A stretch of DNA of 64,000 nt from an uncultured Tateyamaria sp. (GTDB lineage: Bacteria; Pseudomonadota; Alphaproteobacteria; Rhodobacterales; Rhodobacteraceae). Under the pieces are notes generated by a model that searched no databases, was not told where the DNA came from, and saw only the letters and a program-made list of their open reading frames with translations. Position numbers and translations under genes: made by a program. Location: contig NZ_CANMBJ010000006.1 of assembly GCF_947496075.1 (NCBI RefSeq), forward strand, positions 357,001 to 421,000. Reading direction: 5' to 3'. Below are positions 1 through 64,000 of this stretch, piece after piece. Numbering within the stretch: the stretch's first letter is position 1; each line of letters starts with the position of its first letter.

Positions 1-1
1 G

Positions 2-1051
2 GACGGAGTTGACGGCCCGCTGGAACCCTGGGACTGGCGTTTCTATGCGGAAAAGCGGCGCAAGGAACTGCACGATCTGGATGAGGCTGAGGTCAAACCG
101 TATTTCCAACTCGACCGGATGATCGACGCGTCCTTTGATTGCGCAAGCCGCCTGTTCGGCCTCGCATTCAAACCGCTCGACATTCCGCTCTATCACGCCG
201 ATTGCCGCGCTTGGGAAGTCACGCGGGAAGGTGAGCATGTGGCCGTGTTCATCGGTGACTATTTTGCACGCGGCTCGAAACGGTCGGGAGCGTGGTGTTC
301 AGCCATGCGGAGCCAGGCCAAGCATCCCAAACCGCAAACCCCCATCGTCATCAACGTGTGCAATTTCGCCAAGGGGGATCCGGCGCTCTTGTCCTATGAC
401 GACGCGCGCACGCTGTTCCACGAGTTTGGTCACGCACTGCACCAGATGCTGTCAAACGTGACCTACGAGTCGATCAGTGGCACCTCTGTGGCCCGTGATT
501 TTGTCGAGCTGCCCAGCCAGCTTTATGAACACTGGCTGGACGTGCCGCAGGTTCTGCAAGAGTTTGCCACCCATGCTGAGACGGGGGAGGCGATGCCGCA
601 GACCCTGCTCGACAATGTGTTGGCGGCAGCGACCTATGACATGGGGTTTCAGACGGTGGAATACGTCGCCTCGGCCCTTGTCGACCTTGAATTCCATGAT
701 GGCGATGCCCCTGCCGATCCGATGCAGAAACAGGCCGAGGTGCTGGAACGTCTCGAAATGCCCCACGCGATTGGGATGCGCCACGCCACGCCACACTTTG
801 CGCATGTGTTTGCAGGCGATGGTTATTCGTCTGGATATTACAGTTACATGTGGTCCGAGGTGATGGATGCCGATGCCTTTGCCGCCTTCGAAGAGGCGGA
901 CGGCCCGTTTGATCCTGAAAAAGCGGCTGCCCTCGAGGAGCATATCCTCAGCACAGGTGGCAGTGTGGATGCGGCGGAACTGTACAAGGCGTTCCGCGGC
1001 CGTTTGCCCGGTGTTGATGCGCTGCTCAAGGGGCGGGGGCTGGCTGCGTAA
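2..1051 (+). CDS. M3 family metallopeptidase (oligopeptidase/dipeptidyl carboxypeptidase type), 5' truncated
   Basis: The gene is cut by the left window edge. The open frame begins at base 2 without a start codon and ends with TAA. The zinc-binding HEFGH motif lies at bases 419-433 in the context LFHEFGHALHQ, the signature of thermolysin-like M3 peptidases. Upstream, the translated WDWRFYAEK and KPYFQLD segments match the conserved region before the catalytic domain, and the C-terminal YYSYMWSEV stretch is also typical of the family. Known members are soluble zinc peptidases that cleave short peptides. About 350 residues are present, roughly the C-terminal half of a protein usually near 670 residues. 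It is the only plus-strand gene here with no visible upstream partner. Confidence 0.93.
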   Translation, partial: DGVDGPLEPWDWRFYAEKRRKELHDLDEAEVKPYFQLDRMIDASFDCASRLFGLAFKPLDIPLYHADCRAWEVTREGEHVAVFIGDYFARGSKRSGAWCSAMRSQAKHPKPQTPIVINVCNFAKGDPALLSYDDARTLFHEFGHALHQMLSNVTYESISGTSVARDFVELPSQLYEHWLDVPQVLQEFATHAETGEAMPQTLLDNVLAAATYDMGFQTVEYVASALVDLEFHDGDAPADPMQKQAEVLERLEMPHAIGMRHATPHFAHVFAGDGYSSGYYSYMWSEVMDADAFAAFEEADGPFDPEKAAALEEHILSTGGSVDAAELYKAFRGRLPGVDALLKGRGLAA

Positions 1052-1224
1052 AGCGCCTGCTGCGCTACTCGGCACCCCAATATCTGTGCTGAGGCGGCGT
1101 TTTGGTTTATGCCATGAAGTTGGCGACATCCCGTGGGCTGATACGGAGAGCCTGAGGTCGGTGTCACGGTCCGCACGCCAACATTACGAGGATCGCGAGC
1201 GGCTCCAAGAACGGGGAATGATAC

Positions 1225-1620
1225 ATGCTGACAGGAAGCTGCCATTGCGGTCAGGTGCGCTGGACCCTTGAGACAAGGCCAACCTCGGTCACGGCGTGCA
1301 ATTGTACGATCTGCCGACGCTACGGCGCCTTGTGGGCCTATGGCTATGTCGGCCAAGACATCCAAACCGAAGGAGAAACAAGGACCTACCAGCGTTCCGA
1401 CAGCGGCGATATCCGGTTCCATTTCTGTCCCGAGTGTGGGTGTGTGACCCACTATGTCGCGTGCATCGCGGATGAAAATGGGCGCAACCGAACTGCGGTG
1501 AATGTCAGGATGTCGGACATGGGAGCAATCAGTGAGCTGCCAATCCGTCGCTTTGACGGGCGCGACAGCTTCAGCGCGCTTTCAAGTGACGGTCGAAGCG
1601 TGAAGGATATGTGGTTCTAA
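1225..1620 (+). CDS. GFA family protein (CENP-V/Gfa zinc-fold)
   Basis: The 131-residue product has the cysteine pattern of the glutathione-dependent formaldehyde-activating (GFA)/CENP-V fold: CHCG near residues 6-9, CNCTICRR near 26-33 and FCPECG near 73-78, which bind two zinc ions in characterised members. The length is normal for the family. The ATG at 1225 is preceded by GAACGGGGAATG, giving a plausible ribosome site. Members with glutathione-dependent activity are a minority, so the enzymatic role is not assigned. The gene stands alone, with a convergent minus-strand gene ending 30 bases downstream. Confidence 0.85.
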   Translation: MLTGSCHCGQVRWTLETRPTSVTACNCTICRRYGALWAYGYVGQDIQTEGETRTYQRSDSGDIRFHFCPECGCVTHYVACIADENGRNRTAVNVRMSDMGAISELPIRRFDGRDSFSALSSDGRSVKDMWF

Positions 1621-1650
1621 GGCGTGTCTCGGCGGGCAGATGTGTTACCT

Positions 1651-2067
1651 TCAAGCAGCTCTCGGGCGATAATATACAATCCGTTGTGAGCCGGGATGGA
1701 TTTTGGGCTTCCCCAAGCGCGCCTTCAGAACGGAAAACCCGTAACCAAGAGACGCACAAGTACACAGGCTGACCCCGGTTTCCTCTTGAACCAATGTCAA
1801 CTCATCCGCCTCGAATACAAGGTGGAATCCGCGCGTTTCCAACGCGTGGACCAGGTCCGACCAGTCTTCGGCTGCTTCAAAGACAGGACCGACAAAACAG
1901 GCCAGTGCGACGGCCGTTTCACAATCCAATGCGCTTTCTTTTTCGCCGCGGCCGTGAATTGCCCAGACATTTGGGATAACGCGGTCCCGATAGTTGGGTT
2001 GCCCAAGGGGGATCGGTGGTGCGTCGTCTGCATTTGGGTGGTTCGGAAAGTTGAAACTATCAAACAT
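1651..2067 (-). CDS. Hypothetical protein, 138 aa
   Basis: I do not recognise a family. The ATG at 2067 (MFDSFNFPNHP) is preferred to an in-frame start 72 bases upstream because the upstream extension is low-quality sequence. The product is soluble, with no signal peptide or membrane segment. A central acidic segment (LVFEADELTLVQEETGVSLC) is followed by a basic tail. Codon use matches the neighbours, which supports a real gene. It converges on the GFA gene. The interval 2068-2263 upstream contains no gene I can support. Confidence 0.6.
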   Translation of the reverse strand: MFDSFNFPNHPNADDAPPIPLGQPNYRDRVIPNVWAIHGRGEKESALDCETAVALACFVGPVFEAAEDWSDLVHALETRGFHLVFEADELTLVQEETGVSLCTCASLGYGFSVLKARLGKPKIHPGSQRIVYYRPRAA

Positions 2068-2263
2068 GGTTTTCGCCCTTCTATGCGTTGGTATCTCTCC
2101 CAACGAGGATGAAGGAGCGGGGTGAAAAGAATTCCGCAATCAAATGAAAGCGGGTTAAATTTGGAATGAGCAGCGCGTTACCGGCACTGCGCGAAGAACC
2201 GGATCGGAAGCTACTTTGACGGGGTAGTATGTGCAATCCGGTTTGGCCAACCGCAGAGACGGT

Positions 2264-3196
2264 TCAGTAGCCTGCTGACCTGTCCACAAGGTACAAGAAC
2301 GGTTCCCCGGCCTCACCCCGGCGAACGTTCTCGGCAACGGTCTTGCTGGAATAAGCCGCGCGGGTTTCTGATGCGACATGCGGTGTCACCGTGACGCGCG
2401 GGTGGGTCCAGTACCGGTGATCTGCCGGCAAGGGCTCAACCCGAAACACGTCCAGCGTCGCGTGGTCGATATGGCCTGTGTCCAAGGCCGCCAGCAGTGC
2501 TTCGTCATCGATCAACGGCCCGCGTCCTGGGTTCAGGATACACGCACCTTCCGGCATCAATGCCAGCGTGCGGGCGTTCAGCGTGTTCTCGGTTGCCGGG
2601 GTCTTGGGCAGGAGCAGAATGCAGTAGTCTGCTATGCTGAGTGCCTGATCCAGCCCATCCGCGCCGGAGAGGCACGTGATGCCCGGAATGTCCTTTTGAG
2701 ACCGGCTCCAACCGGTCACGGCAAAGCCCAGTCCTGCCAGCGCCATGGCACAGGCAGCCCCCAACTCACCCAGTCCCAGCACTGTCACCCGCGTGTCAAA
2801 AGACAGGGGCGGGGCCTTTGGTTCCCATGTGCCTGGGGCAGCATTGATGTGCGCGTCCATGCCCAGATGCAGGCGCAGTATGTGGCCAGTCACCCACTCG
2901 ACCATGCCTTGTGTCAGCGCTGGATCAACCATGCGCGCCAGCGGCAAGTGCAGGGTCGGATTGCCCACGATGGCCTCGACCCCTGCCCAGAGGTTCAGCA
3001 CCGCCTTGGCACGGGTGAACGGAGTGAAATCCTTTACCTCGGAATTGGGGGCATAGACGATGTAGTCGACCTTATCGGCGGGGATGTCGGTTGCGATGTG
3101 GGCATCTACACCTACGGCGGCGATCTCCTTGCGCAAGGGTGCTTCGTATTCCGTCCAACGGTCTTCGGTGGCGGCAAACAGGACACTCACACTCAT
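2264..3196 (-). CDS. ghrA: GhrA-like 2-hydroxyacid dehydrogenase (glyoxylate/hydroxypyruvate reductase A type)
   Basis: The 310-residue protein matches the GhrA branch of the D-2-hydroxyacid dehydrogenases. It has an N-terminal substrate domain with NLWAGVEAIV near residues 68-77 and a Rossmann motif VLGLGELGAACA near 139-150. LNPGRGPLIDDEALLAAL corresponds to the conserved NxGRG loop with its catalytic region. DVFRVEPLPADHRYWTHPRVTVTPHVA carries the catalytic Glu and His. Such enzymes reduce glyoxylate or hydroxypyruvate with NAD(P)H in the cytosol. The start codon overlaps the stop of the upstream VOC gene by ATGA, so the two are translationally coupled. The substrate is inferred from family only. 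Confidence 0.88.
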   Translation of the reverse strand: MSVSVLFAATEDRWTEYEAPLRKEIAAVGVDAHIATDIPADKVDYIVYAPNSEVKDFTPFTRAKAVLNLWAGVEAIVGNPTLHLPLARMVDPALTQGMVEWVTGHILRLHLGMDAHINAAPGTWEPKAPPLSFDTRVTVLGLGELGAACAMALAGLGFAVTGWSRSQKDIPGITCLSGADGLDQALSIADYCILLLPKTPATENTLNARTLALMPEGACILNPGRGPLIDDEALLAALDTGHIDHATLDVFRVEPLPADHRYWTHPRVTVTPHVASETRAAYSSKTVAENVRRGEAGEPFLYLVDRSAGY

Positions 3197-3603
3197 GTGG
3201 CAAAGGCCTCATCCATATCGGCCATGCCCTTGATTTCGATCGGATTGCCCGAGGGATCGGTGAAGAACATCGTACTCTGCTCGCCCGGCTGCCCTTCGAA
3301 CCGTATCTGCGGGGACAGGATGAAATCCATGCCCTCGGCTTGCAGCTTGTCCGCCAGCGCACGCCAGTCAGACATGGGCAGGACGGCCCCGAAATGCGGC
3401 ATGGGCACATCGTGGTTCCCCACCTTGCCGGTTGGGGCGCTGTCGAACGGCTTGCCCAGATGGCAACTGAGCTGGTGGCCGAAGAAATCGAAATCCACCC
3501 AGGTGTCGGTGCTGCGCCCCTCGGCACACCCCAGAAGGTCGCCGTAGAACGCGCGGGTCGCGTCCAGATCAGTCACGTTGAAGGCAAGGTGAAACAGGGC
3601 CAT
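3193..3603 (-). CDS. VOC family (glyoxalase/bleomycin-resistance-type) protein
   Basis: The 136-residue product starts MALFHLAFNVTDLDATRAFYGDLLGC, the typical first beta-alpha-beta unit of a vicinal-oxygen-chelate protein, and has a second unit ending FFTDPSGNPIEIK. The ATG at 3603 is chosen over ATG 3609 because GGAG sits six bases before it. The family includes glyoxalases, extradiol dioxygenases and resistance proteins, so no reaction is assigned. It lies first in a two-gene unit with the GhrA-like dehydrogenase (ATGA overlap at 3193-3196), so a role in handling a related 2-oxo or aldehyde metabolite is possible but is inference. Confidence 0.85.
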   Translation of the reverse strand: MALFHLAFNVTDLDATRAFYGDLLGCAEGRSTDTWVDFDFFGHQLSCHLGKPFDSAPTGKVGNHDVPMPHFGAVLPMSDWRALADKLQAEGMDFILSPQIRFEGQPGEQSTMFFTDPSGNPIEIKGMADMDEAFAT

Positions 3604-3709
3604 GGGCATCTCCGCATCTAAGTCATCTGGGGATCGGTGTAGCGTTGCGGACGACAAATGCAAAACTGCGTCTTGTGATGTTGTTCACACGGATATGCGA
3701 TGGATCGGC

Positions 3710-4183
3710 TCAGGTGGCCATCTTCTTCATGTAGGTTTCCAGCCTGTCCTTCGGCGCGCCGTGATCAGACAGTATCGTGGCCGTCCATGCGCCTACTTCA
3801 AAGGTCACGATGTCCATCTCCCAGACGCAGCCAAAGACCTCCGTCTTGCCCGTGTCAAAGTGGGTGGGTGTATCCCAAGGAGCGCGCAGCTGATCAATAT
3901 GCGCCAGAACGCTGCCCCATTGCCAATAGAACACAGGGGACACGACTGCGGTTTCGGCAAAATGGATCAGCTGAAAGCCGACGCCATGGTTGCCATCCGC
4001 ATCGACCAAGGTGCCAGCTTGTGGCAGGCGATCGAATGCGGTGGCGGTCGCTGCGGCTGCAACCTCTTCCGAGAAGGCGCGGTCATCGGCCAGAATGGCG
4101 TACCGCTTCAACTGCCATCCTGCGGAGTGTTCCAGGTCCAAAGACAGCACTTTCCGCGTGCAAAATGGATCAAGATGCCCCAC
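3710..4183 (-). CDS. Hypothetical protein coupled to rodA, 157 aa
   Basis: No family recognised. The start is a GTG at 4183, only two bases after the rodA TGA (4188-4186), so translation is probably coupled to rodA. The product is soluble and acidic, with several aromatic residues (VVSPVFYWQWGSVLAH, TEVFGCVWEMDIVTFEVGAWTATIL). It has no signal peptide or membrane segment. It is the last gene of the mreBCD-mrdA-rodA run. The position suggests co-expression with the elongation machinery, but nothing in the sequence shows a cell-wall role. Confidence 0.7.
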   Translation of the reverse strand: MGHLDPFCTRKVLSLDLEHSAGWQLKRYAILADDRAFSEEVAAAATATAFDRLPQAGTLVDADGNHGVGFQLIHFAETAVVSPVFYWQWGSVLAHIDQLRAPWDTPTHFDTGKTEVFGCVWEMDIVTFEVGAWTATILSDHGAPKDRLETYMKKMAT

Positions 4184-4185
4184 GA

Positions 4186-5334
4186 TCAGTGCCCGTGTCG
4201 CGGCCGATGCACATGCGCACTTTGCGCCAGGCCAAAGGCAAGCATCAGAACCAGCATCGCCGACCCGCCATAGCTGACCAGTGGCAGCGGTACGCCCACA
4301 ACCGGGGCAAGGCCCATGACCATCGACATGTTGACGGCAAAGAAGAGGAAAAAGTTCAGCGCGATGCCAAGGGTCAGCAGCGATGAAAACCGGTCCTTGT
4401 TCGCCAGCGCCGAGGCCACGCAGAACAGGATGATCAGGGCATAAAGTACCAGCAGCGAAAACGCCCCGATGAACCCGAATTCCTCGGCCAGCGTGGTAAA
4501 GATGAAGTCTGTGTGCTTTTCCGGCAGGAAGTTAAGCCGCGACTGCGTGCCTTGCATGAACCCCCGGCCCGTCCAGCCGCCTGATCCCAGAGCGATCTTG
4601 GACTGTGTGATGTGGTAGCCCGCCCCCAGTGGGTCCGAAGCCGGATCAAGGAATGTATCGATGCGGCGGTATTGATAGTCCTTCAGCAACTGCCATTCGG
4701 TGCCACGGAACTGGAAGACGGCTGTAATCAGGCCCACGCCCGCACCGATCACGGCTGCGAAATAAGCCCAGTGGACTCCCGCGACAAACATCATTCCGCC
4801 CCCCGCTGCCAGCAGCAGGATCGATGTGCCCAGATCAGGTTGACGCAGCACCATGGCCACAGGCAGCAGGATCAGCACAACGGGGATGAGCACCCAGAAC
4901 GGGCGCGATTTCTTGTGGCTGGGCAACCAGTCGTAATAGGCGGCCAGGATCATCACCAGCGTGACCTTGGCCAGTTCCGAGGGCTGCAGCCGCATGAAAC
5001 CCAGATCAATCCATCGCTGCGCGCCCTTGCCGACAGACCCGAACAATTCAACGCCCAAAAGCAACAGCAACGTCCCCGCAAACGCGACACCAGCCATGTT
5101 GCGCCAGAACCATATGGGCACCATCGCCACGACCAGCATCAGCACGAAACCCATGACAAAGCGTTTCATCTGTGGCTCAGCCCACGGGCTGAATGACCCA
5201 CCTGCGACGGAGTAGAGCATCAGGAAGCCAACCCCGGCCACAGCAGCCAGAAGCAGGGCGAGGGGCCAGTTCAGGAACAGGATCTTGCGCGGCCCCGCGG
5301 GGACATGTTTGACCGTATATTCAAGGTAACTCAT
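4186..5334 (-). CDS. rodA: Rod shape-determining protein RodA (SEDS glycosyltransferase)
   Basis: The 382-residue polytopic membrane protein has the SEDS hallmarks: GKGAQRWIDLGFMRLQPSELAK, an extracytoplasmic loop with GAGYHITQSKIALGSGGWTGRGF, FLPEKHTDFIFTTLAEEFGF, and the C-terminal GVPLPLVSYGGSAMLVLMLAFGLAQS. RodA polymerises lipid II glycan strands in the elongasome together with PBP2. The ATG at 5334 overlaps the mrdA stop by four bases, and the length is normal. It sits in the order mreB-mreC-mreD-mrdA-rodA, the usual alphaproteobacterial arrangement. Confidence 0.98.
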   Translation of the reverse strand: MSYLEYTVKHVPAGPRKILFLNWPLALLLAAVAGVGFLMLYSVAGGSFSPWAEPQMKRFVMGFVLMLVVAMVPIWFWRNMAGVAFAGTLLLLLGVELFGSVGKGAQRWIDLGFMRLQPSELAKVTLVMILAAYYDWLPSHKKSRPFWVLIPVVLILLPVAMVLRQPDLGTSILLLAAGGGMMFVAGVHWAYFAAVIGAGVGLITAVFQFRGTEWQLLKDYQYRRIDTFLDPASDPLGAGYHITQSKIALGSGGWTGRGFMQGTQSRLNFLPEKHTDFIFTTLAEEFGFIGAFSLLVLYALIILFCVASALANKDRFSSLLTLGIALNFFLFFAVNMSMVMGLAPVVGVPLPLVSYGGSAMLVLMLAFGLAQSAHVHRPRHGH

Positions 5335-7274
5335 GCCTGATCGCTTCCCGCGATATTGGCGACAGGCTGCATACCACGCAGCACCTGTTGCTGGGTCTCG
5401 ATCCGGCCACGGTCCTTGGTCGGGTAAGCCTCAAGTGGAGGTTCACCTCCATAGAGCGCCTGCAACGTCACATCTCGTGCAATTGGGGCTGCGGCCTTGG
5501 ACCCGCCGCCGCCATGTTCCACCACGACGGCTACGGCGTACTTGGGGTCGTCATAGGGCGCGAAATTCACGAACAGCGCGTGATCGCGCCGTTCCCATGG
5601 CAGGTCTTCGTTGCGGACCACGCCCGCGCGCCGTTCGGCGGCGGTGATGTTGCGCACCTGGCTGGTCCCGGTCTTGCCCGCCATGCGCATCGCGTCCTCG
5701 ATAATGCGACTGCCATAGGCTGTACCGCGCCTGTCATTTACGGTGGCGAACATGGCCCGGCGCATCTTGCGCAGGTTGTTTTCGTTCATCCCCATGTTGG
5801 TCCCGGCACCCGATGGTTGTTCGATCCCATCCACCGTTTTGATCAGGCGGGGTGTGACAGAGTTGCCGGACGCAAGGCGCGCCGTCATCACGGCAAGCTG
5901 CAGCGGCGAGGCCAGCATGAAACCTTGCCCGATGGACGCGTTGACCGTGTCGCCGATGACCCAATCCTGACCGTGCACCCGGCTCTTCCAATCTTTGGTA
6001 GGCGTCAGCCCCTTCGCCACGGCGGACATGGGTACGTCGTGGCGTTCGCCCAGCCCAAAGCGGTTGGCCATGGCGCTGATCTTTTCGATCCCGACCTTCA
6101 GGGCCAGATCGTAGTAGTAGACATCGCAGGATTGCTTGAGTGAGTTTTGCAGATCGACCCAACCATGCCCCGCCCGTTTCCAGCAGTGAAAACGGCGGCC
6201 CGCTACTTCCAGATGGCCGGGGCAGTAGACGGTTTCGTCGGGGCCGATCAACCCCTCCTCAAGCGCGGCCATGGCCGTGATCATCTTGAAGGTCGAACCG
6301 GGCGGGTAGGTGCCCTGCACGGATTTCGAGGCAAGGGGGCGGTACTTGTTTTCCGTCAATGACTTGTAATCCCGGCTGGAAATGCCGCGCACGAACAGGT
6401 TCGGGTCAAAAGTGGGGGCCGAGGCGATGGCCAGCAGGTCGCCGGACTGCACATCCATCACGATGGCGCTGGCGCTTTCAGTGCTCAGACGTGCCTGCAC
6501 ATAGCTTTGCAGCTTGGCGTCAATGGTCAGCTGCATGTCCGAACCTGGGATTCCCTCCCTCCGGTCCAGTTCGCGCATGACGCGGCCTGCAGCGTTGACT
6601 TCGACCCGGCGTGCACCGGCTTTGCCGCGCAGGTTCTCTTCGATCTTGGCTTCGACGCCGACCTTGCCGATCTGGAACCGGGGGATGCGCAGCAACTGGT
6701 CCGGGTCCTCGATCCGCTCCAGATCGTAGTCGCTGACTGGCCCCACATAGCCCAGCACGTGGGCATAGTCCGATCCCAGCGGGTACACACGGCTCAGGCC
6801 CACCTCTGGCGTCACACCAGGCAGGGCCGGGGCGTTGACGCTGACGCGGCTCAGGTCTTCCCAGCTGACCTCATCGGCAAAGGTGATCGGCAGGAAAGGG
6901 GCCGAGCGTTTCATCTCGGCCATGGCGCGCTCTACTTCGTCCGGGTCAAGCGAGACGAGCTTGCCCAGGCTTTGCACCACGTCTTCGACCTCACCTGCAT
7001 CTTCGCGCACGATGACGATACGGTAGCTTGGGACATTGCGAGCCAAGGGCACGCCGTTGCGGTCAAAGATTTCGCCGCGCGACGGGGGGATAAGCCGGAT
7101 GTTGATCCGGTTTTCTTCGGCCAGCAGGCGGAACTGGTCGGCCTGATCGACTTGCAGGAACTGCATTCGGGCACCAAGTGCGCCGACAAATGCCAGCTGC
7201 ACCCCACCGAGGATGGCGGCGCGGCGTGTGACCAGACGGTGGTTTGCCTCTGTATCGATACGGGGGCGTTTCAT
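5331..7274 (-). CDS. mrdA: Penicillin-binding protein 2 (peptidoglycan DD-transpeptidase)
   Basis: The 647-residue class B PBP has a short cytoplasmic N-terminus, one membrane anchor near residues 19-40 (AAILGGVQLAFVGALGARM), a pedestal domain and a C-terminal transpeptidase. Active-site motifs are visible: the serine nucleophile in PPGSTFKM, the second motif in KQSCDVYY and KTGTSQV. It crosslinks peptidoglycan during elongation and is the partner of RodA. The ATG at 7274 overlaps the mreD stop by four bases and the 3' end overlaps rodA. The length is usual for PBP2. Confidence 0.98.
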   Translation of the reverse strand: MKRPRIDTEANHRLVTRRAAILGGVQLAFVGALGARMQFLQVDQADQFRLLAEENRINIRLIPPSRGEIFDRNGVPLARNVPSYRIVIVREDAGEVEDVVQSLGKLVSLDPDEVERAMAEMKRSAPFLPITFADEVSWEDLSRVSVNAPALPGVTPEVGLSRVYPLGSDYAHVLGYVGPVSDYDLERIEDPDQLLRIPRFQIGKVGVEAKIEENLRGKAGARRVEVNAAGRVMRELDRREGIPGSDMQLTIDAKLQSYVQARLSTESASAIVMDVQSGDLLAIASAPTFDPNLFVRGISSRDYKSLTENKYRPLASKSVQGTYPPGSTFKMITAMAALEEGLIGPDETVYCPGHLEVAGRRFHCWKRAGHGWVDLQNSLKQSCDVYYYDLALKVGIEKISAMANRFGLGERHDVPMSAVAKGLTPTKDWKSRVHGQDWVIGDTVNASIGQGFMLASPLQLAVMTARLASGNSVTPRLIKTVDGIEQPSGAGTNMGMNENNLRKMRRAMFATVNDRRGTAYGSRIIEDAMRMAGKTGTSQVRNITAAERRAGVVRNEDLPWERRDHALFVNFAPYDDPKYAVAVVVEHGGGGSKAAAPIARDVTLQALYGGEPPLEAYPTKDRGRIETQQQVLRGMQPVANIAGSDQA

Positions 7275-7810
7275 GAGCGTACCCCTTTGCCGTCAATGTC
7301 GCCGGGTGTTGGTTTGCGCACGCCCATCAGAACATGTGTGACGACCACGACAACCGGGTATGCGATGGCTGTGACCACGATCTGTATGAGTGCCGGGCCC
7401 AGTTGTGGCACTTCGACCAGAAAGACCGCCAGTGCCAGCCGGTAGGCGATGCCGATGCCCACGATCCACAGCACGGCTGACACCAATTCGGTGGCAAGGC
7501 TTGCATCCCGCAGGCTTCGGGATTGTGTCTTCATCTGCTCGCAGGCGATGAGGGCCAGAAGGGCCCAGAGCCCGGGCGGGCGTTGCAGCAGCAAGTCGGC
7601 CATCAGAAATGTCCCCGCAAGCAGCGCGGCTGGCACGTATTCAGGGCGCCGGACGGACCATGCAATTGCAAAGGTCAGCAGAAAGTCAGGCCAGATCAGC
7701 CCGCCTGTTGCCGTTTGCAGGGGCAGCAAGTGGAAAAACAGGATTGTTGTGACCAACAAGATGAACCAGATTCGCATGGCCCAGAGATGAGACGCTGCAC
7801 TTTCGTTCAT
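7271..7810 (-). CDS. mreD: Rod shape-determining protein MreD
   Basis: The 179-residue, strongly hydrophobic protein has about five predicted membrane segments, for example IWFILLVTTILFFHLLPL near residues 10-27. Sequence conservation in MreD is low, so the call rests mainly on its place between mreC and mrdA, its size and its topology. MreD links the cytoskeletal MreB/MreC system to the membrane synthesis machinery. The start overlaps the mreC stop and the stop overlaps the mrdA start, each by ATGA, indicating one tightly coupled transcript. Confidence 0.93.
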   Translation of the reverse strand: MNESAASHLWAMRIWFILLVTTILFFHLLPLQTATGGLIWPDFLLTFAIAWSVRRPEYVPAALLAGTFLMADLLLQRPPGLWALLALIACEQMKTQSRSLRDASLATELVSAVLWIVGIGIAYRLALAVFLVEVPQLGPALIQIVVTAIAYPVVVVVTHVLMGVRKPTPGDIDGKGVRS

Positions 7811-8697
7811 TCCGCCACCTCGGCTTCCAGCAGCGCGGCACCGCCAGGGGCGAGCACATTGCTGTCGTCATTGACAGGTTCGTTGCCGTAATGGCGCAGC
7901 ACGCGCAGGAATTCCAGGCGCTCGTAATCTGCGGCCAACCTGACCCTGAGCCGTCCACCCGGATCGGCCGCGACCTGTCCGATCAACAGACCGGCCGGGA
8001 ACACGCCGCCGTCGCCACTGCTGATCACACGGTCGCCGGGGCGCACAAGGTCGGGATTTTCCAGAAAGTCGATCGGGGGCGCTGCTGAGTTGTCGCCGGC
8101 CACGATGGCGTTCTGCCCGGAGGGCTGGATGATTGCGGGTACGCGGCTGGAGGCGTCGGTGACCATGATCACCCGCGCCGTGTTCTGGGCCACGCCCGAG
8201 ATGCGGCCCACAAGGCCAATGCCGTCCATGGTCGCCCAGCCTTCGACAATACCATCGCGCGCGCCCACGTTCAGCAGCACGGACTGGCGGAACGGTGAGC
8301 CACTGTCGGCCAGAACGACGCCGGTGATGTAGGTCAGGCGAGGGTCGAGCCGGACGTTGTTGAGGTCTAGAAGCCGCGCGTTTTCCTGTTCGAGCTGGAG
8401 AGCCGCCTCTTTCCAGGCCTGCATCTGGCGCAATTCGCGGCGCAGCTCGGTGTTCTGCTCGGCGATGCGGCGGTAGCTTTGGAAATCGCGGAACAGGTTG
8501 ATCGTGCCCGTGACGGGTGCCATCGCCCAGTCCATGTTGGGGACAACCCGGTCCGTCACTTGTGCCCGGAACCGTTCGACGCGGGGGCTGTCGATGCGCC
8601 AGACCAAAAATGTGCCGGCCAAAACCAGCACCAGCACAGCCAGAACCAGCCGCCGCAGCGGGCCGCCGTAATCTACCTGTGCGCGGTCCTTGGCCAA
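7807..8697 (-). CDS. mreC: Rod shape-determining protein MreC
   Basis: The 296-residue protein has one N-terminal membrane anchor (LVLAVLVLVLAGTFLVW near residues 17-33) and a coiled-coil rich in Glu/Gln/Leu (RIAEQNTELRRELRQMQAWKEAALQLEQENARL). The C-terminal MreC beta-domain follows (DSGSPFRQSVLLNVGARDGIVEGWATMDGIGLVGRI). It acts in the periplasm as a scaffold for the elongasome. It overlaps mreD by four bases. A gap of 146 bases with two inverted repeats separates it from mreB. Confidence 0.96.
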   Translation of the reverse strand: MAKDRAQVDYGGPLRRLVLAVLVLVLAGTFLVWRIDSPRVERFRAQVTDRVVPNMDWAMAPVTGTINLFRDFQSYRRIAEQNTELRRELRQMQAWKEAALQLEQENARLLDLNNVRLDPRLTYITGVVLADSGSPFRQSVLLNVGARDGIVEGWATMDGIGLVGRISGVAQNTARVIMVTDASSRVPAIIQPSGQNAIVAGDNSAAPPIDFLENPDLVRPGDRVISSGDGGVFPAGLLIGQVAADPGGRLRVRLAADYERLEFLRVLRHYGNEPVNDDSNVLAPGGAALLEAEVAE

Positions 8698-8770
8698 GGC
8701 GGTGTCACCTCAAGATCTGGTCCGTTTCATGGATGGTCCGATATTTGCCCCGACAGGGCAAGAGACCTGG

Positions 8771-8840
8771 TGTCCCATGCTGGGACAAATCTTTTTGATA
8801 CTTAAAACAGAGCGTTAGATGGTTACCAGAGTCCTAACGC
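8771..8840. repeat. Two inverted repeats in the mreB-mreC gap
   Basis: TGTCCCA-TGC-TGGGACA at 8771-8787 is a perfect 7-bp stem with a 3-base loop. GCGTTAG at 8812-8818 pairs with CTAACGC at 8834-8840. In the direction of transcription (minus) the second repeat follows the mreB stop and is trailed by a short T-rich stretch, so partial termination or an mRNA processing site between mreB and mreC is possible. No long uridine tract is present, so this is not a confident terminator. Confidence 0.5.
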
Positions 8841-8843
8841 CGC

Positions 8844-10100
<1,257 letters not shown>

Positions 10101-10147
10101 TCAAACCGGCATGTCCGTCTGGATCGCATTCACCTTGGGAGGAACAC

Positions 10148-10741
10148 ATGTTTTCACTTCGTACCGCCGCACTTGGCCTTGGACTGGCGCTGGCCGCAAC
10201 CACGGCGCAGGCCGACAGCTGGACGCTGGATGGCAGCGCATCAAAGCTGGCCTTCGGGTCGATCAAGTTCAACGACACGGGCGAGGTGCACAGCTTTTCG
10301 TCCATTGATGGTGCTGTTGCCGAAGATGGCAGCGTGACACTTGGCATCGACTTGTCGTCGGTGGAAACGAATATCGACATCCGCGACGAACGTATGGTCG
10401 AGCATGTGTTCAAGAACGCGCCGCGCGCCGCGGTTTCGGCCCAGATCGACATGGCCGCGATGGAGGCTGTGCCCGTGGGTGACAGCGCGGTGATGGAGGT
10501 TGAGGGCACCCTTGATCTGTTGGGTGTCGAGGTGCCGATGTATGGCGACATGTTCGTGATGCGCCTGGCGCAAGACAAGGTGATGGTCACGACCGACAGC
10601 ATGATGTTCCTGTCCACCGCCGATGCCGAAATTGATCCCGGCGTAGACAAGTTGATGGAACTGGCGAGCTTGCCCAACATCGTTCGGGCCGTGCCGGTGA
10701 CCTTGCGCCTGATGTTCGATGCGGATGGGTCGAGCGGCTAA
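10148..10741 (+). CDS. YceI family periplasmic protein
   Basis: The ATG at 10148 follows a strong ribosome site (GGGAGGAACAC) and begins a signal peptide (MFSLRTAALGLGLALAATTAQA). The mature part has YceI features: WTLDGSASKLAFGSIKFNDTGEVHSFSSIDG at the N-terminus and DIRDERMVEHVFK near the centre. YceI proteins are lipocalin-like barrels that bind isoprenoid-type lipids; the ligand here is unknown. The length of 197 residues is normal. Its TAA overlaps the TAG of the convergent monooxygenase gene by three bases. Confidence 0.88.
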   Translation: MFSLRTAALGLGLALAATTAQADSWTLDGSASKLAFGSIKFNDTGEVHSFSSIDGAVAEDGSVTLGIDLSSVETNIDIRDERMVEHVFKNAPRAAVSAQIDMAAMEAVPVGDSAVMEVEGTLDLLGVEVPMYGDMFVMRLAQDKVMVTTDSMMFLSTADAEIDPGVDKLMELASLPNIVRAVPVTLRLMFDADGSSG

Positions 10742-12510
10742 GCCTCGCTGGCGAAAATTTGGCTCAACCAGTTGACGAGTGCGTCCTGCTGCCCCGGTGG
10801 CAGGACATGTGACACGTACTGATCGGGGCGCACGAGGACGAGCGCCCCGGTCTTTCGGTCGATCCCGCGCATATCGAAGATGTCGGCATCGGGGTCGGGG
10901 CAGAACAGCTTTTCCATGTCGCGCAGTTTGAGCGCGCCCTTGGTCGGGAAACGTGTGATGCCCGCATTGGTTTCCCCGTGTCCGGTTTGAACGATTGTGC
11001 GCAGGTCGATGATGCTGTCCGGGTCCCGATTTTCGGGGGTATGGTTGGCGATGATCCTTGCAATCGCATCCGTATGGTCGGTGTTGCCTGCAAAGTGAAA
11101 CAGCCGCCATCGTCCGTCTGCCATGACGATGTGACCGAGTTGCATGGATTTGGCGTCGGCCCAGCGGATGACCGGGGCTGAGTGGAACCGTTTGCCGATT
11201 GTGAACCCTGTGGCGAGTGCCTGGTGATCGCTTGGGCCGGTGAGGTGGCCTGAGGCGTAGCGCGTTTCGACCCCGGCAGTGTATCGCGCGTGTTTCTGGA
11301 AGTGGCTTTGGAAGGTTTGAGGGTCCTGTCCCCGTGCGGCAAAGGCACGAGCAAAGTTGCGGTCGAAGTCGATCAGTTCCTGTGCGATGGTCTGCCGTTC
11401 GGCGGAGTATGTGTGCAAAAGGTCGGAAGAGGCCCGCCCTTCCAGCACCGATTGCAACTTCCAGCCGAGGTTGAACGCGTCTTGCATCGACACGTTCATG
11501 CCTTGCCCCGCCTTGGGGCTGTGGGTGTGGCAGGCGTCGCCCGCGATGAACACCCTTGGAGCTGTGGCGTCACTGGGGCTCGTGTCGGCGAACTGGTCGG
11601 CCACCCGCTGCCCGATTTCGTAGACCGACCACCAGACGATGTCTTTTACGTCGAGCGTGTAGGGGTGCAGAATGCGTTTGGCCGCCGCGATCAGGTCATC
11701 TGGTGTCAGGTCCCGGTCTGCCACCCGTTCGTTGGGGTTGAGTTTCGCCAGTTCGATGTAGAAGCGGACCATGTACCCGCCTTCGCGCGGGATAATCAGG
11801 AGGCTACCATGATCCTTTGACTGGATGGCCGTCTTGAGTCGGATGTCGGGGAAGTCGGTGGTGGCGAGGATGTCCATGACGCCCCAGGCGGCGTTTTCGG
11901 CTTCGCCCTTGAGCGGGATGTTGAGTGCCCGGCGCACGGCGCTGCGGGCGCCGTCGCAGCCGATGACATAGCGGGCATTGATCGTGCCGTGGTTCGTTTC
12001 GACCGCAACAGGGCCTTCGTCATGGATGGTCAGGCCCATGACTTGGGTGCCGTACTCGGGTTCGAGGCGGGTCGGGGATTTGCGCATCAGGTCGAGGTAG
12101 AAGTCGTGCACCCGTGCTTGGCTGAGGATCACGTGGGGCATCTCGGAGAGGCCCTCTTCGACATCGTCGATGCGGCCTGTGCGGGTGATGTTTCCGCCCG
12201 CGTCGGGGTTCCAGAAGGTGGTTTCGTTGACGTGGTAGGCTTCGCGGTTGACCAGGTGCGCAAAGCCGAACGCCTCGAACATCTCCATCGTGCGGCAGGC
12301 GATGCCGTCGGCTTGCCCCATGATCAGCGGACCGTCGCGCTGTTCAACGATGCGGGTGCGGATGTGGGGAAATTGCGCGAGGTAGGCGGCGAGGGTGAGG
12401 CCGGCGGGGCCGGTGCCAACGATCAGGACGTCGGTGTCGGTTTTGGTGGTTTTGGCGGCTGGGTGGTGATTGGGATCGCCGGGGCGGAAGCCGTTGAGGT
12501 GGTATTGCAT
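10738..12510 (-). CDS. FAD-dependent aromatic-ring monooxygenase, phenol 2-monooxygenase-like
   Basis: The 590-residue protein has the FAD dinucleotide-binding motif VLIVGTGPAGLTLAAYLAQ near residues 28-46 and the GD motif in RVFIAGDACHTHSPKAGQGMN. YVIGCDGARSAVRR is the DG motif of class A flavoprotein hydroxylases. The C-terminal ~170 residues resemble the thioredoxin-fold dimerisation domain of phenol hydroxylases (GHIVMADGRWRLFHFAG, ALVLVRPDQYVS). ATG 12510 is preferred over an upstream TTG. The substrate cannot be read from sequence. No regulator or partner gene for aromatic degradation is adjacent. A pair of palindromic repeats lies just upstream. Confidence 0.88.
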   Translation of the reverse strand: MQYHLNGFRPGDPNHHPAAKTTKTDTDVLIVGTGPAGLTLAAYLAQFPHIRTRIVEQRDGPLIMGQADGIACRTMEMFEAFGFAHLVNREAYHVNETTFWNPDAGGNITRTGRIDDVEEGLSEMPHVILSQARVHDFYLDLMRKSPTRLEPEYGTQVMGLTIHDEGPVAVETNHGTINARYVIGCDGARSAVRRALNIPLKGEAENAAWGVMDILATTDFPDIRLKTAIQSKDHGSLLIIPREGGYMVRFYIELAKLNPNERVADRDLTPDDLIAAAKRILHPYTLDVKDIVWWSVYEIGQRVADQFADTSPSDATAPRVFIAGDACHTHSPKAGQGMNVSMQDAFNLGWKLQSVLEGRASSDLLHTYSAERQTIAQELIDFDRNFARAFAARGQDPQTFQSHFQKHARYTAGVETRYASGHLTGPSDHQALATGFTIGKRFHSAPVIRWADAKSMQLGHIVMADGRWRLFHFAGNTDHTDAIARIIANHTPENRDPDSIIDLRTIVQTGHGETNAGITRFPTKGALKLRDMEKLFCPDPDADIFDMRGIDRKTGALVLVRPDQYVSHVLPPGQQDALVNWLSQIFASEA

Positions 12511-12531
12511 GCCGGCAATATAGAGCAAAGC

Positions 12532-12601
12532 AAGGCGGACGACACGTCCGCCTTACGGGTTTGGCGCTGAGGAAGAAGTAAGGCGGGCGTGTCGCCCGCC
12601 T
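12532..12601. repeat. Tandem pair of TAAGGCGG-type palindromes (REP-like), copy 1
   Basis: Two hairpins lie between leuA and the monooxygenase gene. AAGGCGGAC-GACAC-GTCCGCCTT at 12532-12554 has a perfect 9-bp stem. AGGCGGGCG-TGT-CGCCCGCCT at 12581-12601 has a perfect 9-bp stem and ends at the leuA stop region. The same type of tandem pair occurs at 28354-28414. Either palindrome could act as a transcription barrier or mRNA stabiliser. Confidence 0.85.
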
Positions 12602-12606
12602 ACGCG

Positions 12607-14178
12607 TCAGCTCACGTCTTTGTAGCTGATCTCTGCCTTGTCCTTGCCGCCTTTTTCGCGGCGGACCAGCAGGCGGTTGAGTGCGTGGACATAAGCTTTG
12701 GCGCTGGCCACGACCGTGTCGGTGTCGGCGGACTGGCCTGTGACGATCCGGCCTGCTTCCTCCATGCGAACGCTGACCGTTGCCTGCGCGTCCGTGCCTT
12801 CGGTCACGGCGTGGACCTGGTAGAGCTGCAGCTTTGCCTCGTGCGGGAAGAGCGCCTTGACCGCGTTGAACGTCGCATCGACCGGGCCGTCGCCTGTTTG
12901 GGTGGTCATGTGCCGTTCACCGTCGATCTCCATGACCAGATCGGCCACTTGCGGACCTTCGGTGCCGCAGCGCACGGCCAGTTTTTCGATCTTCAGCCGT
13001 TCGTCTTCGGGGTCGGAGGACGTGCGCATGAGGGCGATCAGGTCGTCGTCGAAGATTTCTTTCTTGCGGTCGGCCAGCGCCTTGAACCGGACAAAGACGT
13101 CCTTGAGTTGGTTGTCGCCCACTTCAAAGCCCAGCTGTTCGAGCTTGTCGCGCAGGGCGGCGCGGCCGGAGTGCTTGCCCATGACGAGGTTTGTCTCGGA
13201 CAGGCCCACGTCTTCGGGGCGCATGATTTCGAACGTCTCGGCGTTTTTCAGCATGCCATCCTGGTGGATGCCGGATTCGTGGGCGAAGGCGTTCTTGCCG
13301 ACGATGGCCTTGTTGAATTGGACGGGGAAGCCCGAGACCGCGGCGACGCGGCGCGAGATGTTCATGATTTTGGTTGAATCGATGCCCGTCTGGAACGGCA
13401 TGATGTCGTTGCGGACCTTCAGCGCCATGACCACTTCTTCGAGCGCGGTGTTGCCTGCGCGCTCGCCCAGGCCGTTGATTGTGCATTCGATCTGGCGCGC
13501 GCCTGCTTCGACTGCAGCGAGGCTGTTCGCCGTCGCCATGCCCAGATCGTTGTGGCAGTGTGTAGCGAACACTATCTCGTCCGCGCCGGGCACGTTTTCG
13601 ATCAGTTTGCGGATCAGATCGGCGCTTTCGCGGGGGGCGGTGTAGCCCACCGTGTCGGGGATGTTGATCGTGGTGGCGCCTGCTTTGATTGCGATTTCGA
13701 CCACGCGGTAGAGGTAATCGAGTTCGGTCCGCGTGGCGTCCATGGGCGACCATTGCACGTTGTCGCAGAGGTTGCGGGCGTGGGTGACTGTCTGTTCGAT
13801 CCGCTCGGCCATTTCGTCCTTGGTCAGGTTCGGAATGGCGCGGTGCAGGGGCGAGGTGCCGATGAAGGTGTGGATGCGCGGTTGTTTGGCGTGTTTCACC
13901 GCCTCCCAACAGCGGTCGATATCACCCAGTTGCGCGCGTGCAAGGCCGCAGATGACCGCGTTTTGCGCGTTTTTTGCGATCTCGCTCACCGCGTTGAAGT
14001 CGCCTTCGGACGCGATGGGAAAGCCTGCTTCGATGATGTCGACGCCCATTTCGTCCAGAAGGCTGGCGATTTCCAGCTTTTCGGCATGGGTCATGGTGGC
14101 GCCGGGGGATTGTTCGCCGTCGCGCAGGGTTGTGTCAAAGATGACAACGCGATCCTGAGATGTCTTGTCTTGGGTCAT
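12607..14178 (-). CDS. leuA: 2-isopropylmalate synthase
   Basis: The 523-residue enzyme condenses acetyl-CoA with 2-oxoisovalerate in the first committed step of leucine synthesis. The N-terminal barrel has VIFDTTLRDGEQSPGATM near residues 12-29, the metal-binding HCHNDLGMATANS and the GLGERAGNTALEEVVMAL segment. The C-terminal ~130 residues correspond to the regulatory domain that binds leucine. The length matches the long bacterial form. A leader peptide with a run of leucine codons and competing hairpins lies upstream (14209-14332), so attenuation by leucyl-tRNA supply is likely in addition to feedback inhibition. Confidence 0.97.
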   Translation of the reverse strand: MTQDKTSQDRVVIFDTTLRDGEQSPGATMTHAEKLEIASLLDEMGVDIIEAGFPIASEGDFNAVSEIAKNAQNAVICGLARAQLGDIDRCWEAVKHAKQPRIHTFIGTSPLHRAIPNLTKDEMAERIEQTVTHARNLCDNVQWSPMDATRTELDYLYRVVEIAIKAGATTINIPDTVGYTAPRESADLIRKLIENVPGADEIVFATHCHNDLGMATANSLAAVEAGARQIECTINGLGERAGNTALEEVVMALKVRNDIMPFQTGIDSTKIMNISRRVAAVSGFPVQFNKAIVGKNAFAHESGIHQDGMLKNAETFEIMRPEDVGLSETNLVMGKHSGRAALRDKLEQLGFEVGDNQLKDVFVRFKALADRKKEIFDDDLIALMRTSSDPEDERLKIEKLAVRCGTEGPQVADLVMEIDGERHMTTQTGDGPVDATFNAVKALFPHEAKLQLYQVHAVTEGTDAQATVSVRMEEAGRIVTGQSADTDTVVASAKAYVHALNRLLVRREKGGKDKAEISYKDVS

Positions 14179-14208
14179 TTGAATTCTCTTTTTCTGTCCT
14201 AAAGCCTT

Positions 14209-14258
14209 GGCGCGAGAGGCATCCTCTGAGCGGTCGCGCCGTTGGGCACGCTCAGAGG
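14209..14258 (-). promoter_or_regulatory. Leucine attenuator: competing hairpins before leuA
   Basis: Read on the minus strand, CCTCTGAGCG (14258-14249) can pair perfectly with CGCTCAGAGG (14232-14223), a 10-bp stem that includes the leader-peptide stop codon. Alternatively GGCGCGA (14240-14234) can pair with TCGCGCC (14215-14209), with an inner GAGG/CCTC extension. The two structures share bases and cannot form together. This is the arrangement of an antiterminator and terminator in amino-acid attenuators. The uridine run after the second hairpin is weak, so the mechanism could also act on translation. Confidence 0.72.
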
Positions 14259-14332
14259 CGGATTAGGAGCAGGAGGCCACGCAGCGACGCGCCGGGACGG
14301 CGTGCAGTCGGGATATGCGTGGCGTGTGACAT
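14252..14332 (-). CDS. leuL: leuA leader peptide, 26 aa with four consecutive Leu codons
   Basis: An ATG at 14332 opens a 26-codon frame ending TGA at 14252. The peptide reads MSHATHIPTARRPGAS followed by LRGLLLLIRL. Codons 20-23 are CTC CTG CTC CTA, four leucines in a row, and leucine occurs again at codons 17 and 26. The stop lies inside the first arm of the antiterminator-like stem. The frame is followed about 70 bases later by leuA on the same strand. Short leader peptides ending in leucine runs before leuA are established for proteobacterial attenuation. No strong ribosome site precedes the ATG, which leaves some doubt. Confidence 0.75.
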   Translation of the reverse strand: MSHATHIPTARRPGASLRGLLLLIRL

Positions 14333-14402
14333 AGGCGTAGTTATACCGCGCTTTTGGTGAATGGGAAGTGGGGATTTCCGGATGTTGGGCCTGTTGCGGA
14401 TC

Positions 14403-14437
14403 GACCCTTCGGGGAAAGTTTATTTGGCAAGATGAAG
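14403..14437 (+). repeat. Dispersed intergenic repeat A, copy 1
   Basis: The core GTTTATTTGGCAAGATGAAG is preceded by GACCCTTCGGGGAAA. Related copies lie at 31291-31326 and 47565-47600, always just before a plus-strand gene. It is 5' of the SDR gene start. Confidence 0.75.
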
Positions 14438-14473
14438 TTGATGGATCGGGTTTGGCTGCTAGCTCGTGCCTCC

Positions 14474-15136
14474 ATGGATAAGGTTTTGATATTGGGTGCG
14501 TCCGGCGGCATTGGGTCAGCTTTGGCGGCCGGGTTCGAGGCGCGGGGAGCCGAGGTGGACCGGTTGTCGCGATCGGTGGACGGGTTTGATGTGACGGATG
14601 CGGGGGCGGTTGAGCGGCATTTGTCCAGACGCGGGCCGTACACGCGCGTTGTTGTGGCGACCGGGGCCTTGGAGATTGACGGAGCGGCGCCGGAGAAATC
14701 GGTTAAGGGTCTCGATCCGCAGGCGATGTTGGATCAGTTTGCGTTGAATGCGGTTGGCCCGGCATTGGTTTTGGCACATGCGCATACGCTGCTGAATCGG
14801 AATGGCCCGGGTGTACTTGCTGTCTTGTCGGCGCGAGTCGGTTCGATTGGCGACAACAGGATTGGCGGCTGGATCAGCTATCGCAGCGCAAAGGCGGCGA
14901 TGAACCAGATTGTGCGGACGGCATCGATTGAATTGGCGCGGACGCATAAGCAGGCCGCGGTCGTGGCGTTGCATCCTGGTACGGTGGCGACAGCCTTTAC
15001 CGAGAAATATCTGGGGCGTCATCCGTCTGTTCCCCCGGCGCGGGCGGCGGATGAACTGATCACTGTCATGGATGGGTTCGGGCCTGCGCAGACAGGCAAG
15101 TTTTTCGACTATTCGGGGGCGGAGGTGCCGTGGTGA
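14474..15136 (+). CDS. SDR family oxidoreductase (CsgA-like short-chain dehydrogenase)
   Basis: The 220-residue protein begins MDKVLILGASGGIGSALAAGF, a TGxxxGIG-type nucleotide-binding motif, and has the catalytic YRSAKAAMNQ (Tyr-x3-Lys) near residues 137-146 with LSARVGSIG supplying the Ser. ATG 14474 places the motif at the usual distance from the N-terminus; longer frames run through the dispersed repeat. The substrate is unknown. Its TGA overlaps the GTG start of the photolyase gene, so the two are translationally coupled. A link to photolyase function is suggested only by this coupling. Confidence 0.88.
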   Translation: MDKVLILGASGGIGSALAAGFEARGAEVDRLSRSVDGFDVTDAGAVERHLSRRGPYTRVVVATGALEIDGAAPEKSVKGLDPQAMLDQFALNAVGPALVLAHAHTLLNRNGPGVLAVLSARVGSIGDNRIGGWISYRSAKAAMNQIVRTASIELARTHKQAAVVALHPGTVATAFTEKYLGRHPSVPPARAADELITVMDGFGPAQTGKFFDYSGAEVPW

Positions 15137-16659
15137 GCCGGTTGATTTTGGTATTGGGCGATCAACTGACTGATGGCGTGGCTGCTTTGAAGGTTGCCGA
15201 CAAATCGTCGGACGTTGTGGTGATGGCCGAGGTGGCGGAGGAGGGGTCTTATGTGCCCCACCATCCCAAGAAGATCGTCTTGATCCTTGCCGCCATGCGC
15301 AAGTTCGCGACGCGATTGCGGGAGGATGGTTGGACTGTCGCCTATTCCGAGCTGGATGATACCGAAAATAGCCAGTCGATCCCGGGCGAGCTGTTGCGGC
15401 GGGCCGAGCAGCATGGCGCGTCCGAGGTTATTGCGACGCGGCCCGGGGAGTATCGGTTGATTGCGGCGCTTGAGGGCTGTCCGCTGAAGGTCACGCTGCT
15501 GGAAGATGATCGGTTCATTGCCTCGCACAAGGAGTTCGAGGATTGGGCCGAGGGGCGCAAGGCGCTGCGGATGGAGTATTTCTATCGCGAGATGCGGCGC
15601 AAGACGGGCTTGCTTATGGAAGGTGACAAGCCTGCGGGGGACAAGTGGAATTACGATCACGACAACCGCAAGCCTGCGCCGGATGAGGTGGCGTTCAGCG
15701 GGCCGATGCAGTTCGCGCCGGATGACGTGGTCGAGGAAGTGCTGGACCTGGTCGAGAGCCGGTTTGGCAATCATTTCGGCGATGTGCGCCCGTTCTGGTT
15801 TGCCACCGATCAGGAACAGGCGCGGCGGGCGCTTGCACATTTTGTGACCTATGCCTTGCCCCGGTTTGGGGACTTTCAGGATGCGATGCTGGCGGACAAT
15901 CGGTTCCTCTATCACGCGCTGGTGTCGCCCTATATCAACATCGGCCTTCTGAACCCTCTGGAGGTCTGTCAGGCGGTGGAGCAGGCGTGGAAGGAAGGCC
16001 ACGCGCCGATCAATGCGGCCGAAGGGTTCATTCGCCAGATCATTGGGTGGCGGGAATATGTGCGCGGCATCTATTTTCTGGAGGGGCCGGATTATCCGCG
16101 TCGCAATCGGCTGAACCATCAGCGCAAGTTGCCGGACTTCTATTGGGGCGCTGAGACGAGAATGCGCTGCGTGTCGAAGGCGGTGGAGCAGACCGGAGCC
16201 GAGGCCTATGCCCACCATATCCAGCGGCTGATGGTGACGGGGAACTTTGCGCTGTTGGCGGGGTTGGATCCGGCGGAGGTGTCGGAATGGTATCTGGCGG
16301 TTTATGCCGATGCGTTCGAATGGGTTGAGGCGCCGAATGTGGTTGGCATGTCACTGTTTGCCGATGGCGGTGTGATCGCGTCCAAGCCGTACGTATCGTC
16401 GGGGGCGTATATCAATCGGATGTCCGATTATTGCAAAGGGTGCCATTACAAGGTGAGCGTCAAGACGGGCGACGGAGCGTGTCCGTTCAACCTGCTTTAT
16501 TGGCACTTCCTGGACAGGCACCGAGATCGCTTTTCGAACAATGCGCGCATGGGCAACATGTACCGGACATGGGACCGTATGGACGCGATGCGGCGCGACA
16601 CGGTGCTCCGCGAGGCGGACGAGTTTCTGGATCGGATGTCAGCAGGTGAGATCGTTTGA
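15133..16659 (+). CDS. phrB: FeS-containing bacterial cryptochrome/(6-4) photolyase (PhrB/CryB family)
   Basis: The 508-residue protein starts with the photolyase N-terminal fold (LILVLGDQLTDGVAALK). It has the FAD-binding region with EGFIRQIIGWREYVRGIYF and MVTGNFALLAGLDP. Four cysteines, C346, C434, C437 and C450 (CKGC then Cys 13 residues later), have the spacing of the [4Fe-4S] ligands in Agrobacterium PhrB. Family members repair (6-4) photoproducts or act as cryptochromes. GTG 15133 is preferred over GTG 15130 because GGAGG is seven bases upstream and it gives a GTGA overlap with the SDR stop. An upstream in-frame GTG remains possible. Confidence 0.94.
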   Translation: MSRLILVLGDQLTDGVAALKVADKSSDVVVMAEVAEEGSYVPHHPKKIVLILAAMRKFATRLREDGWTVAYSELDDTENSQSIPGELLRRAEQHGASEVIATRPGEYRLIAALEGCPLKVTLLEDDRFIASHKEFEDWAEGRKALRMEYFYREMRRKTGLLMEGDKPAGDKWNYDHDNRKPAPDEVAFSGPMQFAPDDVVEEVLDLVESRFGNHFGDVRPFWFATDQEQARRALAHFVTYALPRFGDFQDAMLADNRFLYHALVSPYINIGLLNPLEVCQAVEQAWKEGHAPINAAEGFIRQIIGWREYVRGIYFLEGPDYPRRNRLNHQRKLPDFYWGAETRMRCVSKAVEQTGAEAYAHHIQRLMVTGNFALLAGLDPAEVSEWYLAVYADAFEWVEAPNVVGMSLFADGGVIASKPYVSSGAYINRMSDYCKGCHYKVSVKTGDGACPFNLLYWHFLDRHRDRFSNNARMGNMYRTWDRMDAMRRDTVLREADEFLDRMSAGEIV

Positions 16660-16699
16660 ACGCAGTCGCGTTCTGCTCAGCTGTTCAAAGGGTGGAAAG

Positions 16700-16786
16700 A
16701 TGGCCGGATACTGTACGTTTCCCCCCATAAAATACGCAGGTGGGTTCCGGCCATTTCGGGCCACTTGGGAAACCGGTGGCCCGAAA
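16700..16786. other. Two adjacent perfect inverted repeats in an intergenic region
   Basis: ATGGCCGGA at 16700-16708 pairs with TCCGGCCAT at 16746-16754. Immediately after, TTTCGGGCCAC at 16754-16764 pairs with GTGGCCCGAAA at 16776-16786, a perfect 11-bp stem with an 11-base loop. The region lies between the photolyase stop and a convergent small gene, with no T-run. It could be a bidirectional terminator, a small RNA or a repeat. The rest of 16660-16926 shows nothing I can assign. Confidence 0.5.
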
Positions 16787-16926
16787 CTGTGTTAAAATGA
16801 ATTGCAACGGCCGCTTCTGGGACGCCATTCAGGCTTGGCCGCGTAGAATTGCCTTAATGAAACTGGTTTGTCGCGCAGCCACTGCAGTCGCCTGAATTGC
16901 GTCGCAGAATGTGGCTGCGCAACGCT

Positions 16927-17136
16927 TTACAGGTCGTCCTTGTGTACGCGATCTGACAGCTCAATAAGCCAGTAGAGCGTTTCGGCTTGATCCTGAGACA
17001 GGTCGAGAAGTCCATGGATCGACTTGGCCACGGGGCGAAATTCGTCCCAGCGCAGGTGGAAGTCGATGACATCACGTGCCGTCAGCGGTTCATGCGGGGC
17101 ATTCGCCTCCGGTGCGAAGTCGGGTTTGATCGTCAT
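16927..17136 (-). CDS. Hypothetical protein, 69 aa
   Basis: No family recognised. ATG 17136 follows a good ribosome site (GGGAGAAACGCG). The sequence starts MTIKPDFAPEANAPHEPLTARDVIDFHL and continues with DLSQDQAETLYWLIELSDRVHKDDL, probably two helices. It is acidic and soluble. It is divergent from the winged-helix/TPR regulator at 17295 across about 160 bases, so a shared regulatory region is possible. The strong ribosome site and consistent coding bias support a real gene. Confidence 0.65.
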   Translation of the reverse strand: MTIKPDFAPEANAPHEPLTARDVIDFHLRWDEFRPVAKSIHGLLDLSQDQAETLYWLIELSDRVHKDDL

Positions 17137-17294
17137 CGCGTTTCTCCCATACGTTGAAAGCCGCCGGAGCGGCCCGGTGTTCTGACACAAATATGTCAGG
17201 TTCTGGGCTGCGCGGCGCGTGAATAAAGCGTGAAGTCGCTTTTTCGTTTCCCAGAGTTCCGCTAGGGTTGGTGCGTGGTGCTGGGGGCATATCC

Positions 17295-18935
17295 GTGGGC
17301 AGAAAAGTGCTGGAGATCAATCTGTTCGGGCCATGCGTCGTCCGCAAAGCGGGCGCCGATGGCTATGAGATTACTGGAACCAAACACAAGGCATTGTTCG
17401 CTTTGCTTGCGACGGCCCCGTTCGGACGGCGCACGCGCAGTTTCCTGCAAGACACCCTGTGGGGTAGGTCAACCTTTGACAGCGGTCGACAGAGTTTGCG
17501 GCGCGCCGTGTCGGACATCAAATCTCATTTGGGCGAGGATTTCGACCGGTTCCTGACCACGACCCATTCGGAGCTGGCCCTGAACCTTCAGCACGTGCGC
17601 TTTCTGGGTCGACCGGGCGGCGCGACCTTTCTTGAGGGGTTGGACATTCGCGAACAAGGGTTCGAGGAGTGGCTTCATAATATCCGCCAGAACCCCAGCC
17701 AGATCTATGGCTTGTTCAGCACGTCGCATCAGCCACCGCCGCCGTCTATACTGCCAACGGTTGCCGTGGTCCCCTTTCGGCTTGTGTCTGGTGACCCCAG
17801 CCTGAATGCCATGGGCGATTTTGTGGCCGAAGAAGTCTGCCGATCGCTTTCAAAATCCAGCTTGATGTCGGTGATTTCGCATATGTCGGCGCGTCAGCTA
17901 AGCCAGCAGCAAATCGACATGCAGACAGTGCATGACACGCTTGGGGCGCATTACTGCCTGACCGGGTCACTGCGCGCCCGGGACATGCATGTGACGTTGA
18001 ATGCGGACTTCATTGACACATCAACCGGGCGCATTCTGTGGACCCGATCGTTTGGGGCGCCGGTGACAGAGTTCCTGTCGTCAGAAAGCGATGCGATTGC
18101 CGAGCTGACCACCGCCGTCGGCCGCATGATTGCGTCCGATACAGTGCGGTATGCGCGGGGTCGGCACATCGTTGATCTTGAAGATCACCGCCTGCTTTTG
18201 GCCGGCGTTGGCATGATGCACGAATTGAAGCTGGCCAATTTCGCCCGGGCACGCCAACTGATTGAAGAATCAGTGGCACGCGCGCCCTATGCCCCTGAGC
18301 CGTTGGCTTGGCTGGGCGACTGGTACATCATGTCCATCTGGAATGGGTGGAGTTCGGACCCGAAATCCGACGCGTTGCAGGCGTCCGAGCTTACCCAGCG
18401 TGCGCTGGACATTGATCCCGACAACTCGCTGTGTCTTGCCGTCGATGGTGTTGTTCATTCTGCGTTGAATAACAGTCAGGGCGTGGCTGAAAAACGGTTC
18501 GCTAAGGCGCTTGAAGTCAATCCAAATGACTCGATGTCATGGTTGTTCAGCGGTGTCATGCATGCCTTCCGGGACAGCTCTGAAACGGCCGTCGAGTATG
18601 TCGAGAAGGCGCATCGCCTGTCGCCCATAGACCCGTTGGGGTATCTTTTTCATTCTTTTGCGGCTTTTGCCCATGTATCGGCGGGTGACTATCAGCGCGC
18701 TGTCGAACTGGCAGACTTGTCGCTTGAGATGAACGCGCGCCACGTATCGACGCTGCGAACGAAGCTGTGTGCTCACCATCATTTGGGTCAGCACGAGCAG
18801 GTTATGCAGACTGGCGAACGTTTGCGCCGCCAACTTCCGTATTTTGATCTGGACGAATATCGCAGATCGCATCCGGCTGCGGGTTTTGACGTTGGCAATC
18901 GCATGGTTACGGCGCTGAAAGCGGCAGGTTTTTAG
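17295..18935 (+). CDS. Winged-helix / TolB-like / TPR regulator
   Basis: The ~546-residue protein has three parts. Residues ~1-110 resemble the OmpR/SARP-type DNA-binding domain (LEINLFGPCVVRK, KHKALFALLATAP, RQSLRRAVSDIKSHLG). Residues ~145-280 match the TolB-like/FlgO-like domain seen after such heads in adenylate-cyclase-type proteins (PTVAVVPFRLVSGDP, LGAHYCLTGSLRARDMHVTLNADFIDTSTGRILWTRSF). The remainder is TPR repeats (ALDIDPDNSLC, ALEVNPNDSMSWLFSGVM, HRLSPIDPLGYLFHS). There is no membrane segment. GTG 17295 with GGGGG seven bases upstream is chosen; GTG 17271 and TTG 17268 are alternatives. The next gene starts 39 bases later on the same strand, so it may regulate the two genes downstream or be co-expressed with them. 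Confidence 0.8.
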   Translation: MGRKVLEINLFGPCVVRKAGADGYEITGTKHKALFALLATAPFGRRTRSFLQDTLWGRSTFDSGRQSLRRAVSDIKSHLGEDFDRFLTTTHSELALNLQHVRFLGRPGGATFLEGLDIREQGFEEWLHNIRQNPSQIYGLFSTSHQPPPPSILPTVAVVPFRLVSGDPSLNAMGDFVAEEVCRSLSKSSLMSVISHMSARQLSQQQIDMQTVHDTLGAHYCLTGSLRARDMHVTLNADFIDTSTGRILWTRSFGAPVTEFLSSESDAIAELTTAVGRMIASDTVRYARGRHIVDLEDHRLLLAGVGMMHELKLANFARARQLIEESVARAPYAPEPLAWLGDWYIMSIWNGWSSDPKSDALQASELTQRALDIDPDNSLCLAVDGVVHSALNNSQGVAEKRFAKALEVNPNDSMSWLFSGVMHAFRDSSETAVEYVEKAHRLSPIDPLGYLFHSFAAFAHVSAGDYQRAVELADLSLEMNARHVSTLRTKLCAHHHLGQHEQVMQTGERLRRQLPYFDLDEYRRSHPAAGFDVGNRMVTALKAAGF

Positions 18936-18974
18936 TTTTTACAAAGTCATTTGGAACAAAAAAGGGAGAGGGAA

Positions 18975-20177
18975 ATGTCGTTATTTGGACCATTCCACGC
19001 AGGTCACGCAGGTCACGCAGGGCATGCCGGACATGCTGGTCACGCCGGTCATGCAGGGCATGCCGGGCACGCCGGACACGCGGGTCACGCAGGCCATGCT
19101 GGGCACGCAGGCCATGCTGGGCACGCGGGTCATGCGGGCCATGCCGGGCAAACAGGCGTCTATGCGGCGGGCGGGGCAGTACAAGCCAGTACCATGGCCG
19201 TTGTTCACCTTGCCGGGACTGATGATTTCCCTGTGTTTGGTGGCGGGACATTGACGCCGAACGCAACCGATCACATGGGCCGCTACGGGCAGGATGTGCG
19301 GTCGATGTTGCTGACCATGGAGTTCCTGGAAGGATTTAGATCGGTCTATACCCCAGAGCCGGATGCAGGCCGTTTGTCGTTGTCTTGGGCGGGGACAGAC
19401 TTTGCCAGTTTTGTGCCAGCCTCTGCCGAAACGTTGGCCACGCAGGTCAATCTGGTCCGCTACTATCTGGATCAGCGGGGCGACCGCGGTGCAGAGATCG
19501 TCGCCCAGACCGGTGGCGTCACCGAGTTTTTTGCGCCCATCATCGCCTTGCCAGCCGCCCGTTCGAAGCATCTGACCGAATTGCTGCAGTTCGTTCAGCA
19601 TCTGGCGGGCCTGTGTTCGATGCCGGCCAAGCATGCCCTTGCCTGCCGCCGGCCTGATGAGTTGGACAGTCGCCTGGTTCCGCTGATCCCGACACCGTCC
19701 CATGGCAGCCTGCCAAGTGGTCATGCGACCCAGGCTTCGGCCATTTCAACCGTGCTGGTGACTTTGCTCGAGGCGGCAGACCCGGGTATCAGCCATGTGG
19801 CCGAGCGCCGGGACATGATCCATGCCACAGGGCACCGTATTGCCGTGAACCGGACCGTTGCGGGTGTGCATTATCCTATCGACAGCGCCGCGGGTTTCAC
19901 GATTGGTATCAATGTTGGTCGCATCATTGCCGCTTTGGGCCAGAACGCTGACGCAGAGCTGCTGAAGTTTTCTTTTGATCCAAATGACACGGCGGCGCAG
20001 GGCGCGGATTTTATCCTGCGCGATGCGAAGGCTTTGTTCGACCCTGCGTCGACCACGCCGATTGCAGGTGTCAGCGTGGAGCGCGCGACTGTTGCGCCGC
20101 CATCGGCCGACAGCAAGTTCGCGTGGCTTTGGAGCCGCGCGCTGGACGACATCAACCACCTGCGCGCGTCGGCATGA
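18975..20177 (+). CDS. PAP2/vanadium haloperoxidase-like protein with 17 His-Ala-Gly repeats
   Basis: The 400-residue protein starts MSLFGPF and then carries 17 consecutive His-Ala-Gly triplets (bases ~18996-19148) before QTGVYAAGG. The C-terminal half has the acid-phosphatase/vanadium-haloperoxidase active-site set: Arg226 in CRRPDE, His250 in LPSGHATQAS, Arg293 and His299 in NRTVAGVHYPIDS (R-x5-H-x3-D). Characterised relatives are lipid or soluble phosphatases and haloperoxidases; which activity applies cannot be decided. There is no signal peptide or membrane helix. ATG 18975 follows GGGAGAGGGAA. The stop overlaps the start of the subtilase gene by ATGA. The histidine-rich repeat may bind metal, which is inference. 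Confidence 0.85.
   Translation: MSLFGPFHAGHAGHAGHAGHAGHAGHAGHAGHAGHAGHAGHAGHAGHAGHAGHAGHAGQTGVYAAGGAVQASTMAVVHLAGTDDFPVFGGGTLTPNATDHMGRYGQDVRSMLLTMEFLEGFRSVYTPEPDAGRLSLSWAGTDFASFVPASAETLATQVNLVRYYLDQRGDRGAEIVAQTGGVTEFFAPIIALPAARSKHLTELLQFVQHLAGLCSMPAKHALACRRPDELDSRLVPLIPTPSHGSLPSGHATQASAISTVLVTLLEAADPGISHVAERRDMIHATGHRIAVNRTVAGVHYPIDSAAGFTIGINVGRIIAALGQNADAELLKFSFDPNDTAAQGADFILRDAKALFDPASTTPIAGVSVERATVAPPSADSKFAWLWSRALDDINHLRASA
18996..19148 (+). repeat. 9-bp tandem repeat encoding (His-Ala-Gly)17
   Basis: Seventeen imperfect copies of CAYGCNGGN lie head to tail within the haloperoxidase-like gene, ending where the eighteenth unit becomes CAAACAGGC (Gln-Thr-Gly). The third codon positions vary between copies while the amino acids do not, so the peptide rather than the DNA appears to be under selection. 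Copy number is likely to vary between strains by slippage. Confidence 0.95.
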
Positions 20178-22324
20178 CCCCCGCGACAGCGCATGTGGAG
20201 TGCGCGGATGGTCCATACGAGGCATGGGTGTATGGGACGGGCAAGGGGTACAAACACCCGGGCCTGGACCGCGCATCGGATGCGCTGACGTGTGTCTTTG
20301 AAGCGTCTGAGCCGGTTGAGATGTGCGACATTCCCGGTCGTTGGAGCACGGACAAGGGCGAGGTTCTGACCCCTGTCCTGTGGACCGCACGAGGCTTCAA
20401 ATCACGCTTTGCGCCAGCCCTGTTTTTTGAAGACGACGCAGCACGCGGCGGCACTCCTGCTGGGCGCTTGCAGGGGTTCAATGCGTGTGTGGGGCAAACG
20501 GCTATTTCGACCCTCACCAGCCTGTCACCCGGACCGCGGATTGTCAGTCATGTGAACTACCCTGTGCGCGAGCAAACTGTGTTCTGCGACTGGGCGGACA
20601 GTGCTGAGCCAGACCCTGACAGTGATCCTGAAGGCATTGTTATTGTTGCGATCATCGATGACGGAATTCCGTTTGCCCATCGCAACTTCACCGATGCGGC
20701 AGGGCGGGGCACCCGCATCGATTATTGCTGGTCCCAATCTGCAACGCAGGCCGGACATCCGATGTTGTTTGGTCGGGAATATGACAAGGCGGCCATTGAT
20801 GCGCTCTATCAACAGTACGAGGGTGACGAGGGGGCGATCTATCATGCCGCAGGTCTGGCAGGCGGGGGCGACCCGAATGTCCGCAATCCGCTGGATCAGG
20901 CGTTTTCGCATGGGGCCCATGTTCTTGACAGTCTTGCGGGGCAAACACCTGGTAACGGTGAGGCCAAGCAGGACCGTGTCCATATCATAGCGGTGGACCT
21001 GCCCGCGATGGCGAGCGCGGAGACGTCGGGCTTTGGCAAGGACATGTTCGCGCTTTCGGCCATGCACTACATCTTTGATCGTGCCGAGCGTATTGCGGCG
21101 GCTTATGCAAAACCGGGCGCGCGGGTGCCGTTGATCGTGAACCTCAGCTATGGTCATTCGTCAGGTCCGCATGATGGCAACGGCGTGATCGAAGCCGCCT
21201 TTGACGAGATGATTGCCGCCCGCCGTGCGCATCACCCGACGGCTGTTGTTTTGCCATCGGGCAACATGTTCATGCAAAGCATCCATGCGGTGATGACCGA
21301 ACAACACTTTGCAGAGGCTGATGGTGCGGTGACGTTGGACTGGTTCCTGCCCCCTGATGACCGCACGTCGAGTTTTCTTGAAATCTGGTTCCCGGACGGT
21401 CTGACCCCGGATGATCTGAAGGTGGAGCTTGTGCCGCCAGCGCACGGGCTGATGGATGCGGGGCACTATGGGTTTCCCAGTGCAGATAAGGTTGCACATT
21501 CCCCAATCACCAAAGGGGATCAGCCTGTTGGGCAGCTTTCAACCCAGCAGTATCGTGATGGGCGATGGCGGCATGTGGTTGCCTTGGCGCCTACAGACGT
21601 TTTGGTGGATCAGGTGCCAGCGCCCGCGGGTCGTTGGATGGTCCGCGTGACCAAGACAATGGCGGGACCATTGCCGGGGTATACGGAAGGCCCTGACGGG
21701 CAATCCCTCGCTGGTGGGCTGCAATTCTGGATCCAGCGGGATGAAGACTTTGGCGGCGCTCGGTCTGGTGCACGTCAGAGCTATTTCATTGATCCCAAGA
21801 ACGCGCTTTATACCGACGATGGGCGACTGGCGGAAACGGACAGCCCAGGCGCGCTGGTGCGCCGGTTTGGCACTATGAGTGGCATGGCAACCGGGACGCA
21901 TGTGCTGCGTATTGGCGGATATGACGAAACCACGCTCCGCGCTGCGCGCTATAGCTGTGCGGGTTCGCTGCGATCCAAAGACGGAGATACAGTCCCTGCA
22001 GGTGCGCAGGTACAGCTTTCAGCTGCATCCGAGCGGTCGTTCACGCAGCCCGGTATCGTTGGCGCGGGGACGCGCAGCGGCACGTATATCGCGCAAAGCG
22101 GGACGTCTTCGGCGGCCCCTCAGGTTGCCCGTGCCTTGGCGGATGCCTTTCTGGACACGCCCGATGGCGAGATGAAGACGGTTGCCGACTATCTGGAGAA
22201 GCTTGATCTAAAGACCGGTACGGGTGATCCCAAAGGGCCTGATCGGCTGGGTCTGTTTGTGCTGCGCGCGCCGCATGTGTCCGGTTCTGATGATGAGCGG
22301 ATGCGGGTCGAGCGGATGGTGTAG
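20174..22324 (+). CDS. Subtilisin-like (S8) serine protease coupled to the haloperoxidase-like gene
   Basis: The 716-residue protein contains an S8 catalytic triad: Asp162 in IVAIIDDGIPFAHRNF, His246 in FSHGAHVLDSLAG and Ser645 in SGTSSAAPQVARAL. The oxyanion Asn is in VLPSGNMFM. About 400 residues separate His from Ser, longer than in minimal subtilases, implying an inserted domain. The first ~150 residues are an unrecognised N-terminal region. There is no signal peptide, so it may act in the cytosol or need another export route. ATG 20174 overlaps the upstream TGA, so the pair is translationally coupled. The biological target is unknown. Confidence 0.87.
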   Translation: MTPATAHVECADGPYEAWVYGTGKGYKHPGLDRASDALTCVFEASEPVEMCDIPGRWSTDKGEVLTPVLWTARGFKSRFAPALFFEDDAARGGTPAGRLQGFNACVGQTAISTLTSLSPGPRIVSHVNYPVREQTVFCDWADSAEPDPDSDPEGIVIVAIIDDGIPFAHRNFTDAAGRGTRIDYCWSQSATQAGHPMLFGREYDKAAIDALYQQYEGDEGAIYHAAGLAGGGDPNVRNPLDQAFSHGAHVLDSLAGQTPGNGEAKQDRVHIIAVDLPAMASAETSGFGKDMFALSAMHYIFDRAERIAAAYAKPGARVPLIVNLSYGHSSGPHDGNGVIEAAFDEMIAARRAHHPTAVVLPSGNMFMQSIHAVMTEQHFAEADGAVTLDWFLPPDDRTSSFLEIWFPDGLTPDDLKVELVPPAHGLMDAGHYGFPSADKVAHSPITKGDQPVGQLSTQQYRDGRWRHVVALAPTDVLVDQVPAPAGRWMVRVTKTMAGPLPGYTEGPDGQSLAGGLQFWIQRDEDFGGARSGARQSYFIDPKNALYTDDGRLAETDSPGALVRRFGTMSGMATGTHVLRIGGYDETTLRAARYSCAGSLRSKDGDTVPAGAQVQLSAASERSFTQPGIVGAGTRSGTYIAQSGTSSAAPQVARALADAFLDTPDGEMKTVADYLEKLDLKTGTGDPKGPDRLGLFVLRAPHVSGSDDERMRVERMV

Positions 22325-22367
22325 GCGCGATCAGCGTCTCGTTAGGTCGAGGTTTAGTGGCCGCGCG

Positions 22368-23066
22368 CTAGTCCTTGGCCGCGACGCAGGTGTCGAAGCC
22401 TTCGATGTCGCGGTCCTGACTGATCTTGTCCGAACAGGCCGTGACTTTTTGCACGCAGGTCACATCCAGTTTCGGGAACTGGCATGTGGTCATGGCCGCC
22501 AGGAGCGCCTGGGCAGCTGCGTCTTCCCACTCATCGCCCGCTGAGGCGCCTTCGATGGTGATGCCTATGGCTTGGGCGATGGGCGTACCGGAGGCGGCCA
22601 TGGACCATGTTGCGGCATGTTCACCGCCGTCCTTTAGCGTGAATGTTGCACTGATGCTGGGCGCTTCGATCATGTCGTGCAGCGTACCGAACGCAGGCGC
22701 TGTCCCCTCGCCATGCCAAAGCCGATTGCGCAAGGCGCGGCCCGTACTGGCCGCAAACTCGACCACGCGGCCCTGCTCCGTGCGGGCTTCGATCACCTTG
22801 GTATCGAACCCTTCGGGTGTGAGTGTCGCCACTTGCCCTTCATCGGCGATGTCACCTTTGTCGTCGGGTAGGGTGAAAAGTGCGTAAACCCGTCCGGCCG
22901 GGTTTCGATAGAGATGCAAGGTGGTGCCGTCGTCGGCGGTTGATACAGCCGCCTTGGTGTCAAACCCGTTGATTGGGTCGGTCCACGTGTCAACGAAAGT
23001 CCAGTCTGCCGCCGCAGGAGCGCCAAGCAGGCAAAGGGCGATGCAGCCAGCCTTAGCTGTCTTCAT
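22368..23066 (-). CDS. Hypothetical periplasmic protein, 232 aa
   Basis: No family recognised with confidence. A signal peptide (MKTAKAGCIALCLLGAPAAA) is followed by a mature domain beginning DWTFVDTWTDPINGF. Mature cysteines lie in TTCQFPKLDVTCVQKVTAC near the C-terminus and could form disulphides. The gene overlaps the 3' end of the MORN-repeat gene by 14 bases on the same strand, so the two secreted proteins are co-expressed. It converges with the subtilase gene across 43 bases. Confidence 0.72.
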   Translation of the reverse strand: MKTAKAGCIALCLLGAPAAADWTFVDTWTDPINGFDTKAAVSTADDGTTLHLYRNPAGRVYALFTLPDDKGDIADEGQVATLTPEGFDTKVIEARTEQGRVVEFAASTGRALRNRLWHGEGTAPAFGTLHDMIEAPSISATFTLKDGGEHAATWSMAASGTPIAQAIGITIEGASAGDEWEDAAAQALLAAMTTCQFPKLDVTCVQKVTACSDKISQDRDIEGFDTCVAAKD

Positions 23067-24447
23067 TCAGCGCACCACTTTCCCATTCACCTGTTGCCTC
23101 TTCGCCAGTGGCGTACCGCATGGTGCCCGTGCCCTGCCGCTTGCCGTTCTTGAACATCCCTTCGTACACATCGCCGCTGGCATAGGTGGCAACGCCCTGA
23201 CCGTTGATTTCGCCCTGTTGCCACGCACCCTCGTAAGTGAACCCCGAGGCCATCACAATCTTGCCCGTGCCGTGGCGCTGACCATCCTGAAACTGGCCGG
23301 TATATACAGTGCCATCAGGATACGTGGCCGTGCCTGTGCCCTGCCGCTTGCCGTCCACCCATTCGCCTTCATAGCGGTAGCCGTCGGCATAGGTCATCAC
23401 GCCGGTGCCGTGGTTGCGCGCGTTCTTGAACCCGCCTTCATACGTGATGCCATTGGCATAGGTGATCTTGCCCTGACCTTCGATCACCCCGGCAATCCAG
23501 TCCCCATCGAACACCGAGCCGTCCGTATAGCTGATCTTGCCCTCGCCCTGCGGCAGATCGTCGGCAAATTGGCCTTCGTAGACGGAGCCATCCGGATAAG
23601 TGACACGCCCTGTGCCTTCGATCTGCCCCTCGGCCCATTGGCCGATATAGGTGTAGCCGTCATTGCCGATGAATGTGCCCTGACCATGGCGGCGGTCATC
23701 GTTGAATTGACCATCGTAGACATCGCCATTGGCATAGGTCACGCGGCCCTTGCCAGCGCGTTTGCCCGACACAAGGTCCCCCTCGTACACATCGCCGTTG
23801 GGCTGGGTGAGTGTTCCGACACCGTCAATCTGCCCCTCGGCCCAAAGACCGACATATACCAGACCATCGGGCGTAGTCAGCTTGCCCTCGCCCTGGCGTT
23901 TGCCCGCTTCGATCTGGCCATCATAGACAGAGCCATCGGGGTAGGTAATCACGCCCATCCCCTGCTTGATCCCGTCGATCCAGTCGCCTTTGTATTCATA
24001 GCCGCCGGGTGATTGCATGACGCCTTTGCCGTGGTGCTTGGCGTTGCGGAAGGTGCCTTCATAGCGGACGCCGTTGGCGTAGAGGGCCACGCCGTCACCA
24101 ACAATCGCGCCGGTTTGCCATTCACCTTCATAGGTGCCGCCATCGGCAAAGGTGATCTTGCCAAACCCTTCGGGTTTGCCCTTGGCAAATGCGCCTTCAT
24201 AGACAGAGCCGTTGGGGAACCGTGCAGTGCCCTCGCCCTTGATCTCTCCGTCAATCCATTCACCGGAATACTCGTAGCCATTGGGCAGCCGGTAGGTGCC
24301 TTGACCATGCTGGAGGCCGCCGCGGAATGTGCCCTCGTACACGCCACCATCATCGTATTGCTTGGTCAGCACTGTGCCTGATTGGGCCAGCACCGCGCCG
24401 GGCAAAAGGCATAGGCAGAAGATCAGACCGCGTACGGGCGTGGACAT
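23053..24447 (-). CDS. Secreted MORN-repeat protein with about 18 repeats
   Basis: After a signal peptide (MSTPVRGLIFCLCLLPGAVLAQ) the 464-residue protein consists almost entirely of ~18 tandem 23-residue MORN motifs of the form GxxYxGxxxxGxxxGxGxxxYxx, for example GSVYEGQFADDLPQGEGKISY and GYRYEGEWVDGKRQGTGTATY. MORN arrays form elongated beta structures and are often described as lipid- or protein-binding surfaces. In bacteria the role is poorly known. It is the first gene of a pair with the overlapping hypothetical secreted protein. It is divergent from nadE across 222 bases that hold a double hairpin. Confidence 0.93.
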   Translation of the reverse strand: MSTPVRGLIFCLCLLPGAVLAQSGTVLTKQYDDGGVYEGTFRGGLQHGQGTYRLPNGYEYSGEWIDGEIKGEGTARFPNGSVYEGAFAKGKPEGFGKITFADGGTYEGEWQTGAIVGDGVALYANGVRYEGTFRNAKHHGKGVMQSPGGYEYKGDWIDGIKQGMGVITYPDGSVYDGQIEAGKRQGEGKLTTPDGLVYVGLWAEGQIDGVGTLTQPNGDVYEGDLVSGKRAGKGRVTYANGDVYDGQFNDDRRHGQGTFIGNDGYTYIGQWAEGQIEGTGRVTYPDGSVYEGQFADDLPQGEGKISYTDGSVFDGDWIAGVIEGQGKITYANGITYEGGFKNARNHGTGVMTYADGYRYEGEWVDGKRQGTGTATYPDGTVYTGQFQDGQRHGTGKIVMASGFTYEGAWQQGEINGQGVATYASGDVYEGMFKNGKRQGTGTMRYATGEEATGEWESGALNEDS

Positions 24448-24537
24448 GGCTCACCTCTCAGATTCGTTGGCTTGCCCCGTGAGAGGCAAGCGCCGTGAGG
24501 GTAAGACAGGGGGGCGCAAGGGGCAATGGGCTTAAGG

Positions 24538-24585
24538 CTCTGCGCCCGTGCTTCGCGTGCAGAGAGAAAATTCTGCGAATTTTCT
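24538..24585. repeat. Double hairpin between the MORN gene and nadE
   Basis: CTCTGC at 24538-24543 pairs with GCAGAG at 24559-24564, and immediately next AGAAAATTC-TGC-GAATTTTCT at 24565-24585 forms a perfect 9-bp stem. The element sits between divergently transcribed genes, where a terminator is not needed, so an operator or a mobile REP-type repeat is more likely. Confidence 0.6.
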
Positions 24586-24669
24586 TGGCCGATTGGCCGC
24601 GATGTCGCGCATGGGTTCCCTCTGTCCTGCTTTCTGCTACATCAGCCAAGACGTTGAAGGAGCGCCAAG

Positions 24670-26328
24670 ATGGCCGACACATTCCGTATCACACTGGGAC
24701 AGTTGAACCCGATTGTCGGGGACATTCCCGGCAATGCGGCCAAGGCACGTGCCACATGGGAGGCGGGCCGCGACGCAGGTGCCGATCTGGTCGCTTTACC
24801 GGAGATGTTCATAGCGGGCTACAATGCGCAGGACCTTGTGATGAAGCCTGTCTTTCACACGGCGGCGATGGCGGCGGTCGAGGCCTTGGCGACAGACTGT
24901 GCTGATGGACCGGCCTTGGCCATTGGTTGCCCATGGACAGAAGGGACGGAGCTGTACAACGCCTATCTCATCTGTCGCGGGGGCAAGATCGTCAGCCGTT
25001 TGCTCAAGCACAACCTGCCGAATGAGACGGTCTTTGATGAAGTGCGCGTCTTTGATGCTGGACCTTTGGGTGGTCCCTATTCCGTCGGAAACACACGTGT
25101 CGGCAGCCCGATCTGCGAGGATGCCTGGCACCCCGAAGTGGCTGAGACCCTGCAGGAAACGGGTGCCGAGTTTCTGCTGGTGCCGAATGGGTCGCCCTAC
25201 TATCGCGGCAAATATGAGACCCGCCTGAACCACATGGTGTCGCGCGTGGTCGAGACGGGTTTGCCGCTGATCTACCTCAACATGGTGGGTGGTCAGGATG
25301 ATCAGGTGTTCGACGGCGGCAGTTTTGCGCTGAACCCCGGTGGTGCGCTGGCGGTGCAACTACCTGTGTATGACGAGATGGTTGCGCATGTTGACCTTGA
25401 GCGCGGTCCGGAAGGCTGGCGTGTTCAGACCGGTGAAATTGCCACCCACCCGGATGAGTGGGAGCAGGATTACCGCGTCATGGTCACATCCCTGCGGGAC
25501 TATTGCGGCAAGACCGGGTTCAAGAAGGTTTTGCTGGGCTTGTCTGGTGGTGTGGATTCAGCGCTCGTGGCCACCATTGCCGCTGATGCCTTGGGGCCGG
25601 AGAATGTGCGGTGCGTGATGCTGCCTTCGGAATACACGTCGCCTCATAGCCTTGAGGATGCGGAAGCCTGCGCCAAGGCGTTGGGTTGCCACTATGACTA
25701 TGTACCAATTGCCGACACACGCGCAGCTGTGACGTCGACCCTTGCCCCCTTGTTTGAGGGTCTTGACGAGGGGCTGACCGAAGAAAACATCCAGAGCCGC
25801 ATCCGCGGTCTGCTGCTCATGGCCTTGTCCAACAAGTTTGGCGAGATGCTGTTGACCACTGGCAACAAATCCGAGGTGGCTGTCGGCTATGCCACGATCT
25901 ATGGCGACATGGCGGGGGGCTACAATCCGATCAAGGATCTTTACAAGACCCGCGTGTTCGAGACGTGCCGCTGGCGCAATGCCAACCACCGGGACTGGAT
26001 GATGGGGAACGCTGGTGAGGTGATCCCGGATCGCATCATCACCAAACCACCCAGCGCGGAGCTGCGCGAGGATCAGAAGGACAGCGACAGCCTGCCGGAT
26101 TACCCAGATCTGGATCGGCTGTTGGACATTCTGGTGGATCAGGACGGATCGATTGCGGATTGCGTGGCGGCAGGTTTCGATGCCGATGTTGCGCGCAAGG
26201 TCGAGCGGTTGATTTACCTCAGCGAATACAAACGCTTCCAATCCGCGCCCGGTGCACGCCTGACAAAGCGGGCGTTCTGGCTGGATCGTCGTTACCCAAT
26301 CGTGAACCGGTGGCGCGATCCCAGCTGA
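24670..26328 (+). CDS. nadE: Glutamine-dependent NAD+ synthetase
   Basis: The 552-residue enzyme has an N-terminal nitrilase-type glutaminase domain with the catalytic triad Glu45, Lys113 and Cys149 (GSPICEDAW). The C-terminal ATP-dependent synthetase domain carries the PP-loop SGGVDS at residues ~292-297. It amidates deamido-NAD+ to NAD+, the last step of NAD synthesis, using glutamine. The length and two-domain order fit the glutamine-dependent class. ATG 24670 follows GAAGGAGCGCCAAG, a good ribosome site. It appears to be transcribed alone. Confidence 0.97.
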   Translation: MADTFRITLGQLNPIVGDIPGNAAKARATWEAGRDAGADLVALPEMFIAGYNAQDLVMKPVFHTAAMAAVEALATDCADGPALAIGCPWTEGTELYNAYLICRGGKIVSRLLKHNLPNETVFDEVRVFDAGPLGGPYSVGNTRVGSPICEDAWHPEVAETLQETGAEFLLVPNGSPYYRGKYETRLNHMVSRVVETGLPLIYLNMVGGQDDQVFDGGSFALNPGGALAVQLPVYDEMVAHVDLERGPEGWRVQTGEIATHPDEWEQDYRVMVTSLRDYCGKTGFKKVLLGLSGGVDSALVATIAADALGPENVRCVMLPSEYTSPHSLEDAEACAKALGCHYDYVPIADTRAAVTSTLAPLFEGLDEGLTEENIQSRIRGLLLMALSNKFGEMLLTTGNKSEVAVGYATIYGDMAGGYNPIKDLYKTRVFETCRWRNANHRDWMMGNAGEVIPDRIITKPPSAELREDQKDSDSLPDYPDLDRLLDILVDQDGSIADCVAAGFDADVARKVERLIYLSEYKRFQSAPGARLTKRAFWLDRRYPIVNRWRDPS

Positions 26329-26429
26329 TTTTGTGCGAATTGTTGGCAGAATTCGCTTTGAAAGGCCGACTGATTTAACGCAACCGAAGCACCAAATGGG
26401 TTTTGTTGCGCGCGAAAGGATCGCGCGCG

Positions 26430-27461
26430 ATGTCGTTTACATTCTATGCCGAAGACAATGAGTTTGCCGCTTCAACCGGCAGCAACGTGAACGCTGGTGG
26501 CGACACAAGCACGTTCGACTATCCGCCGACGTCCACAAAGAACTTGATCATCACATCCCACGCGGATGACGACGAACCGCGTCTGTTCGAAGTAGGCGAA
26601 ACCTATTCCATTTCCTTTGGTGGAAATGGGGGCACGACGCTTGAAGATGCGACCGTGATCCGAAGTGATACGCTTTATGAAAACGAGGGTGCGGTCGTTT
26701 TTGAGGGGACAAACCCGCAAGGTGAAACCGTGCAGGTGGTTTGGTCGCCGAATTTTGATCTTGAAGAGTGGTACTTCGATAATTTCAGTGGGGGGCAATC
26801 ACCCGGTTTCTACACCTATGATCGTGTCGATGGAGACTATGGATTTGCGTGCTTTGTCAGCGGGACACTGATTGACACGGTAAGCGGCCCGAAGCCCGTG
26901 GAACAGATCGTGCCTGGCGATCTGGTGCCGACCAAGGATGGCAATGTGGAACCCGTTCTGTGGGCGGCCAGGTCGACGGTGCCCGGACTGGGGCGCGCAG
27001 CCCCGATTACGTTGGATGCCGGTGTCTTGGACGCGCGGTCGCCGGTCGTCGTGTCGCCGCAGCACCGCGTGCTGATCAGTGATCCGCGATGTGAGGCGCA
27101 TTTCGGAGTGCCCGAGGTCTTTGTCGCCGCTGGTCACCTTGTGGATGGACAGCGCGTGCGTCGGGAAAGCCGCAAGCTTGTTACCTATCACCATCTGCTG
27201 TTCGAAGCGCACGAGGTGATCTGCTCGGACGGGCTGCACAGTGAAAGCCTGCTTCTGGGGGAGGATATGCGCGGTGTGATGTCGAAGGTAGCGCATAGGC
27301 AGTTTCAAGCAGATTTCGGCGGTCGCTTCCCCACGCGTCGGGCGCAAGTCATGGCACGCCAGGCACTTCGGAAGCGCGATGCGCCGCTGATACGGCAGTG
27401 GCTTGGCCTGCAGCCAAGTGATTCAACGGCCCAACCGCCCAGCTTTTTCTATGCAGCCTGA
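26430..27461 (+). CDS. Hint-domain (hedgehog/intein-type) protein
   Basis: The 343-residue protein has an N-terminal beta-rich region of ~135 residues (MSFTFYAEDNEFAAS) and then a Hint domain starting at Cys141 in FACFVSGTLIDTVSGPKPVEQIVPGD. The conserved PVVVSPQHRVLI block follows, and YHHLLFEAHEVI near residues 240-251. Hint domains catalyse acyl shifts at the first Cys and are common in Rhodobacteraceae, often in exported calcium-binding-type proteins. Here no intein C-terminal HN+C is evident, so protein splicing is not predicted. ATG 26430 follows AAAGGATCGCGCGCG. There is no N-terminal signal peptide. Confidence 0.88.
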   Translation: MSFTFYAEDNEFAASTGSNVNAGGDTSTFDYPPTSTKNLIITSHADDDEPRLFEVGETYSISFGGNGGTTLEDATVIRSDTLYENEGAVVFEGTNPQGETVQVVWSPNFDLEEWYFDNFSGGQSPGFYTYDRVDGDYGFACFVSGTLIDTVSGPKPVEQIVPGDLVPTKDGNVEPVLWAARSTVPGLGRAAPITLDAGVLDARSPVVVSPQHRVLISDPRCEAHFGVPEVFVAAGHLVDGQRVRRESRKLVTYHHLLFEAHEVICSDGLHSESLLLGEDMRGVMSKVAHRQFQADFGGRFPTRRAQVMARQALRKRDAPLIRQWLGLQPSDSTAQPPSFFYAA

Positions 27462-27544
27462 ACTTGCCAACACGCGCATGTGAATTGTGCAATCGGTTCG
27501 GCTTGCCATTGTGGCAACGACAGTCACCGATTGGAGTAGTTGCA

Positions 27545-28354
27545 GTGTTTTATCAGCTTTCAGCCTTGTTTCTGGCGTTGTTGAGCGCATCCCCTGCACT
27601 TGCTTGCGGCCCCGATACAGATTGTGCTTTGGGCGATCGATATTACCGCATCGCGATGCCAGAGGACCATGATGGCGCGACCCCCGTGGGCGCCATCATC
27701 TTTGCTCACGGCTATCGTGGGTCGGCGCAGGGTGTCATGCGCAACATGAACATGCGCCGCATGGTTTCTGACATGGGGCTCGCCCTGATCGCGGTGAAGT
27801 CGGCGGGACCGGATTGGGACATCCCGGGTGTTCCCAGCGCCATGGACAGTACGGGCGCGGCAGAGATGGCGTATTTCGAGGAGGTGGTGGCAGACGTGAC
27901 AGCGCGTTTCGCCGTCGATCCGCAACGCATCATGATGTCCGGGTTCTCTGCGGGGGGCATGGTGACGTGGGAGCTGGCCTGCAACCGCCCTGATCTGTTT
28001 GCGGGTTTTGCACCAGTGTCGGGTACGTTCTGGCAAGGTCCACCTGAAAGCTGCGCTGCACCGGCAAGCGTGATCCACATCCACGGCACCGAAGATCGGA
28101 CTGTCCCCTTGTCCGGGCGTGAGATCGCGGAAACAAAGCAGGGTGACGTGGCCGAGGTTCTTGGCATGTACCGTGCCGATGGCGATTTCGGCGTTATAGA
28201 GACCGGGGACGCCCTGAACGATCTGACATGTGAGCGTCAGTCCAATGTGGATGGAAATGTGCTGGAGTTCTGCACTTTTCCTGGCGGTCATTCCTTTCGG
28301 CGGAGTTTTCTGAGCTATGCTTGGGATCGCCTGAGTGTTGCCGGAAAAGTGTAA
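27545..28354 (+). CDS. Secreted alpha/beta hydrolase, polyhydroxybutyrate depolymerase/LpqC-like esterase
   Basis: A GTG at 27545, nine bases after GGAG, opens a signal peptide (FYQLSALFLALLSASPALAC). The 269-residue protein has the esterase nucleophile elbow GFSAGGM (MMSGFSAGGMVTWELAC), the oxyanion-type segment IIFAHGYRGSA, an Asp in HIHGTEDRTVP and the final His in FPGGHSFRR. These fit the family of secreted PHB-depolymerase or feruloyl-esterase-like proteins. The substrate is not determinable. Translation from an upstream in-frame start at 27464 is less likely because it would bury the signal peptide. A palindromic repeat pair overlaps the stop codon. Confidence 0.86.
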   Translation: MFYQLSALFLALLSASPALACGPDTDCALGDRYYRIAMPEDHDGATPVGAIIFAHGYRGSAQGVMRNMNMRRMVSDMGLALIAVKSAGPDWDIPGVPSAMDSTGAAEMAYFEEVVADVTARFAVDPQRIMMSGFSAGGMVTWELACNRPDLFAGFAPVSGTFWQGPPESCAAPASVIHIHGTEDRTVPLSGREIAETKQGDVAEVLGMYRADGDFGVIETGDALNDLTCERQSNVDGNVLEFCTFPGGHSFRRSFLSYAWDRLSVAGKV

Positions 28355-28414
28355 GGCGGACCTGCTGGTCCGCCTCTAACTGGCAAAATCTGTAAGGCGG
28401 AGGTGTCCTCCGCC
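28354..28414. repeat. Tandem pair of TAAGGCGG-type palindromes (REP-like), copy 2
   Basis: AGGCGGACC-TGCT-GGTCCGCCT at 28354-28375 has a 9-bp perfect stem and its 5' edge touches the TAA of the esterase gene. GGCGGAGG-TGT-CCTCCGCC at 28396-28414 has an 8-bp perfect stem. Both arms start with the same GTAAGGCGG flank as the pair at 12532-12601. It lies between two convergent genes. Confidence 0.85.
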
Positions 28415-28421
28415 CCGCGGA

Positions 28422-29351
28422 TCAAAGCATCAGCTGGTAGCTGTGTGCCTCGTAACGGTAACCACCTTCGCCATTGCTGACCACATAGCCGATGCCAGGC
28501 CATGGCATGTGATAGCCGATGAACGCCGTTCGGTCCGTCGCCATCATGTCCAAAAGCTGCTTGCGTGTAGCTGCTGCTGCCTCTTTGTCCATGTCGAACC
28601 GGACTTCCCAGTCCGGATGCGCCAGCGACCAGACATAGTGGTTGGCAAAGTCTGCACCGATGACCAGCTGTGTGCCTCCATCTTCGACCATATAGACCAT
28701 GTGCCCTGGCGTGTGTCCAAAGGCGGCCATCGCGGTGATGCCGGACGCGGCTGATCCACCATCATCCAGCATGGTCATCTGCTCAGCGAGCGGTGCGACC
28801 TTGCCATCGAAATTTTCGTTTCCGGTGCCAGACCACGCGTCGAATTCGACCGCGCCCGTCATGTAGGCTGCATTGGCGAAGGTCGGTGTGCCGTCTGTCG
28901 AAAGGCCGCCGATATGGTCACCGTGCATGTGTGTGATGACCACCTTGTCGATCTGGTCGGCGGTGTAACCTGCCGCCTCGATCGCGGCGACGGTGCCTGC
29001 GCCGGAAAGGCCGGTGTCGAACAAGACCAGTTCGGACCCGTTGTTGACCAGGGTCGGCGTGAAAAAGAATTGCGCTGCGGCCGTAGACAGTCCGGCTTCG
29101 GCCGAGACGCCGTTGAATGTTTCCTCATCAACGTTCAGGCCAAAGATCTGGTGCGGCCCTTCGACTGAACGGGTGCCGGCGAGCAATGTGGTCACTTCGA
29201 AACTGCCGACTTTAACGCGGCGAAACGGGGCTTGTGCCACGCCCAGCATGGGGGCTGCAGCACGCGATTGCGTGGCTGTGGCTGCTGCAAGGGGCAGAGC
29301 TGCTGCGCCCATCAGGGCAGTACGGCGGTTGAGTTTGGGGGATTGGGACAT
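28422..29351 (-). CDS. Tat-exported metallo-beta-lactamase-fold hydrolase
   Basis: The 309-residue protein has a twin-arginine-type leader (NRRTALMGAAALPLAAATATQSRAAA). The MBL-fold metal motif ITHMHGDHIGG (HxHxDH) is near residues 139-149, with a later metal His in GHTPGHM and the Asp in VIGADF. LVLFDTGLSG is the usual strand before the motif. Periplasmic members include quorum-quenching lactonases and other hydrolases, so the substrate is open. The N-terminus MSQSPKLNRRT supports the start. It converges on the esterase gene across the REP pair. Confidence 0.88.
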   Translation of the reverse strand: MSQSPKLNRRTALMGAAALPLAAATATQSRAAAPMLGVAQAPFRRVKVGSFEVTTLLAGTRSVEGPHQIFGLNVDEETFNGVSAEAGLSTAAAQFFFTPTLVNNGSELVLFDTGLSGAGTVAAIEAAGYTADQIDKVVITHMHGDHIGGLSTDGTPTFANAAYMTGAVEFDAWSGTGNENFDGKVAPLAEQMTMLDDGGSAASGITAMAAFGHTPGHMVYMVEDGGTQLVIGADFANHYVWSLAHPDWEVRFDMDKEAAAATRKQLLDMMATDRTAFIGYHMPWPGIGYVVSNGEGGYRYEAHSYQLML

Positions 29352-29451
29352 GGCTGTTATCCTTCCTGTCAGACATCCTTAACATAGCGCGTGTCCTGCA
29401 TTGTCACGCGTCACAACGCAGAGTGGCCTGTTCATTTTTGCGAGAGGTGCC

Positions 29452-29907
29452 ATGGCTGAGGCAAAGACAAAGGTCCTGAATGTCGATTTCCCCGGGTGGG
29501 TGGCTGAGATCCCTACCGAGGCCCGACGGGCTGAGGCCCAGCAATTGGACGATCTGTTTCGCCGTGTCACCGGCTTTGAGCCGCAAGTCTGGACCGGCGG
29601 GATCGTTGGCTACGGTGCCTATGATTACACGTATGCGTCCGGTCGGTCAGGGACGTGGATGGCCACGGGATTTGCACCACGCAAGGCCAAGCTCAGCATT
29701 TACATCATGCCGGGTTACACGGATTTCGGGCACATCCTGGAACGGCTTGGCCCGCACACCAAAGGCAAGTCCTGTTTGTACATCACGCGATTGGAACGCG
29801 TCGACCTGGACATTTTGGCTGAGTTGATTGCCGCAGGGCTACGCGATCTTGCGACCCGCTGGCCGGTGCGGCCACGGGCGGAACTGGACAACACGGGGCC
29901 CCTGTGA
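29452..29907 (+). CDS. DUF1801 (YdhG-like) domain protein
   Basis: The 151-residue protein matches the DUF1801 pattern: a helical N-terminus with ARRAEAQQLDDLFRRVTGFEPQVW, then GGIVGYGAYDYTY, KAKLSIYIMPGY and GKSCLYITRLERVDLDILAELI. ATG 29452 (MAEAKTKVLNVDFPG) is preferred to a longer form. These small soluble proteins resemble the YjbR/CyaY fold and have no firmly established function. It sits 31 bases before gltX on the same strand and may share its transcript. Confidence 0.75.
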   Translation: MAEAKTKVLNVDFPGWVAEIPTEARRAEAQQLDDLFRRVTGFEPQVWTGGIVGYGAYDYTYASGRSGTWMATGFAPRKAKLSIYIMPGYTDFGHILERLGPHTKGKSCLYITRLERVDLDILAELIAAGLRDLATRWPVRPRAELDNTGPL

Positions 29908-29938
29908 CAAGGCAAGCCACAAGAGCCCGGAGATCGCC

Positions 29939-31264
29939 ATGACCACCACCCGTTTTGCCCCATCCCCCACCGGTTACCTGCATATCGGCAACCTGCGGAC
30001 GGCATTGATGAACTACCTGATTGCCCGCAAGGCGGGTGGAACGTTCATCCTGCGTATCGACGACACCGACCCGGAGCGGTCGAAAGAAGAATATGTCGAT
30101 GGCATCAAACAGGACATGGAGTGGCTGGGCCTGCATTGGGACCGGATTGAGCGGCAATCGGAGCGACTGGACCGCTATGCCGCTGCTGCTGACAAGCTGC
30201 GCGAGATCGGGCGGTTCTATGAGGCGTTCGAGACGCCGACCGAGCTGGATCTGAAACGTAAGAAACAGCTGAATATGGGCAAGCCGCCGGTTTACGACCG
30301 GGCGGCACTGTCCCTGAGTGACGATGAAAAGGCCGCGCTGCGTGCCGAGCGTGGTCAAGGTGTTTGGCGGTTCAAGCTGGATCACGAACGCATCGAGTGG
30401 ACCGATGGGATCATTGGTGATGTCAGCATTGATGCGGCGAGTGTTTCCGATCCGGTATTGATCCGGGGCGACGGACAGGTGTTGTACACCATCGCTTCGG
30501 TCGTGGACGACACCGAGATGGGCGTGACAGACGTGGTGCGTGGCTCGGACCACGTGACGAATACGGCGACGCAGATCCAGATCATTGAAGCGCTGGGCGG
30601 CACCGCACCACGCTTTGCGCATCATTCACTTTTGACCGGACCGCAGGGCGAGGCGCTTTCGAAGCGTCTCGGCACTCTGGCCCTGCGCGATCTGCGCGCC
30701 AACGGTGTCGAACCGATGGCCGTGCTGAGCCTGCTTGCCCGTTTGGGCTCATCTGATCCGGTTGAGTTGCGCACGGACATGGAAGGCTTGATCGACGGGT
30801 TTGATGTCAGCCGTTTTGGCACCGCCCCGACCAAGTTCGACGTTGCCGATATCGACCCGCTGACCAGCCGCTATTTGCAGAGCCTTTCGGTCGAGGCGGT
30901 ACAGGGCGATCTGGATGCCGCGGCTGTACCTGCTGATCAGCAAGAGGCGTTTTGGTCCGTGATCCGGGAAAACATTGCCACGCGCGCAGATATTGCCGCG
31001 TGGTGGGCACTGTGCCGTGATGGGGCGGATCCTGTGATCGAAGATGAAGACAAGGATTTCGTGGCCGAGGCGATGACCTTGCTGCCCGAAGGCCCCTTTG
31101 ACGGTGACACATGGGGCGCATGGACCGGTGCGGTGAAGACGGCCACGGGCCGGAAGGGGCGTGGCCTGTTCATGCCCTTGCGTCTGGCGCTGACCGGGCA
31201 GCGGCACGGGCCCGACATGGGGTCGCTCATGCCGCTTTTGCAGGTTGTGAAGGCCCGCGCATGA
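29939..31264 (+). CDS. gltX: Glutamate--tRNA ligase
   Basis: The 441-residue class I synthetase begins MTTTRFAPSPTGYLHIGNLR, with the HIGH-equivalent motif at residues ~15-18. The KMSKS-equivalent is EALSKRLG near 235-242, and CP-type insertions include VIRGDG-like VLIRGDGQVLYTIASVVDD. It charges tRNA-Glu, and possibly tRNA-Gln for later transamidation; alphaproteobacteria commonly carry two gltX genes. ATG 29939 gives the canonical N-terminus. It is slightly shorter than the E. coli enzyme, within family range. Confidence 0.95.
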   Translation: MTTTRFAPSPTGYLHIGNLRTALMNYLIARKAGGTFILRIDDTDPERSKEEYVDGIKQDMEWLGLHWDRIERQSERLDRYAAAADKLREIGRFYEAFETPTELDLKRKKQLNMGKPPVYDRAALSLSDDEKAALRAERGQGVWRFKLDHERIEWTDGIIGDVSIDAASVSDPVLIRGDGQVLYTIASVVDDTEMGVTDVVRGSDHVTNTATQIQIIEALGGTAPRFAHHSLLTGPQGEALSKRLGTLALRDLRANGVEPMAVLSLLARLGSSDPVELRTDMEGLIDGFDVSRFGTAPTKFDVADIDPLTSRYLQSLSVEAVQGDLDAAAVPADQQEAFWSVIRENIATRADIAAWWALCRDGADPVIEDEDKDFVAEAMTLLPEGPFDGDTWGAWTGAVKTATGRKGRGLFMPLRLALTGQRHGPDMGSLMPLLQVVKARA

Positions 31265-31290
31265 TCCTGGCGGAGGGCGCTTTTGGACAG

Positions 31291-31326
31291 CGGCCCGCCG
31301 GGGGAAGTTTACTTGGCAAGATGAAG
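31291..31326 (+). repeat. Dispersed intergenic repeat A, copy 2
   Basis: GTTTACTTGGCAAGATGAAG preceded by CCGCCGGGGGAA. It differs at one position from copy 1 in this 20-base core. It lies between gltX and the MATE gene, ending 10 bases before the MATE start codon. Confidence 0.75.
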
Positions 31327-31336
31327 CAAGCGGCAA

Positions 31337-32728
31337 GTGGCTGAGGCGCAGGCAAAATTCCTGTCCGGGTCGCTTCTGCGCCATGTGACGGTGATGTCGC
31401 TGACCTCGACCATCGGATTGATGGCGGTCTTTCTGGTCGATTTCATCGATATGGTTTTCATCTCGATGCTGGGCAAGGCCGAGTTGGCGGCGGCGGTTGG
31501 CTATGCCGGGTCGATCCTGTTCTTTACCACTTCGTTTTCCATTGGGATGGCCATTGCTGTCGGTGCGCTTGTCGCACGCGATCTCGGGGCGGGAGACGAA
31601 GCCCGTGCGCGGACCCGCAGCGCGCATGGGCTGGCTTATGGTATCGGCTTTGGCGTGCTGTTTTCGGCATTTGTCTGGTGGAACATTCCAACTTTCGTGG
31701 CTTGGATTGGCGCGGAAGGTGAAACTGCCCTCCTTGCGCAAGGGTATCTTCAGATCATTGTTCCGTCCCTGCCGTTTCTTGTGGTGGGCATGATGGGCAG
31801 CGGCATTCTGCGGGCTTATGGAGATGCGCGGCGGGCCATGATGGCAACCATTTGGGGCGGCGGCGTGAACGCCGTTTTGGATCCGATCCTGATTTTCGGG
31901 CTGGGGCTGGACCTGACCGGAGCGGCACTTGCATCGGTCGCGGCGCGCGTTGCCATCGGAACAGCGGCATTGCTACCGATCCTGCGTTATCATGGCGGTC
32001 TGCCGCGCCCCGATCTGCGCGGGATGGTCGGCGACCTGCGCCCCTTGGTCACCATTGGTTTCCCGGCGATCCTGACACAGTTTGCAACGCCCGTCGGTCA
32101 GGCCATCGTAACGCGATCAATGGCGCAGTACGGGTTGGAAGCTGTGGCCGGCATGGCCATCGTGGGGCGGTTGATGCCGCTTTCCTTTGCCGTGATTTTT
32201 GCCTTGTCGGGGGCGGTTGGCCCCATCCTTGGCCAGAACTTTGGGGCCGGGCGACACGACCGGGTCCGGTCCGGTTTCAATGCCGCGCTGATTTTTGCCG
32301 GGCTTGTGATTTTCGTGATCGCTGGCGCCCTATTCGTTTTGCGGGGTCCGATTTCCGAACTTTTCGATGCGACCGGCGTAACCCGAGATCTGGTGTTCCT
32401 GTTTTGCGGACCGCTCGCGCTGCTGTTCTTTTTCAACGGAGTGCTTTTCGTGGCCAATGCCGCGTTCAACAATCTCGGACACCCGTTCTATTCGACATGG
32501 ATGAATTGGGGCCGCAATACCGTTGCCATGATTCCACTGGTATGGCTTGGCGCGCACTTGTTCGGTGCCCCAGGCGTGTTGATCGGGCAGGCGCTGGCAG
32601 GCGTGGTCTTTGGCAGCATCGCATGGGTCTTGGCCCTGCGCGTGATCGCGGCGGATGGTGGTGCGGTGACACGCGACAGCTTTGAGCGCGAGGGGCGGCT
32701 TCTGTCCCTATTGAACCTGCGCAAGTAG
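31337..32728 (+). CDS. MATE family efflux transporter
   Basis: The 463-residue integral membrane protein has about twelve hydrophobic segments arranged as two halves. The typical N-terminal block is LASTIGLMAVFLVDFIDMVFISMLGKAEL-like (here SLTSTIGLMAVFLVDFIDMV) and the start of the second half is MAQYGLEAVAGMAIVGRLMPLSF. MATE proteins export cationic drugs or metabolites using H+ or Na+. The GTG at 31337 (MAEAQAKFLSG) is the start. The 3' end overlaps the convergent gamma-glutamylcyclotransferase gene by 21 bases. Confidence 0.93.
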   Translation: MAEAQAKFLSGSLLRHVTVMSLTSTIGLMAVFLVDFIDMVFISMLGKAELAAAVGYAGSILFFTTSFSIGMAIAVGALVARDLGAGDEARARTRSAHGLAYGIGFGVLFSAFVWWNIPTFVAWIGAEGETALLAQGYLQIIVPSLPFLVVGMMGSGILRAYGDARRAMMATIWGGGVNAVLDPILIFGLGLDLTGAALASVAARVAIGTAALLPILRYHGGLPRPDLRGMVGDLRPLVTIGFPAILTQFATPVGQAIVTRSMAQYGLEAVAGMAIVGRLMPLSFAVIFALSGAVGPILGQNFGAGRHDRVRSGFNAALIFAGLVIFVIAGALFVLRGPISELFDATGVTRDLVFLFCGPLALLFFFNGVLFVANAAFNNLGHPFYSTWMNWGRNTVAMIPLVWLGAHLFGAPGVLIGQALAGVVFGSIAWVLALRVIAADGGAVTRDSFEREGRLLSLLNLRK

Positions 32729-33247
32729 TCTGTCTGTCAGAGCGCGTTCTGCTTTTGTAAGCTGTTGCGCGCGCGGATAGAGCGGTGCGGCCCTGTCGTC
32801 ATACACAGAAGTGTTCCAGCCATCGGTGGTGGCAAAGAAATGCTCCGCCCCTGCTTCTCCGAATTCGCGGTGGAAGCCTTGCACCACAACGTCCAGGTAG
32901 CTCAGCAGGATGTGATGATCTCCGCCCTCGCGTTGGGTATCGGTCGGCACCTGGTATACGGCGATGTCGCTCGCTCCGGCCTGATGCTGCACGGCATGGG
33001 TCGCGTCGACCCGGTCATAACCGGTTTCACGCAGATCCAGCGCCGCCCAATCTGCGCCGGGAACAGAAGCGATCAACCCTTTGATGCTGTGGCCTTCTGC
33101 CGGACGCGCGGACAGAAAAACAACGTCACGCAGCGCCGTCCGCACCCAGACACGGCGCCAGCCCTTGAGTGTCGCGTGCTGCGCTTGTGGGTAGTTATGG
33201 GTGGCACGGTTGACGAGGCTGCCATAGCCAAAAAACCAGGGTGTCAT
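32708..33247 (-). CDS. Gamma-glutamylcyclotransferase family protein
   Basis: The 179-residue protein starts MTPWFFGYGSLVNRATHNYP. The GYGSL motif binds the gamma-glutamyl substrate in this fold. The AIG2/GGCT-type core continues through LKGWRRVWVRTALRD and SIKGLIASV. Members cleave gamma-glutamyl compounds to 5-oxoproline, but several branches have other substrates. The ATG overlaps the stop of the upstream inositol-monophosphatase-like gene (ATGA at 33244-33247), so the two are coupled. The 3' end overlaps the MATE gene tail. Confidence 0.82.
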   Translation of the reverse strand: MTPWFFGYGSLVNRATHNYPQAQHATLKGWRRVWVRTALRDVVFLSARPAEGHSIKGLIASVPGADWAALDLRETGYDRVDATHAVQHQAGASDIAVYQVPTDTQREGGDHHILLSYLDVVVQGFHREFGEAGAEHFFATTDGWNTSVYDDRAAPLYPRAQQLTKAERALTDRLLAQVQ

Positions 33248-34113
33248 GTGTCAGACATCAAGTCGGCAAAATGTGCTGCCACAACGCCCCACACTTCCGG
33301 TGACGAGGCGGCAAGCAGATACCCCGTCTTGACGGTCGCGTTATAGTCCGATCCGTCAAGCATGGCCGCTTTGCCGTCTGCTTGCTGGCAGATCAAAGCG
33401 CCTGCGGCATGGTCCCAGCTGTTGAGGTGGCCGGATAGGACAAAATCCACCGCCCCTGTTGCAAGAAGGCGATATTCATGGGCTGAACAGCGCAAGCTGC
33501 CGATAAAGGCGAGTGCGCCCACCTTGGTCCACATCAGCGCCCGATCTGCTGGCGGCATCAGGCGGATATGAGCATAGCCTGCAAGTTGGTCCAGCGGTTT
33601 GGGCTGCGCCGTCTCGATGCCGCGCAAGCGCCCGGTTTGTGTTTGCCAGACAGCGGGCGAGGTGTTGTCGGCCATGATCAGATCGTCTCCCACGGGGTCA
33701 TAGATCAAACCGAATACGGGTTGGCCAAATCGGCAAACGGCCACCATCGTGCCGAAGAGCGGCATGTTCTTGGCAAAGTTCCAGGTGCCGTCCACTGGGT
33801 CGATGATAAAGCACAGCTCGGCCTCGCCGACACCGTCAAGCAGATCGGGTTTGCGCGACACCGCCTCCTCGCCGATCACCAACGCGTGAGGGAACGCCAT
33901 TTGCAGACCCCTGGTGATCATGGCTTCGGCGGCGATGTCGGCCTGGGTCACAAGATCAGTTTCGTCCCGTTTGGTGTCAATCTCGCCTGCATCGAGCCGA
34001 CGGAAGCGCGGCATGATCTCTGCCCGGGCGGCACGCCGGATCAGATTGATGATCTGTGTTTTCTGGGCCTGCGACAGGGGGGCGGTCACGGGCATGGGCA
34101 ACTGATCGGTCAT
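33244..34113 (-). CDS. Inositol monophosphatase family protein
   Basis: The 289-residue protein shows the FIG/IMPase metal-site motifs: GEEA near residues 97-100 (VIGEEAVSRK), DPVDGTWNF near 118-126 and WDHAAGALI near 237-245. The substrate may be inositol-1-phosphate, fructose-1,6-bisphosphate, histidinol-phosphate or a related phosphate. ATG 34113 (MTDQLPMPVTAP) follows GAGGATGTTGTC and is chosen over a longer frame with no family similarity. It lies 67 bases after the YbbP-like permease on the same strand and overlaps the downstream cyclotransferase. Confidence 0.88.
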   Translation of the reverse strand: MTDQLPMPVTAPLSQAQKTQIINLIRRAARAEIMPRFRRLDAGEIDTKRDETDLVTQADIAAEAMITRGLQMAFPHALVIGEEAVSRKPDLLDGVGEAELCFIIDPVDGTWNFAKNMPLFGTMVAVCRFGQPVFGLIYDPVGDDLIMADNTSPAVWQTQTGRLRGIETAQPKPLDQLAGYAHIRLMPPADRALMWTKVGALAFIGSLRCSAHEYRLLATGAVDFVLSGHLNSWDHAAGALICQQADGKAAMLDGSDYNATVKTGYLLAASSPEVWGVVAAHFADLMSDT

Positions 34114-34180
34114 GACAACATCCTCGATTCCAATATTTGACGCGGGTGTGCCACGCTTGGTCGCAGCACCGCAACGCGGC

Positions 34181-36709
34181 TTATTCTCGTCCGCGCAACA
34201 CCTGGGCAGGCCGTGCCGCGAGTGGACCCCAGGCAAAGGCAAGACCAGCAATCAGTGTGGCCGAAACCCCGCCGATCACGATGGCAAAGGCGGACGGCCA
34301 GATCACCGTGAAATCGGTTTCCATCACGTAGGTGCTGACAGCCCAACCACCCGCGATCCCGGCAGCCAAGGCGACCGCGCCAGCACCAAGGCCCAAGAGC
34401 GCTGCCCGGGTGGCAAAGCTGAGCAGGATGCGTTGGCGTGTCGCGCCCAGTGTCTTGAGAACTGCCGCTTCATAGGTGCGGGCCTGCGTGCCCGCCGCCG
34501 CCGCACCGATCAGGACCAGAAAGCCGGTCAGAAGCGTTGCCGCCGCGCCATAGGACGTTGCCGCGGCGAGGCCCGAGAGCACCTCGCTCACCCGGTCGAT
34601 GGCGTCGCGGACACGGATGGCCGTCACGTTGGGGTAGGCGTTTGCGATGTCGCGCAGGATCTGGGTTTCCGCCTGATCCTCGGCATAGACGGTCGAGATG
34701 AATGTGTGGGGTGCGCCCTGCAAGGCGGATGGGTTCATCGACAGGATAAAGCCGATGCCTGCGGTGGAAAAATCGACCTCGCGGAACGACGTGACGGTGC
34801 CGGTGATGTCGCGGCCCAGAATGTTGATGGTCATACTGTCACCGATGGACAGCCCCATTTCTTCCGCCTCTTCCGCGGCAAAGCTGATCTGTGGTGTGCC
34901 TGAATACCCTTCGGGCCACCATTCACCATCGGTGATCCGCGTGTTTTCCGAAGGTGCTTCGGAATAGGTGACGCCCCGATCGCCCGACAGAACCCAGTGA
35001 TCGCCCGCCACGTCTGCCGCGCGCTGACCGTTGATTTGCGTGATGATCCCGCGCAGCATCGGGGCACTTTCGATGCGGCTGACGGCCGGGTCACTTTCCA
35101 GCCGCTGGGTGTAGCCCTGCATCTGGTCGCGCTGGATGTCGACGAAGAAATAGCTGGGCGCCACGTCGGGCAGGTTGCCCGTGATCGCGTTGCGCAGGTT
35201 GCCATCGATCTGCCCCACGGCTGCAAGGACCGACAGGCCTAGGCCAAGGGACAAGACCACTGATGCCGCCCCTTCGCGCGTGCCCGAGATAGCTCCGAGC
35301 GCCCACCGCAGGGCCGGGCGCCCCTTGGCCCGCGGTGCGATCTTGCGTGACAGCCAGCGGATCAGTGTCGCAGCAAGAGCGAGCAGGCACAGTGCAAATG
35401 CGATCCCGCCTGCCGTCCACAATGTCAGCCTCCATGTCCCGGAAAACACACCGGCGATGCCAATCAGCGCGCCAAGTCCAAGGCCGATCCAGAGCAGATA
35501 GTTTGGACGGGGAAGCAGCCGCGCCTTGTCCAGTGCATCCCTGAACAGGGTGGCGGCCCGCACATCCTCGGCCCGGGCCAGCGGCCACAGGGTGAACACA
35601 AAGGCGGTCAACAGCCCGTAGATCGCTGCTTCGAACAAGGGGGCTGGATAGATCGTGAAACTGGCCGGGATGGGCAAGCGGGCCTCAATGATCGGTGCAA
35701 GGGCGACAGGGAGGATCGCGCCCAGAGCAAGGCCAATGATGATGCCCAACAGGGACAGCACGCCAATTTGCAAGAAGTAGGTTTGAAAGATGATGCGACG
35801 CTCGGCCCCCAGTGTCCGCAAGGTCGCAATGACAGAGGTTTTGCCAGCGAGGTAGGCGCGTACCGCGGCTGATACGCCAACCCCACCCACGGCGAGACCG
35901 GACAGGCCGACCAGAACGAGGAACGCGCCCAAGCGGTCAACGAACTCGGCCACACCGGGCGCGCCGTTGCGTGCGTCTGTCCACCGCATGCCAGTGGCTT
36001 CGAACTGATTACGTGCCTGTGCTTCCAACGTGGCAAGGCCCGTGCCATCGGGCAGGTCCAGCCGGTACTTGGAATTGAACAATGTGCCCGGAGCGAGGAG
36101 TTGGGCATTCTCAAGCGCGCTGCGCAGCACGATTGTGCGTGGCCCAAGGCCAAAACCACCTGCTGCGCTGTCGGGTTCGCGCGCGAGCGTTGCCATCAGC
36201 ACGAAATCCTGTGTGCCAAGACGGAATGTATCGCCGATGACCAAGCCCAGTCGGTCGATCAGGGCATTTTCCATCACCGCACCGGGCAGGCCATCTGCAC
36301 CCGCAAGCGCGTCCGGCAGTTGCATGTCGGGGGTTAACTCCACTGCGCCGACAAGGGGATAGACGCCATCGACCGCCTTGATCTGCGTCAGCCCGCGCTC
36401 CGTTTCCCCATTTCGATCAACCACGGCCATGGACCGGAAATCAGCAATCTCCGATACGGTGTCAGCGACCTCTTCCATCCATGTGCGTTCAGCGTCGGTG
36501 GCAAAGCGATATGTGAAATCCAGTTCGGCATCGCCACCCAGCAATGCTGCACCTTCCTGCTCCAGACCGGCCTCAATGGCCGAGCGGACCGAGCCGACCG
36601 CCGCGATGGCAGCAACACCAAGGGCAAGACACGCCAGAAAGATGCGAAAACCGCGCAGACCTCCGCGCAATTCGCGGCGGGCAAAGCGGGCAGATGTTGC
36701 GATGCTCAT
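34181..36709 (-). CDS. ABC transporter permease, YbbP/FtsX-like
   Basis: The 842-residue protein has an N-terminal segment (GFRIFLACLALGVAAIAAVGSV) and two FtsX-type membrane blocks, about residues 260-420 and 720-835 (LGAERRIIFQTYFLQIGVLSLLGIIIGLALG; LGATRQRILLSFATRAALLGLGAGAVALAAG). Large periplasmic regions lie between them. This is the organisation of YbbP-type permeases that work with a LolD-like ATPase. Its start overlaps the ATPase gene end by four bases. The pair plus the divergent TesA-like esterase reproduces the E. coli ybbA-ybbP-tesA arrangement. The exported substrate is unknown. Confidence 0.92.
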   Translation of the reverse strand: MSIATSARFARRELRGGLRGFRIFLACLALGVAAIAAVGSVRSAIEAGLEQEGAALLGGDAELDFTYRFATDAERTWMEEVADTVSEIADFRSMAVVDRNGETERGLTQIKAVDGVYPLVGAVELTPDMQLPDALAGADGLPGAVMENALIDRLGLVIGDTFRLGTQDFVLMATLAREPDSAAGGFGLGPRTIVLRSALENAQLLAPGTLFNSKYRLDLPDGTGLATLEAQARNQFEATGMRWTDARNGAPGVAEFVDRLGAFLVLVGLSGLAVGGVGVSAAVRAYLAGKTSVIATLRTLGAERRIIFQTYFLQIGVLSLLGIIIGLALGAILPVALAPIIEARLPIPASFTIYPAPLFEAAIYGLLTAFVFTLWPLARAEDVRAATLFRDALDKARLLPRPNYLLWIGLGLGALIGIAGVFSGTWRLTLWTAGGIAFALCLLALAATLIRWLSRKIAPRAKGRPALRWALGAISGTREGAASVVLSLGLGLSVLAAVGQIDGNLRNAITGNLPDVAPSYFFVDIQRDQMQGYTQRLESDPAVSRIESAPMLRGIITQINGQRAADVAGDHWVLSGDRGVTYSEAPSENTRITDGEWWPEGYSGTPQISFAAEEAEEMGLSIGDSMTINILGRDITGTVTSFREVDFSTAGIGFILSMNPSALQGAPHTFISTVYAEDQAETQILRDIANAYPNVTAIRVRDAIDRVSEVLSGLAAATSYGAAATLLTGFLVLIGAAAAGTQARTYEAAVLKTLGATRQRILLSFATRAALLGLGAGAVALAAGIAGGWAVSTYVMETDFTVIWPSAFAIVIGGVSATLIAGLAFAWGPLAARPAQVLRGRE

Positions 36710-37398
36710 TCAGCGGCAGCCTTCACCGGCCCTTCGATCCGGCCATCGGCCAGTCGGATCACGCGGTCGCAGCGGGCAGCAAGGTCGGGCGCGTGGGTGA
36801 CAAGCACCAGCGTCGCCCCATGCCGGTCGCGCAGGGCAAAGAGGAGATCCATGATTGCCTGCCCATTGGCGCCATCGAGGTTTCCGGTGGGTTCATCCGC
36901 AAGCAGAATCTCGGGCCGTGTTACGAGGGCGCGGGCCAGCGCCACCCGCTGCTGCTCTCCCCCCGACATCTGGCTTGGGTAGTGACCGCCGCGGTGCCCG
37001 AGGCCGACTGCCTCAAGCTCGGCTTCGGCCCTGTCGAACGCACCACGCGCCCCCGCAAGCTCAAGGGGTGTCGCCACGTTTTCAAGGGCGGTCATGGTCG
37101 GGATCAGGTGAAAGCTTTGAAACACCACCCCCATATGGCCGCGGCGAAAGCGGGCGAGCGCGTCTTCGTTCATGTTGGTCAAGTCTTGGCCGAGCGCGGT
37201 GATTGTGCCGCCTGTCGCCCGCTCCAATCCACCCATCACCATGAGCAAGGAGGACTTGCCCGACCCTGATGGACCCACCAGTCCGACGGTCTCGCCTTTT
37301 GCGATGTCCAGTGTGATGCCGTGCAGGATATCCACCCGCCCGGCATTGCCATCGAGGCTGAGTGCTGCATTTTTAAGTGACAGGGCTGGATCGGGCAT
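36706..37398 (-). CDS. ybbA: ABC transporter ATP-binding protein, YbbA/LolD-like
   Basis: The 230-residue ATPase has Walker A GPSGSGKSSL near residues 41-50, Q-loop in VVFQSFHLIP, signature MSGGEQQRVALARAL and Walker B EILLADEPTGNLD. NMNEDALARFRRGHMG is typical of the LolD/MacB-like branch. It energises the YbbP-like permease encoded immediately downstream (ATGA overlap). The gene is divergent from the TesA-like esterase with 50 bases between the two start codons, so promoters must overlap. Confidence 0.94.
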   Translation of the reverse strand: MPDPALSLKNAALSLDGNAGRVDILHGITLDIAKGETVGLVGPSGSGKSSLLMVMGGLERATGGTITALGQDLTNMNEDALARFRRGHMGVVFQSFHLIPTMTALENVATPLELAGARGAFDRAEAELEAVGLGHRGGHYPSQMSGGEQQRVALARALVTRPEILLADEPTGNLDGANGQAIMDLLFALRDRHGATLVLVTHAPDLAARCDRVIRLADGRIEGPVKAAAE

Positions 37399-37448
37399 GC
37401 TCGGCGGCCTTTATATCGTCTACGGGGTCATATGGAGATCGGATCAAC

Positions 37449-38084
37449 ATGGGCAAGGTGACAGGTGCAATTGTCTTCAGTCTATGGGCTGGAGCGGCAT
37501 GGGCTGAGCCGGTGACCATAGCGGCGTTGGGCGACAGCCTGACCCAGGGCTACGGCCTTCCTGTCGAACAGGGGTTCGTGCCGCAGCTTGAGGCGTGGCT
37601 GGAGGATGCGGGCCATGATGTGGACATCATCAATGCAGGTGTATCCGGCGATACGACCCAAGGTGGCTTGAGCCGGATGGCCTGGACACTGACACCCGAG
37701 GTGGACGCGATGATTGTGACGCTTGGTGGCAATGACCTGTTGAGGGGGATCGCACCCGAAGTGAGCCGAGCCAATCTTGAAGGCATTGTGCAGGCTGCAA
37801 GCGACGCGGGGGTCGAGGTGTTGGTCGTGGGTATGCAGTCTCCTGGAAACTATGGCCCAGATTACAAACAGGCGTTTGATGCGATGTACCCGGACATCGC
37901 CCAGTCATTCGACACTCTGTACGCCGAAAGCTTTTTCGCGGGACTCGGTGGACCTGACACGGCTCCGGCGGATGTCCAAAACTTCATGCAACCGGATGGC
38001 ATTCACCCCAATGCGGAAGGTGTCGCGCGGATTGTCGAGGGTTTGGCACCAAGCGTGCAGGCTTTGATTGCGCGGGTTGAATAG
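37449..38084 (+). CDS. tesA: Arylesterase/lysophospholipase TesA-like (SGNH hydrolase)
   Basis: The 211-residue protein has a signal peptide (MGKVTGAIVFSLWAGAAWA). SGNH block I is GDSLTQGYGLP with the nucleophile Ser near residue 30, block III is TLGGNDLL, and DGIHPNAEG carries the catalytic Asp and His. Relatives hydrolyse esters and lysophospholipids in the periplasm. ATG 37449 is chosen so that the signal peptide is N-terminal. It is divergent from the YbbAP exporter, a conserved neighbourhood. The SRAP-like gene follows two bases after the stop. Confidence 0.93.
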   Translation: MGKVTGAIVFSLWAGAAWAEPVTIAALGDSLTQGYGLPVEQGFVPQLEAWLEDAGHDVDIINAGVSGDTTQGGLSRMAWTLTPEVDAMIVTLGGNDLLRGIAPEVSRANLEGIVQAASDAGVEVLVVGMQSPGNYGPDYKQAFDAMYPDIAQSFDTLYAESFFAGLGGPDTAPADVQNFMQPDGIHPNAEGVARIVEGLAPSVQALIARVE

Positions 38085-38086
38085 GG

Positions 38087-38701
38087 ATGCCCGGGCGGTT
38101 CTTTTTCACGGACCTCGTGTCGGATTTGGCGACGGCCCTCGGTGTCCCCGCGGGGACAGTTGACAATGAGCCTGCCCGTCACAACGTCTCGCCCGGTCAG
38201 GAGATCATCGTATTTGACGGCGCTTTGAAACGTATGCGGTGGGGCATTGTGCCTGTGGGACGGGTGAATGCACGGGGCCGTCCGGTGATGGAGCAGATCA
38301 TCAACGCGCGGTCCGAGACGGTGTTCGACAAGTCAGCCTTTGATGGTGTTGGTCGCGCCGTGATCCCGGTCAATGGCTGGTATGAGTGGACAGGTGAGAA
38401 GCGGCGCAAGACCGCGTGGCGGATTGCACCCAAGGAGGGCGGTTTTCTGTATTTCGCCGCGATCACAGATGTTTGGACGGCGCCGGGTGGTTTGCAAGTG
38501 CCGCAGGTGGCCGCCGTGACCTGTGAGCCGAATGGCGACGTGGCACCGATCCACCACCGGATGGGCGTGTTGCTGGCGCTTGAAGATGTTCACACGTGGA
38601 TGGATGATGATCTGGACGCCGCGAAAGCGTTGATGCAGCCGTGGCCCGATGGGCGCTTGCATATCGAAGAGGCGGTCGGTGTGGATTGGGACGGGCCGTG
38701 A
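38087..38701 (+). CDS. SRAP (SOS response-associated peptidase/HMCES-like) protein lacking Cys2
   Basis: The 204-residue protein has the SRAP core: NAR in INARSETV (Asn73, Arg75), Glu100 in NGWYEW and His156/His157 in IHHRMGV. In YedK and HMCES the residue after the initiator Met is the catalytic Cys that crosslinks to abasic DNA. Here the N-terminus reads MPGRFFF, with Pro at that position. The reading frame immediately upstream contains no alternative start giving MCGR. The remainder of the active site is preserved, so it may still bind DNA or have a changed chemistry. It follows the esterase gene by two bases. Confidence 0.85.
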   Translation: MPGRFFFTDLVSDLATALGVPAGTVDNEPARHNVSPGQEIIVFDGALKRMRWGIVPVGRVNARGRPVMEQIINARSETVFDKSAFDGVGRAVIPVNGWYEWTGEKRRKTAWRIAPKEGGFLYFAAITDVWTAPGGLQVPQVAAVTCEPNGDVAPIHHRMGVLLALEDVHTWMDDDLDAAKALMQPWPDGRLHIEEAVGVDWDGP

Positions 38702-38726
38702 TCCAATTGCCGCTGCGCGACACGAT

Positions 38727-38790
38727 TTTTTGGGGGCTCTGCCCCGTCGCTGCCGCGACTCCCCGCCGTATTTCTTGTCAGAAGAAGTAG
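38727..38790 (+). repeat. Dispersed intergenic repeat B, copy 1
   Basis: GGGGGCTCTGCCCC is followed by a C-rich stretch and GTATTTCTTGTCAGAAGAA. A similar element is at 44438-44483. It lies downstream of the SRAP gene. The GGGGCTCTGCCCC part can form a short hairpin. Confidence 0.7.
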
Positions 38791-38852
38791 GTTGACGGGC
38801 TTGGTATCTTTTTCCGGGACTTGTCCGTGCCTAACGCCCTCCGAATACGAAC

Positions 38853-38884
38853 AAAAAAAGCGGCGCATCGTGAGATGCACCGCT
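38853..38884 (-). terminator. Rho-independent terminator of the cold-shock gene
   Basis: On the minus strand AGCGGTGCATC (38884-38874) pairs with GATGCGCCGCT (38869-38859), an 11-bp stem including one G-U pair, with a 4-base loop, followed by seven T (38859-38853). Confidence 0.88.
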
Positions 38885-38909
38885 CGAAACTGGTGTATCC
38901 TCAGACCGA

Positions 38910-39116
38910 TCAGGCCAGAGCGATGTTTACTGCGCTTTCGCGGCCATCACGACCGGATTCCAGGTCGAATGTGACCTTCTGGTTGTCTGCCAGACCGGTG
39001 AGGCCCGAACGCTCGACTGCCGAGATGTGAACAAAGATGTCTTTGCCGCCATCTTCGGGTGCGATAAAGCCGTAGCCTTTGGTTGTGTTGAACCACTTGA
39101 CGGTGCCGTTGGCCAT
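38910..39116 (-). CDS. Cold-shock protein, CspA family (copy 1)
   Basis: The 68-residue protein is a single cold-shock domain with RNP1-like KGYGFI and RNP2-like IFVHIS, beginning MANGTVKWFNTTKG. Such proteins bind single-stranded RNA and DNA and act as RNA chaperones. ATG 39116 follows GGAGTACCGACG. It is about 88% identical (60 of 68 residues) to the second copy at 56876-57082. A strong terminator follows, so it is monocistronic. The 292-base region upstream also carries the preT control region. Confidence 0.96.
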   Translation of the reverse strand: MANGTVKWFNTTKGYGFIAPEDGGKDIFVHISAVERSGLTGLADNQKVTFDLESGRDGRESAVNIALA

Positions 39117-39339
39117 CGTCGGTACTCCTGTGTTGTGCTGCCCGCAACATGCGGCAGCCTTGGCGTTGTCAATAGATCGAGTGACTGAGCCGAAAGGAGC
39201 AGTGGGTCGATAGATGATGTAGCAAGGCGACATATGGCACCGTTTGGCGGCATTGCAAGACCTTCCCCAAGGCTTTTCGGATTCCGGCAAAGTGCCGCTT
39301 CTTTGTGCAAGCGTGTGCATTGTGGGTAGCGCTCACTTT

Positions 39340-39355
39340 TTTACCAGTTGATAAA
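39340..39355. promoter_or_regulatory. Candidate RutR-type operator before preT-preA
   Basis: TTTACCAGTTGATAAA resembles the E. coli RutR site TTGACCANNTGGTCAA at eleven of fourteen defined positions. It lies 53 bases before the preT start. A better match lies before the amidohydrolase gene (42818-42833), next to the TetR-family gene. Confidence 0.6.
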
Positions 39356-39408
39356 ATTTTGAACCTGTGAGACCGTTTCAAGCGAACAAATGTTGCGATG
39401 GAGCGGAC

Positions 39409-40731
39409 ATGACGCAATCTCCTTTCTCACCGGGTGTGGCGGCGGGCCGTTTGGATGATGCCGCATATTCCGAGAATTTTTCGGACCTGCATCCAGCCCT
39501 TGATCCGCATGAAGCCCTTGTTGCGGCGGATCGCTGTTACTTCTGCCATGACGCACCTTGCGTCACGGCATGCCCGACTGACATCGACATCCCGCTGTTC
39601 ATCCGCCAGATCGCGACCGGAACACCGGACGCAGCCGCCAAGACGATTCTGAGCCAGAACATAATGGGCGGCATGTGCGCCCGTGTGTGCCCAACCGAAA
39701 CGCTGTGCGAAGAAGCCTGTGTGCGCGAGTTGGCCGAAGGCAAGCCTGTCAAGATCGGCGAGCTTCAGCGTTACGCTACGGATCATTTGCAAGAGCAGGG
39801 TATTCATCCGTTCTCCCGCGCTGCGGTCACCGGCAAGACGCTGGCCGTGGTGGGGGCGGGACCTGCGGGTCTGTCCTGTGCCCACAGGTTGGCCATGCTG
39901 GGTCATGACGTGACCGTCTATGATGCACGGGCCAAGGCCGGCGGGCTGAACGAGTACGGGATCGCGGCCTACAAGGCGCCCGAGGACTTTGCGCAGGCCG
40001 AGGTGGATTGGTTGCTTCAGATTGGGGGCATCACGCTTGAACACGGCAAAGCGTTGGGTGTGGATGTGACACTTGATCAGCTTAAATCGGATTTCGACGC
40101 GGTCTTTCTCGGGATGGGTCTGGGTGGCGTGAACGCATTGGATGTGGAGGGGGGCGATAAGGCAGGTGTGTCGGACGCCGTCGATTTCATCGCCAACCTG
40201 CGGCAGTCATCCGACTTGGGTGCGTTGCCGGTTGGTCGCGATGTTGTGGTGATCGGCGGCGGTATGACGGCCGTGGACGCGGCCGTGCAGTCCAAACTGC
40301 TGGGTGCTTTGAATGTGACGCTGGCCTATCGACGTGGACGGGATCGGATGAATGCGAGTGTCTTTGAGCAGGACCTTGCAGCGTCCAAGGGCGTTCGGAT
40401 CATGACGAACGTTGTGCCCAAGGCGCTGTACGGCAACGGTGCAGTCCAAGAGATCGAATTCGAATACGTGACCGACGACATGACCGGCACCGGTGAAACC
40501 ACCCGTATTCCGGCGGATCAGGTACTGCGTGCCATTGGTCAAACGCTTGTTGGCGATGGACTGCCTGATCTTGAAAAGGGCAAGATTGCAGTGACAGGCG
40601 CTGGTCGTACGTCGGTTGCTGGCGTTTGGGCCGGAGGTGATTGTGCCTCGGGTGGTGATGACCTGACTGTGACCGCCGTGGCCGAAGGGCGCGATGCGGC
40701 GATGGACATTCATGCCAGCCTGGTAGGCTGA
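39409..40731 (+). CDS. preT: NAD-dependent dihydropyrimidine dehydrogenase, PreT subunit
   Basis: The 440-residue flavoprotein has an N-terminal cysteine cluster (CYFCHDAPCVTACPTDI near residues 43-59 and MCARVCPTETLCEEAC near 89-104) that holds Fe-S centres in the GltD/DPD family. The FAD motif VVGAGPAGLSCAHRL is near 145-159 and the second nucleotide motif VIGGGMTAVDAA is near 280-291. Together with PreA it reduces uracil or thymine to the 5,6-dihydro form with NADH, the first step of reductive pyrimidine degradation. ATG 39409 follows GGAGCGGAC. The gene is 15 bases before preA. Confidence 0.93.
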   Translation: MTQSPFSPGVAAGRLDDAAYSENFSDLHPALDPHEALVAADRCYFCHDAPCVTACPTDIDIPLFIRQIATGTPDAAAKTILSQNIMGGMCARVCPTETLCEEACVRELAEGKPVKIGELQRYATDHLQEQGIHPFSRAAVTGKTLAVVGAGPAGLSCAHRLAMLGHDVTVYDARAKAGGLNEYGIAAYKAPEDFAQAEVDWLLQIGGITLEHGKALGVDVTLDQLKSDFDAVFLGMGLGGVNALDVEGGDKAGVSDAVDFIANLRQSSDLGALPVGRDVVVIGGGMTAVDAAVQSKLLGALNVTLAYRRGRDRMNASVFEQDLAASKGVRIMTNVVPKALYGNGAVQEIEFEYVTDDMTGTGETTRIPADQVLRAIGQTLVGDGLPDLEKGKIAVTGAGRTSVAGVWAGGDCASGGDDLTVTAVAEGRDAAMDIHASLVG

Positions 40732-40746
40732 GCGGAGGAGAGACAG

Positions 40747-42051
40747 ATGGCAAACCTTCAAAGCAATTTCATCGGGATCAAGTCACCCAACCCGTTCTGG
40801 TTGGCCTCTGCGCCGCCGACTGACAAAGAATATAATGTACGCCGTGCATTCGAGGCCGGGTGGGGTGGTGTCGTCTGGAAGACGCTGGGCGAAGCAGGAC
40901 CACCTGTCGTCAACGTCAATGGGCCGCGCTATGGTGCGATCTACGGTGCCGATCGACGGCTTCTGGGCCTGAACAATATCGAGTTGATCACGGACCGACC
41001 TCTTGAGGTAAACCTGCAAGAGATCAAGGCGGTCAAACGTGACTACCCTGATCGGGCGATGGTCGTGTCGCTGATGGTTCCGTGTGAGGAAGACCCGTGG
41101 GCCCGTATCTTGCCATTGGTCGAAGACACAGGTGCCGACGGCGTCGAGCTGAATTTCGGCTGCCCGCACGGGATGTCCGAGCGCGGTATGGGCAGCGCTG
41201 TCGGCCAAGTGCCTGAATACATCGAGATGGTGACGCGATGGGTGAAGAAACACACACGCATGCCCGTAATAGTTAAGCTGACGCCAAACATTACCGATGT
41301 TCGCAAGCCAGCTGCCGCCGCTAAATCGGGCGGCGCCGACGCCGTGTCGCTGATCAACACGATCAACTCGATCACATCTGTAGATCTGGACCTGTTTTCG
41401 CCTGAGCCCACGATTGACGGCAAAGGTGCGCATGGCGGGTATTGTGGGCCCGCGGTGAAACCTATCGCCCTGAATATGGTGGCCGAGATCGCGCGTGATC
41501 CTTCGCTGCGTGATGTGCCTATCAGCGGCATTGGAGGGGTGACCACCTGGAAGGACGCGGCGGAGTTTCTTGCCCTTGGCGCTGGCAATGTTCAGGTCTG
41601 CACGGCGGCCATGACTTACGGTTTCAAGATCGTGCAAGAGATGATTTCGGGCCTGTCTGACTACATGGACGAAAAGGGCTTCGCATCTGTGGATGAACTG
41701 GTGGGCCGTGCTGTCCCGAACGTGACGGACTGGCAGTATCTGAACCTGAACTACGTGAGCAAGGCGAAGATCAACCAGGATCTCTGCATCTCTTGCGGCC
41801 GTTGTTACGCAGCGTGCGAGGACACGTCCCACCAGGCAATATCGATGTCCGAAGACCGCGTGTTCGAAGTGATTGATGATGAGTGCGTAGCCTGCAACCT
41901 GTGCGTTAACGTCTGCCCGGTAGAGAACTGCATCACGATGGAGGCTATGGAGCCGGGTCTTACTGACCCTCGTACAGGTAAGGTGGTTGAGCCGGACTAT
42001 GCGAACTGGACCACGCACCCCAATAATCCGTCTGCAACGGCAGCGGAGTAG
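40747..42051 (+). CDS. preA: NAD-dependent dihydropyrimidine dehydrogenase, PreA subunit
   Basis: The 434-residue subunit has a dihydroorotate-dehydrogenase-like barrel (GIKSPNPFWLASAPPTDKE; LNFGCPHGMSERGMGSAVGQ with the catalytic Cys segment; MPVIVKLTPNITD) and C-terminal ferredoxin motifs CISCGRCYAACED and CVACNLCVNVCPVENC for two [4Fe-4S] clusters. It catalyses the reduction of uracil and thymine with PreT. A strong ribosome site (GGAGGAGAGACAG) precedes the ATG. It forms a two-gene unit with preT and ends 45 bases before the convergent repressor gene. Confidence 0.95.
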   Translation: MANLQSNFIGIKSPNPFWLASAPPTDKEYNVRRAFEAGWGGVVWKTLGEAGPPVVNVNGPRYGAIYGADRRLLGLNNIELITDRPLEVNLQEIKAVKRDYPDRAMVVSLMVPCEEDPWARILPLVEDTGADGVELNFGCPHGMSERGMGSAVGQVPEYIEMVTRWVKKHTRMPVIVKLTPNITDVRKPAAAAKSGGADAVSLINTINSITSVDLDLFSPEPTIDGKGAHGGYCGPAVKPIALNMVAEIARDPSLRDVPISGIGGVTTWKDAAEFLALGAGNVQVCTAAMTYGFKIVQEMISGLSDYMDEKGFASVDELVGRAVPNVTDWQYLNLNYVSKAKINQDLCISCGRCYAACEDTSHQAISMSEDRVFEVIDDECVACNLCVNVCPVENCITMEAMEPGLTDPRTGKVVEPDYANWTTHPNNPSATAAE

Positions 42052-42096
42052 GACACCGGATAATAAGCTTGCTCGCATTGGGAACGCGCAGAGTTT

Positions 42097-42708
42097 TCAG
42101 GGTGCGAGCAAGCTGCGATACATCTGATCCAGAAAGCGCGCCGCGCTGCCATGTGGTTCGTCATCTAGCAGCACGCGCACCTGGCTGTCGAAATCTGCAT
42201 AGTGCTGTGTTGTGGCCCATATCGAAAATACAAGGTGGCGCGGATCGACCTGTGCAAGTTTGCCCTCATCCATCCACGTCTGTATAACGGCGCATTTCTC
42301 GTTAAACAGCGGTTTCAGATCGGCCCGCAGATGAGGAAGCATCCGGGGCGCGCCTTGCAGGATTTCCCCCGCGAACAGTCGGCTTTCGCGGGGTAGATCA
42401 CGGGCCATATCCAGCTTGCGTTGCACATAACCCAGCAGTTCAGTCATTGGATCACCTGAGGCATCCATTTCGACGAGCGGATCGAGCCATGTCTCCATCA
42501 ATTGGTTTAGAAGAGTGACATGAATTTCTTCTTTGCCAGAGAAGTAATAGAGGATGTTGGGCTTGGACAAACCCGCCGCGTCGGCAATCTGGTCGAGTGT
42601 TGCTCCGCGATAGCCATGCGCCGAAAAGACATCCAGTGCAGCATCAAGGATCAGGCTGCGGTTGCGCATCTGAATGCGGCTGGGTTTTTTCGACGTACCG
42701 TCGGGCAT
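42097..42708 (-). CDS. rutR: TetR family regulator, RutR-like
   Basis: The 203-residue protein has an N-terminal helix-turn-helix (ILDAALDVFSAHGYRGATLDQIADAAGLSKPNILYYFSGKEEI) of the TetR family. The RutR-type C-terminal region includes LFAGEILQGAP and VFSIWATTQHYADFD. E. coli RutR binds uracil and represses pyrimidine-use genes. This gene sits between preTA and the amidohydrolase/dihydropyrimidinase operon, and palindromes close to the RutR consensus lie before both. The context and binding-site match support the assignment; the ligand is inferred. Confidence 0.85.
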   Translation of the reverse strand: MPDGTSKKPSRIQMRNRSLILDAALDVFSAHGYRGATLDQIADAAGLSKPNILYYFSGKEEIHVTLLNQLMETWLDPLVEMDASGDPMTELLGYVQRKLDMARDLPRESRLFAGEILQGAPRMLPHLRADLKPLFNEKCAVIQTWMDEGKLAQVDPRHLVFSIWATTQHYADFDSQVRVLLDDEPHGSAARFLDQMYRSLLAP

Positions 42709-42817
42709 GGGTGATCCTAGTGTCTAGGTCTGCTGCAAGTCTAGGCAGATGCATGTCGCTTGGGCAATTCTGTTGAAAGCAGTTCTTGACAGAAAAGCGT
42801 TGGCTGGCAATCGTAGC

Positions 42818-42833
42818 TTTACCAATTGGTCAA
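42818..42833. promoter_or_regulatory. Candidate RutR-type operator before the amidohydrolase operon
   Basis: TTTACCAATTGGTCAA differs at one position from the RutR consensus TTGACCANNTGGTCAA and has a perfect ACCAATTGGT core. It lies 34 bases upstream of the chosen amidohydrolase start and between that gene and the divergent TetR-family gene, so it could control both. Confidence 0.75.
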
Positions 42834-42867
42834 AAAGTGGATGACCATCGGCAAAAGGGGACATCAC

Positions 42868-44118
42868 ATGGCGGCACCGGGCGAAAATCTTCGGATCAAC
42901 GGAGACCGGCTGTGGGATAGCCTGATGGAGATGGCCAAGATTGGTCCCGGCGTGGCGGGTGGCAACAACCGCCAGACCCTGACAGATGAAGATGCCGAAG
43001 GGCGCGCTTTGTTCCAAGAGTGGTGCGAGGCGGCGGGCTGTACCATGGGTCTGGACCAGATGGGCAACATGTTTGCGCGGCGTGAGGGCGCAGACCCCGA
43101 TGCGCTGCCGGTTTATGTGGGCAGCCACCTCGACACACAGCCCACAGGCGGCAAATATGACGGGGTGCTTGGTGTGTTGGGCGGGTTGGAGATTATTCGG
43201 ACGCTAAACGATCTGGATGTGAAAACGAAGCACCCGATCGTCGTGACCAACTTCACCAACGAGGAAGGCACGCGCTACGCCCCCGCGATGCTGTCGTCCG
43301 GCGTGTTCGCCGGCATTCATACGCAAGACTGGGCCTATGACCGCGCGGATGCGGAGGGCAAGAAGTTTGGCGACGAATTGAAGCGTATCGGCTGGCGTGG
43401 CGACGAAGAGGTGGGCGCGCGCAAGATGCATGCCTTCTTTGAACTGCACATCGAACAGGGGCCGATCCTTGAGGCCGAAGGCAAGGATATTGGTGTTGTC
43501 ACCCACGGGCAGGGTCTTTCGTGGACCCAAGTGACCATTGAAGGGAAAGACAGCCACACCGGTTCGACCCCCATGCCGATGCGCAAGAATGCTGGCCTCG
43601 GTATGGCGCGGGTGTTGGAAAAGGTGGATGAGATCGCGTGGTCTCATGCCCCCCATGCAGTCGGGGCTGCAGGTCACATCGATGTCTATCCGAATTCGCG
43701 CAACGTAATCCCGGGCAAGGTGGTCTTTACCGTCGATTTCCGGTCGCCGGAGTTGAGTGTGATCGAGGACATGGAGGCACGACTGCGTGTCGAGGGTCAG
43801 AAGATCGTTGACGAGATGGGATTGACCATCAGTTTTGAGAAGGTTGGCGGCTTCGATCCCGTGGCCTTTGACGATGGGTGTGTGACAGCAGTGCGGTCAG
43901 CAGCGGAACGGTTGGGCTATAGTCATCAGAATATCATTTCTGGGGCCGGGCATGATGCGTGCTGGATCAACCAGGTTGCGCCCACTGCCATGGTTATGTG
44001 CCCTTGCGTGGATGGCCTCAGCCACAATGAAGCGGAAGAGATATCCAAGGATTGGGCATCAGCCGGTGCCGACGTTCTGATGCATGCGGTTGTGGAAACG
44101 GCGGAGATCGTCGGGTGA
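42868..44118 (+). CDS. Zn-dependent amidohydrolase, beta-ureidopropionase/N-carbamoyl-L-amino-acid hydrolase type
   Basis: The 416-residue M20-family enzyme has the metal-site segments VGSHLDTQPTGGKYDG near residues 77-92 and TNFTNEEGTRYAPAM near 112-126. It also has FELHIEQGPILE near 178-189 and HDACWINQVAPTAMVMCP with LSHNEAEE at the C-terminal side. It would hydrolyse N-carbamoyl-beta-alanine to beta-alanine, the last step of reductive pyrimidine breakdown. ATG 42868 follows AAGGGGACATCAC. The in-frame ATG at 42841 is less likely, lying only eight bases after the operator. A small gene overlaps its stop (GTGA). Confidence 0.9.
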   Translation: MAAPGENLRINGDRLWDSLMEMAKIGPGVAGGNNRQTLTDEDAEGRALFQEWCEAAGCTMGLDQMGNMFARREGADPDALPVYVGSHLDTQPTGGKYDGVLGVLGGLEIIRTLNDLDVKTKHPIVVTNFTNEEGTRYAPAMLSSGVFAGIHTQDWAYDRADAEGKKFGDELKRIGWRGDEEVGARKMHAFFELHIEQGPILEAEGKDIGVVTHGQGLSWTQVTIEGKDSHTGSTPMPMRKNAGLGMARVLEKVDEIAWSHAPHAVGAAGHIDVYPNSRNVIPGKVVFTVDFRSPELSVIEDMEARLRVEGQKIVDEMGLTISFEKVGGFDPVAFDDGCVTAVRSAAERLGYSHQNIISGAGHDACWINQVAPTAMVMCPCVDGLSHNEAEEISKDWASAGADVLMHAVVETAEIVG

Positions 44119-44435
44119 TAGACCCGGACCTCAGCCTTGTCGACCGCATCGCCGATCTGGTGGCCGCAGAAGCGCTAGATGCGCCGCGCGGGACGGAGGC
44201 GGAGCGAACGCTTGTGCAGGCCTTTGAAGACGCTTTGGTGCAGCCGTTCGAGACGACGGTGAATTTCAGCGGTGGCATCACGCAGCGCTGCTGGACCGTG
44301 ACACGCAGCGACGGCGCCTATCGCGTGGTATACTTACCGCGCGCCGGGTACTTTTCGTTGTGCGTGGAGAGTGATTTCGGGCCTTTGGACATTGGCGTGC
44401 ATGGGCCAGCGTTGGGGTGTTTTGCATCTGTTTGA
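44115..44435 (+). CDS. Hypothetical protein embedded in the pyrimidine operon, 106 aa
   Basis: No family recognised. A GTG at 44115 overlaps the amidohydrolase TGA (GTGA), giving a coupled start (VIDPDLSLVDRIADLV). The protein has a helical N-terminal half and a beta-like C-terminal half (TQRCWTVTRSDGAYRVVYLPRAGYFSLCVES). It is soluble without a signal peptide. Codon use matches the neighbours. Its position between two pathway genes suggests co-expression. Repeat B follows directly after the stop. Confidence 0.65.
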   Translation: MIDPDLSLVDRIADLVAAEALDAPRGTEAERTLVQAFEDALVQPFETTVNFSGGITQRCWTVTRSDGAYRVVYLPRAGYFSLCVESDFGPLDIGVHGPALGCFASV

Positions 44436-44437
44436 TT

Positions 44438-44483
44438 GGGGCTCTGCCCCAGACCCCGTGGTATTTTTCGTCAGAAGAAACAG
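44438..44483 (+). repeat. Dispersed intergenic repeat B, copy 2
   Basis: GGGGCTCTGCCCC at its start is followed by a C-rich stretch and GTATTTTTCGTCAGAAGAA, matching the element at 38727-38790. It lies between the small hypothetical gene and the barstar-like gene. Confidence 0.7.
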
Positions 44484-44502
44484 CTGACAGAGGAGAAACA
44501 AG

Positions 44503-44847
44503 GTGAGCGACCTAGCACCGATAGTGGAGATTGACGGAGGCTCCATCAGGTCCGTCTCGGATTTTCACGACGTATTTGCTGCTGCATTTGGGTTTCCGGA
44601 ATTTTACGGTCGCAATGGCAATGCGTGGATCGATTGCATGACAGATTTGGATGATCCTGAAGCAGGGATGACAAAAGTTCATGTAGAGCCCGGAAAGTGC
44701 CTAACTCTGCAGATTGAAAACGCAAAGGCGATGAAACGTGATGCACCGGAGATTTGGGATACGCTTGCTGATCACACCGCATTCGTAAATTGGCGACGCA
44801 TTGAAATGGGGCAGGGTGCTGTGCTTGCTCTGTCGTATCGCGACTAG
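44503..44847 (+). CDS. Barstar-family (ribonuclease inhibitor-like) protein
   Basis: The 114-residue protein matches the barstar fold: IVEIDGGSIRSVSDFHDVFAAAFGFPEFYGRNGNAWIDCMTDLDDP contains the FPxFYGxNxxAWxD block that in barstar contacts barnase. GTG 44503 follows GGAGAAACAAG. Barstar inhibits extracellular barnase-type ribonucleases, but many homologues stand alone with no cognate enzyme nearby, and none is visible in this window. It is embedded between the amidohydrolase and dihydropyrimidinase genes, 17 bases before the latter. Confidence 0.82.
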   Translation: MSDLAPIVEIDGGSIRSVSDFHDVFAAAFGFPEFYGRNGNAWIDCMTDLDDPEAGMTKVHVEPGKCLTLQIENAKAMKRDAPEIWDTLADHTAFVNWRRIEMGQGAVLALSYRD

Positions 44848-44864
44848 GACAAGGGAGAACTGAC

Positions 44865-46325
44865 ATGACCAAGGTGATCAAAGGTGGGATGGTCTGCACA
44901 GCGGACCGGACCTGGAAAGCCGATGTGCTGATTGAGGGTGAGACCATCAAGCAGATCGGCGAGGACTTGGTGGGCGACGAGTATATCGACGCCGAAGGTG
45001 CCTACGTCATTCCCGGCGGGATCGACCCGCATACGCATCTTGAGATGCCCTTTATGGGCACCACTGCTGCCGAGACATTCGAGTCCGGCACATGGGCTGC
45101 GGCGGTCGGTGGGACCACTATGATCGTGGACTTCTGCCTGCCGGGTGCCGATGGGTCCATCAAGAACGCAATCAACGAATGGCACCGCAAGTCTGCGCCG
45201 CAGATTTGCTCGGACGTTGGCTATCACATGGCCATCACCGGTTGGGACGAGAGCATCTTCAACGAAATGAAGGATGCCGTCGATATGGGTGTGAATTCCT
45301 TCAAGCATTTCATGGCCTACAAGGGGGCCTTGATGATCGAGGATGACGAGATGTTCGCGTCCTTCAAGCGTTGCGCCGAGTTGGGCGCGCTACCCATGGT
45401 TCATGCCGAGAATGGCGATCTGGTGGCCGAGATGCAGCAGAAGTATTTCGATCAGGGGATCACGGGGCCGGAGGGCCACGCCTATTCTCGCCCACCCGAG
45501 TTTGAGGGTGAGGCGGCCAACCGCGCCATTACGATCGCCGACGCGGCGGGCGTGCCGCTTTACATCGTACACGTGTCTTGCGAGCAGGCGCACGAGGCGA
45601 TCCGCCGGGCGCGGCAGAAGGGTATGCGTGTCTATGGCGAGCCGCTGATCCAGTTCCTGACGCTGGATGAGAGCGAGTATTTCAACACCGATTGGGACCA
45701 CGCTGCCCGTCGTGTAATGTCGCCGCCCTTCCGGTCGAAGGACCACCAGGATTCGCTTTGGGCCGGTCTGCAGGCTGGATCGCTGCAGGTCGTAGCTACA
45801 GACCACGCCGCCTTCAACACAGAGCAGAAACGCGCAGGCCGTGACGATTTCCGGATCATTCCGAACGGCTCGAACGGGCTGGAGGAACGGTTGGCCGTGC
45901 TCTGGACAGAAGGGGTGGAGACGGGACGGCTGACGCCCAACGAATTCGTTGCTGTGACCTCGACCAACGTGGCCAAGATCCTGAATATCTATCCCAAGAA
46001 GGGTGCGCTGGTCGAAGGCGCGGATGCCGATGTTGTGGTATGGGATCCGAAGATCACCAAGACGATCTCGCCCGCCAACCACCACTCGGTGCTGGATTAC
46101 AACGTGTTCGACGGGTTCGAGGTGACGGCGCAGTCGCGCTATACGCTGAGCCGGGGTGAGGTGATTTGGGCGTGGGGTCAGAACTCTCAACCGTCCCCCG
46201 GCCGGGGCAAGTTCGTGCCGCGCCCTGCATTCCCGTCGGCGTCGGTGGCGCTGTCGAAGTGGAAGGCGCTGACGGCGCCCAAGATGATCGAACGCGATCC
46301 GCTGAACATTCCGGCGGGGATTTGA
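44865..46325 (+). CDS. hydA: Dihydropyrimidinase (D-hydantoinase)
   Basis: The 486-residue enzyme of the cyclic amidohydrolase superfamily has the metal-site motif GGIDPHTHLEMPF near residues 47-59 and the carbamylated Lys in VNSFKHFMAYKGA near 145-157. It also has VHVSCEQAHEAI and the late metal Asp in VVATDHAAFN. It opens dihydrouracil or dihydrothymine to the N-carbamoyl-beta-amino acid, between PreTA and the amidohydrolase. ATG 44865 follows GGGAGAACTGAC. Its TGA overlaps the start of the DUF1877-like gene (TGATG). Confidence 0.96.
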   Translation: MTKVIKGGMVCTADRTWKADVLIEGETIKQIGEDLVGDEYIDAEGAYVIPGGIDPHTHLEMPFMGTTAAETFESGTWAAAVGGTTMIVDFCLPGADGSIKNAINEWHRKSAPQICSDVGYHMAITGWDESIFNEMKDAVDMGVNSFKHFMAYKGALMIEDDEMFASFKRCAELGALPMVHAENGDLVAEMQQKYFDQGITGPEGHAYSRPPEFEGEAANRAITIADAAGVPLYIVHVSCEQAHEAIRRARQKGMRVYGEPLIQFLTLDESEYFNTDWDHAARRVMSPPFRSKDHQDSLWAGLQAGSLQVVATDHAAFNTEQKRAGRDDFRIIPNGSNGLEERLAVLWTEGVETGRLTPNEFVAVTSTNVAKILNIYPKKGALVEGADADVVVWDPKITKTISPANHHSVLDYNVFDGFEVTAQSRYTLSRGEVIWAWGQNSQPSPGRGKFVPRPAFPSASVALSKWKALTAPKMIERDPLNIPAGI

Positions 46326-46765
46326 TGGGAATCAGAACGACGCTCTATTCCGTTTCGCGCGAAATGGCTTTGGCACTTATAAATGACGGCGATCCCGGGT
46401 TCGAAGCAGACGCCCAATTAGACCTTGATAAGTCCGCACCTGTGTTGGGTCATTTGATCGGTGCCGATCCCGGCAGGCGCGGACTTTATACCTCGGATTG
46501 TATTGAGATTGCGGACGCCGCACTGAGGGGGTTCTTACCTGAGGATGTGGCCATGCTATTGCGTCGAATGAAAGACGTGCCGGTGATGGAAAGGTTGGCT
46601 TCTGCCGACTGGGATGCGGAAATCGCTGGCAAGATCTATCCTTTTGAAACTGGCACCAATCCATCCGATGGGGCGCAGCACATTCAGCAATTTGTCCAGG
46701 GGTTCGAGGACTTTGTCGCCGGTTTGGTCGATCAGGAGCGCGGTATGATCACTGTGGAGATTTAG
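46325..46765 (+). CDS. DUF1877 (YfbM-like) protein, coupled to dihydropyrimidinase
   Basis: The 146-residue protein begins MGIRTTLYSVSREMALALINDGD and contains LDLDKSAPVLGHLIGAD, matching the DUF1877 pattern of an N-terminal fold followed by a conserved LDxDKxWxxLHxLL-type segment. The later region YPFETGTNPSDGAQHIQQFVQGFEDFVAGL also fits. Function of the family is unknown. The ATG shares a base with the dihydropyrimidinase stop (TGATG), so translation is coupled. Five bases separate its stop from the ABC ATPase start. Confidence 0.7.
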   Translation: MGIRTTLYSVSREMALALINDGDPGFEADAQLDLDKSAPVLGHLIGADPGRRGLYTSDCIEIADAALRGFLPEDVAMLLRRMKDVPVMERLASADWDAEIAGKIYPFETGTNPSDGAQHIQQFVQGFEDFVAGLVDQERGMITVEI

Positions 46766-46770
46766 GGGAC

Positions 46771-47544
46771 ATGACTGTCATCTCCGCCCAAGACCTCGAT
46801 TTGACCTTTCAAACCAACGACGGTCCGGTCCATGCGCTCAAGGGCGTGTCGCTGGACATCGAGAAGGGCGATTTCGTCTCCTTCATCGGTCCATCGGGTT
46901 GTGGCAAGACCACGTTTCTGCGCTGCATGGCGGACCTCGAACAACCTACTGGCGGCTCCATCACGGTCAATGGCACGACACCGGAGGAAGCGCGCAAGGC
47001 GCGGGCCTATGGCTATGTGTTTCAGGCGGCGGGGCTGTACCCGTGGCGGACCATTGGGCGGAACATCTCGCTGCCTTTGGAGATCATGGGCTATTCCAGG
47101 GCCGAGCAAGCCGAGCGGGTGGCGCGGACTTTGGAGCTGGTTGAACTGTCGGGGTTCGAGAAGAAGTTTCCGTGGCAGCTATCTGGCGGTATGCAGCAAC
47201 GCGCGTCGATTGCGCGGGCGCTGGCCTTTGACGCAGACATATTGCTGATGGACGAACCCTTTGGCGCGCTGGACGAGATCGTGCGTGATCACCTGAACGA
47301 GCAGCTTTTGCAGCTTTGGGCCAGGACAGAGAAGACCATCGCCTTTGTCACCCACTCAATCCCAGAGGCGGTGTACCTGTCGACCAAGATCGTGGTGATG
47401 TCGCCCCGGCCCGGTCGGATCACGGATGTGATTGAAAGCACATTGCCGCGTGAGCGTCCGCTGGATATTCGCGAAACGCCGGAGTTTCTGGAGATTGCGC
47501 ACCGGGTGCGGGATGGGCTGCGGGCGGGGCATGCCTATGATTGA
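46771..47544 (+). CDS. ABC transporter ATP-binding protein, NitT/TauT-type
   Basis: The 257-residue ATPase has Walker A GPSGCGKTTF near residues 39-48, signature LSGGMQQRASIARAL and Walker B ILLMDEPFGALDE. The THSIPEAVYLSTKIVVMSPRPGRI segment is typical of the nitrate/sulfonate/taurine and HMP transporter group. It forms a transporter with the two permeases and binding protein downstream. The position after the dihydropyrimidinase operon suggests uptake of a pyrimidine or related compound. Confidence 0.93.
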   Translation: MTVISAQDLDLTFQTNDGPVHALKGVSLDIEKGDFVSFIGPSGCGKTTFLRCMADLEQPTGGSITVNGTTPEEARKARAYGYVFQAAGLYPWRTIGRNISLPLEIMGYSRAEQAERVARTLELVELSGFEKKFPWQLSGGMQQRASIARALAFDADILLMDEPFGALDEIVRDHLNEQLLQLWARTEKTIAFVTHSIPEAVYLSTKIVVMSPRPGRITDVIESTLPRERPLDIRETPEFLEIAHRVRDGLRAGHAYD

Positions 47545-47564
47545 TCTGGGACCCTTGGCAAAAC

Positions 47565-47600
47565 GACCCTCCGGGGGCGGTTTATCCGGCGAAATGAAGC
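47565..47600 (+). repeat. Dispersed intergenic repeat A, copy 3 (divergent)
   Basis: GACCCTCCGGGGGCGG is followed by TTTATCCGGCGAAATGAAGC. The layout matches the copies at 14403 and 31291, with several substitutions. It lies between the ATPase gene and the first permease gene, ending 11 bases before the permease start. Confidence 0.65.
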
Positions 47601-47610
47601 AGGGGATCGT

Positions 47611-48546
47611 TTGATGCGATCCGTGCTCCCTGTCCTGACCGTTTTGGCCGTTATCGTGGGCATCTGGTATCTGGCCGTGGCTCCCATGAATGTACGCGTG
47701 GCCTTGGATCAGGTCGAGCGGGCAGGCGAGGTGGTTGTGCCTGAGGGGTCCGTACCGCGGCGCGAGGTGTCGGTCTGGCAGCTGATGCTGAACAATTCCG
47801 AACATGTCGGGCTGGGCTATGCGCTTGACCGTCCACGCCTTCCAACGCCTGCGCAGGTGGGACAGGAGTTGTGGAAGACTACGGGTGCCATGATTGCCAA
47901 AGGCCGGCCATGGTCCAAACGTGGGCTGATTTATCATGGCTGGATTACCTTGCAGTCAACGCTTTGGGGCTTTGCCCTTGGGACGCTTCTGGGCATCTTG
48001 GGGGCGGTGGCCATTGTCTATTCCCGCACGGCACAGCTGAGTCTGATGCCTTGGGCCATCATCAGTCAAACCATCCCCATCGTGGCACTGGCACCAATGA
48101 TCATCGTTTTGTCGAGCCAGGTGGGGATTGAGGGGCGTGGTGTGCCCAAGGCCATCATCTCGGCGTACTTATGTTTTTTCCCTGTGCTGGTGGGCATGGT
48201 GAAGGGGCTGCGCGCGCCGGAAACGTCCCAGCTGGACCTGCTTCGAACCTACAACGCCAGCGGTTTGCAGAGTTTTCTACGCCTGCGCCTACCGGCTTCG
48301 GTGCCGTATTTGTTCACCTCTCTCAAAGTCGGTATCGCAGCGGCGCTGGTTGGTACCATCGTGGGCGAGCTGCCGACGGGGGCCATCAGCGGTCTTGGCG
48401 CACGCATCCTGATCGGGGACCAGTTCGGCACGCCTCTGGCCATCTGGTCGGCGCTGTTTGCGGCGGCTGTTCTGGCGGGCGCTTTGGTCACTCTGCTGGA
48501 CGCGATACAGCGTGTCACGCTGAAGCGCATGGGGATGGCCACATGA
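47611..48546 (+). CDS. ABC transporter permease 1, NitT/TauT-type
   Basis: The 311-residue permease has an N-terminal membrane anchor (VLPVLTVLAVIVGIWYLAV) and a periplasmic segment. The BPD-type membrane domain follows, with FALGTLLGILGAVAIVYSR and the ATPase-contact EAA-like loop near LLRTYNASGLQSFLRLRLPASVPYLFTSLKVG. The periplasmic insert of ~90 residues near the N-terminus is longer than usual for the family. ATG 47611 is used; the 3' end overlaps the next permease by ATGA. Confidence 0.9.
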   Translation: MMRSVLPVLTVLAVIVGIWYLAVAPMNVRVALDQVERAGEVVVPEGSVPRREVSVWQLMLNNSEHVGLGYALDRPRLPTPAQVGQELWKTTGAMIAKGRPWSKRGLIYHGWITLQSTLWGFALGTLLGILGAVAIVYSRTAQLSLMPWAIISQTIPIVALAPMIIVLSSQVGIEGRGVPKAIISAYLCFFPVLVGMVKGLRAPETSQLDLLRTYNASGLQSFLRLRLPASVPYLFTSLKVGIAAALVGTIVGELPTGAISGLGARILIGDQFGTPLAIWSALFAAAVLAGALVTLLDAIQRVTLKRMGMAT

Positions 48547-49382
48547 GTTGGCTGATCCTTGCGCTGCTGGTCTGGCTAGGCGGCTGGGCGTTGAACAACT
48601 GGTTGGCTCATCGTGGCGACAACCGGGCGGTTCGGATAGCCATCCCGGTGATTTTTGGTTTGACGCTATTGGTCATATGGGAGGCGCTGGTGCGTGGCTT
48701 CGGCATCTCGCCCGTGATCCTGCCCGCGCCCTCGACCGTGGCGCAGACCTTTGCCGCCTCCACCGACATTCTGTGGATCGATTTTGGGCAAACCGTGGTC
48801 AAGGGCGCGCTGCGCGGCTTTGCCATCGGGGCAATCGCGGCCTTTGTCGCGGCGGTCCTGATCGACCGGTCTGCTTTTCTGACGCGGGGCCTGCTGCCTA
48901 TCGGCAACTTCGTTGCGGCTTTGCCCATTGTTGGCATCGCGCCGATCATGGTGAACTGGTTTGGTTTCGACTGGCAGTCGAAGGCAGCGGTTGTGGTGGT
49001 CATGGTCTTCTTTCCGATCCTTGTGAACACCGTGCAAGGATTGAACGAAGCCTCGGCCATGCAACGCGATCTGATGCGGACATATGCAGCCGGATACTGG
49101 CAAACCCTGTTCCGCCTGAGATTGCCCGCGGCAATGCCGTTCGTTTTCAACGGTCTGAAAATCGCCACCACGCTGGCCCTGATCGGGGCCATCGTTGCCG
49201 AATATTTCGGCTCCCCTACACGCGGTATGGGTTTCCGCATCTCGACCGGCGTGGGAAGCTTGAGCATCGACCTTGTCTGGGCTGAGATCGCGGTGGCCGC
49301 TTTGGCGGGGACGGCATTCTATGGCATCGTGGCCTGGATCGAAAAGCGGGTGACCTTTTGGCACCCGTCACAACGCGGATAA
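48543..49382 (+). CDS. ABC transporter permease 2, NitT/TauT-type
   Basis: The 279-residue permease has about six membrane segments and the EAA-type loop QRDLMRTYAAGYWQTLFRLRLPAAMPFVFNGLKI. ATG 48543 overlaps the stop of permease 1 (ATGA), so longer upstream frames are rejected. It is likely to pair with permease 1 as a heterodimer. The binding protein gene follows 27 bases later. Confidence 0.91.
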   Translation: MSWLILALLVWLGGWALNNWLAHRGDNRAVRIAIPVIFGLTLLVIWEALVRGFGISPVILPAPSTVAQTFAASTDILWIDFGQTVVKGALRGFAIGAIAAFVAAVLIDRSAFLTRGLLPIGNFVAALPIVGIAPIMVNWFGFDWQSKAAVVVVMVFFPILVNTVQGLNEASAMQRDLMRTYAAGYWQTLFRLRLPAAMPFVFNGLKIATTLALIGAIVAEYFGSPTRGMGFRISTGVGSLSIDLVWAEIAVAALAGTAFYGIVAWIEKRVTFWHPSQRG

Positions 49383-49409
49383 AAAACTGTAATCACCTTG
49401 GAGGGTATC

Positions 49410-50402
49410 ATGAAGATCAAAGCAACATTCGGAGCCGCGGCACTATCGCTCGTCGCCGGTGCAGCCATGGCGGCAGATGACGTCACGCTGCAACTGAAGT
49501 GGGTCACTCAAGCCCAGTTCGCGGGCTACTATGTGGCGCTGGAAAAAGGGTTCTATGGTGAGGAAGACCTGAACGTCACCGTCAAGCCTGGCGGTCCTGA
49601 CATCGCGCCCACACAGGTGCTGGCCGGTGGCGGCGCTGATGTGACGGTGGAGTGGATGCCAGCCGCCCTGGCTGCCCGTGAAAAGGGCCTGCCGATGGTG
49701 AACATCGCGCAACCGTTCAAGTCGTCCGGTATGATGCTGACCTGCCGCAAGGATGCGGGTGTCGAAACCACCGAAGACTTCCCGGGCAAGACGCTGGGTG
49801 TCTGGTTCTTTGGCAACGAATTCCCGTTCCTGTCGTGGATGAGCCAGCTTGAGATCCCGACCGATGGATCGGATGCAGGTGTCGAAGTGCTGAAACAGGG
49901 CTTTAACGTCGACCCGATCCTGAACGGGCAGGCGGCGTGCGTCTCCACCATGACCTACAACGAGTATTGGCAGGTGATCGACGCAGGACTGTCGCCCGAC
50001 GATCTGACCGTGTTCAAATACGAAGATAATGGCGTCGCAACGCTCGAAGACGGGCTCTATGTGCTTGAGGAGAACCTCACTGACCCCGCTTTTGAAGACA
50101 AGATGGTCCGTTTTGTCCGTGCCTCGATGAAAGGCTGGAAATACGCAGAAGAGAACCCGGACGAGGCCGCCGAGATCGTGTTGGAATATGATGAGACCGG
50201 GGCCCAGACCGAAAAGCATCAAAAGCGTATGATGGGTGAAGTGGCCAAGCTGACTGCGGGCTCGAATGGTGCGCTTTTGCCAGCAGATTACGAGCGCACC
50301 GTGCAGTCGCTGCTGTCGGGCGGGTCGGACCCTGTGATTTCCGCAGCACCCGAGGGTGCGTGGACGCATCAGATCACCGACAAGGCGCTTGGCGGGTCCT
50401 AA
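49410..50402 (+). CDS. ABC substrate-binding protein, NMT1/THI5-like
   Basis: The 330-residue protein has a signal peptide (MKIKATFGAAALSLVAGAAMA). The NMT1/THI5 fold begins VTLQLKWVTQAQFAGYYVALEKGFYGEEDL and continues with VKPGGPDIAPTQVLAGGGADVTVEW. Family members bind thiamine pyrimidine precursors (HMP, formyl-aminopyrimidine) or other small molecules. ATG 49410 follows GGAGGGTATC. Because the transporter is in the pyrimidine-degradation operon, a pyrimidine base or dihydropyrimidine is the likeliest ligand, but this is inferred. A strong terminator follows directly. Confidence 0.9.
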   Translation: MKIKATFGAAALSLVAGAAMAADDVTLQLKWVTQAQFAGYYVALEKGFYGEEDLNVTVKPGGPDIAPTQVLAGGGADVTVEWMPAALAAREKGLPMVNIAQPFKSSGMMLTCRKDAGVETTEDFPGKTLGVWFFGNEFPFLSWMSQLEIPTDGSDAGVEVLKQGFNVDPILNGQAACVSTMTYNEYWQVIDAGLSPDDLTVFKYEDNGVATLEDGLYVLEENLTDPAFEDKMVRFVRASMKGWKYAEENPDEAAEIVLEYDETGAQTEKHQKRMMGEVAKLTAGSNGALLPADYERTVQSLLSGGSDPVISAAPEGAWTHQITDKALGGS

Positions 50403-50411
50403 GAACAGTAT

Positions 50412-50442
50412 CCGGGCCACCCTATCTCGGGTGGCCCGGTTT
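50412..50442 (+). terminator. Rho-independent terminator after the pyrimidine/ABC operon
   Basis: CCGGGCCACCC (50412-50422) pairs perfectly with GGGTGGCCCGG (50429-50439), an 11-bp stem with a 6-base loop, followed by TTTC. It closes the operon 10 bases after the binding-protein stop. Confidence 0.82.
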
Positions 50443-50534
50443 CGCCGACGGTGGTCCGTCATGCGATATGTCAATCCCGGTGCTCTGCCTGTGCGCTAGC
50501 CTGAACGGGTCAGCACAGGAAAAGGGAGAAGACC

Positions 50535-50735
50535 ATGTCAGTCGCACGAGTGACCGAAATCATCGCCAGTTCCAACTCCAGTTTTGAAGACGCGGTAGAG
50601 CAGGGTGTGAAACGTGCCTGCGAGACGCTGAAAAATGTCGAGGGCGCGTGGGTTCAGGACCAGAAAGCCATTGTCCAGGACGGCAAGATCGCTGAATACC
50701 GGGTGAATCTGAAGGTGACATTCATCCTGCAGTGA
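50535..50735 (+). CDS. Dodecin family flavin-binding protein
   Basis: The 66-residue protein has the dodecin pattern: SVARVTEIIASSNSSFEDAVEQGVKRACETLKNVEGAWVQDQKAIVQDGKIAEYRVNLKVTFIL with the aromatic Trp of VEGAWV that stacks on flavin. Dodecins form twelve-subunit shells that store riboflavin or its derivatives or coenzyme A. ATG 50535 follows AAAGGGAGAAGACC. It is flanked by terminators on both sides and so is monocistronic. Confidence 0.93.
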   Translation: MSVARVTEIIASSNSSFEDAVEQGVKRACETLKNVEGAWVQDQKAIVQDGKIAEYRVNLKVTFILQ

Positions 50736-50760
50736 CACGGGGTTTCACGCGCAACAAAAC

Positions 50761-50786
50761 GGCCAGCCTTCGGGTTGGCCTTTTTT
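50761..50786 (+). terminator. Rho-independent terminator of the dodecin gene
   Basis: GGCCAGCC-TTCG-GGTTGGCC (50761-50780) is an 8-bp stem (with one G-U pair in RNA) and a UUCG tetraloop followed by six T. Confidence 0.92.
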
Positions 50787-50853
50787 GTCGCACAATGTGG
50801 ACTTGATCGGTGTGTGCTCCATCTCGTCACCCAACAAACGGAGCGCGCATCAC

Positions 50854-51117
50854 ATGACACACATGGAAAACCTGCAACCGAACCTTGATGAACAAGCACG
50901 TCAGGACGCCCGATATAATGCGGCACTGACGTCAATCAATCGGGCCAAGATGGAGCGGGAGCGCCAAGGATACATCGTGATGTCGGCCGCGATGAACTAT
51001 GGCGAAGGTGCGCTTGGCGACGGCCGGTTTGGCAAGGTCAGTCACGCGGCAAAGCTGTTCATGATCGCGTTTACATGCGCGCTGCCCGTGGTGTTTGTTT
51101 GGGCATATCTGCTCTAG
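50854..51117 (+). CDS. Hypothetical small membrane protein, 87 aa
   Basis: No family recognised. ATG 50854 (MTHMENLQPNLDEQARQDA) is ten bases after GGAG and is preferred over an upstream in-frame start. The N-terminal ~60 residues are polar and helical, and one C-terminal membrane segment (LFMIAFTCALPVVFVWAYLL) ends the protein. A tail anchor with a cytoplasmic domain is likely. It follows the dodecin terminator and converges with the NDUFS4-like gene 43 bases later. Confidence 0.68.
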   Translation: MTHMENLQPNLDEQARQDARYNAALTSINRAKMERERQGYIVMSAAMNYGEGALGDGRFGKVSHAAKLFMIAFTCALPVVFVWAYLL

Positions 51118-51160
51118 TCCACGCCTCGGATCGTTCGAGCGTGATGCTATTGAGCAAACG

Positions 51161-51472
51161 CTAGTGCGTCCAAGTCCCGCGCCGGTTGGTCGCGAAGTTT
51201 TCGCCATATCCGCCGGGACGGATATTTGCCTTGCGCTTGTTGGGCTCCTGGACCTGAGCGTCGATGCCATGTTCCTTGGCGTAGTCCAGTGCAGCCTCTT
51301 TCGTGTCAAATGACATACTCACCTGCGCCTGTGTGTCCGAAGACGACGTCCAGCCCATCAACGGATCCACTGACCGGGCAGACGCCGGTGCAAATTCCAG
51401 CACCCAGTGCTTGGTCTTGGCTGTACCAGACGACATAGCCGTCTTGGCTGGCTGGTAGATGCGTGCGCGCAT
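51161..51472 (-). CDS. NDUFS4-like ETC complex I subunit
   Basis: The 103-residue protein begins [27 protein letters not shown] and contains [34 protein letters not shown], the conserved block of the accessory complex I subunit NDUFS4 (18 kDa). The C-terminus [13 protein letters not shown] also fits. In alphaproteobacteria the gene usually stands apart from the nuo cluster, as here. ATG 51472 follows GGAGAACCAAA and matches the family N-terminus; longer frames are rejected. It stabilises the NADH-binding arm of complex I in known systems. Confidence 0.92.
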
Positions 51473-51787
51473 TTTGGTTCTCCGGCAATCGACAGCACAC
51501 ATATCGTCAATCGAACGCCACAGGGCAAGGTGTGATTTCGCCTCACCACGCAGGTCCGAGGTGACATTTGCATAGAATGGCGGCGCGGCCCAGACCGCTG
51601 CGGACATTGCCCGCGCTGCCGTCGAAAAGCGACTGGGACGCAAGTAAAAAACGCTCGCGAATACGACGGCCGATAACAGATCGCTCAAAGTTCAGACGGG
51701 CATTTTGCAGCGTCGGGAGGCGAAGTTGAAGGCGGACAGCCTGCAAATTTGAATCCGACTTGGCTTACCGCCGACACCGATTGAACC

Positions 51788-51819
51788 GTCACAATTGTGA
51801 CAGTGCTGGCAATTGTGAC
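51788..51819. promoter_or_regulatory. Palindrome plus direct repeat upstream of the class III cyclase
   Basis: GTCACAATTGTGAC at 51788-51801 is a perfect 14-bp palindrome. Its right arm CAATTGTGAC recurs at 51810-51819, 18 bases away on the same face. The pair lies 50-80 bases before the cyclase start and 300 bases from the divergent NDUFS4-like gene. It resembles an operator for a dimeric regulator binding two sites. Confidence 0.6.
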
Positions 51820-51868
51820 GAGTGACGCCAGACCTTGCGTTATCCATTGACTGCTCCACCTTTGCACA

Positions 51869-53020
51869 ATGGCTTGGAACGCTGAACCGCATCTCAACTG
51901 GATCCTGACCCATGGTCGCATGAAAGGTCTTCAGGTCCTTGTTGACGGTCTTGGCCTGCGGTTGCGGGATGAAGGGATGGCGTTGATGCGCGTGCGGCTT
52001 GGGATGCGGACAACACATCCTTTGACTGCTGCGCTCAGTTTTCTTTGGGAACATGGTGGTGGTCCCATCGTCCAGTTCACAGCGCCGCAAGGGCTGGAGA
52101 CGCGATCCTCCTATGTGGGCAGTCCGATGGAATATATCGGGCAGACCCGAAAACCGTTCCGGCGCAGCCTTCGGGAACCACTCGGGCCAGAGGATCACGT
52201 CGTGTTGCACGAATTGCAGCGTCGCGGGGGGACAGACTATTATGGTGTTCCGCTCGATTTCGTTGAGGGGGCCGGGGGCATCTTGATGCTGGTGTCCGAA
52301 GACCCGGAGGGGTTTACTGAGGATGATATCGTTCTGATTGATACGCTCGCGACGGCCATTGCCCCGATTGCCGAGGCGCACGGCAATTTCCATCTCGCGA
52401 CGGCCATTGCCCAAAGCTACCTCGGCCCGCGAACCGGTCAACGTGTGCTGAACGGCCAGATCACCCGAGGTGATATCGAACAGACTGAAGCGGCCATTCT
52501 TTTTTCGGACATTCGCGGGTGGACCGCGCTGAATACAACCCAATCAGCCGAGCACGCCCTCGACGTGGCCAACCGCTATTTCGAAGTCATGTCAGATGCC
52601 ATCGACAACAACGATGGCGAAATTCTGAAGTTTCTGGGTGACGGTGTGCTGGCTCTCTTTCCCTCGGATGGGACTGACGCGGGGCAGGTGAAGGCTTGCC
52701 GTCAGGCGATCAGTGCCGCCCATGCGGCCCTTGGCATTGCAAAGCTTGCCGATTTGCCAGTGCCCTTTGGCACAGGCATCCATTATGGAGCGTTGCTTTA
52801 TGGCAATGTGGGTGCGCGCGAGCGGATCGATTTTACTATATTGGGCCAGTCGGTGAATATCGCCAGCCGGGTCGAGGCGTTTTGCGGACGCTTGGACGAA
52901 CCGGTGCTGATCTCTGCCCCGGTGGCCCGCATCGCCGGGGTAGCCACACGCCATGTCGGCACCGAAGTGTTGAAAGGGATGGACGCTCCGATGGCGTTGC
53001 ACGCCCCGATCGGAATTTGA
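51869..53020 (+). CDS. Class III adenylate/guanylate cyclase domain protein
   Basis: The 383-residue protein has an N-terminal GAF-like region (residues ~1-190) and a C-terminal cyclase homology domain. AILFSDIRGWTALN near 211-224 and DGEILKFLGDGVLALFP near 249-265 hold the two metal-binding Asp residues (the Asp of FSDIRG and the Asp of LGDGVLA). GTGIHYGALLYGNVGARERIDFTILGQSVNIASRVE carries the conserved VNxxxR-type segment. It would form cAMP or cGMP in the cytosol. The N-terminal domain presumably senses a signal, which is unknown. A palindrome and repeat precede it. Confidence 0.92.
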   Translation: MAWNAEPHLNWILTHGRMKGLQVLVDGLGLRLRDEGMALMRVRLGMRTTHPLTAALSFLWEHGGGPIVQFTAPQGLETRSSYVGSPMEYIGQTRKPFRRSLREPLGPEDHVVLHELQRRGGTDYYGVPLDFVEGAGGILMLVSEDPEGFTEDDIVLIDTLATAIAPIAEAHGNFHLATAIAQSYLGPRTGQRVLNGQITRGDIEQTEAAILFSDIRGWTALNTTQSAEHALDVANRYFEVMSDAIDNNDGEILKFLGDGVLALFPSDGTDAGQVKACRQAISAAHAALGIAKLADLPVPFGTGIHYGALLYGNVGARERIDFTILGQSVNIASRVEAFCGRLDEPVLISAPVARIAGVATRHVGTEVLKGMDAPMALHAPIGI

Positions 53021-53115
53021 CCGCTACCGATTATTGTGGTCCGAGTGTCCACTCCTGTCACGAACTGGCAGCAGTGCCCCTTGCATCAGGACACGTGCAC
53101 AACAGATAAACGTGC

Positions 53116-55320
53116 ATGGCCTACGCACACACCGATTCCTCCGAACCCGTCACCTATCTCGCCAACGCGGCCGAGGATGTTCGCAAGCGCCTCAAGCTCG
53201 AAGGCGGCAAGCAACTGGTGATGAACACAGAATTCCAGCCCGCAGGCGACCAGCCTACGGCGATCAAGGAATTGAGCGCAGGCGTCATGGGCGGCGACCG
53301 CGATCAAGTGCTCTTGGGCGCAACGGGCACCGGTAAAACCTACACCATGGCCAAGGTGATCGAGGAAACACAGCGCCCGGCCATCATCCTCGCGCCCAAC
53401 AAGACCCTCGCGGCCCAGCTTTATGGCGAGTTCAAAGGGTTCTTTCCCGACAATGCCGTCGAATACTTCGTCAGCTACTACGACTACTACCAGCCCGAAG
53501 CTTACGTGGCGCGATCAGACACCTACATAGAAAAAGAAAGCCAGATCAACGAACAGATCGACCGTATGCGCCACTCGGCCACGCGGGCGCTGCTGGAACG
53601 CGACGACGTGATTATCGTGGCGTCCGTCTCGTGCATCTACGGCATCGGCAGCGTTGAGACCTACGGGGCGATGACGCAGGACCTCAAGGTGGGCAAGGAA
53701 TACGACCAGCGACAGGTCATCGCGGATCTGGTGGCGCAACAATACAAACGCAACGACCACGCCTTCCAACGGGGCAGCTTCCGGGTGCGGGGCGACAGCC
53801 TCGAAATCTTCCCGGCCCACCTTGAAGACCGGGCATGGAAACTGTCCTTCTTCGGCGAAGAACTAGAAAACATCACCGAATTCGACCCGCTCACTGGCGA
53901 AAAATGCGACACGCTCGACCACATCCGGGTCTACGCCAACTCGCACTACGTGACCCCGAAGCCAACGATGAACCAGGCCATCATCGGCATCAAAAAAGAA
54001 CTCAAGGTCCGGCTCGATCAACTGGTGGGCGAGGGCAAGCTGCTCGAAGCGCAACGGCTCGAACAACGGACCAACTTCGACCTTGAAATGCTCGAAGCCA
54101 CCGGCGTCTGCAACGGCATCGAAAACTACTCGCGCTACCTCACGGGGCGCGCGCCCGGTGAACCGCCCCCCACCCTCTTTGAGTTCATCCCCGACAACGC
54201 CATCGTCTTTGCGGATGAAAGCCACGTCTCGGTCCCCCAGATCGGCGGCATGTACAAAGGCGACTATCGGCGCAAATTCACGCTGGCAGAACACGGCTTC
54301 CGCCTGCCGTCCTGCATGGACAACCGCCCCCTCAAGTTCGAGGAATGGGACGCCATGCGCCCCCAATCCGTCTTCGTCTCGGCCACCCCCGCAGCGTGGG
54401 AAATCGAACAGACCGGCGGTGTCTTCACCGAACAGGTCATCCGCCCCACTGGCCTTTTGGATCCGCCGGTCGAAATCCGCCCCGTTGAAATGCAGGTCGA
54501 TGATCTGTTGGACGAGGTCCAGAAGGTCGCCAAGCAAGGCATGCGCACCCTCTGCACCACGCTCACAAAGCGCATGGCCGAGGATCTGACGGAATACATG
54601 CACGAACAGGGCATCCGCGTCCGCTACATGCACTCCGACATCGACACGCTCGAGCGGATCGAAATACTGCGCGACCTGCGGCTTGGCGCCTTCGACGTGC
54701 TGATCGGCATCAACCTGCTGCGCGAAGGGCTCGACATCCCCGAATGCGGTCTGGTCGCAATCCTGGATGCTGACAAGGAAGGGTTCCTGCGCTCCGAAAC
54801 TTCCCTCGTCCAAACCATCGGCCGCGCCGCCCGGAACGCCGATGGCCGCGTGATCATGTACGCCGACAAGATCACCGGCTCGATGGAGCGTGCACTGGCC
54901 GAAACCAACCGCCGCCGCGCCAAGCAGGAAGCCTATAACAAAGAACACGGCATCACGCCCGAGACGGTGAAAAAGAACGTCGAGGATGTGCTGGCGGGTC
55001 TGTATCAAGGCGACACGGACATGAACCGCGTCACCGCCAAGATCGACAACCAGATGGCGGGTGGCAACCTGCAAGCGGTGCTCGACGGCCTCCGCGCCGA
55101 CATGCGCAAGGCGGCTGAGAACCTGGAGTTCGAAGAAGCGGCGCGTTTGCGGGATGAGGTCAAACGGCTGGAAACGGTGGACTTGGTTGTGGCGGATGAT
55201 CCGCTGGCGCGGCAATACGCGGTGGAAAAGGCCGTGGACGACGCGCAGAAGGCGTCGGGTCGGTCAACGGCGGGGCGGGCTGGTCAGCGGGGCGGGAATG
55301 TGAAGCGGCGGAAGAGGTAA
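53116..55320 (+). CDS. uvrB: Excinuclease ABC subunit B
   Basis: The 734-residue helicase-like protein has Walker A GATGTGKT near residues 58-65, the beta-hairpin region [25 protein letters not shown]-type DESH motif ([11 protein letters not shown]) and motif [11 protein letters not shown]. The C-terminal UVR domain is at [28 protein letters not shown]. It verifies damage with UvrA and loads UvrC in nucleotide-excision repair. The C-terminal tail ([23 protein letters not shown]) is basic and longer than usual. I see no clear LexA-type box in the 95 bases upstream. Its stop abuts the stop of a convergent foreign-looking gene with no gap. Confidence 0.98.
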
Positions 55321-56205
55321 TTAACAGCCGACCAAAGAGTCTAAAACCGGGCTCTCGGGTATATCGAAAAAGTGGTCTGCGTACGGGTTGCGCACCCAAT
55401 ATAGCTTGTCTTCCCAAGGCATATGGCCAGCGGAGAAAAGAGTTGTTCCGAACAATACGCCTGCCACACCTTTTGCCCCCTCCATCAAAAATGGTTTTTC
55501 GACGACGCGTTTATCTTTTGGTGTGTCAGTTTCGCGAGCTATGCCGTGTTCCCCGGTGTCCAAATCAATTATACCTGTCGCTTTAAATGGTAGAAAAAGC
55601 CTCCAAATTGCATCGTCATGTGGAAGGTTGTCATGAACCATTCCGGGCTTGACCCCGCCGTTTCCAATCGCAATCAGATGAATGCGAGAAGTGAAGCCTG
55701 AGCTCTTGTGCTGTTGTAGCTGTAGCACCTTTGCTTTGAACGCATTGGACACCCTTAGGCTAATTTCGTTCCAATGCAAAAAAGAAGGATAGCCATCCCC
55801 CTTTTTGTGACCCATAGCTTCTATACCGCTTCTGTATTCGTAATTTGTTCTTGGAACTGAAAACGGTTTGCCTTCTTGACCCGGTGAGTAAGAAACGCAT
55901 TCAACGGTAACATCTATTCCAAACAAACGTCCGACGAAGTCAGGGCCCTCATCTCCGCTTTCGTCACCAAACTCAAAACCCAAAGAACAAAGAGTGTCAG
56001 CGATCAGAAGTTCCCATGACCTTTGATGAAATTCCTTGTCTAGAAACCGGTTTAACCAACTCTCATCCAGCCATTGGTGGTGACGTTTGTACATTGAGTT
56101 GAGTCTTTTCCGTTTTTCGACATCTGGGCCCCAGTCTGATCGTCTGAGCGCGCAATACTCTTGTGATGGCCCTTCGTTTTCGAACAAATCAGTTTTTGAT
56201 TTCAC
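55321..56205 (-). CDS. Hypothetical protein with possible PD-(D/E)xK nuclease-like core, AT-richer than neighbours
   Basis: The 294-residue protein is not recognised as a named family. The segment LGFEFGDESGDEGPDFVGRLFGIDVTVECVS resembles the GxPDxx...ExK-type core of restriction-endonuclease folds, with PDF then a hydrophobic strand ending in Glu followed by Cys rather than Lys. The N-terminal part is helix-rich (SMYKRHHQWLDESWLNRFLDKEF). Start is a GTG at 56205 with GAGG five bases upstream. The gene is visibly richer in A/T and uses codons differently from uvrB, suggesting recent transfer. It is abutted to uvrB in convergent orientation with zero intergenic bases. No methylase or other partner is adjacent. 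Confidence 0.62.
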   Translation of the reverse strand: MKSKTDLFENEGPSQEYCALRRSDWGPDVEKRKRLNSMYKRHHQWLDESWLNRFLDKEFHQRSWELLIADTLCSLGFEFGDESGDEGPDFVGRLFGIDVTVECVSYSPGQEGKPFSVPRTNYEYRSGIEAMGHKKGDGYPSFLHWNEISLRVSNAFKAKVLQLQQHKSSGFTSRIHLIAIGNGGVKPGMVHDNLPHDDAIWRLFLPFKATGIIDLDTGEHGIARETDTPKDKRVVEKPFLMEGAKGVAGVLFGTTLFSAGHMPWEDKLYWVRNPYADHFFDIPESPVLDSLVGC

Positions 56206-56436
56206 GCCAGCCTCAAGTTTTTTTCAATTCATAAATACACTTACGTGAATAAAATTGTGAAGTGCAATTGCCCGGCGGCACTGCCGGTCAGCGCCCGACC
56301 TCCCCCCGGAGGGCGCTATTGGCGAGGGTCTTCGCAACCCACCCGACTTCCACGCTTTGAGGCAATCACGCCGACCAAACCGATCAAAGCGCCCACCAGG
56401 TCGGTCGCTGCCCTCATCTCTTCAGACCAACCGTTT

Positions 56437-56754
56437 TCAAAACACCCCCGCCACTTCATACATCACCGGCTCGAACCGCGTGCACAGCCCCGCAATCTCC
56501 CGGTTCCGTTCCCGCATCTCCTCCGTTCGTAGCATCGCCTGAAAATCCTCGCGCCGTTGCCATTGCGAGTAATTGGCAATCCGCGTCTGCGCGTCGTTCA
56601 CATGCAGCCCGGCGGCAATGAACCCCGGCTGGTGCGAGATGAAGTCAGCGTATGCCCCCTGCAACTTGTCCAGCAGGTCGGCACAGGTGCCGGGGGAACA
56701 TTCGAACGTGGTGATGACGGTCTGGCAATTGGCGGCGGGATCAATTTTGAGCAT
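56437..56754 (-). CDS. Antibiotic biosynthesis monooxygenase (ABM) domain protein
   Basis: The 105-residue protein begins MLKIDPAANCQTVITTFECSPGTCADLLDKLQGAYADFISHQPGFIAAGLHVNDAQTRIANYSQWQ, the dimeric ferredoxin-like ABM fold with the conserved HQPGFxxxxLHxxxDxxRxxNYxxW pattern. Such domains occur in heme-degrading or anthrone-oxidising enzymes and in many of unknown function. ATG 56754 follows GGAGGAGACAG. It lies downstream of the cold-shock gene, separated by a strong terminator, on the same strand. Confidence 0.82.
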   Translation of the reverse strand: MLKIDPAANCQTVITTFECSPGTCADLLDKLQGAYADFISHQPGFIAAGLHVNDAQTRIANYSQWQRREDFQAMLRTEEMRERNREIAGLCTRFEPVMYEVAGVF

Positions 56755-56799
56755 CTGTCTCCTCCTACACATCCATCATAGCAGAAATTGGCACCGCAC

Positions 56800-56830
56800 A
56801 AAAAAACGCGGCCTCCTTTCGGACGCCGCG
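56800..56830 (-). terminator. Rho-independent terminator of the second cold-shock gene
   Basis: On the minus strand CGCGGCGTCC pairs with GGAGGCCGCG (stem with one internal mismatch, GAAA-type loop) followed by seven T (56806-56800). Confidence 0.86.
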
Positions 56831-56875
56831 CCAAATCTCAAACGGGTAGGGTGGGGCTTTATCCCACCATCCCCC

Positions 56876-57082
56876 TTACACCAGAGCGATGTTCACTGCG
56901 CTCTCGCGGCCGTCACGGCCGGATTCCAGGTCAAAAGTGACCTTCTGGTTGTCTGCCAGACCGGTCAGACCGGAACGCTCGACGGACGAGATGTGGACGA
57001 ACACGTCCTTGTCGCCGCCATCAGGAGCGATGAAACCGAAACCTTTGGTGGTGTTGAACCATTTCACTGTGCCAGTGGCCAT
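56876..57082 (-). CDS. Cold-shock protein, CspA family (copy 2)
   Basis: A 68-residue cold-shock domain protein, MATGTVKWFNTTKGFGFIAP, with RNP1 KGFGFI and RNP2 VFVHIS. It differs from copy 1 at eight positions and probably binds RNA in the same way. The ATG at 57082 follows GAAGGAAGATATC. It is followed by a terminator. The 221 bases upstream to 57303 include its long leader, in which I see no defined structure. Confidence 0.95.
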   Translation of the reverse strand: MATGTVKWFNTTKGFGFIAPDGGDKDVFVHISSVERSGLTGLADNQKVTFDLESGRDGRESAVNIALV

Positions 57083-57303
57083 GTGATATCTTCCTTCAAT
57101 TGATACCGCTCACAGGATGCAGCGGTCCGGCGTAGTCGTCATGATCGAGAGACTGCGTGCCGTGAGGAAAAACAGAACATCGAGTAGAATAGCTATGCGC
57201 GCCCGCCCTGACAGCTTCGGAGCCAAAGCACAAGCATTTTCGATTGTGCCTGACCGACGTGTCCAGGTGTGTACCAGGCCCAAAACTGCGCTACCATCAT
57301 GCC

Positions 57304-57723
57304 ATGCGTATTATTTTTCCTCTTATCTTTCTCACCACACCAGCCCTCGCATGGGAGTTCACACCAACCCCCATCTGCACCCTCTCACACACCGAACCGA
57401 CGGTTGACATCGCGGTCACCTACGACCACGCCACCCGCCTCTATGCCATAGCGGTCACGAGCCCCGACGGCTGGCCCGACGCGGCAGCCTTCTCCATCCG
57501 CTTTGATGGCGCACAACCCAACACGATCTCGACAACGCGCCACAGCACAGAAGCGAATACACTCACGGTCACCGATGTGGGTTTTGGCAACGTGTTGGAT
57601 GGGCTCGAATTCAACGCGACCGCCACCGCATTCACCCAGACGGCCGCTGTCACCGTCTCGCTGACAGGCGCTGCACCCGAAGTGCAGAAGTTCCGCGCTT
57701 GCACCACCGCGCCCGTCGCCTGA
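57304..57723 (+). CDS. Hypothetical secreted protein, 139 aa
   Basis: No family recognised. ATG 57304 starts a signal peptide (MRIIFPLIFLTTPALA) followed by WEFTPTPICTLSHTEPTVDIAVTYDHATRLYAIAVTSPDGWPDAAAFSIRFDGAQ, a beta-rich domain with two cysteines (ICTLSH near residue 24 and FRACTT at the C-terminus) that could form a disulphide. Related secreted proteins of this size are common in Rhodobacteraceae but without known function. A nested hairpin follows its stop. Confidence 0.68.
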   Translation: MRIIFPLIFLTTPALAWEFTPTPICTLSHTEPTVDIAVTYDHATRLYAIAVTSPDGWPDAAAFSIRFDGAQPNTISTTRHSTEANTLTVTDVGFGNVLDGLEFNATATAFTQTAAVTVSLTGAAPEVQKFRACTTAPVA

Positions 57724-57764
57724 CACGTCAGGAATACCCGACTACGGCGTAGTCCTTCGACGTG
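57724..57764 (+). other. Nested hairpin after the secreted protein gene
   Basis: CACGTC (57724-57729) pairs with GACGTG (57759-57764), enclosing GACTAC-GGC-GTAGTC (57740-57754). No T-run follows. It may terminate or protect the upstream transcript. Confidence 0.45.
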
Positions 57765-57830
57765 CTAAGATAGCTTCATATTTTCATAGCCCCGCAGACC
57801 ATCGCGAGGCCCTCATTCAAGGGCTTTCAA

Positions 57831-58169
57831 ATGGACCATATTGTTTTTGGATTTGCTTTTACTTTCGTGACAGCACTGGTTGTCATCGCAGGCGACTATG
57901 TGCTGAAACTGGCCGCCGACGGGAACCAACCCGTGTGGTCGGTCCTCGTCCTGCTCGGTGTCGCGCTTTATGGCGTATCGGCGTTTTTCTGGTTCTACGC
58001 CATGCAGCATGTCACGCTGGCGCAAGCGGGCGTGGCGTATTCCATGCTCACGCTTATCGCTCTGGCGCTGATCGGCGCGCTCCATTTCGGTGAAACGCTG
58101 CACGCCCGGGAGTATGCAGGTCTTGGCTGCGCCCTGTTGGCGATGGTCCTGATGAGCCGTCTGGCCTAG
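57831..58169 (+). CDS. Small four-helix EamA/EmrE-like membrane protein
   Basis: The 112-residue protein has four predicted membrane helices, for example FGFAFTFVTALVVIAGDYVLKLA and VWSVLVLLGVALYGVSAFFWFYAM. The size and topology fit half of an EamA-type drug/metabolite transporter or an SMR protein. The segment AQAGVAYSMLTLIALALIGALHFGETL is DMT-like. Substrate unknown. The ATG is used as start. Its TAG overlaps the TAG of the convergent zinc-ribbon gene by three bases. Confidence 0.8.
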   Translation: MDHIVFGFAFTFVTALVVIAGDYVLKLAADGNQPVWSVLVLLGVALYGVSAFFWFYAMQHVTLAQAGVAYSMLTLIALALIGALHFGETLHAREYAGLGCALLAMVLMSRLA

Positions 58170-58462
58170 AAATCAAAGATGTCGCCCAACAAGTCGCCCA
58201 TCCCCTTTTTGCGCCGACCACGACGCTGATCATACCGGCGATCGCCGCGGTCCTCATATCCACGGTCGTCATAGTCTCTGTCTGGTTGTGCGCGAGGGGC
58301 TTCGGGTGGTGGAGGGGGAGCGGAATAGGCGGCTGCGCGTTCGATGATCTTGTCCAGCTCACCCCGGTCCAGCCACACACCCCGACACTGCGGGCAATAG
58401 TCAATCTCGACCCCGCTGCGGTCGGTGATGACAAGGGGCGTTCCGTCGATAGGGCATTGCAT
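58166..58462 (-). CDS. zf-TFIIB (zinc ribbon) domain protein
   Basis: The 98-residue protein begins MQCPIDGTPLVITDRSGVEIDYCPQCRGVWLDRGELDKIIERA, with two CPxC-type pairs that form a zinc ribbon. A proline- and arginine/aspartate-rich tail follows (PPPPPEAPRAQPDRDYDDRG). ATG 58462 follows GAGAGAGACGCCC. These small proteins are frequent in Rhodobacteraceae and have no established role. Convergent with the EamA-like gene. Confidence 0.86.
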   Translation of the reverse strand: MQCPIDGTPLVITDRSGVEIDYCPQCRGVWLDRGELDKIIERAAAYSAPPPPPEAPRAQPDRDYDDRGYEDRGDRRYDQRRGRRKKGMGDLLGDIFDF

Positions 58463-58563
58463 GGGCGTCTCTCTCTCCAAATGGCTCTCACCCCATATAG
58501 GGTTGTCCGGTCCCCACTGCAGGACAGATTGGCGAAAAAAGGTGAATCCCTGATCCTAATCAA

Positions 58564-58602
58564 TTGTTAACCATGTCTGGGCCACGGTCATTGCTTGTTA
58601 AC
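58564..58602. promoter_or_regulatory. Two TTGTTAAC repeats 31 bases apart before a secreted-protein gene
   Basis: TTGTTAAC occurs at 58564-58571 and 58595-58602, each containing the palindrome GTTAAC. The spacing of 31 bases is about three helical turns. They lie 20-58 bases before the start at 58622 and may be operator half-sites. Confidence 0.45.
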
Positions 58603-58621
58603 AAAATAAGACAAACCCGTG

Positions 58622-59272
58622 ATGCCCCTTCTGCTGACCCTCTTGTTGCTGGCGCTTGCGCCAGGCGCGCAGGCCGGTGCGTGGTTGCAAGAGCACAAGA
58701 AAGGCTTCTTGTCATATAGCGGGGTCTATGAAGAAACCGGGCGGCTCGACGGAACGCTTTATGCCGAATACGGACTGCGGCCCAAGCTCACACTTGGCGC
58801 CAAGGTCGACGTGGATATGACGCTGGGGCGTTTGGGCGAAGGCACAGCGTTTGTTTTCATGCGCAAACCAATTCCGACCGGTAAGCGGGACTACAAACTG
58901 GCCTACGATATAGGGATTGGCAGTACATTTGGCCTTGCCATGGACCCGTTGCTGCGCACCGGCCTCAGCTATGGGCGCGGGATCAGCCTGGGGGAGCGTC
59001 ATGGCTGGGTGGCGATTGACGGTGCGGTCGAATGGGCGATCGACGAAGGTGCAAACACGCTGAAACTGGATTCAACTGTTGGCCTCGCGCTCAATGACAA
59101 GTTCAAGGTGATGATGCAGGTCTTTGTCACCAGCGCGGACGGGAACACATCTGCAACCCTTGCCCCATCGGTGATCTGGCAGCCCAAACCCGATGGGGCA
59201 AGTTTTGTCCTGGGCCTTGAGGACGAGGATGGAACCCTCGCCCTCAAACTGGGTATGTGGCGGTCCTTCTGA
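58622..59272 (+). CDS. Hypothetical secreted beta-barrel-like protein, 216 aa
   Basis: The start is ATG 58622 (GTG 58619 is possible). A signal peptide (MPLLLTLLLLALAPGAQAG) is followed by AWLQEHKKGFLSYSGVYEETGRLDGTLYAEYGLRPKLTLGAKVDVDM and alternating hydrophobic strands ending in LALKLGMWRSF. The C-terminal aromatic and the strand pattern suggest an outer-membrane beta-barrel. I do not recognise the family. No strong ribosome site precedes it. It converges with the beta-helix protein gene. Confidence 0.68.
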   Translation: MPLLLTLLLLALAPGAQAGAWLQEHKKGFLSYSGVYEETGRLDGTLYAEYGLRPKLTLGAKVDVDMTLGRLGEGTAFVFMRKPIPTGKRDYKLAYDIGIGSTFGLAMDPLLRTGLSYGRGISLGERHGWVAIDGAVEWAIDEGANTLKLDSTVGLALNDKFKVMMQVFVTSADGNTSATLAPSVIWQPKPDGASFVLGLEDEDGTLALKLGMWRSF

Positions 59273-59284
59273 CCGCCGCGACGG

Positions 59285-61570
59285 TCAGCCGCGGTCCATC
59301 CGAACGGTTGCCCTGACCGATCCACTCATATCTTCGCTGAACTCCAGCGTGAACGCGTCTTCGTTTGAACCGGCCCGCCCACGCGCGACAGGCGCTTCAT
59401 AGCGTCGCTGGTTCGAACTGTTGCGCAAGTCGTCAGTCAGCGCGACAGAGTCCACGAACTGGCAATAGCTTTCAAAGGGCAGCTTATTGTCTGTCTCGAT
59501 TGTCCAGATGCGGCTTGGCGTACTCTGGGTGTGTGCAATGACTTGCGGGTTTTCAGCACTTTCGCGCACGTTGTGGTACGAGTTCCCCTTGAACCAGACA
59601 GAACGGTTCCGATCATAGTCCAGGTCGGCAAAGCTGGTGTCGACGCGTTCTGCACGGTCAATCTGGCCATTGATGGACTGGAAGCGGTTTCCCGTCACCG
59701 TCACGCCATTCAGAAAATGGCCTGCCCCATGCGGTTTGATCACCAGATAGCTGAACCATGGCGCAACACTGCCCGACAGGAACACATTGTCCGTCATACT
59801 GAATGAGCTGAAGGAAAAGCCGGACGTGAACGCCGGAGTGGGGTCGCGCTCATTTGTCCATTCGATAAAGCAGTTGTCGACATAGTTCCCGGTGATCACG
59901 GTGGCCGTGTAGTTGTCCTGCAGGACCGCCCCTGCGGTGCGGACGCCATCCTGCACCCCATCGCCTTGGAAAAAGTGGTTGCCCTTGATCAGGTGGTTCC
60001 GACCAGCCAAAACCATGAAGTGACGGAAGCGCGTCGCGCGACAGTCGCGAATCTTTGCGTCGTTTGAATTGATGTTGAACCCGATGGTCGTGCGGTCCGA
60101 AACGTCGAGGGCATCTTCGGACGACAGGAACTGGCACCGATCCATCAGGAAACCCTGACACCCACCACCGATGGACGTAATGCCACGATCCTTTGGGCGG
60201 CTGACAAAACATTCCTGCAGTTCGAATGTCGCCCCGGCCGGGGCCAGCATGATACCGCTGCTTTTCCCGTTACACTGAAACTCGATGTTCGACATGTTGA
60301 ACTTCGTCAGCTTTGAAAAGCCACCAAAGTCGATCAGGTAGTCAAACCGCTCAAAGGTGAAGGTCTGCGTCCCGTCGGCGTCAAAAAGTGGCGCGTTCAG
60401 GGTCAGGGTGCCTGCTCCCACGTTCTTGCTTCGAACATAGACTTCGCGACCCACACCATTGCCTGTGACAAGCGCGCCGACCGGCACGTTCGCGATGTTG
60501 ATCACGTTGCTCAACGTGCGGCTATCGGACGAGCTATAGGTGGCCTGACTTGTAACCGTTTCGCTGCCCCAATCATCGCCCAGCGCCTCGAACTGGCCGT
60601 TCCGGATCACACGGCGCGTGTTGTATTGATCGCGGTTCGGGACGGCGGCCTGCATGTCGATGGGTCCGAACACCGCAATGCGGCGCCCACCCATATCCAG
60701 GCTTTCGTGGTCGACGCCATTCAAAAGGGCCTGGAACGCTTTTTTGAAAGCCAGAGCCTCGTCGCCAAAGGCCTCAATGTAGGTCGGCAGATCATAGCTT
60801 TTGCGCAACAGGAGCTCCCTGTCGTCGGGCATGCTCAGCGTGCCTTCAAACTTGACCAACTCGTCCAGCGTCACGTCATTCTCAAGCCGGAACACGCCCT
60901 CTGGAACCAGGATCGTCCGGCCGTTGGCTGCCGCGTTAGCCGCGTCAAAGGCTGCACTGTCATCTGTCGTGCCATCGCCGATGGCACCAAAGTCGCGGAC
61001 GTCCACAACGGACATGATGTCCCGCAGGAAAATGGACGTGATGTCTTCGATCACAATGTCATCAATGCGGACAATGCCACCGTTAGGACCGGTCAGGTCT
61101 AAGCCGAAATACCCATAAACTGCGTCGGCTCCCAACACCAGATCCACGCCGGATCGGTTGCCCGCGCCAATGATCGCTGAGACCTCGACCACTTCGCCAT
61201 AGTTGGTGAGGGTCACGCTGTCCCCGACAGTATCAACACCGGGCACTGCGGTCCCATTCGCCAGCGCTGCATAGCCCGCAACCTGCACTGATGGCAGGCT
61301 GCCACTGATGGCCTTCAGGCGGACGGTCACACGCAGGTAGCAACCGGGCAGCAGAGGGGTTTCGCCCATGTACCGAACACGGGTGGTGTTCGATGCTTTT
61401 TGCAATTCAAGACAACCGCCAAAATCCTGATCCGCCGGTACAAACGCCGCGTTGGGCGCGTTCTGGTAGGTGTCAGAGCCCGGCGTGCCATCGCCGCTCG
61501 ACCAGACATCCAAACCGTTCGCAAAGGCTGGGGGCATCAGCAGCACGCCATCAGTAATTGCCTTGTTCAT
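59285..61570 (-). CDS. Right-handed beta-helix protein, glycosyl hydrolase family 28-related/pectate-lyase-like
   Basis: The 761-residue protein has an N-terminal ~190-residue carbohydrate-binding-type region (DVWSSGDGTPGSDTYQNAPNAAF). The beta-helix part is introduced by VVDVRDFGAIGDGTTDDSAAFDAA, the pectate-lyase-3/GH28-like entry motif also used by phage tail spikes. Later rungs have ITGNYVDNC and TVTGNRFQSING. There is no N-terminal signal peptide visible. ATG 61570 follows AAGGGATGAATGG. It may act on or bind a polysaccharide. No phage genes flank it, so a tail-spike origin is not supported here. Confidence 0.82.
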   Translation of the reverse strand: MNKAITDGVLLMPPAFANGLDVWSSGDGTPGSDTYQNAPNAAFVPADQDFGGCLELQKASNTTRVRYMGETPLLPGCYLRVTVRLKAISGSLPSVQVAGYAALANGTAVPGVDTVGDSVTLTNYGEVVEVSAIIGAGNRSGVDLVLGADAVYGYFGLDLTGPNGGIVRIDDIVIEDITSIFLRDIMSVVDVRDFGAIGDGTTDDSAAFDAANAAANGRTILVPEGVFRLENDVTLDELVKFEGTLSMPDDRELLLRKSYDLPTYIEAFGDEALAFKKAFQALLNGVDHESLDMGGRRIAVFGPIDMQAAVPNRDQYNTRRVIRNGQFEALGDDWGSETVTSQATYSSSDSRTLSNVINIANVPVGALVTGNGVGREVYVRSKNVGAGTLTLNAPLFDADGTQTFTFERFDYLIDFGGFSKLTKFNMSNIEFQCNGKSSGIMLAPAGATFELQECFVSRPKDRGITSIGGGCQGFLMDRCQFLSSEDALDVSDRTTIGFNINSNDAKIRDCRATRFRHFMVLAGRNHLIKGNHFFQGDGVQDGVRTAGAVLQDNYTATVITGNYVDNCFIEWTNERDPTPAFTSGFSFSSFSMTDNVFLSGSVAPWFSYLVIKPHGAGHFLNGVTVTGNRFQSINGQIDRAERVDTSFADLDYDRNRSVWFKGNSYHNVRESAENPQVIAHTQSTPSRIWTIETDNKLPFESYCQFVDSVALTDDLRNSSNQRRYEAPVARGRAGSNEDAFTLEFSEDMSGSVRATVRMDRG

Positions 61571-61849
61571 CCATTCATCCCTTTTCCGCAGGGGGCCGAA
61601 GCAGCCCATGTCACGCAGTCAACCTGAACCCAACCGGAAGGCCCGGCTGTCACGGGCAAGGGAAGTATCAACAACGGGTTAACGGGGGCCGACAGGACCG
61701 TGCGGCGCAGCGGGCTCATGCGCAACGCGGCACCCAATTGTTACAGCAGCTCACATCCATTGCACCGGGGCTGGCATGGCGGTTGGGCGGTCACAACCTA
61801 TATTGGTGCAAGTGCAGCAAAGCTCTTTGCAACCGCAGCGAGGTGGACC

Positions 61850-63157
61850 ATGCCAAAACAATCCCGTCCCAAGGTTGTCATCATCGGCGCAGGCTTCGGG
61901 GGCCTGGCCGCGGCCCGTGCGCTGAAACGCGCGCCGGTCGACATCAAGATCATCGATCGTCGGAACTATCACCTGTTCCAGCCCTTGCTTTATCAGGTGG
62001 CCACGGCTGACCTGTCACCAGCATACGTGGCGTGGCCCATACGTGGGATTTTTTCAGGGCAAAAGAATGTGTCTGTGGCGCTGACCGAAGTGCTGGATGT
62101 GGACAAGACCAGCCAACATGTCATCACCGGGGAGGGGCAGTTCGACTATGACCATCTGATCGTCGCCTCGGGTGCGCATCACTCCTATTTCGGGCGGGAC
62201 GAATGGGAAAGGCACGCCCCCGGCCTCAAACGGATCATCGATGCAACCGAGATCCGCAAACAGGTGCTTATGGCCTTTGAACGGGCCGAGATTTCGAACT
62301 CGGACTCCGAACAACGTCGCCAACTGACCTTTGTGGTTGTCGGCGGCGGCCCCACCGGGGTCGAAATGGCCGGTGCAATTGCCGAACTGGCAAACCATGC
62401 GCTTGCGGCAGACTTCCATCGCATCAACTCGCGTGATGCCCGCATCATCCTGATCGAAGCAGGCCCACGTGTGCTTGGTACCTTCCCGGAAAACCTCTCC
62501 AACAAGGCGCACACGTCACTCGAAAAACTGGGGGTCGAGGTGATGGTCAACACCCGTGTTGAAGACATCACCGAAGCGGGCGTACAGCTATCTGACACCT
62601 TCATTCCATCGGCCTGCAAGGTCTGGGGGGCCGGAGTTGCGGTGAAAAACGTGGGGCGGTGGCTTGATGCGCCGACAGATCGCACCGGTCGTGTGGCCGT
62701 GACCGACACTCTCTGCCTGCCGGACCACCCAAATGTCTACGTGATCGGGGACGCCGCCCAAGTCCCCTGGAAAGACGGCCTTGACGTGCCTGGTATCGCA
62801 CCGGCTGCTAAGCAGGGCGGCAAATACGTTGGCAAACGGATCGCCGCGCTGGCCAAAGGCCAGCCGCATGACAGGCCCTTCCGCTACCGACACGCTGGCA
62901 ATCTGGCCACCATCGGACGGCACGCGGCAGTCATCGACTTTGGTAAACTGCAACTCTCGGGCTTCGTGGCGTGGTGGCTGTGGGGGATCGCGCATATCTA
63001 CTTCCTGATCGGTGTGCGCAACCCGATCTTCGTCGCAATGAATTGGTTCTGGTCCTACCTCACCTTCTCGAAGGGGGCGCGGCTGATCACCGGACTAAGC
63101 CCGCTACACGAGGATCATGATACCGAACCGGAGGAGCCGGTGCGTGCAACCGAGTAG
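61850..63157 (+). CDS. ndh: Type II NADH dehydrogenase (NDH-2)
   Basis: The 435-residue flavoprotein has two Rossmann motifs: VVIIGAGFGGLAAARAL near residues 9-25 for FAD and FVVVGGGPTGVEMAGAIAELA near 161-181 for NAD. YVIGDAAQV precedes the quinone-side region PAAKQGGKYVGKRI. A C-terminal hydrophobic segment (LSGFVAWWLWGIAHIYFLIG) anchors it to the membrane. It oxidises NADH to reduce quinone without proton pumping. ATG 61850 follows AGCGAGGTGGACC and gives the canonical N-terminus. Divergent from the beta-helix gene across 279 bases in which I see no feature. Confidence 0.95.
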   Translation: MPKQSRPKVVIIGAGFGGLAAARALKRAPVDIKIIDRRNYHLFQPLLYQVATADLSPAYVAWPIRGIFSGQKNVSVALTEVLDVDKTSQHVITGEGQFDYDHLIVASGAHHSYFGRDEWERHAPGLKRIIDATEIRKQVLMAFERAEISNSDSEQRRQLTFVVVGGGPTGVEMAGAIAELANHALAADFHRINSRDARIILIEAGPRVLGTFPENLSNKAHTSLEKLGVEVMVNTRVEDITEAGVQLSDTFIPSACKVWGAGVAVKNVGRWLDAPTDRTGRVAVTDTLCLPDHPNVYVIGDAAQVPWKDGLDVPGIAPAAKQGGKYVGKRIAALAKGQPHDRPFRYRHAGNLATIGRHAAVIDFGKLQLSGFVAWWLWGIAHIYFLIGVRNPIFVAMNWFWSYLTFSKGARLITGLSPLHEDHDTEPEEPVRATE

Positions 63158-63206
63158 CAGCAGTCTGGCGTTGCGAGCAAAGCCAAAGTGATTTGCGACG
63201 GCATGC

Positions 63207-63794
63207 GTGATAGTTCTCTCCAAGGAGGACGTGGACATACGTGAACCGATCACGGCGATGTGCTTGATTGCACTGGCGAGCGTCACGCAGGCCGACGAAC
63301 GACCAGCCACCATTGAAGACGAGTTGGGTATTCTCAATCCGCAGGACACAGGCCGGAAAATGCTGACCCGCAAGATCGAGATGGGCGTCATCCGTTCAGT
63401 GACCTGCTCTCTGGGCATCAATGTCACCAAGAATGACAATCATGAGCTTGCGCGCGAACTCACCAGGAAATGCGCCGAAGCCGGGTACACGAAGGCAATG
63501 ACCTGGATGAGCCAGCTTGAGAACAATGGCCTGGGCGGCGACTACAACCCGGATGCCTCTGCGGAATGGGACCGCCGAGCCGCCGAAGCAGGCGACCCGG
63601 TCGGGCGGTTCAACCACGGGCTCAACCTCATGCGCGGTCACGGCATTGCCCAGAACGAAGCCTTGGGCCGGCGCTATGTCGATCAGGCGGCAGAAGACGG
63701 GTTGGAAATCGCCAAACGTCTGCAAGGCGCCGACTATGATCTGGACGAGGTGACGCCAGACGCGGACAACTGGAAATACGCGCCGCTTTTCTAA
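63207..63794 (+). CDS. Sel1-like repeat secreted protein
   Basis: The ~195-residue protein has a short signal-like N-terminus (AMCLIALASVTQADE) and Sel1-type tetratricopeptide motifs: CAEAGYTKAMTWMSQLEN, DRRAAEAGDPVGRFNHGLNLMRG and YVDQAAEDGLEIAKRLQG. Sel1 repeats mediate protein contacts. The exact start is uncertain: GTG 63207 has no clear ribosome site, GTG 63231 is only two bases after AAGGAGG, and ATG 63258 gives a minimal signal peptide. Role unknown. Confidence 0.75.
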   Translation: MIVLSKEDVDIREPITAMCLIALASVTQADERPATIEDELGILNPQDTGRKMLTRKIEMGVIRSVTCSLGINVTKNDNHELARELTRKCAEAGYTKAMTWMSQLENNGLGGDYNPDASAEWDRRAAEAGDPVGRFNHGLNLMRGHGIAQNEALGRRYVDQAAEDGLEIAKRLQGADYDLDEVTPDADNWKYAPLF

Positions 63795-63813
63795 CGGCGC
63801 TGCTCAGGTGATG

Positions 63814-64000
63814 TTAGGAAACACCAGCAGAAATCTCGGGATCAGGCTGCCCTGACCATGTGAATACCCACGTGTCCCCCTGCCGGACATTCTGGATCAT
63901 GTGTGGGCGAAACGCGGCAAGGCACGCCCCACCGGAGCGACGCACCGAAGGAAACAGAAACCCGTTCGACCCCGCAGCCATGTATCGGGCCGCCAAACGC
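63814..64000 (-). CDS. RES-domain protein, C-terminal fragment cut by window edge
   Basis: The minus-strand frame enters from the right edge and stops with TAA at 63816-63814. The visible residues read ARYMAAGSNGFLFPSVRRSGGACLAAFRPHMIQNVRQG, matching the C-terminal core of RES-domain NAD+-degrading toxins (PSVR, GGxCLAxF, VRQG). RES toxins are paired with an Xre-type antitoxin usually upstream, which would lie outside this window. The N-terminal catalytic Arg is not visible, so intactness cannot be judged. Confidence 0.82.
   Translation of the reverse strand, partial: RLAARYMAAGSNGFLFPSVRRSGGACLAAFRPHMIQNVRQGDTWVFTWSGQPDPEISAGVS

Follow-up and report, generated by a model that had tools for sequence, protein, structure and literature searches.

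The closest described counterparts of the protease considered here are the clostridial Csp subtilases, which, according to PMC3567191, carry a jelly-roll insertion between the oxyanion Asn and the catalytic Ser, and among which CspB is described as blocked by its prodomain, its cleavage of SleC being confined to one position. The neighbouring enzyme shares with the PAP2 class A acid phosphatases and the vanadium haloperoxidases the K-x6-RP, PSGH and R-x5-H-x3-D motifs and a helical core, although it differs from them in having no visible leader and in carrying an additional N-terminal segment and a repeat tail. Internally uniform, diversifying repeats are known from fungal NLR-type genes, with their near-identical WD40 or TPR repeats, and from amyloid signalling motifs. 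The tails described below can be likened to these, by description, in their uniform yet diversifying repeats and in the idea of recognition, but the fungal and amyloid units are either single motifs of greater length or folded repeats that each span tens of residues. We found no description of the module or of its tail in the PMC open-access literature, and the original prediction likewise knew of no system joining the three genes; the module is apparently undescribed so far.

Within the window, by which we mean the whole 64,000-nucleotide stretch of DNA that was analysed, checks of open reading frames and of individual residues bore out the predicted trio of consecutive genes at 17295–22324: a TPR regulator (REG), an enzyme of the PAP2 fold bearing an (HAG)17 repeat (PAP), and an S8 protease (SUB) coupled to it through ATGA. 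The features are as follows:

17295–18935, + strand: REG, TPR regulator (open reading frame; Pfam/NCBIfam; homologues adjoining PAP)
18975–20177, + strand: PAP, PAP2-fold enzyme of 400 aa with an N-terminal repeat tail and no visible leader (open reading frame; Pfam; model)
18996–19148, + strand: (His-Ala-Gly)17 tail, 17 perfect copies, PAP aa 8–58 (residue check; model)
19629–19883, + strand: PAP2 active-site motifs K219-x6-R226-P, P247-S-G-H250 and R293-x5-H299-x3-D303 (residue check and alignment)
20174–22324, + strand: SUB, S8 protease of 716 aa, similar in fold to Csp (open reading frame; Pfam; model; Foldseek)
20174–20623, + strand: SUB residues 1–150, probable prodomain, low-confidence model (model; CspB architecture)
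20657–22108, + strand: SUB catalytic set D162 (20657–20659), H246 (20909–20911), N364 and S645 (22106–22108) (residue check and alignment)
21284–21943, + strand: SUB residues about 371–590, largely beta insertion from the oxyanion Asn to the catalytic Ser (model strands; Foldseek to CspB)

The REG frame is open from 17268 to 18935, and the start originally assigned at 17295 is an in-frame GTG. PAP runs from an ATG at 18975 to its stop at 20177, and the ATG of SUB at 20174 overlaps this stop codon (ATGA): GCATGACC. Read by eye, none of the three N-termini displayed a hydrophobic leader, in agreement with the earlier view that neither enzyme has a signal peptide.

Judged by its sequence, PAP belongs to the PAP2 superfamily, displaying the three catalytic motifs and matching the Pfam PAP2 profile (PF01569; E = 2.2e-9, 37.6 bits against a cut-off of 27.2). 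The active-site residues of both enzymes were located at the positions originally given (R226, H250, R293 and H299 in PAP; D162, H246 and S645 in SUB), and their predicted conservation held in 130-row alignments that exclude 12 rows, the most divergent ones among them: K219, R226, H250, R293, H299 and D303 of PAP were kept in 130/130, as were the D, H and N of SUB, with its S kept in 128/130 (2 gaps). When we compared the PAP model (m503a458e6f15; mean pLDDT 81.7) with the PDB using Foldseek, class A acid phosphatases gave the best fold matches and vanadium haloperoxidases ranked lower: none of the 26 matches at E ≤0.001 was a haloperoxidase, and the first vanadium iodoperoxidase appeared at rank 29 (E = 2.5e-3). 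Within the first 26 matches the acid phosphatases had TM scores by target of 0.56–0.68, against about 0.3 for the iodoperoxidase, and by sequence an acid phosphatase was matched at E = 1.9e-6 compared with 0.031 for a bromoperoxidase. Since PAP is closer to solved acid phosphatases by both fold and sequence, its original description as haloperoxidase-like is doubtful; the ranking, which comes from a predicted model, would be compatible with haloperoxidase activity.

SUB, again going by sequence, is a member of Peptidase S8, with a D/H/S triad, an oxyanion Asn (a role we assign to N364 by presumption from the family) and a profile match just over the cut-off (PF00082; E = 7.7e-5, 22.6 bits against 21.8). 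Its model (m1cf3b0ac9177; mean pLDDT 79.7) has the Csp fold, with a predicted beta insertion between the oxyanion Asn and the Ser, and the 11 best PDB matches were CspB, CspA and CspC chains (E = 6.6e-23 to 9.5e-19; TM by target 0.71 for the first). SUB resembles the clostridial Csp proteases in fold, insertion site and complete triad, whereas it is only 14–18% identical to them in those matches, adjoins a PAP2 gene and occurs in proteobacteria. The putative counterpart of the Csp prodomain is weakly modelled, comprising strands 37–44, 57–59, 62–65 and 100–107 and a helix at 108–116 in a block of pLDDT 38–82. The long His-to-Ser insertion pointed out originally is thus accounted for by the similarity of the fold to clostridial CspB, and the N-terminal region, earlier called unknown, probably follows the same architecture, its model being of low confidence.

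The layout of REG, as assigned with Pfam and NCBIfam, comprises a sub-threshold winged-helix N-terminus and TolB/FlgO-like middle, followed by a TPR C-terminus. In the window copy TPR_14 was just over the Pfam cut-off and Trans_reg_C was sub-threshold (E = 0.081); among four relatives tested, Trans_reg_C was clear in two (L033 and L064), and Guanylate_cyc was over the cut-off in L240 and under it in L126.

We assessed conservation in 142 non-redundant PAP genes, gathered through similarity to the protease or to the PAP2 core, with the repeat not used as a query. The two enzymes, whose separation in related genomes the original prediction had named as evidence against itself, stay together: SUB adjoins PAP in 136 of the 142 genes and REG does so in 135 (scores above 60 bits in each case), and most of the 6 PAP genes without a scored SUB lie next to an S8 gene that matches more weakly or has diverged further. 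SUB is 3′ of PAP on the same strand in 117/136 scored pairs, with a median gap of 10 nt based on longest-frame starts. The linkage is present across several orders of proteobacteria, its carriers include marine bacteria in culture, for example Phaeobacter gallaeciensis DSM 26640, which is not known to be pathogenic, and the trio is a widespread, conserved three-gene bacterial module. A phylum-level search whose query included the tails, used for controls alone, gave matches in 137/398 genomes, most of the listed ones being weak and covering the motif region only or the tail only. Phage carriage was considered and rejected, as no relative was found in viral_contigs and phage records yielded one weak match. 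Searched against the PADLOC anti-phage defence profiles, REG and PAP were without a match at E 1, and SUB matched only IetS (E = 0.07). Triceptide/RiPP precursors have a radical SAM maturase encoded beside them; a scan for the CxxxCxxC motif, taken alone, hit 6/1069 neighbouring ORFs, in 6 loci.

The (HAG)17 tail of the window copy was modelled at pLDDT 31–38 with no secondary structure, and PAP tails are probably disordered. Its 17 copies are encoded by 12 distinct 9-mers, so it is at the protein level that the repeat is maintained, and the array is no recent expansion of DNA. A short tandem peptide is present in 141/142 PAP proteins, usually N-terminal and made of 3–19 exact copies of a unit of 2–6 residues, nearly always 3; the period was 3 in 130 of the 140 arrays that were scripted, and periods of 2, 4 and 5 also occurred. 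Exact tandem runs of at least 15 aa were found in 129/142 PAP proteins compared with 1/1069 neighbouring mechanical ORFs, 0/130 SUB and 0/130 REG, so that chance does not explain them, and the many independent genomes, together with 12 Phaeobacter plasmid records, rule out an assembly artefact. The tails fall into 68 unit classes (among them HAG, GSY, GGV, NAY, GKE, DAR, ENW and NSS), and on a 140-tip tree the unit changed at least 82 times, compared with 4 changes of period. Even PAP pairs with 84–91% core identity displayed arrays in which every copy had changed (SGY/SGF, GGV/GGI, SGF/SGL, GGF/GGL and SAY/SSY). Two different units were found in 9/9 two-module genomes looked at, a weak result, since pairs of modules with less than 50% core identity have the same unit in only about 1% of cases wherever they occur. 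The presence, period and internal uniformity of the tail are conserved, while the sequence of its unit is not.

Among the 130 period-3 arrays, 99 were without any deviating unit and 31 had some (39/1321 units overall, counted only where flanked by perfect copies). Codon diversity within arrays was the gene's own (0.646 vs 0.591, a ratio of 1.09; at least 0.75 in 128/129 arrays), which rules out a young DNA expansion. With copies that are mostly identical in amino acids and codons that are saturated with synonymous differences, array uniformity appears to be under selection in the protein, even as one unit gives way to another. Mixed arrays, combining GGI with GGV (L116, L123), HAG with YAG (L034) or TGV with AGV (L207), demonstrate that the uniformity is not absolute.

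At matched PAP identity, SUB identity in same-unit and different-unit pairs was 80.6 and 80.7, 63.7 and 68.3, and 53.7 and 53.0, respectively; different-unit pairs were not more diverged, there was no signal of covariation, and the protease therefore seems insensitive to which unit the tail carries. S325, G327, G363 and N364 of SUB, which we take to lie near the expected substrate cleft, were near-constant whatever the unit (127, 121, 130 and 130 of 130). The corresponding REG identities, from pairs that are not independent, were 88.1 and 83.9, 76.9 and 70.1, and 73.4 and 59.4, with a small excess (3.7 points) in same-unit pairs that was spread over REG and not confined to its TPR part. We do not claim this weak, diffuse covariation, which could instead mean that it is the regulator that reads the tail. 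Copying of the unit into a partner protein was also rejected, as its own unit occurred twice in tandem in 0/130 SUB and 0/130 REG.

Conserved uniformity combined with wholesale replacement of the unit suggests that what is recognised is sameness and not a particular motif, and we tentatively favour the reading that the tail is a matched-copy, multivalent tag, homotypic or for a cognate partner, in a PAP2 module that would be triggered by REG and switched by a Csp-like protease, a mechanism that we infer. The copies of the tail would all have to match, with the unit private to each module, and the tail would most likely mediate homotypic self-association, or binding to a cognate partner, and so cluster the PAP2 enzyme or keep it in place. 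REG, with its DNA-binding or cyclase front end and TPR part, would switch the module on, and SUB, presumably gated by its prodomain by analogy with CspB, would act as a one-cut switch outside the repeat, on PAP or on another target. The unit itself would be arbitrary, such that lineages and paralogues could swap units without loss provided that all copies change together. Counting against this tag are the mixed arrays, the range of units (GKE, GGI, NSS, ENW and HAG), which is hard to fit to one assembly mode, the tail without structure in the PAP model, and the poorly modelled prodomain part of SUB. Another possibility, if a doubtful one, is a self-matching peptide code with arbitrary units, in which any short unit would serve provided that its copies agree and that a cognate element, either like tails or a REG domain, recognises it, giving lineages and paralogous modules mutually exclusive addresses; if true, homogeneous tandem peptides would here underlie a bacterial recognition or assembly system of a new kind.

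The S8 enzymes include tripeptidyl peptidase II, and together with the predominance of period 3 and the close placement of SUB downstream of PAP this would suit a tail that is a substrate of SUB, clipped off whole or degraded one tripeptide unit at a time, with the effect of activating the PAP2 enzyme or of releasing a peptide signal. We consider this unlikely, given that periods of 2, 4 and 5 exist, that the cleft-region residues and the divergence of SUB are indifferent to the unit, that a peptide signal would have no visible secretion signal, and that Csp proteases, according to PMC3567191, cut SleC at a single site. Recognition of the tail by the TPR domain of REG, with free, bound or clipped PAP2 controlling its own operon, seems more improbable still. 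TPR superhelices bind extended peptides, and the greater likeness of REG in same-unit pairs would fit, but that excess is small, is not confined to the TPR part and comes from non-independent pairs, and shared recombination could produce it, REG and the array being adjacent in DNA. A passive low-complexity spacer, made by slippage from any small-residue unit and without unit-specific function, would explain why Gly accounts for 37% of unit residues compared with 7.5% in the PAP core, why copy number shifts by whole units among 12 Phaeobacter records (NSF x5, x6 and x7), and the mixed arrays and the block duplications visible by eye in the L034 and L085 arrays. Slippage homogenises DNA, however, yet here the codons are saturated with differences and the amino acids uniform; codon differences between adjacent copies exceed those seen after shuffling (0.797 vs 0.689, in 96/110 arrays), which may stem from duplication of blocks of several units or from selection that disfavours repeats in the DNA; and the tail is retained where core similarity falls to about 100 bits, all of which makes a spacer an unlikely account as well. 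The original suggestion that the His-rich tail binds metal or vanadate draws on the 17 His of the window array, but His occurs in only 6/68 unit classes and among close orthologues the exact run varies in length, from 4 copies in L035 up to 17; a metal response through the repeat is not supported, and binding is highly improbable as a general function, though it could have a local role at His-bearing units.

Read as (Gly-His-Ala)n, the window tail matches Pfam Collagen (E = 9e-9), having Gly at every third residue like collagen Gly-X-Y proteins, in the window copy alone. In contrast to those proteins, 21/68 unit classes are without Gly and some units are 2, 4 or 5 residues long, and a collagen-like role across the family was rejected on the former count.

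Conserved protein features usually conserve sequence, whereas here presence, period and uniformity are kept and the sequence is replaced wholesale. The 68 unit classes form a natural set in which to study mutual recognition between repetitive disordered peptides, and the module raises the questions of what a Csp-like protease does outside clostridia and of how repeats change in concert despite fully diversified codons. Copy-by-copy homology of arrays in close pairs, by a test that is weak on short arrays, reached P <0.05 in 2/16 same-unit and 0/18 changed pairs. Turnover may be faster in array DNA than in the core: in L132/L139, 11% of core four-fold sites differ, and the sharing of array order did not reach significance (P = 0.108). 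In L114/L120, copy order was kept (z = 6.9).

The original prediction of three consecutive genes, the last two overlapping by ATGA, was confirmed from the open reading frames (ORFs) of the window, and the residues it had named in PAP and SUB were all found at the positions it gave them:

17295-18935, + strand: REG, TPR regulator gene (ORF; frame open from 17268)
18975-20177, + strand: PAP, gene for a PAP2-fold enzyme with a tandem-repeat tail (ORF)
20174-22324, + strand: SUB, S8 protease gene (ORF), overlapping PAP by ATGA

The N-terminus of PAP reads MSLFGPF(HAG)17, an array that is perfect across 51 residues, yet is encoded by 12 different 9-mers among its 17 copies. Downstream, on the minus strand (23053-24447), lies a gene for a 464-aa protein with many repeats, which we take to be MORN-like.

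The REG/PAP/SUB module is real. Whole-genome searches, which covered the window's phylum, found SUB homologues in 23 of 101 genomes (SUB as query, window genome counted), and all three genes had homologues (phmmer E of 1e-4 or less) in all 32 loci of a first set, made up of 31 distinct loci fetched from this search and the window. The window genome itself holds a second copy of the module, on contig C2, with a GSY repeat. For a second set, genome_contigs was scanned on two patterns using the PAP core without its array as query (alignment A3, in which leftover copies persist in a few rows, both scanned patterns sitting in the catalytic core). At least 592 stretches matched, at least 551 of them encoding relatives, and in the best 80 of these, i.e., the most similar ones, PAP had a tandem tail and was adjoined by SUB and REG without exception (80/80). 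The record titles, from which all organism names are taken (MAGs included), name many Rhodobacteraceae, Bradyrhizobium, Microvirga, Rhizobium, Roseibium/Labrenzia, Thalassobaculum and Pelagibius, and also Paraburkholderia, a Burkholderiales MAG and a Chromatiales isolate. One locus, L138, comes from a record titled Oceanobacillus sp. HTM 045, an organism label that looks wrong.

At order level, PAP-core matches at E of 0.001 or less occurred in 172 of 390 genomes, the weaker ones probably being other PAP2 proteins. A third set of 40 places was picked from this list, from strong through weak; a tail was present in 39 of the 40 PAPs, with core scores reaching down to near 100 bits, REG in all 40, and SUB, by profile, in 35. 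Among the places lacking SUB by profile, a Pfam Peptidase_S8 protein adjoins PAP in L239, L240 and L243, a similar-looking candidate ORF is present in L242, and L241 has just one 31-bit SUB fragment. Phaeobacter plasmid relatives are annotated as a winged-helix protein, a PAP2 family phosphatase and an S8 peptidase, except in P. inhibens M647 (L245), where the module copy may be decaying, since its regulator is annotated as two pieces and its protease as a short hypothetical protein. The Roseibium module has a regulator of cyclase type. On Parasedimentitalea marina plasmid pW43B (L256), a frame change breaks PAP after an NSF tail, and the products are annotated as hypothetical proteins. Searches of the open-access literature found no description of the module or its tail.

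Together, the three sets gave 153 PAP ORFs. Removal of 11 whose core was 97% or more identical to that of a retained ORF left 142, from 141 loci. A tail was found by script in 140 of them, and the second PAP gene of L076 carries a (GS)n tail cut by the contig edge (total 141/142), so that L241 holds the sole PAP without one. The period was 3 in 130 of the 140 scripted arrays, 4 in six, 5 in two, 6 in one and 2 in one; with rotations collapsed, 68 unit classes were distinguished, and the longest exact run spanned 3-19 copies (median 9.1). In 120 of 140 PAPs the tail starts no later than residue 30, counted from the longest possible frame, so that some starts are set too early. Tandem repeats that run exactly for 15 aa or longer were present in 129 of 142 PAPs vs. 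1 of 1069 neighbouring ORFs, and in none of 130 SUB or 130 REG proteins. Among remoter PAP2 proteins, tails of TGN and AGN units occur, as do (NK)n runs inside the protein. Fifteen weak PAP2 matches (L189-L203) included four with tails, two with internal NK runs and nine with neither; they were not used for frequencies because their search query contained tails, and two of the tailed four, L190 and L192, are module loci that also appear as L239 and L237. The remote relatives L193, L195 and L243 bear dipeptide repeats of the type (NK)n or (NR)n inside the protein, and in L243 the (NR)n run starts at residue 131.

The unit turns over between relatives. The fraction of pairs sharing a unit class was 0.71 at 90-97% core identity (7 pairs), 0.59 at 80-90% (46), 0.61 at 70-80% (44), 0.20 at 60-70% (94), 0.07 at 50-60% (598) and 0.01 or less below 50%. 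A FastTree phylogeny of 140 cores required at least 82 unit changes (119-128 with shuffled labels) and 4 period changes (10 when shuffled). Of the 33 period-3 pairs with different units and at least 70% identity, 27 differ at a single residue of the unit, and in those 27 the difference extends through the whole exact run. Block duplications seen by eye in the arrays of L034 and L085, together with whole-unit changes among Phaeobacter records (5, 6 and 7 NSF copies), show that arrays gain and lose units.

Within an array, by contrast, residues are uniform while codons are not. Codon diversity was 0.646, against an expectation of 0.591 derived from the remainder of the same gene, with a ratio of 0.75 or more in 128 of 129 arrays (five or more copies each). 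Of 1321 units, 39 deviated, many being SGS-like interruptions, and 99 of 130 period-3 arrays had no deviation, although counting required perfect copies on the flanks and so missed decayed ends. True mixed arrays include GGI/GGV in L116 and L123, YAG in L034 and AGV in L207. For L117 and L126, a GGV/GGI pair, 27% of four-fold sites in the core differ between the two species, as against 76-78% between copies within one array. Adjacent copies differ more than in shuffled order (0.797 vs. 0.689; 96 of 110 arrays; P = 4.4e-14), with 29 identical neighbours where 57.5 were expected, a pattern that resembles codon-scrambled synthetic repeat genes. We conclude that purifying selection on amino-acid uniformity is joined with turnover of the unit.

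The SUB triad and PAP2 residues are conserved regardless of unit (130 aligned rows). The PAP model (mean pLDDT 81.7; tail blocks 31-38) best matched bacterial class A acid phosphatases in the PDB (rank 1, E = 5e-6), the first vanadium iodoperoxidase appearing at rank 29. For the SUB model (mean pLDDT 79.7, pTM 0.88), the 11 best PDB matches were all chains of the clostridial subtilases CspB, CspA and CspC (E from 6.6e-23 to 9.5e-19; next, 6e-5). For this family, one paper describes a prodomain that remains bound and an inserted jelly roll, and Csps are there said to cut SleC at a single site, with P1 specificity below that of most subtilases (PMC3567191).

If SUB read the tail, its sequence might be expected to track the unit; at matched PAP identity (184 pairs), SUB divergence in different-unit pairs was not above that in same-unit pairs. 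REG identity was somewhat higher in same-unit pairs of the same comparison, an excess spread diffusely over the protein that is just a hint, because pairs are not statistically independent and the REG gene lies next to PAP. Given these two results, we lean, tentatively and with more doubt than belief, towards a reading drawn from sequence and prediction in which the tail would self-associate or be recognised by some reader, and SUB might act as a one-cut switch.

Seven loci, L057 (9995-11494), L060, L061, L209, L210, L211 and L216, share a predicted protein family (about 490-710 aa) in the neighbourhood of the module; the two members searched (L057, L216) had no Pfam/NCBIfam match at E of 0.001. 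Another ORF cluster has members near the module in five divergent loci, the four tested being animal-type haem peroxidases (PF03098):

L042, 5522-7348: haem peroxidase (PF03098)
L063, 4687-6459: haem peroxidase (PF03098)
L142, 9418-10974: haem peroxidase (PF03098)
L234, 1535-3250: haem peroxidase (PF03098)
L229, 1948-3579: member of the same ORF cluster, by clustering alone

These neighbours hint at redox chemistry.
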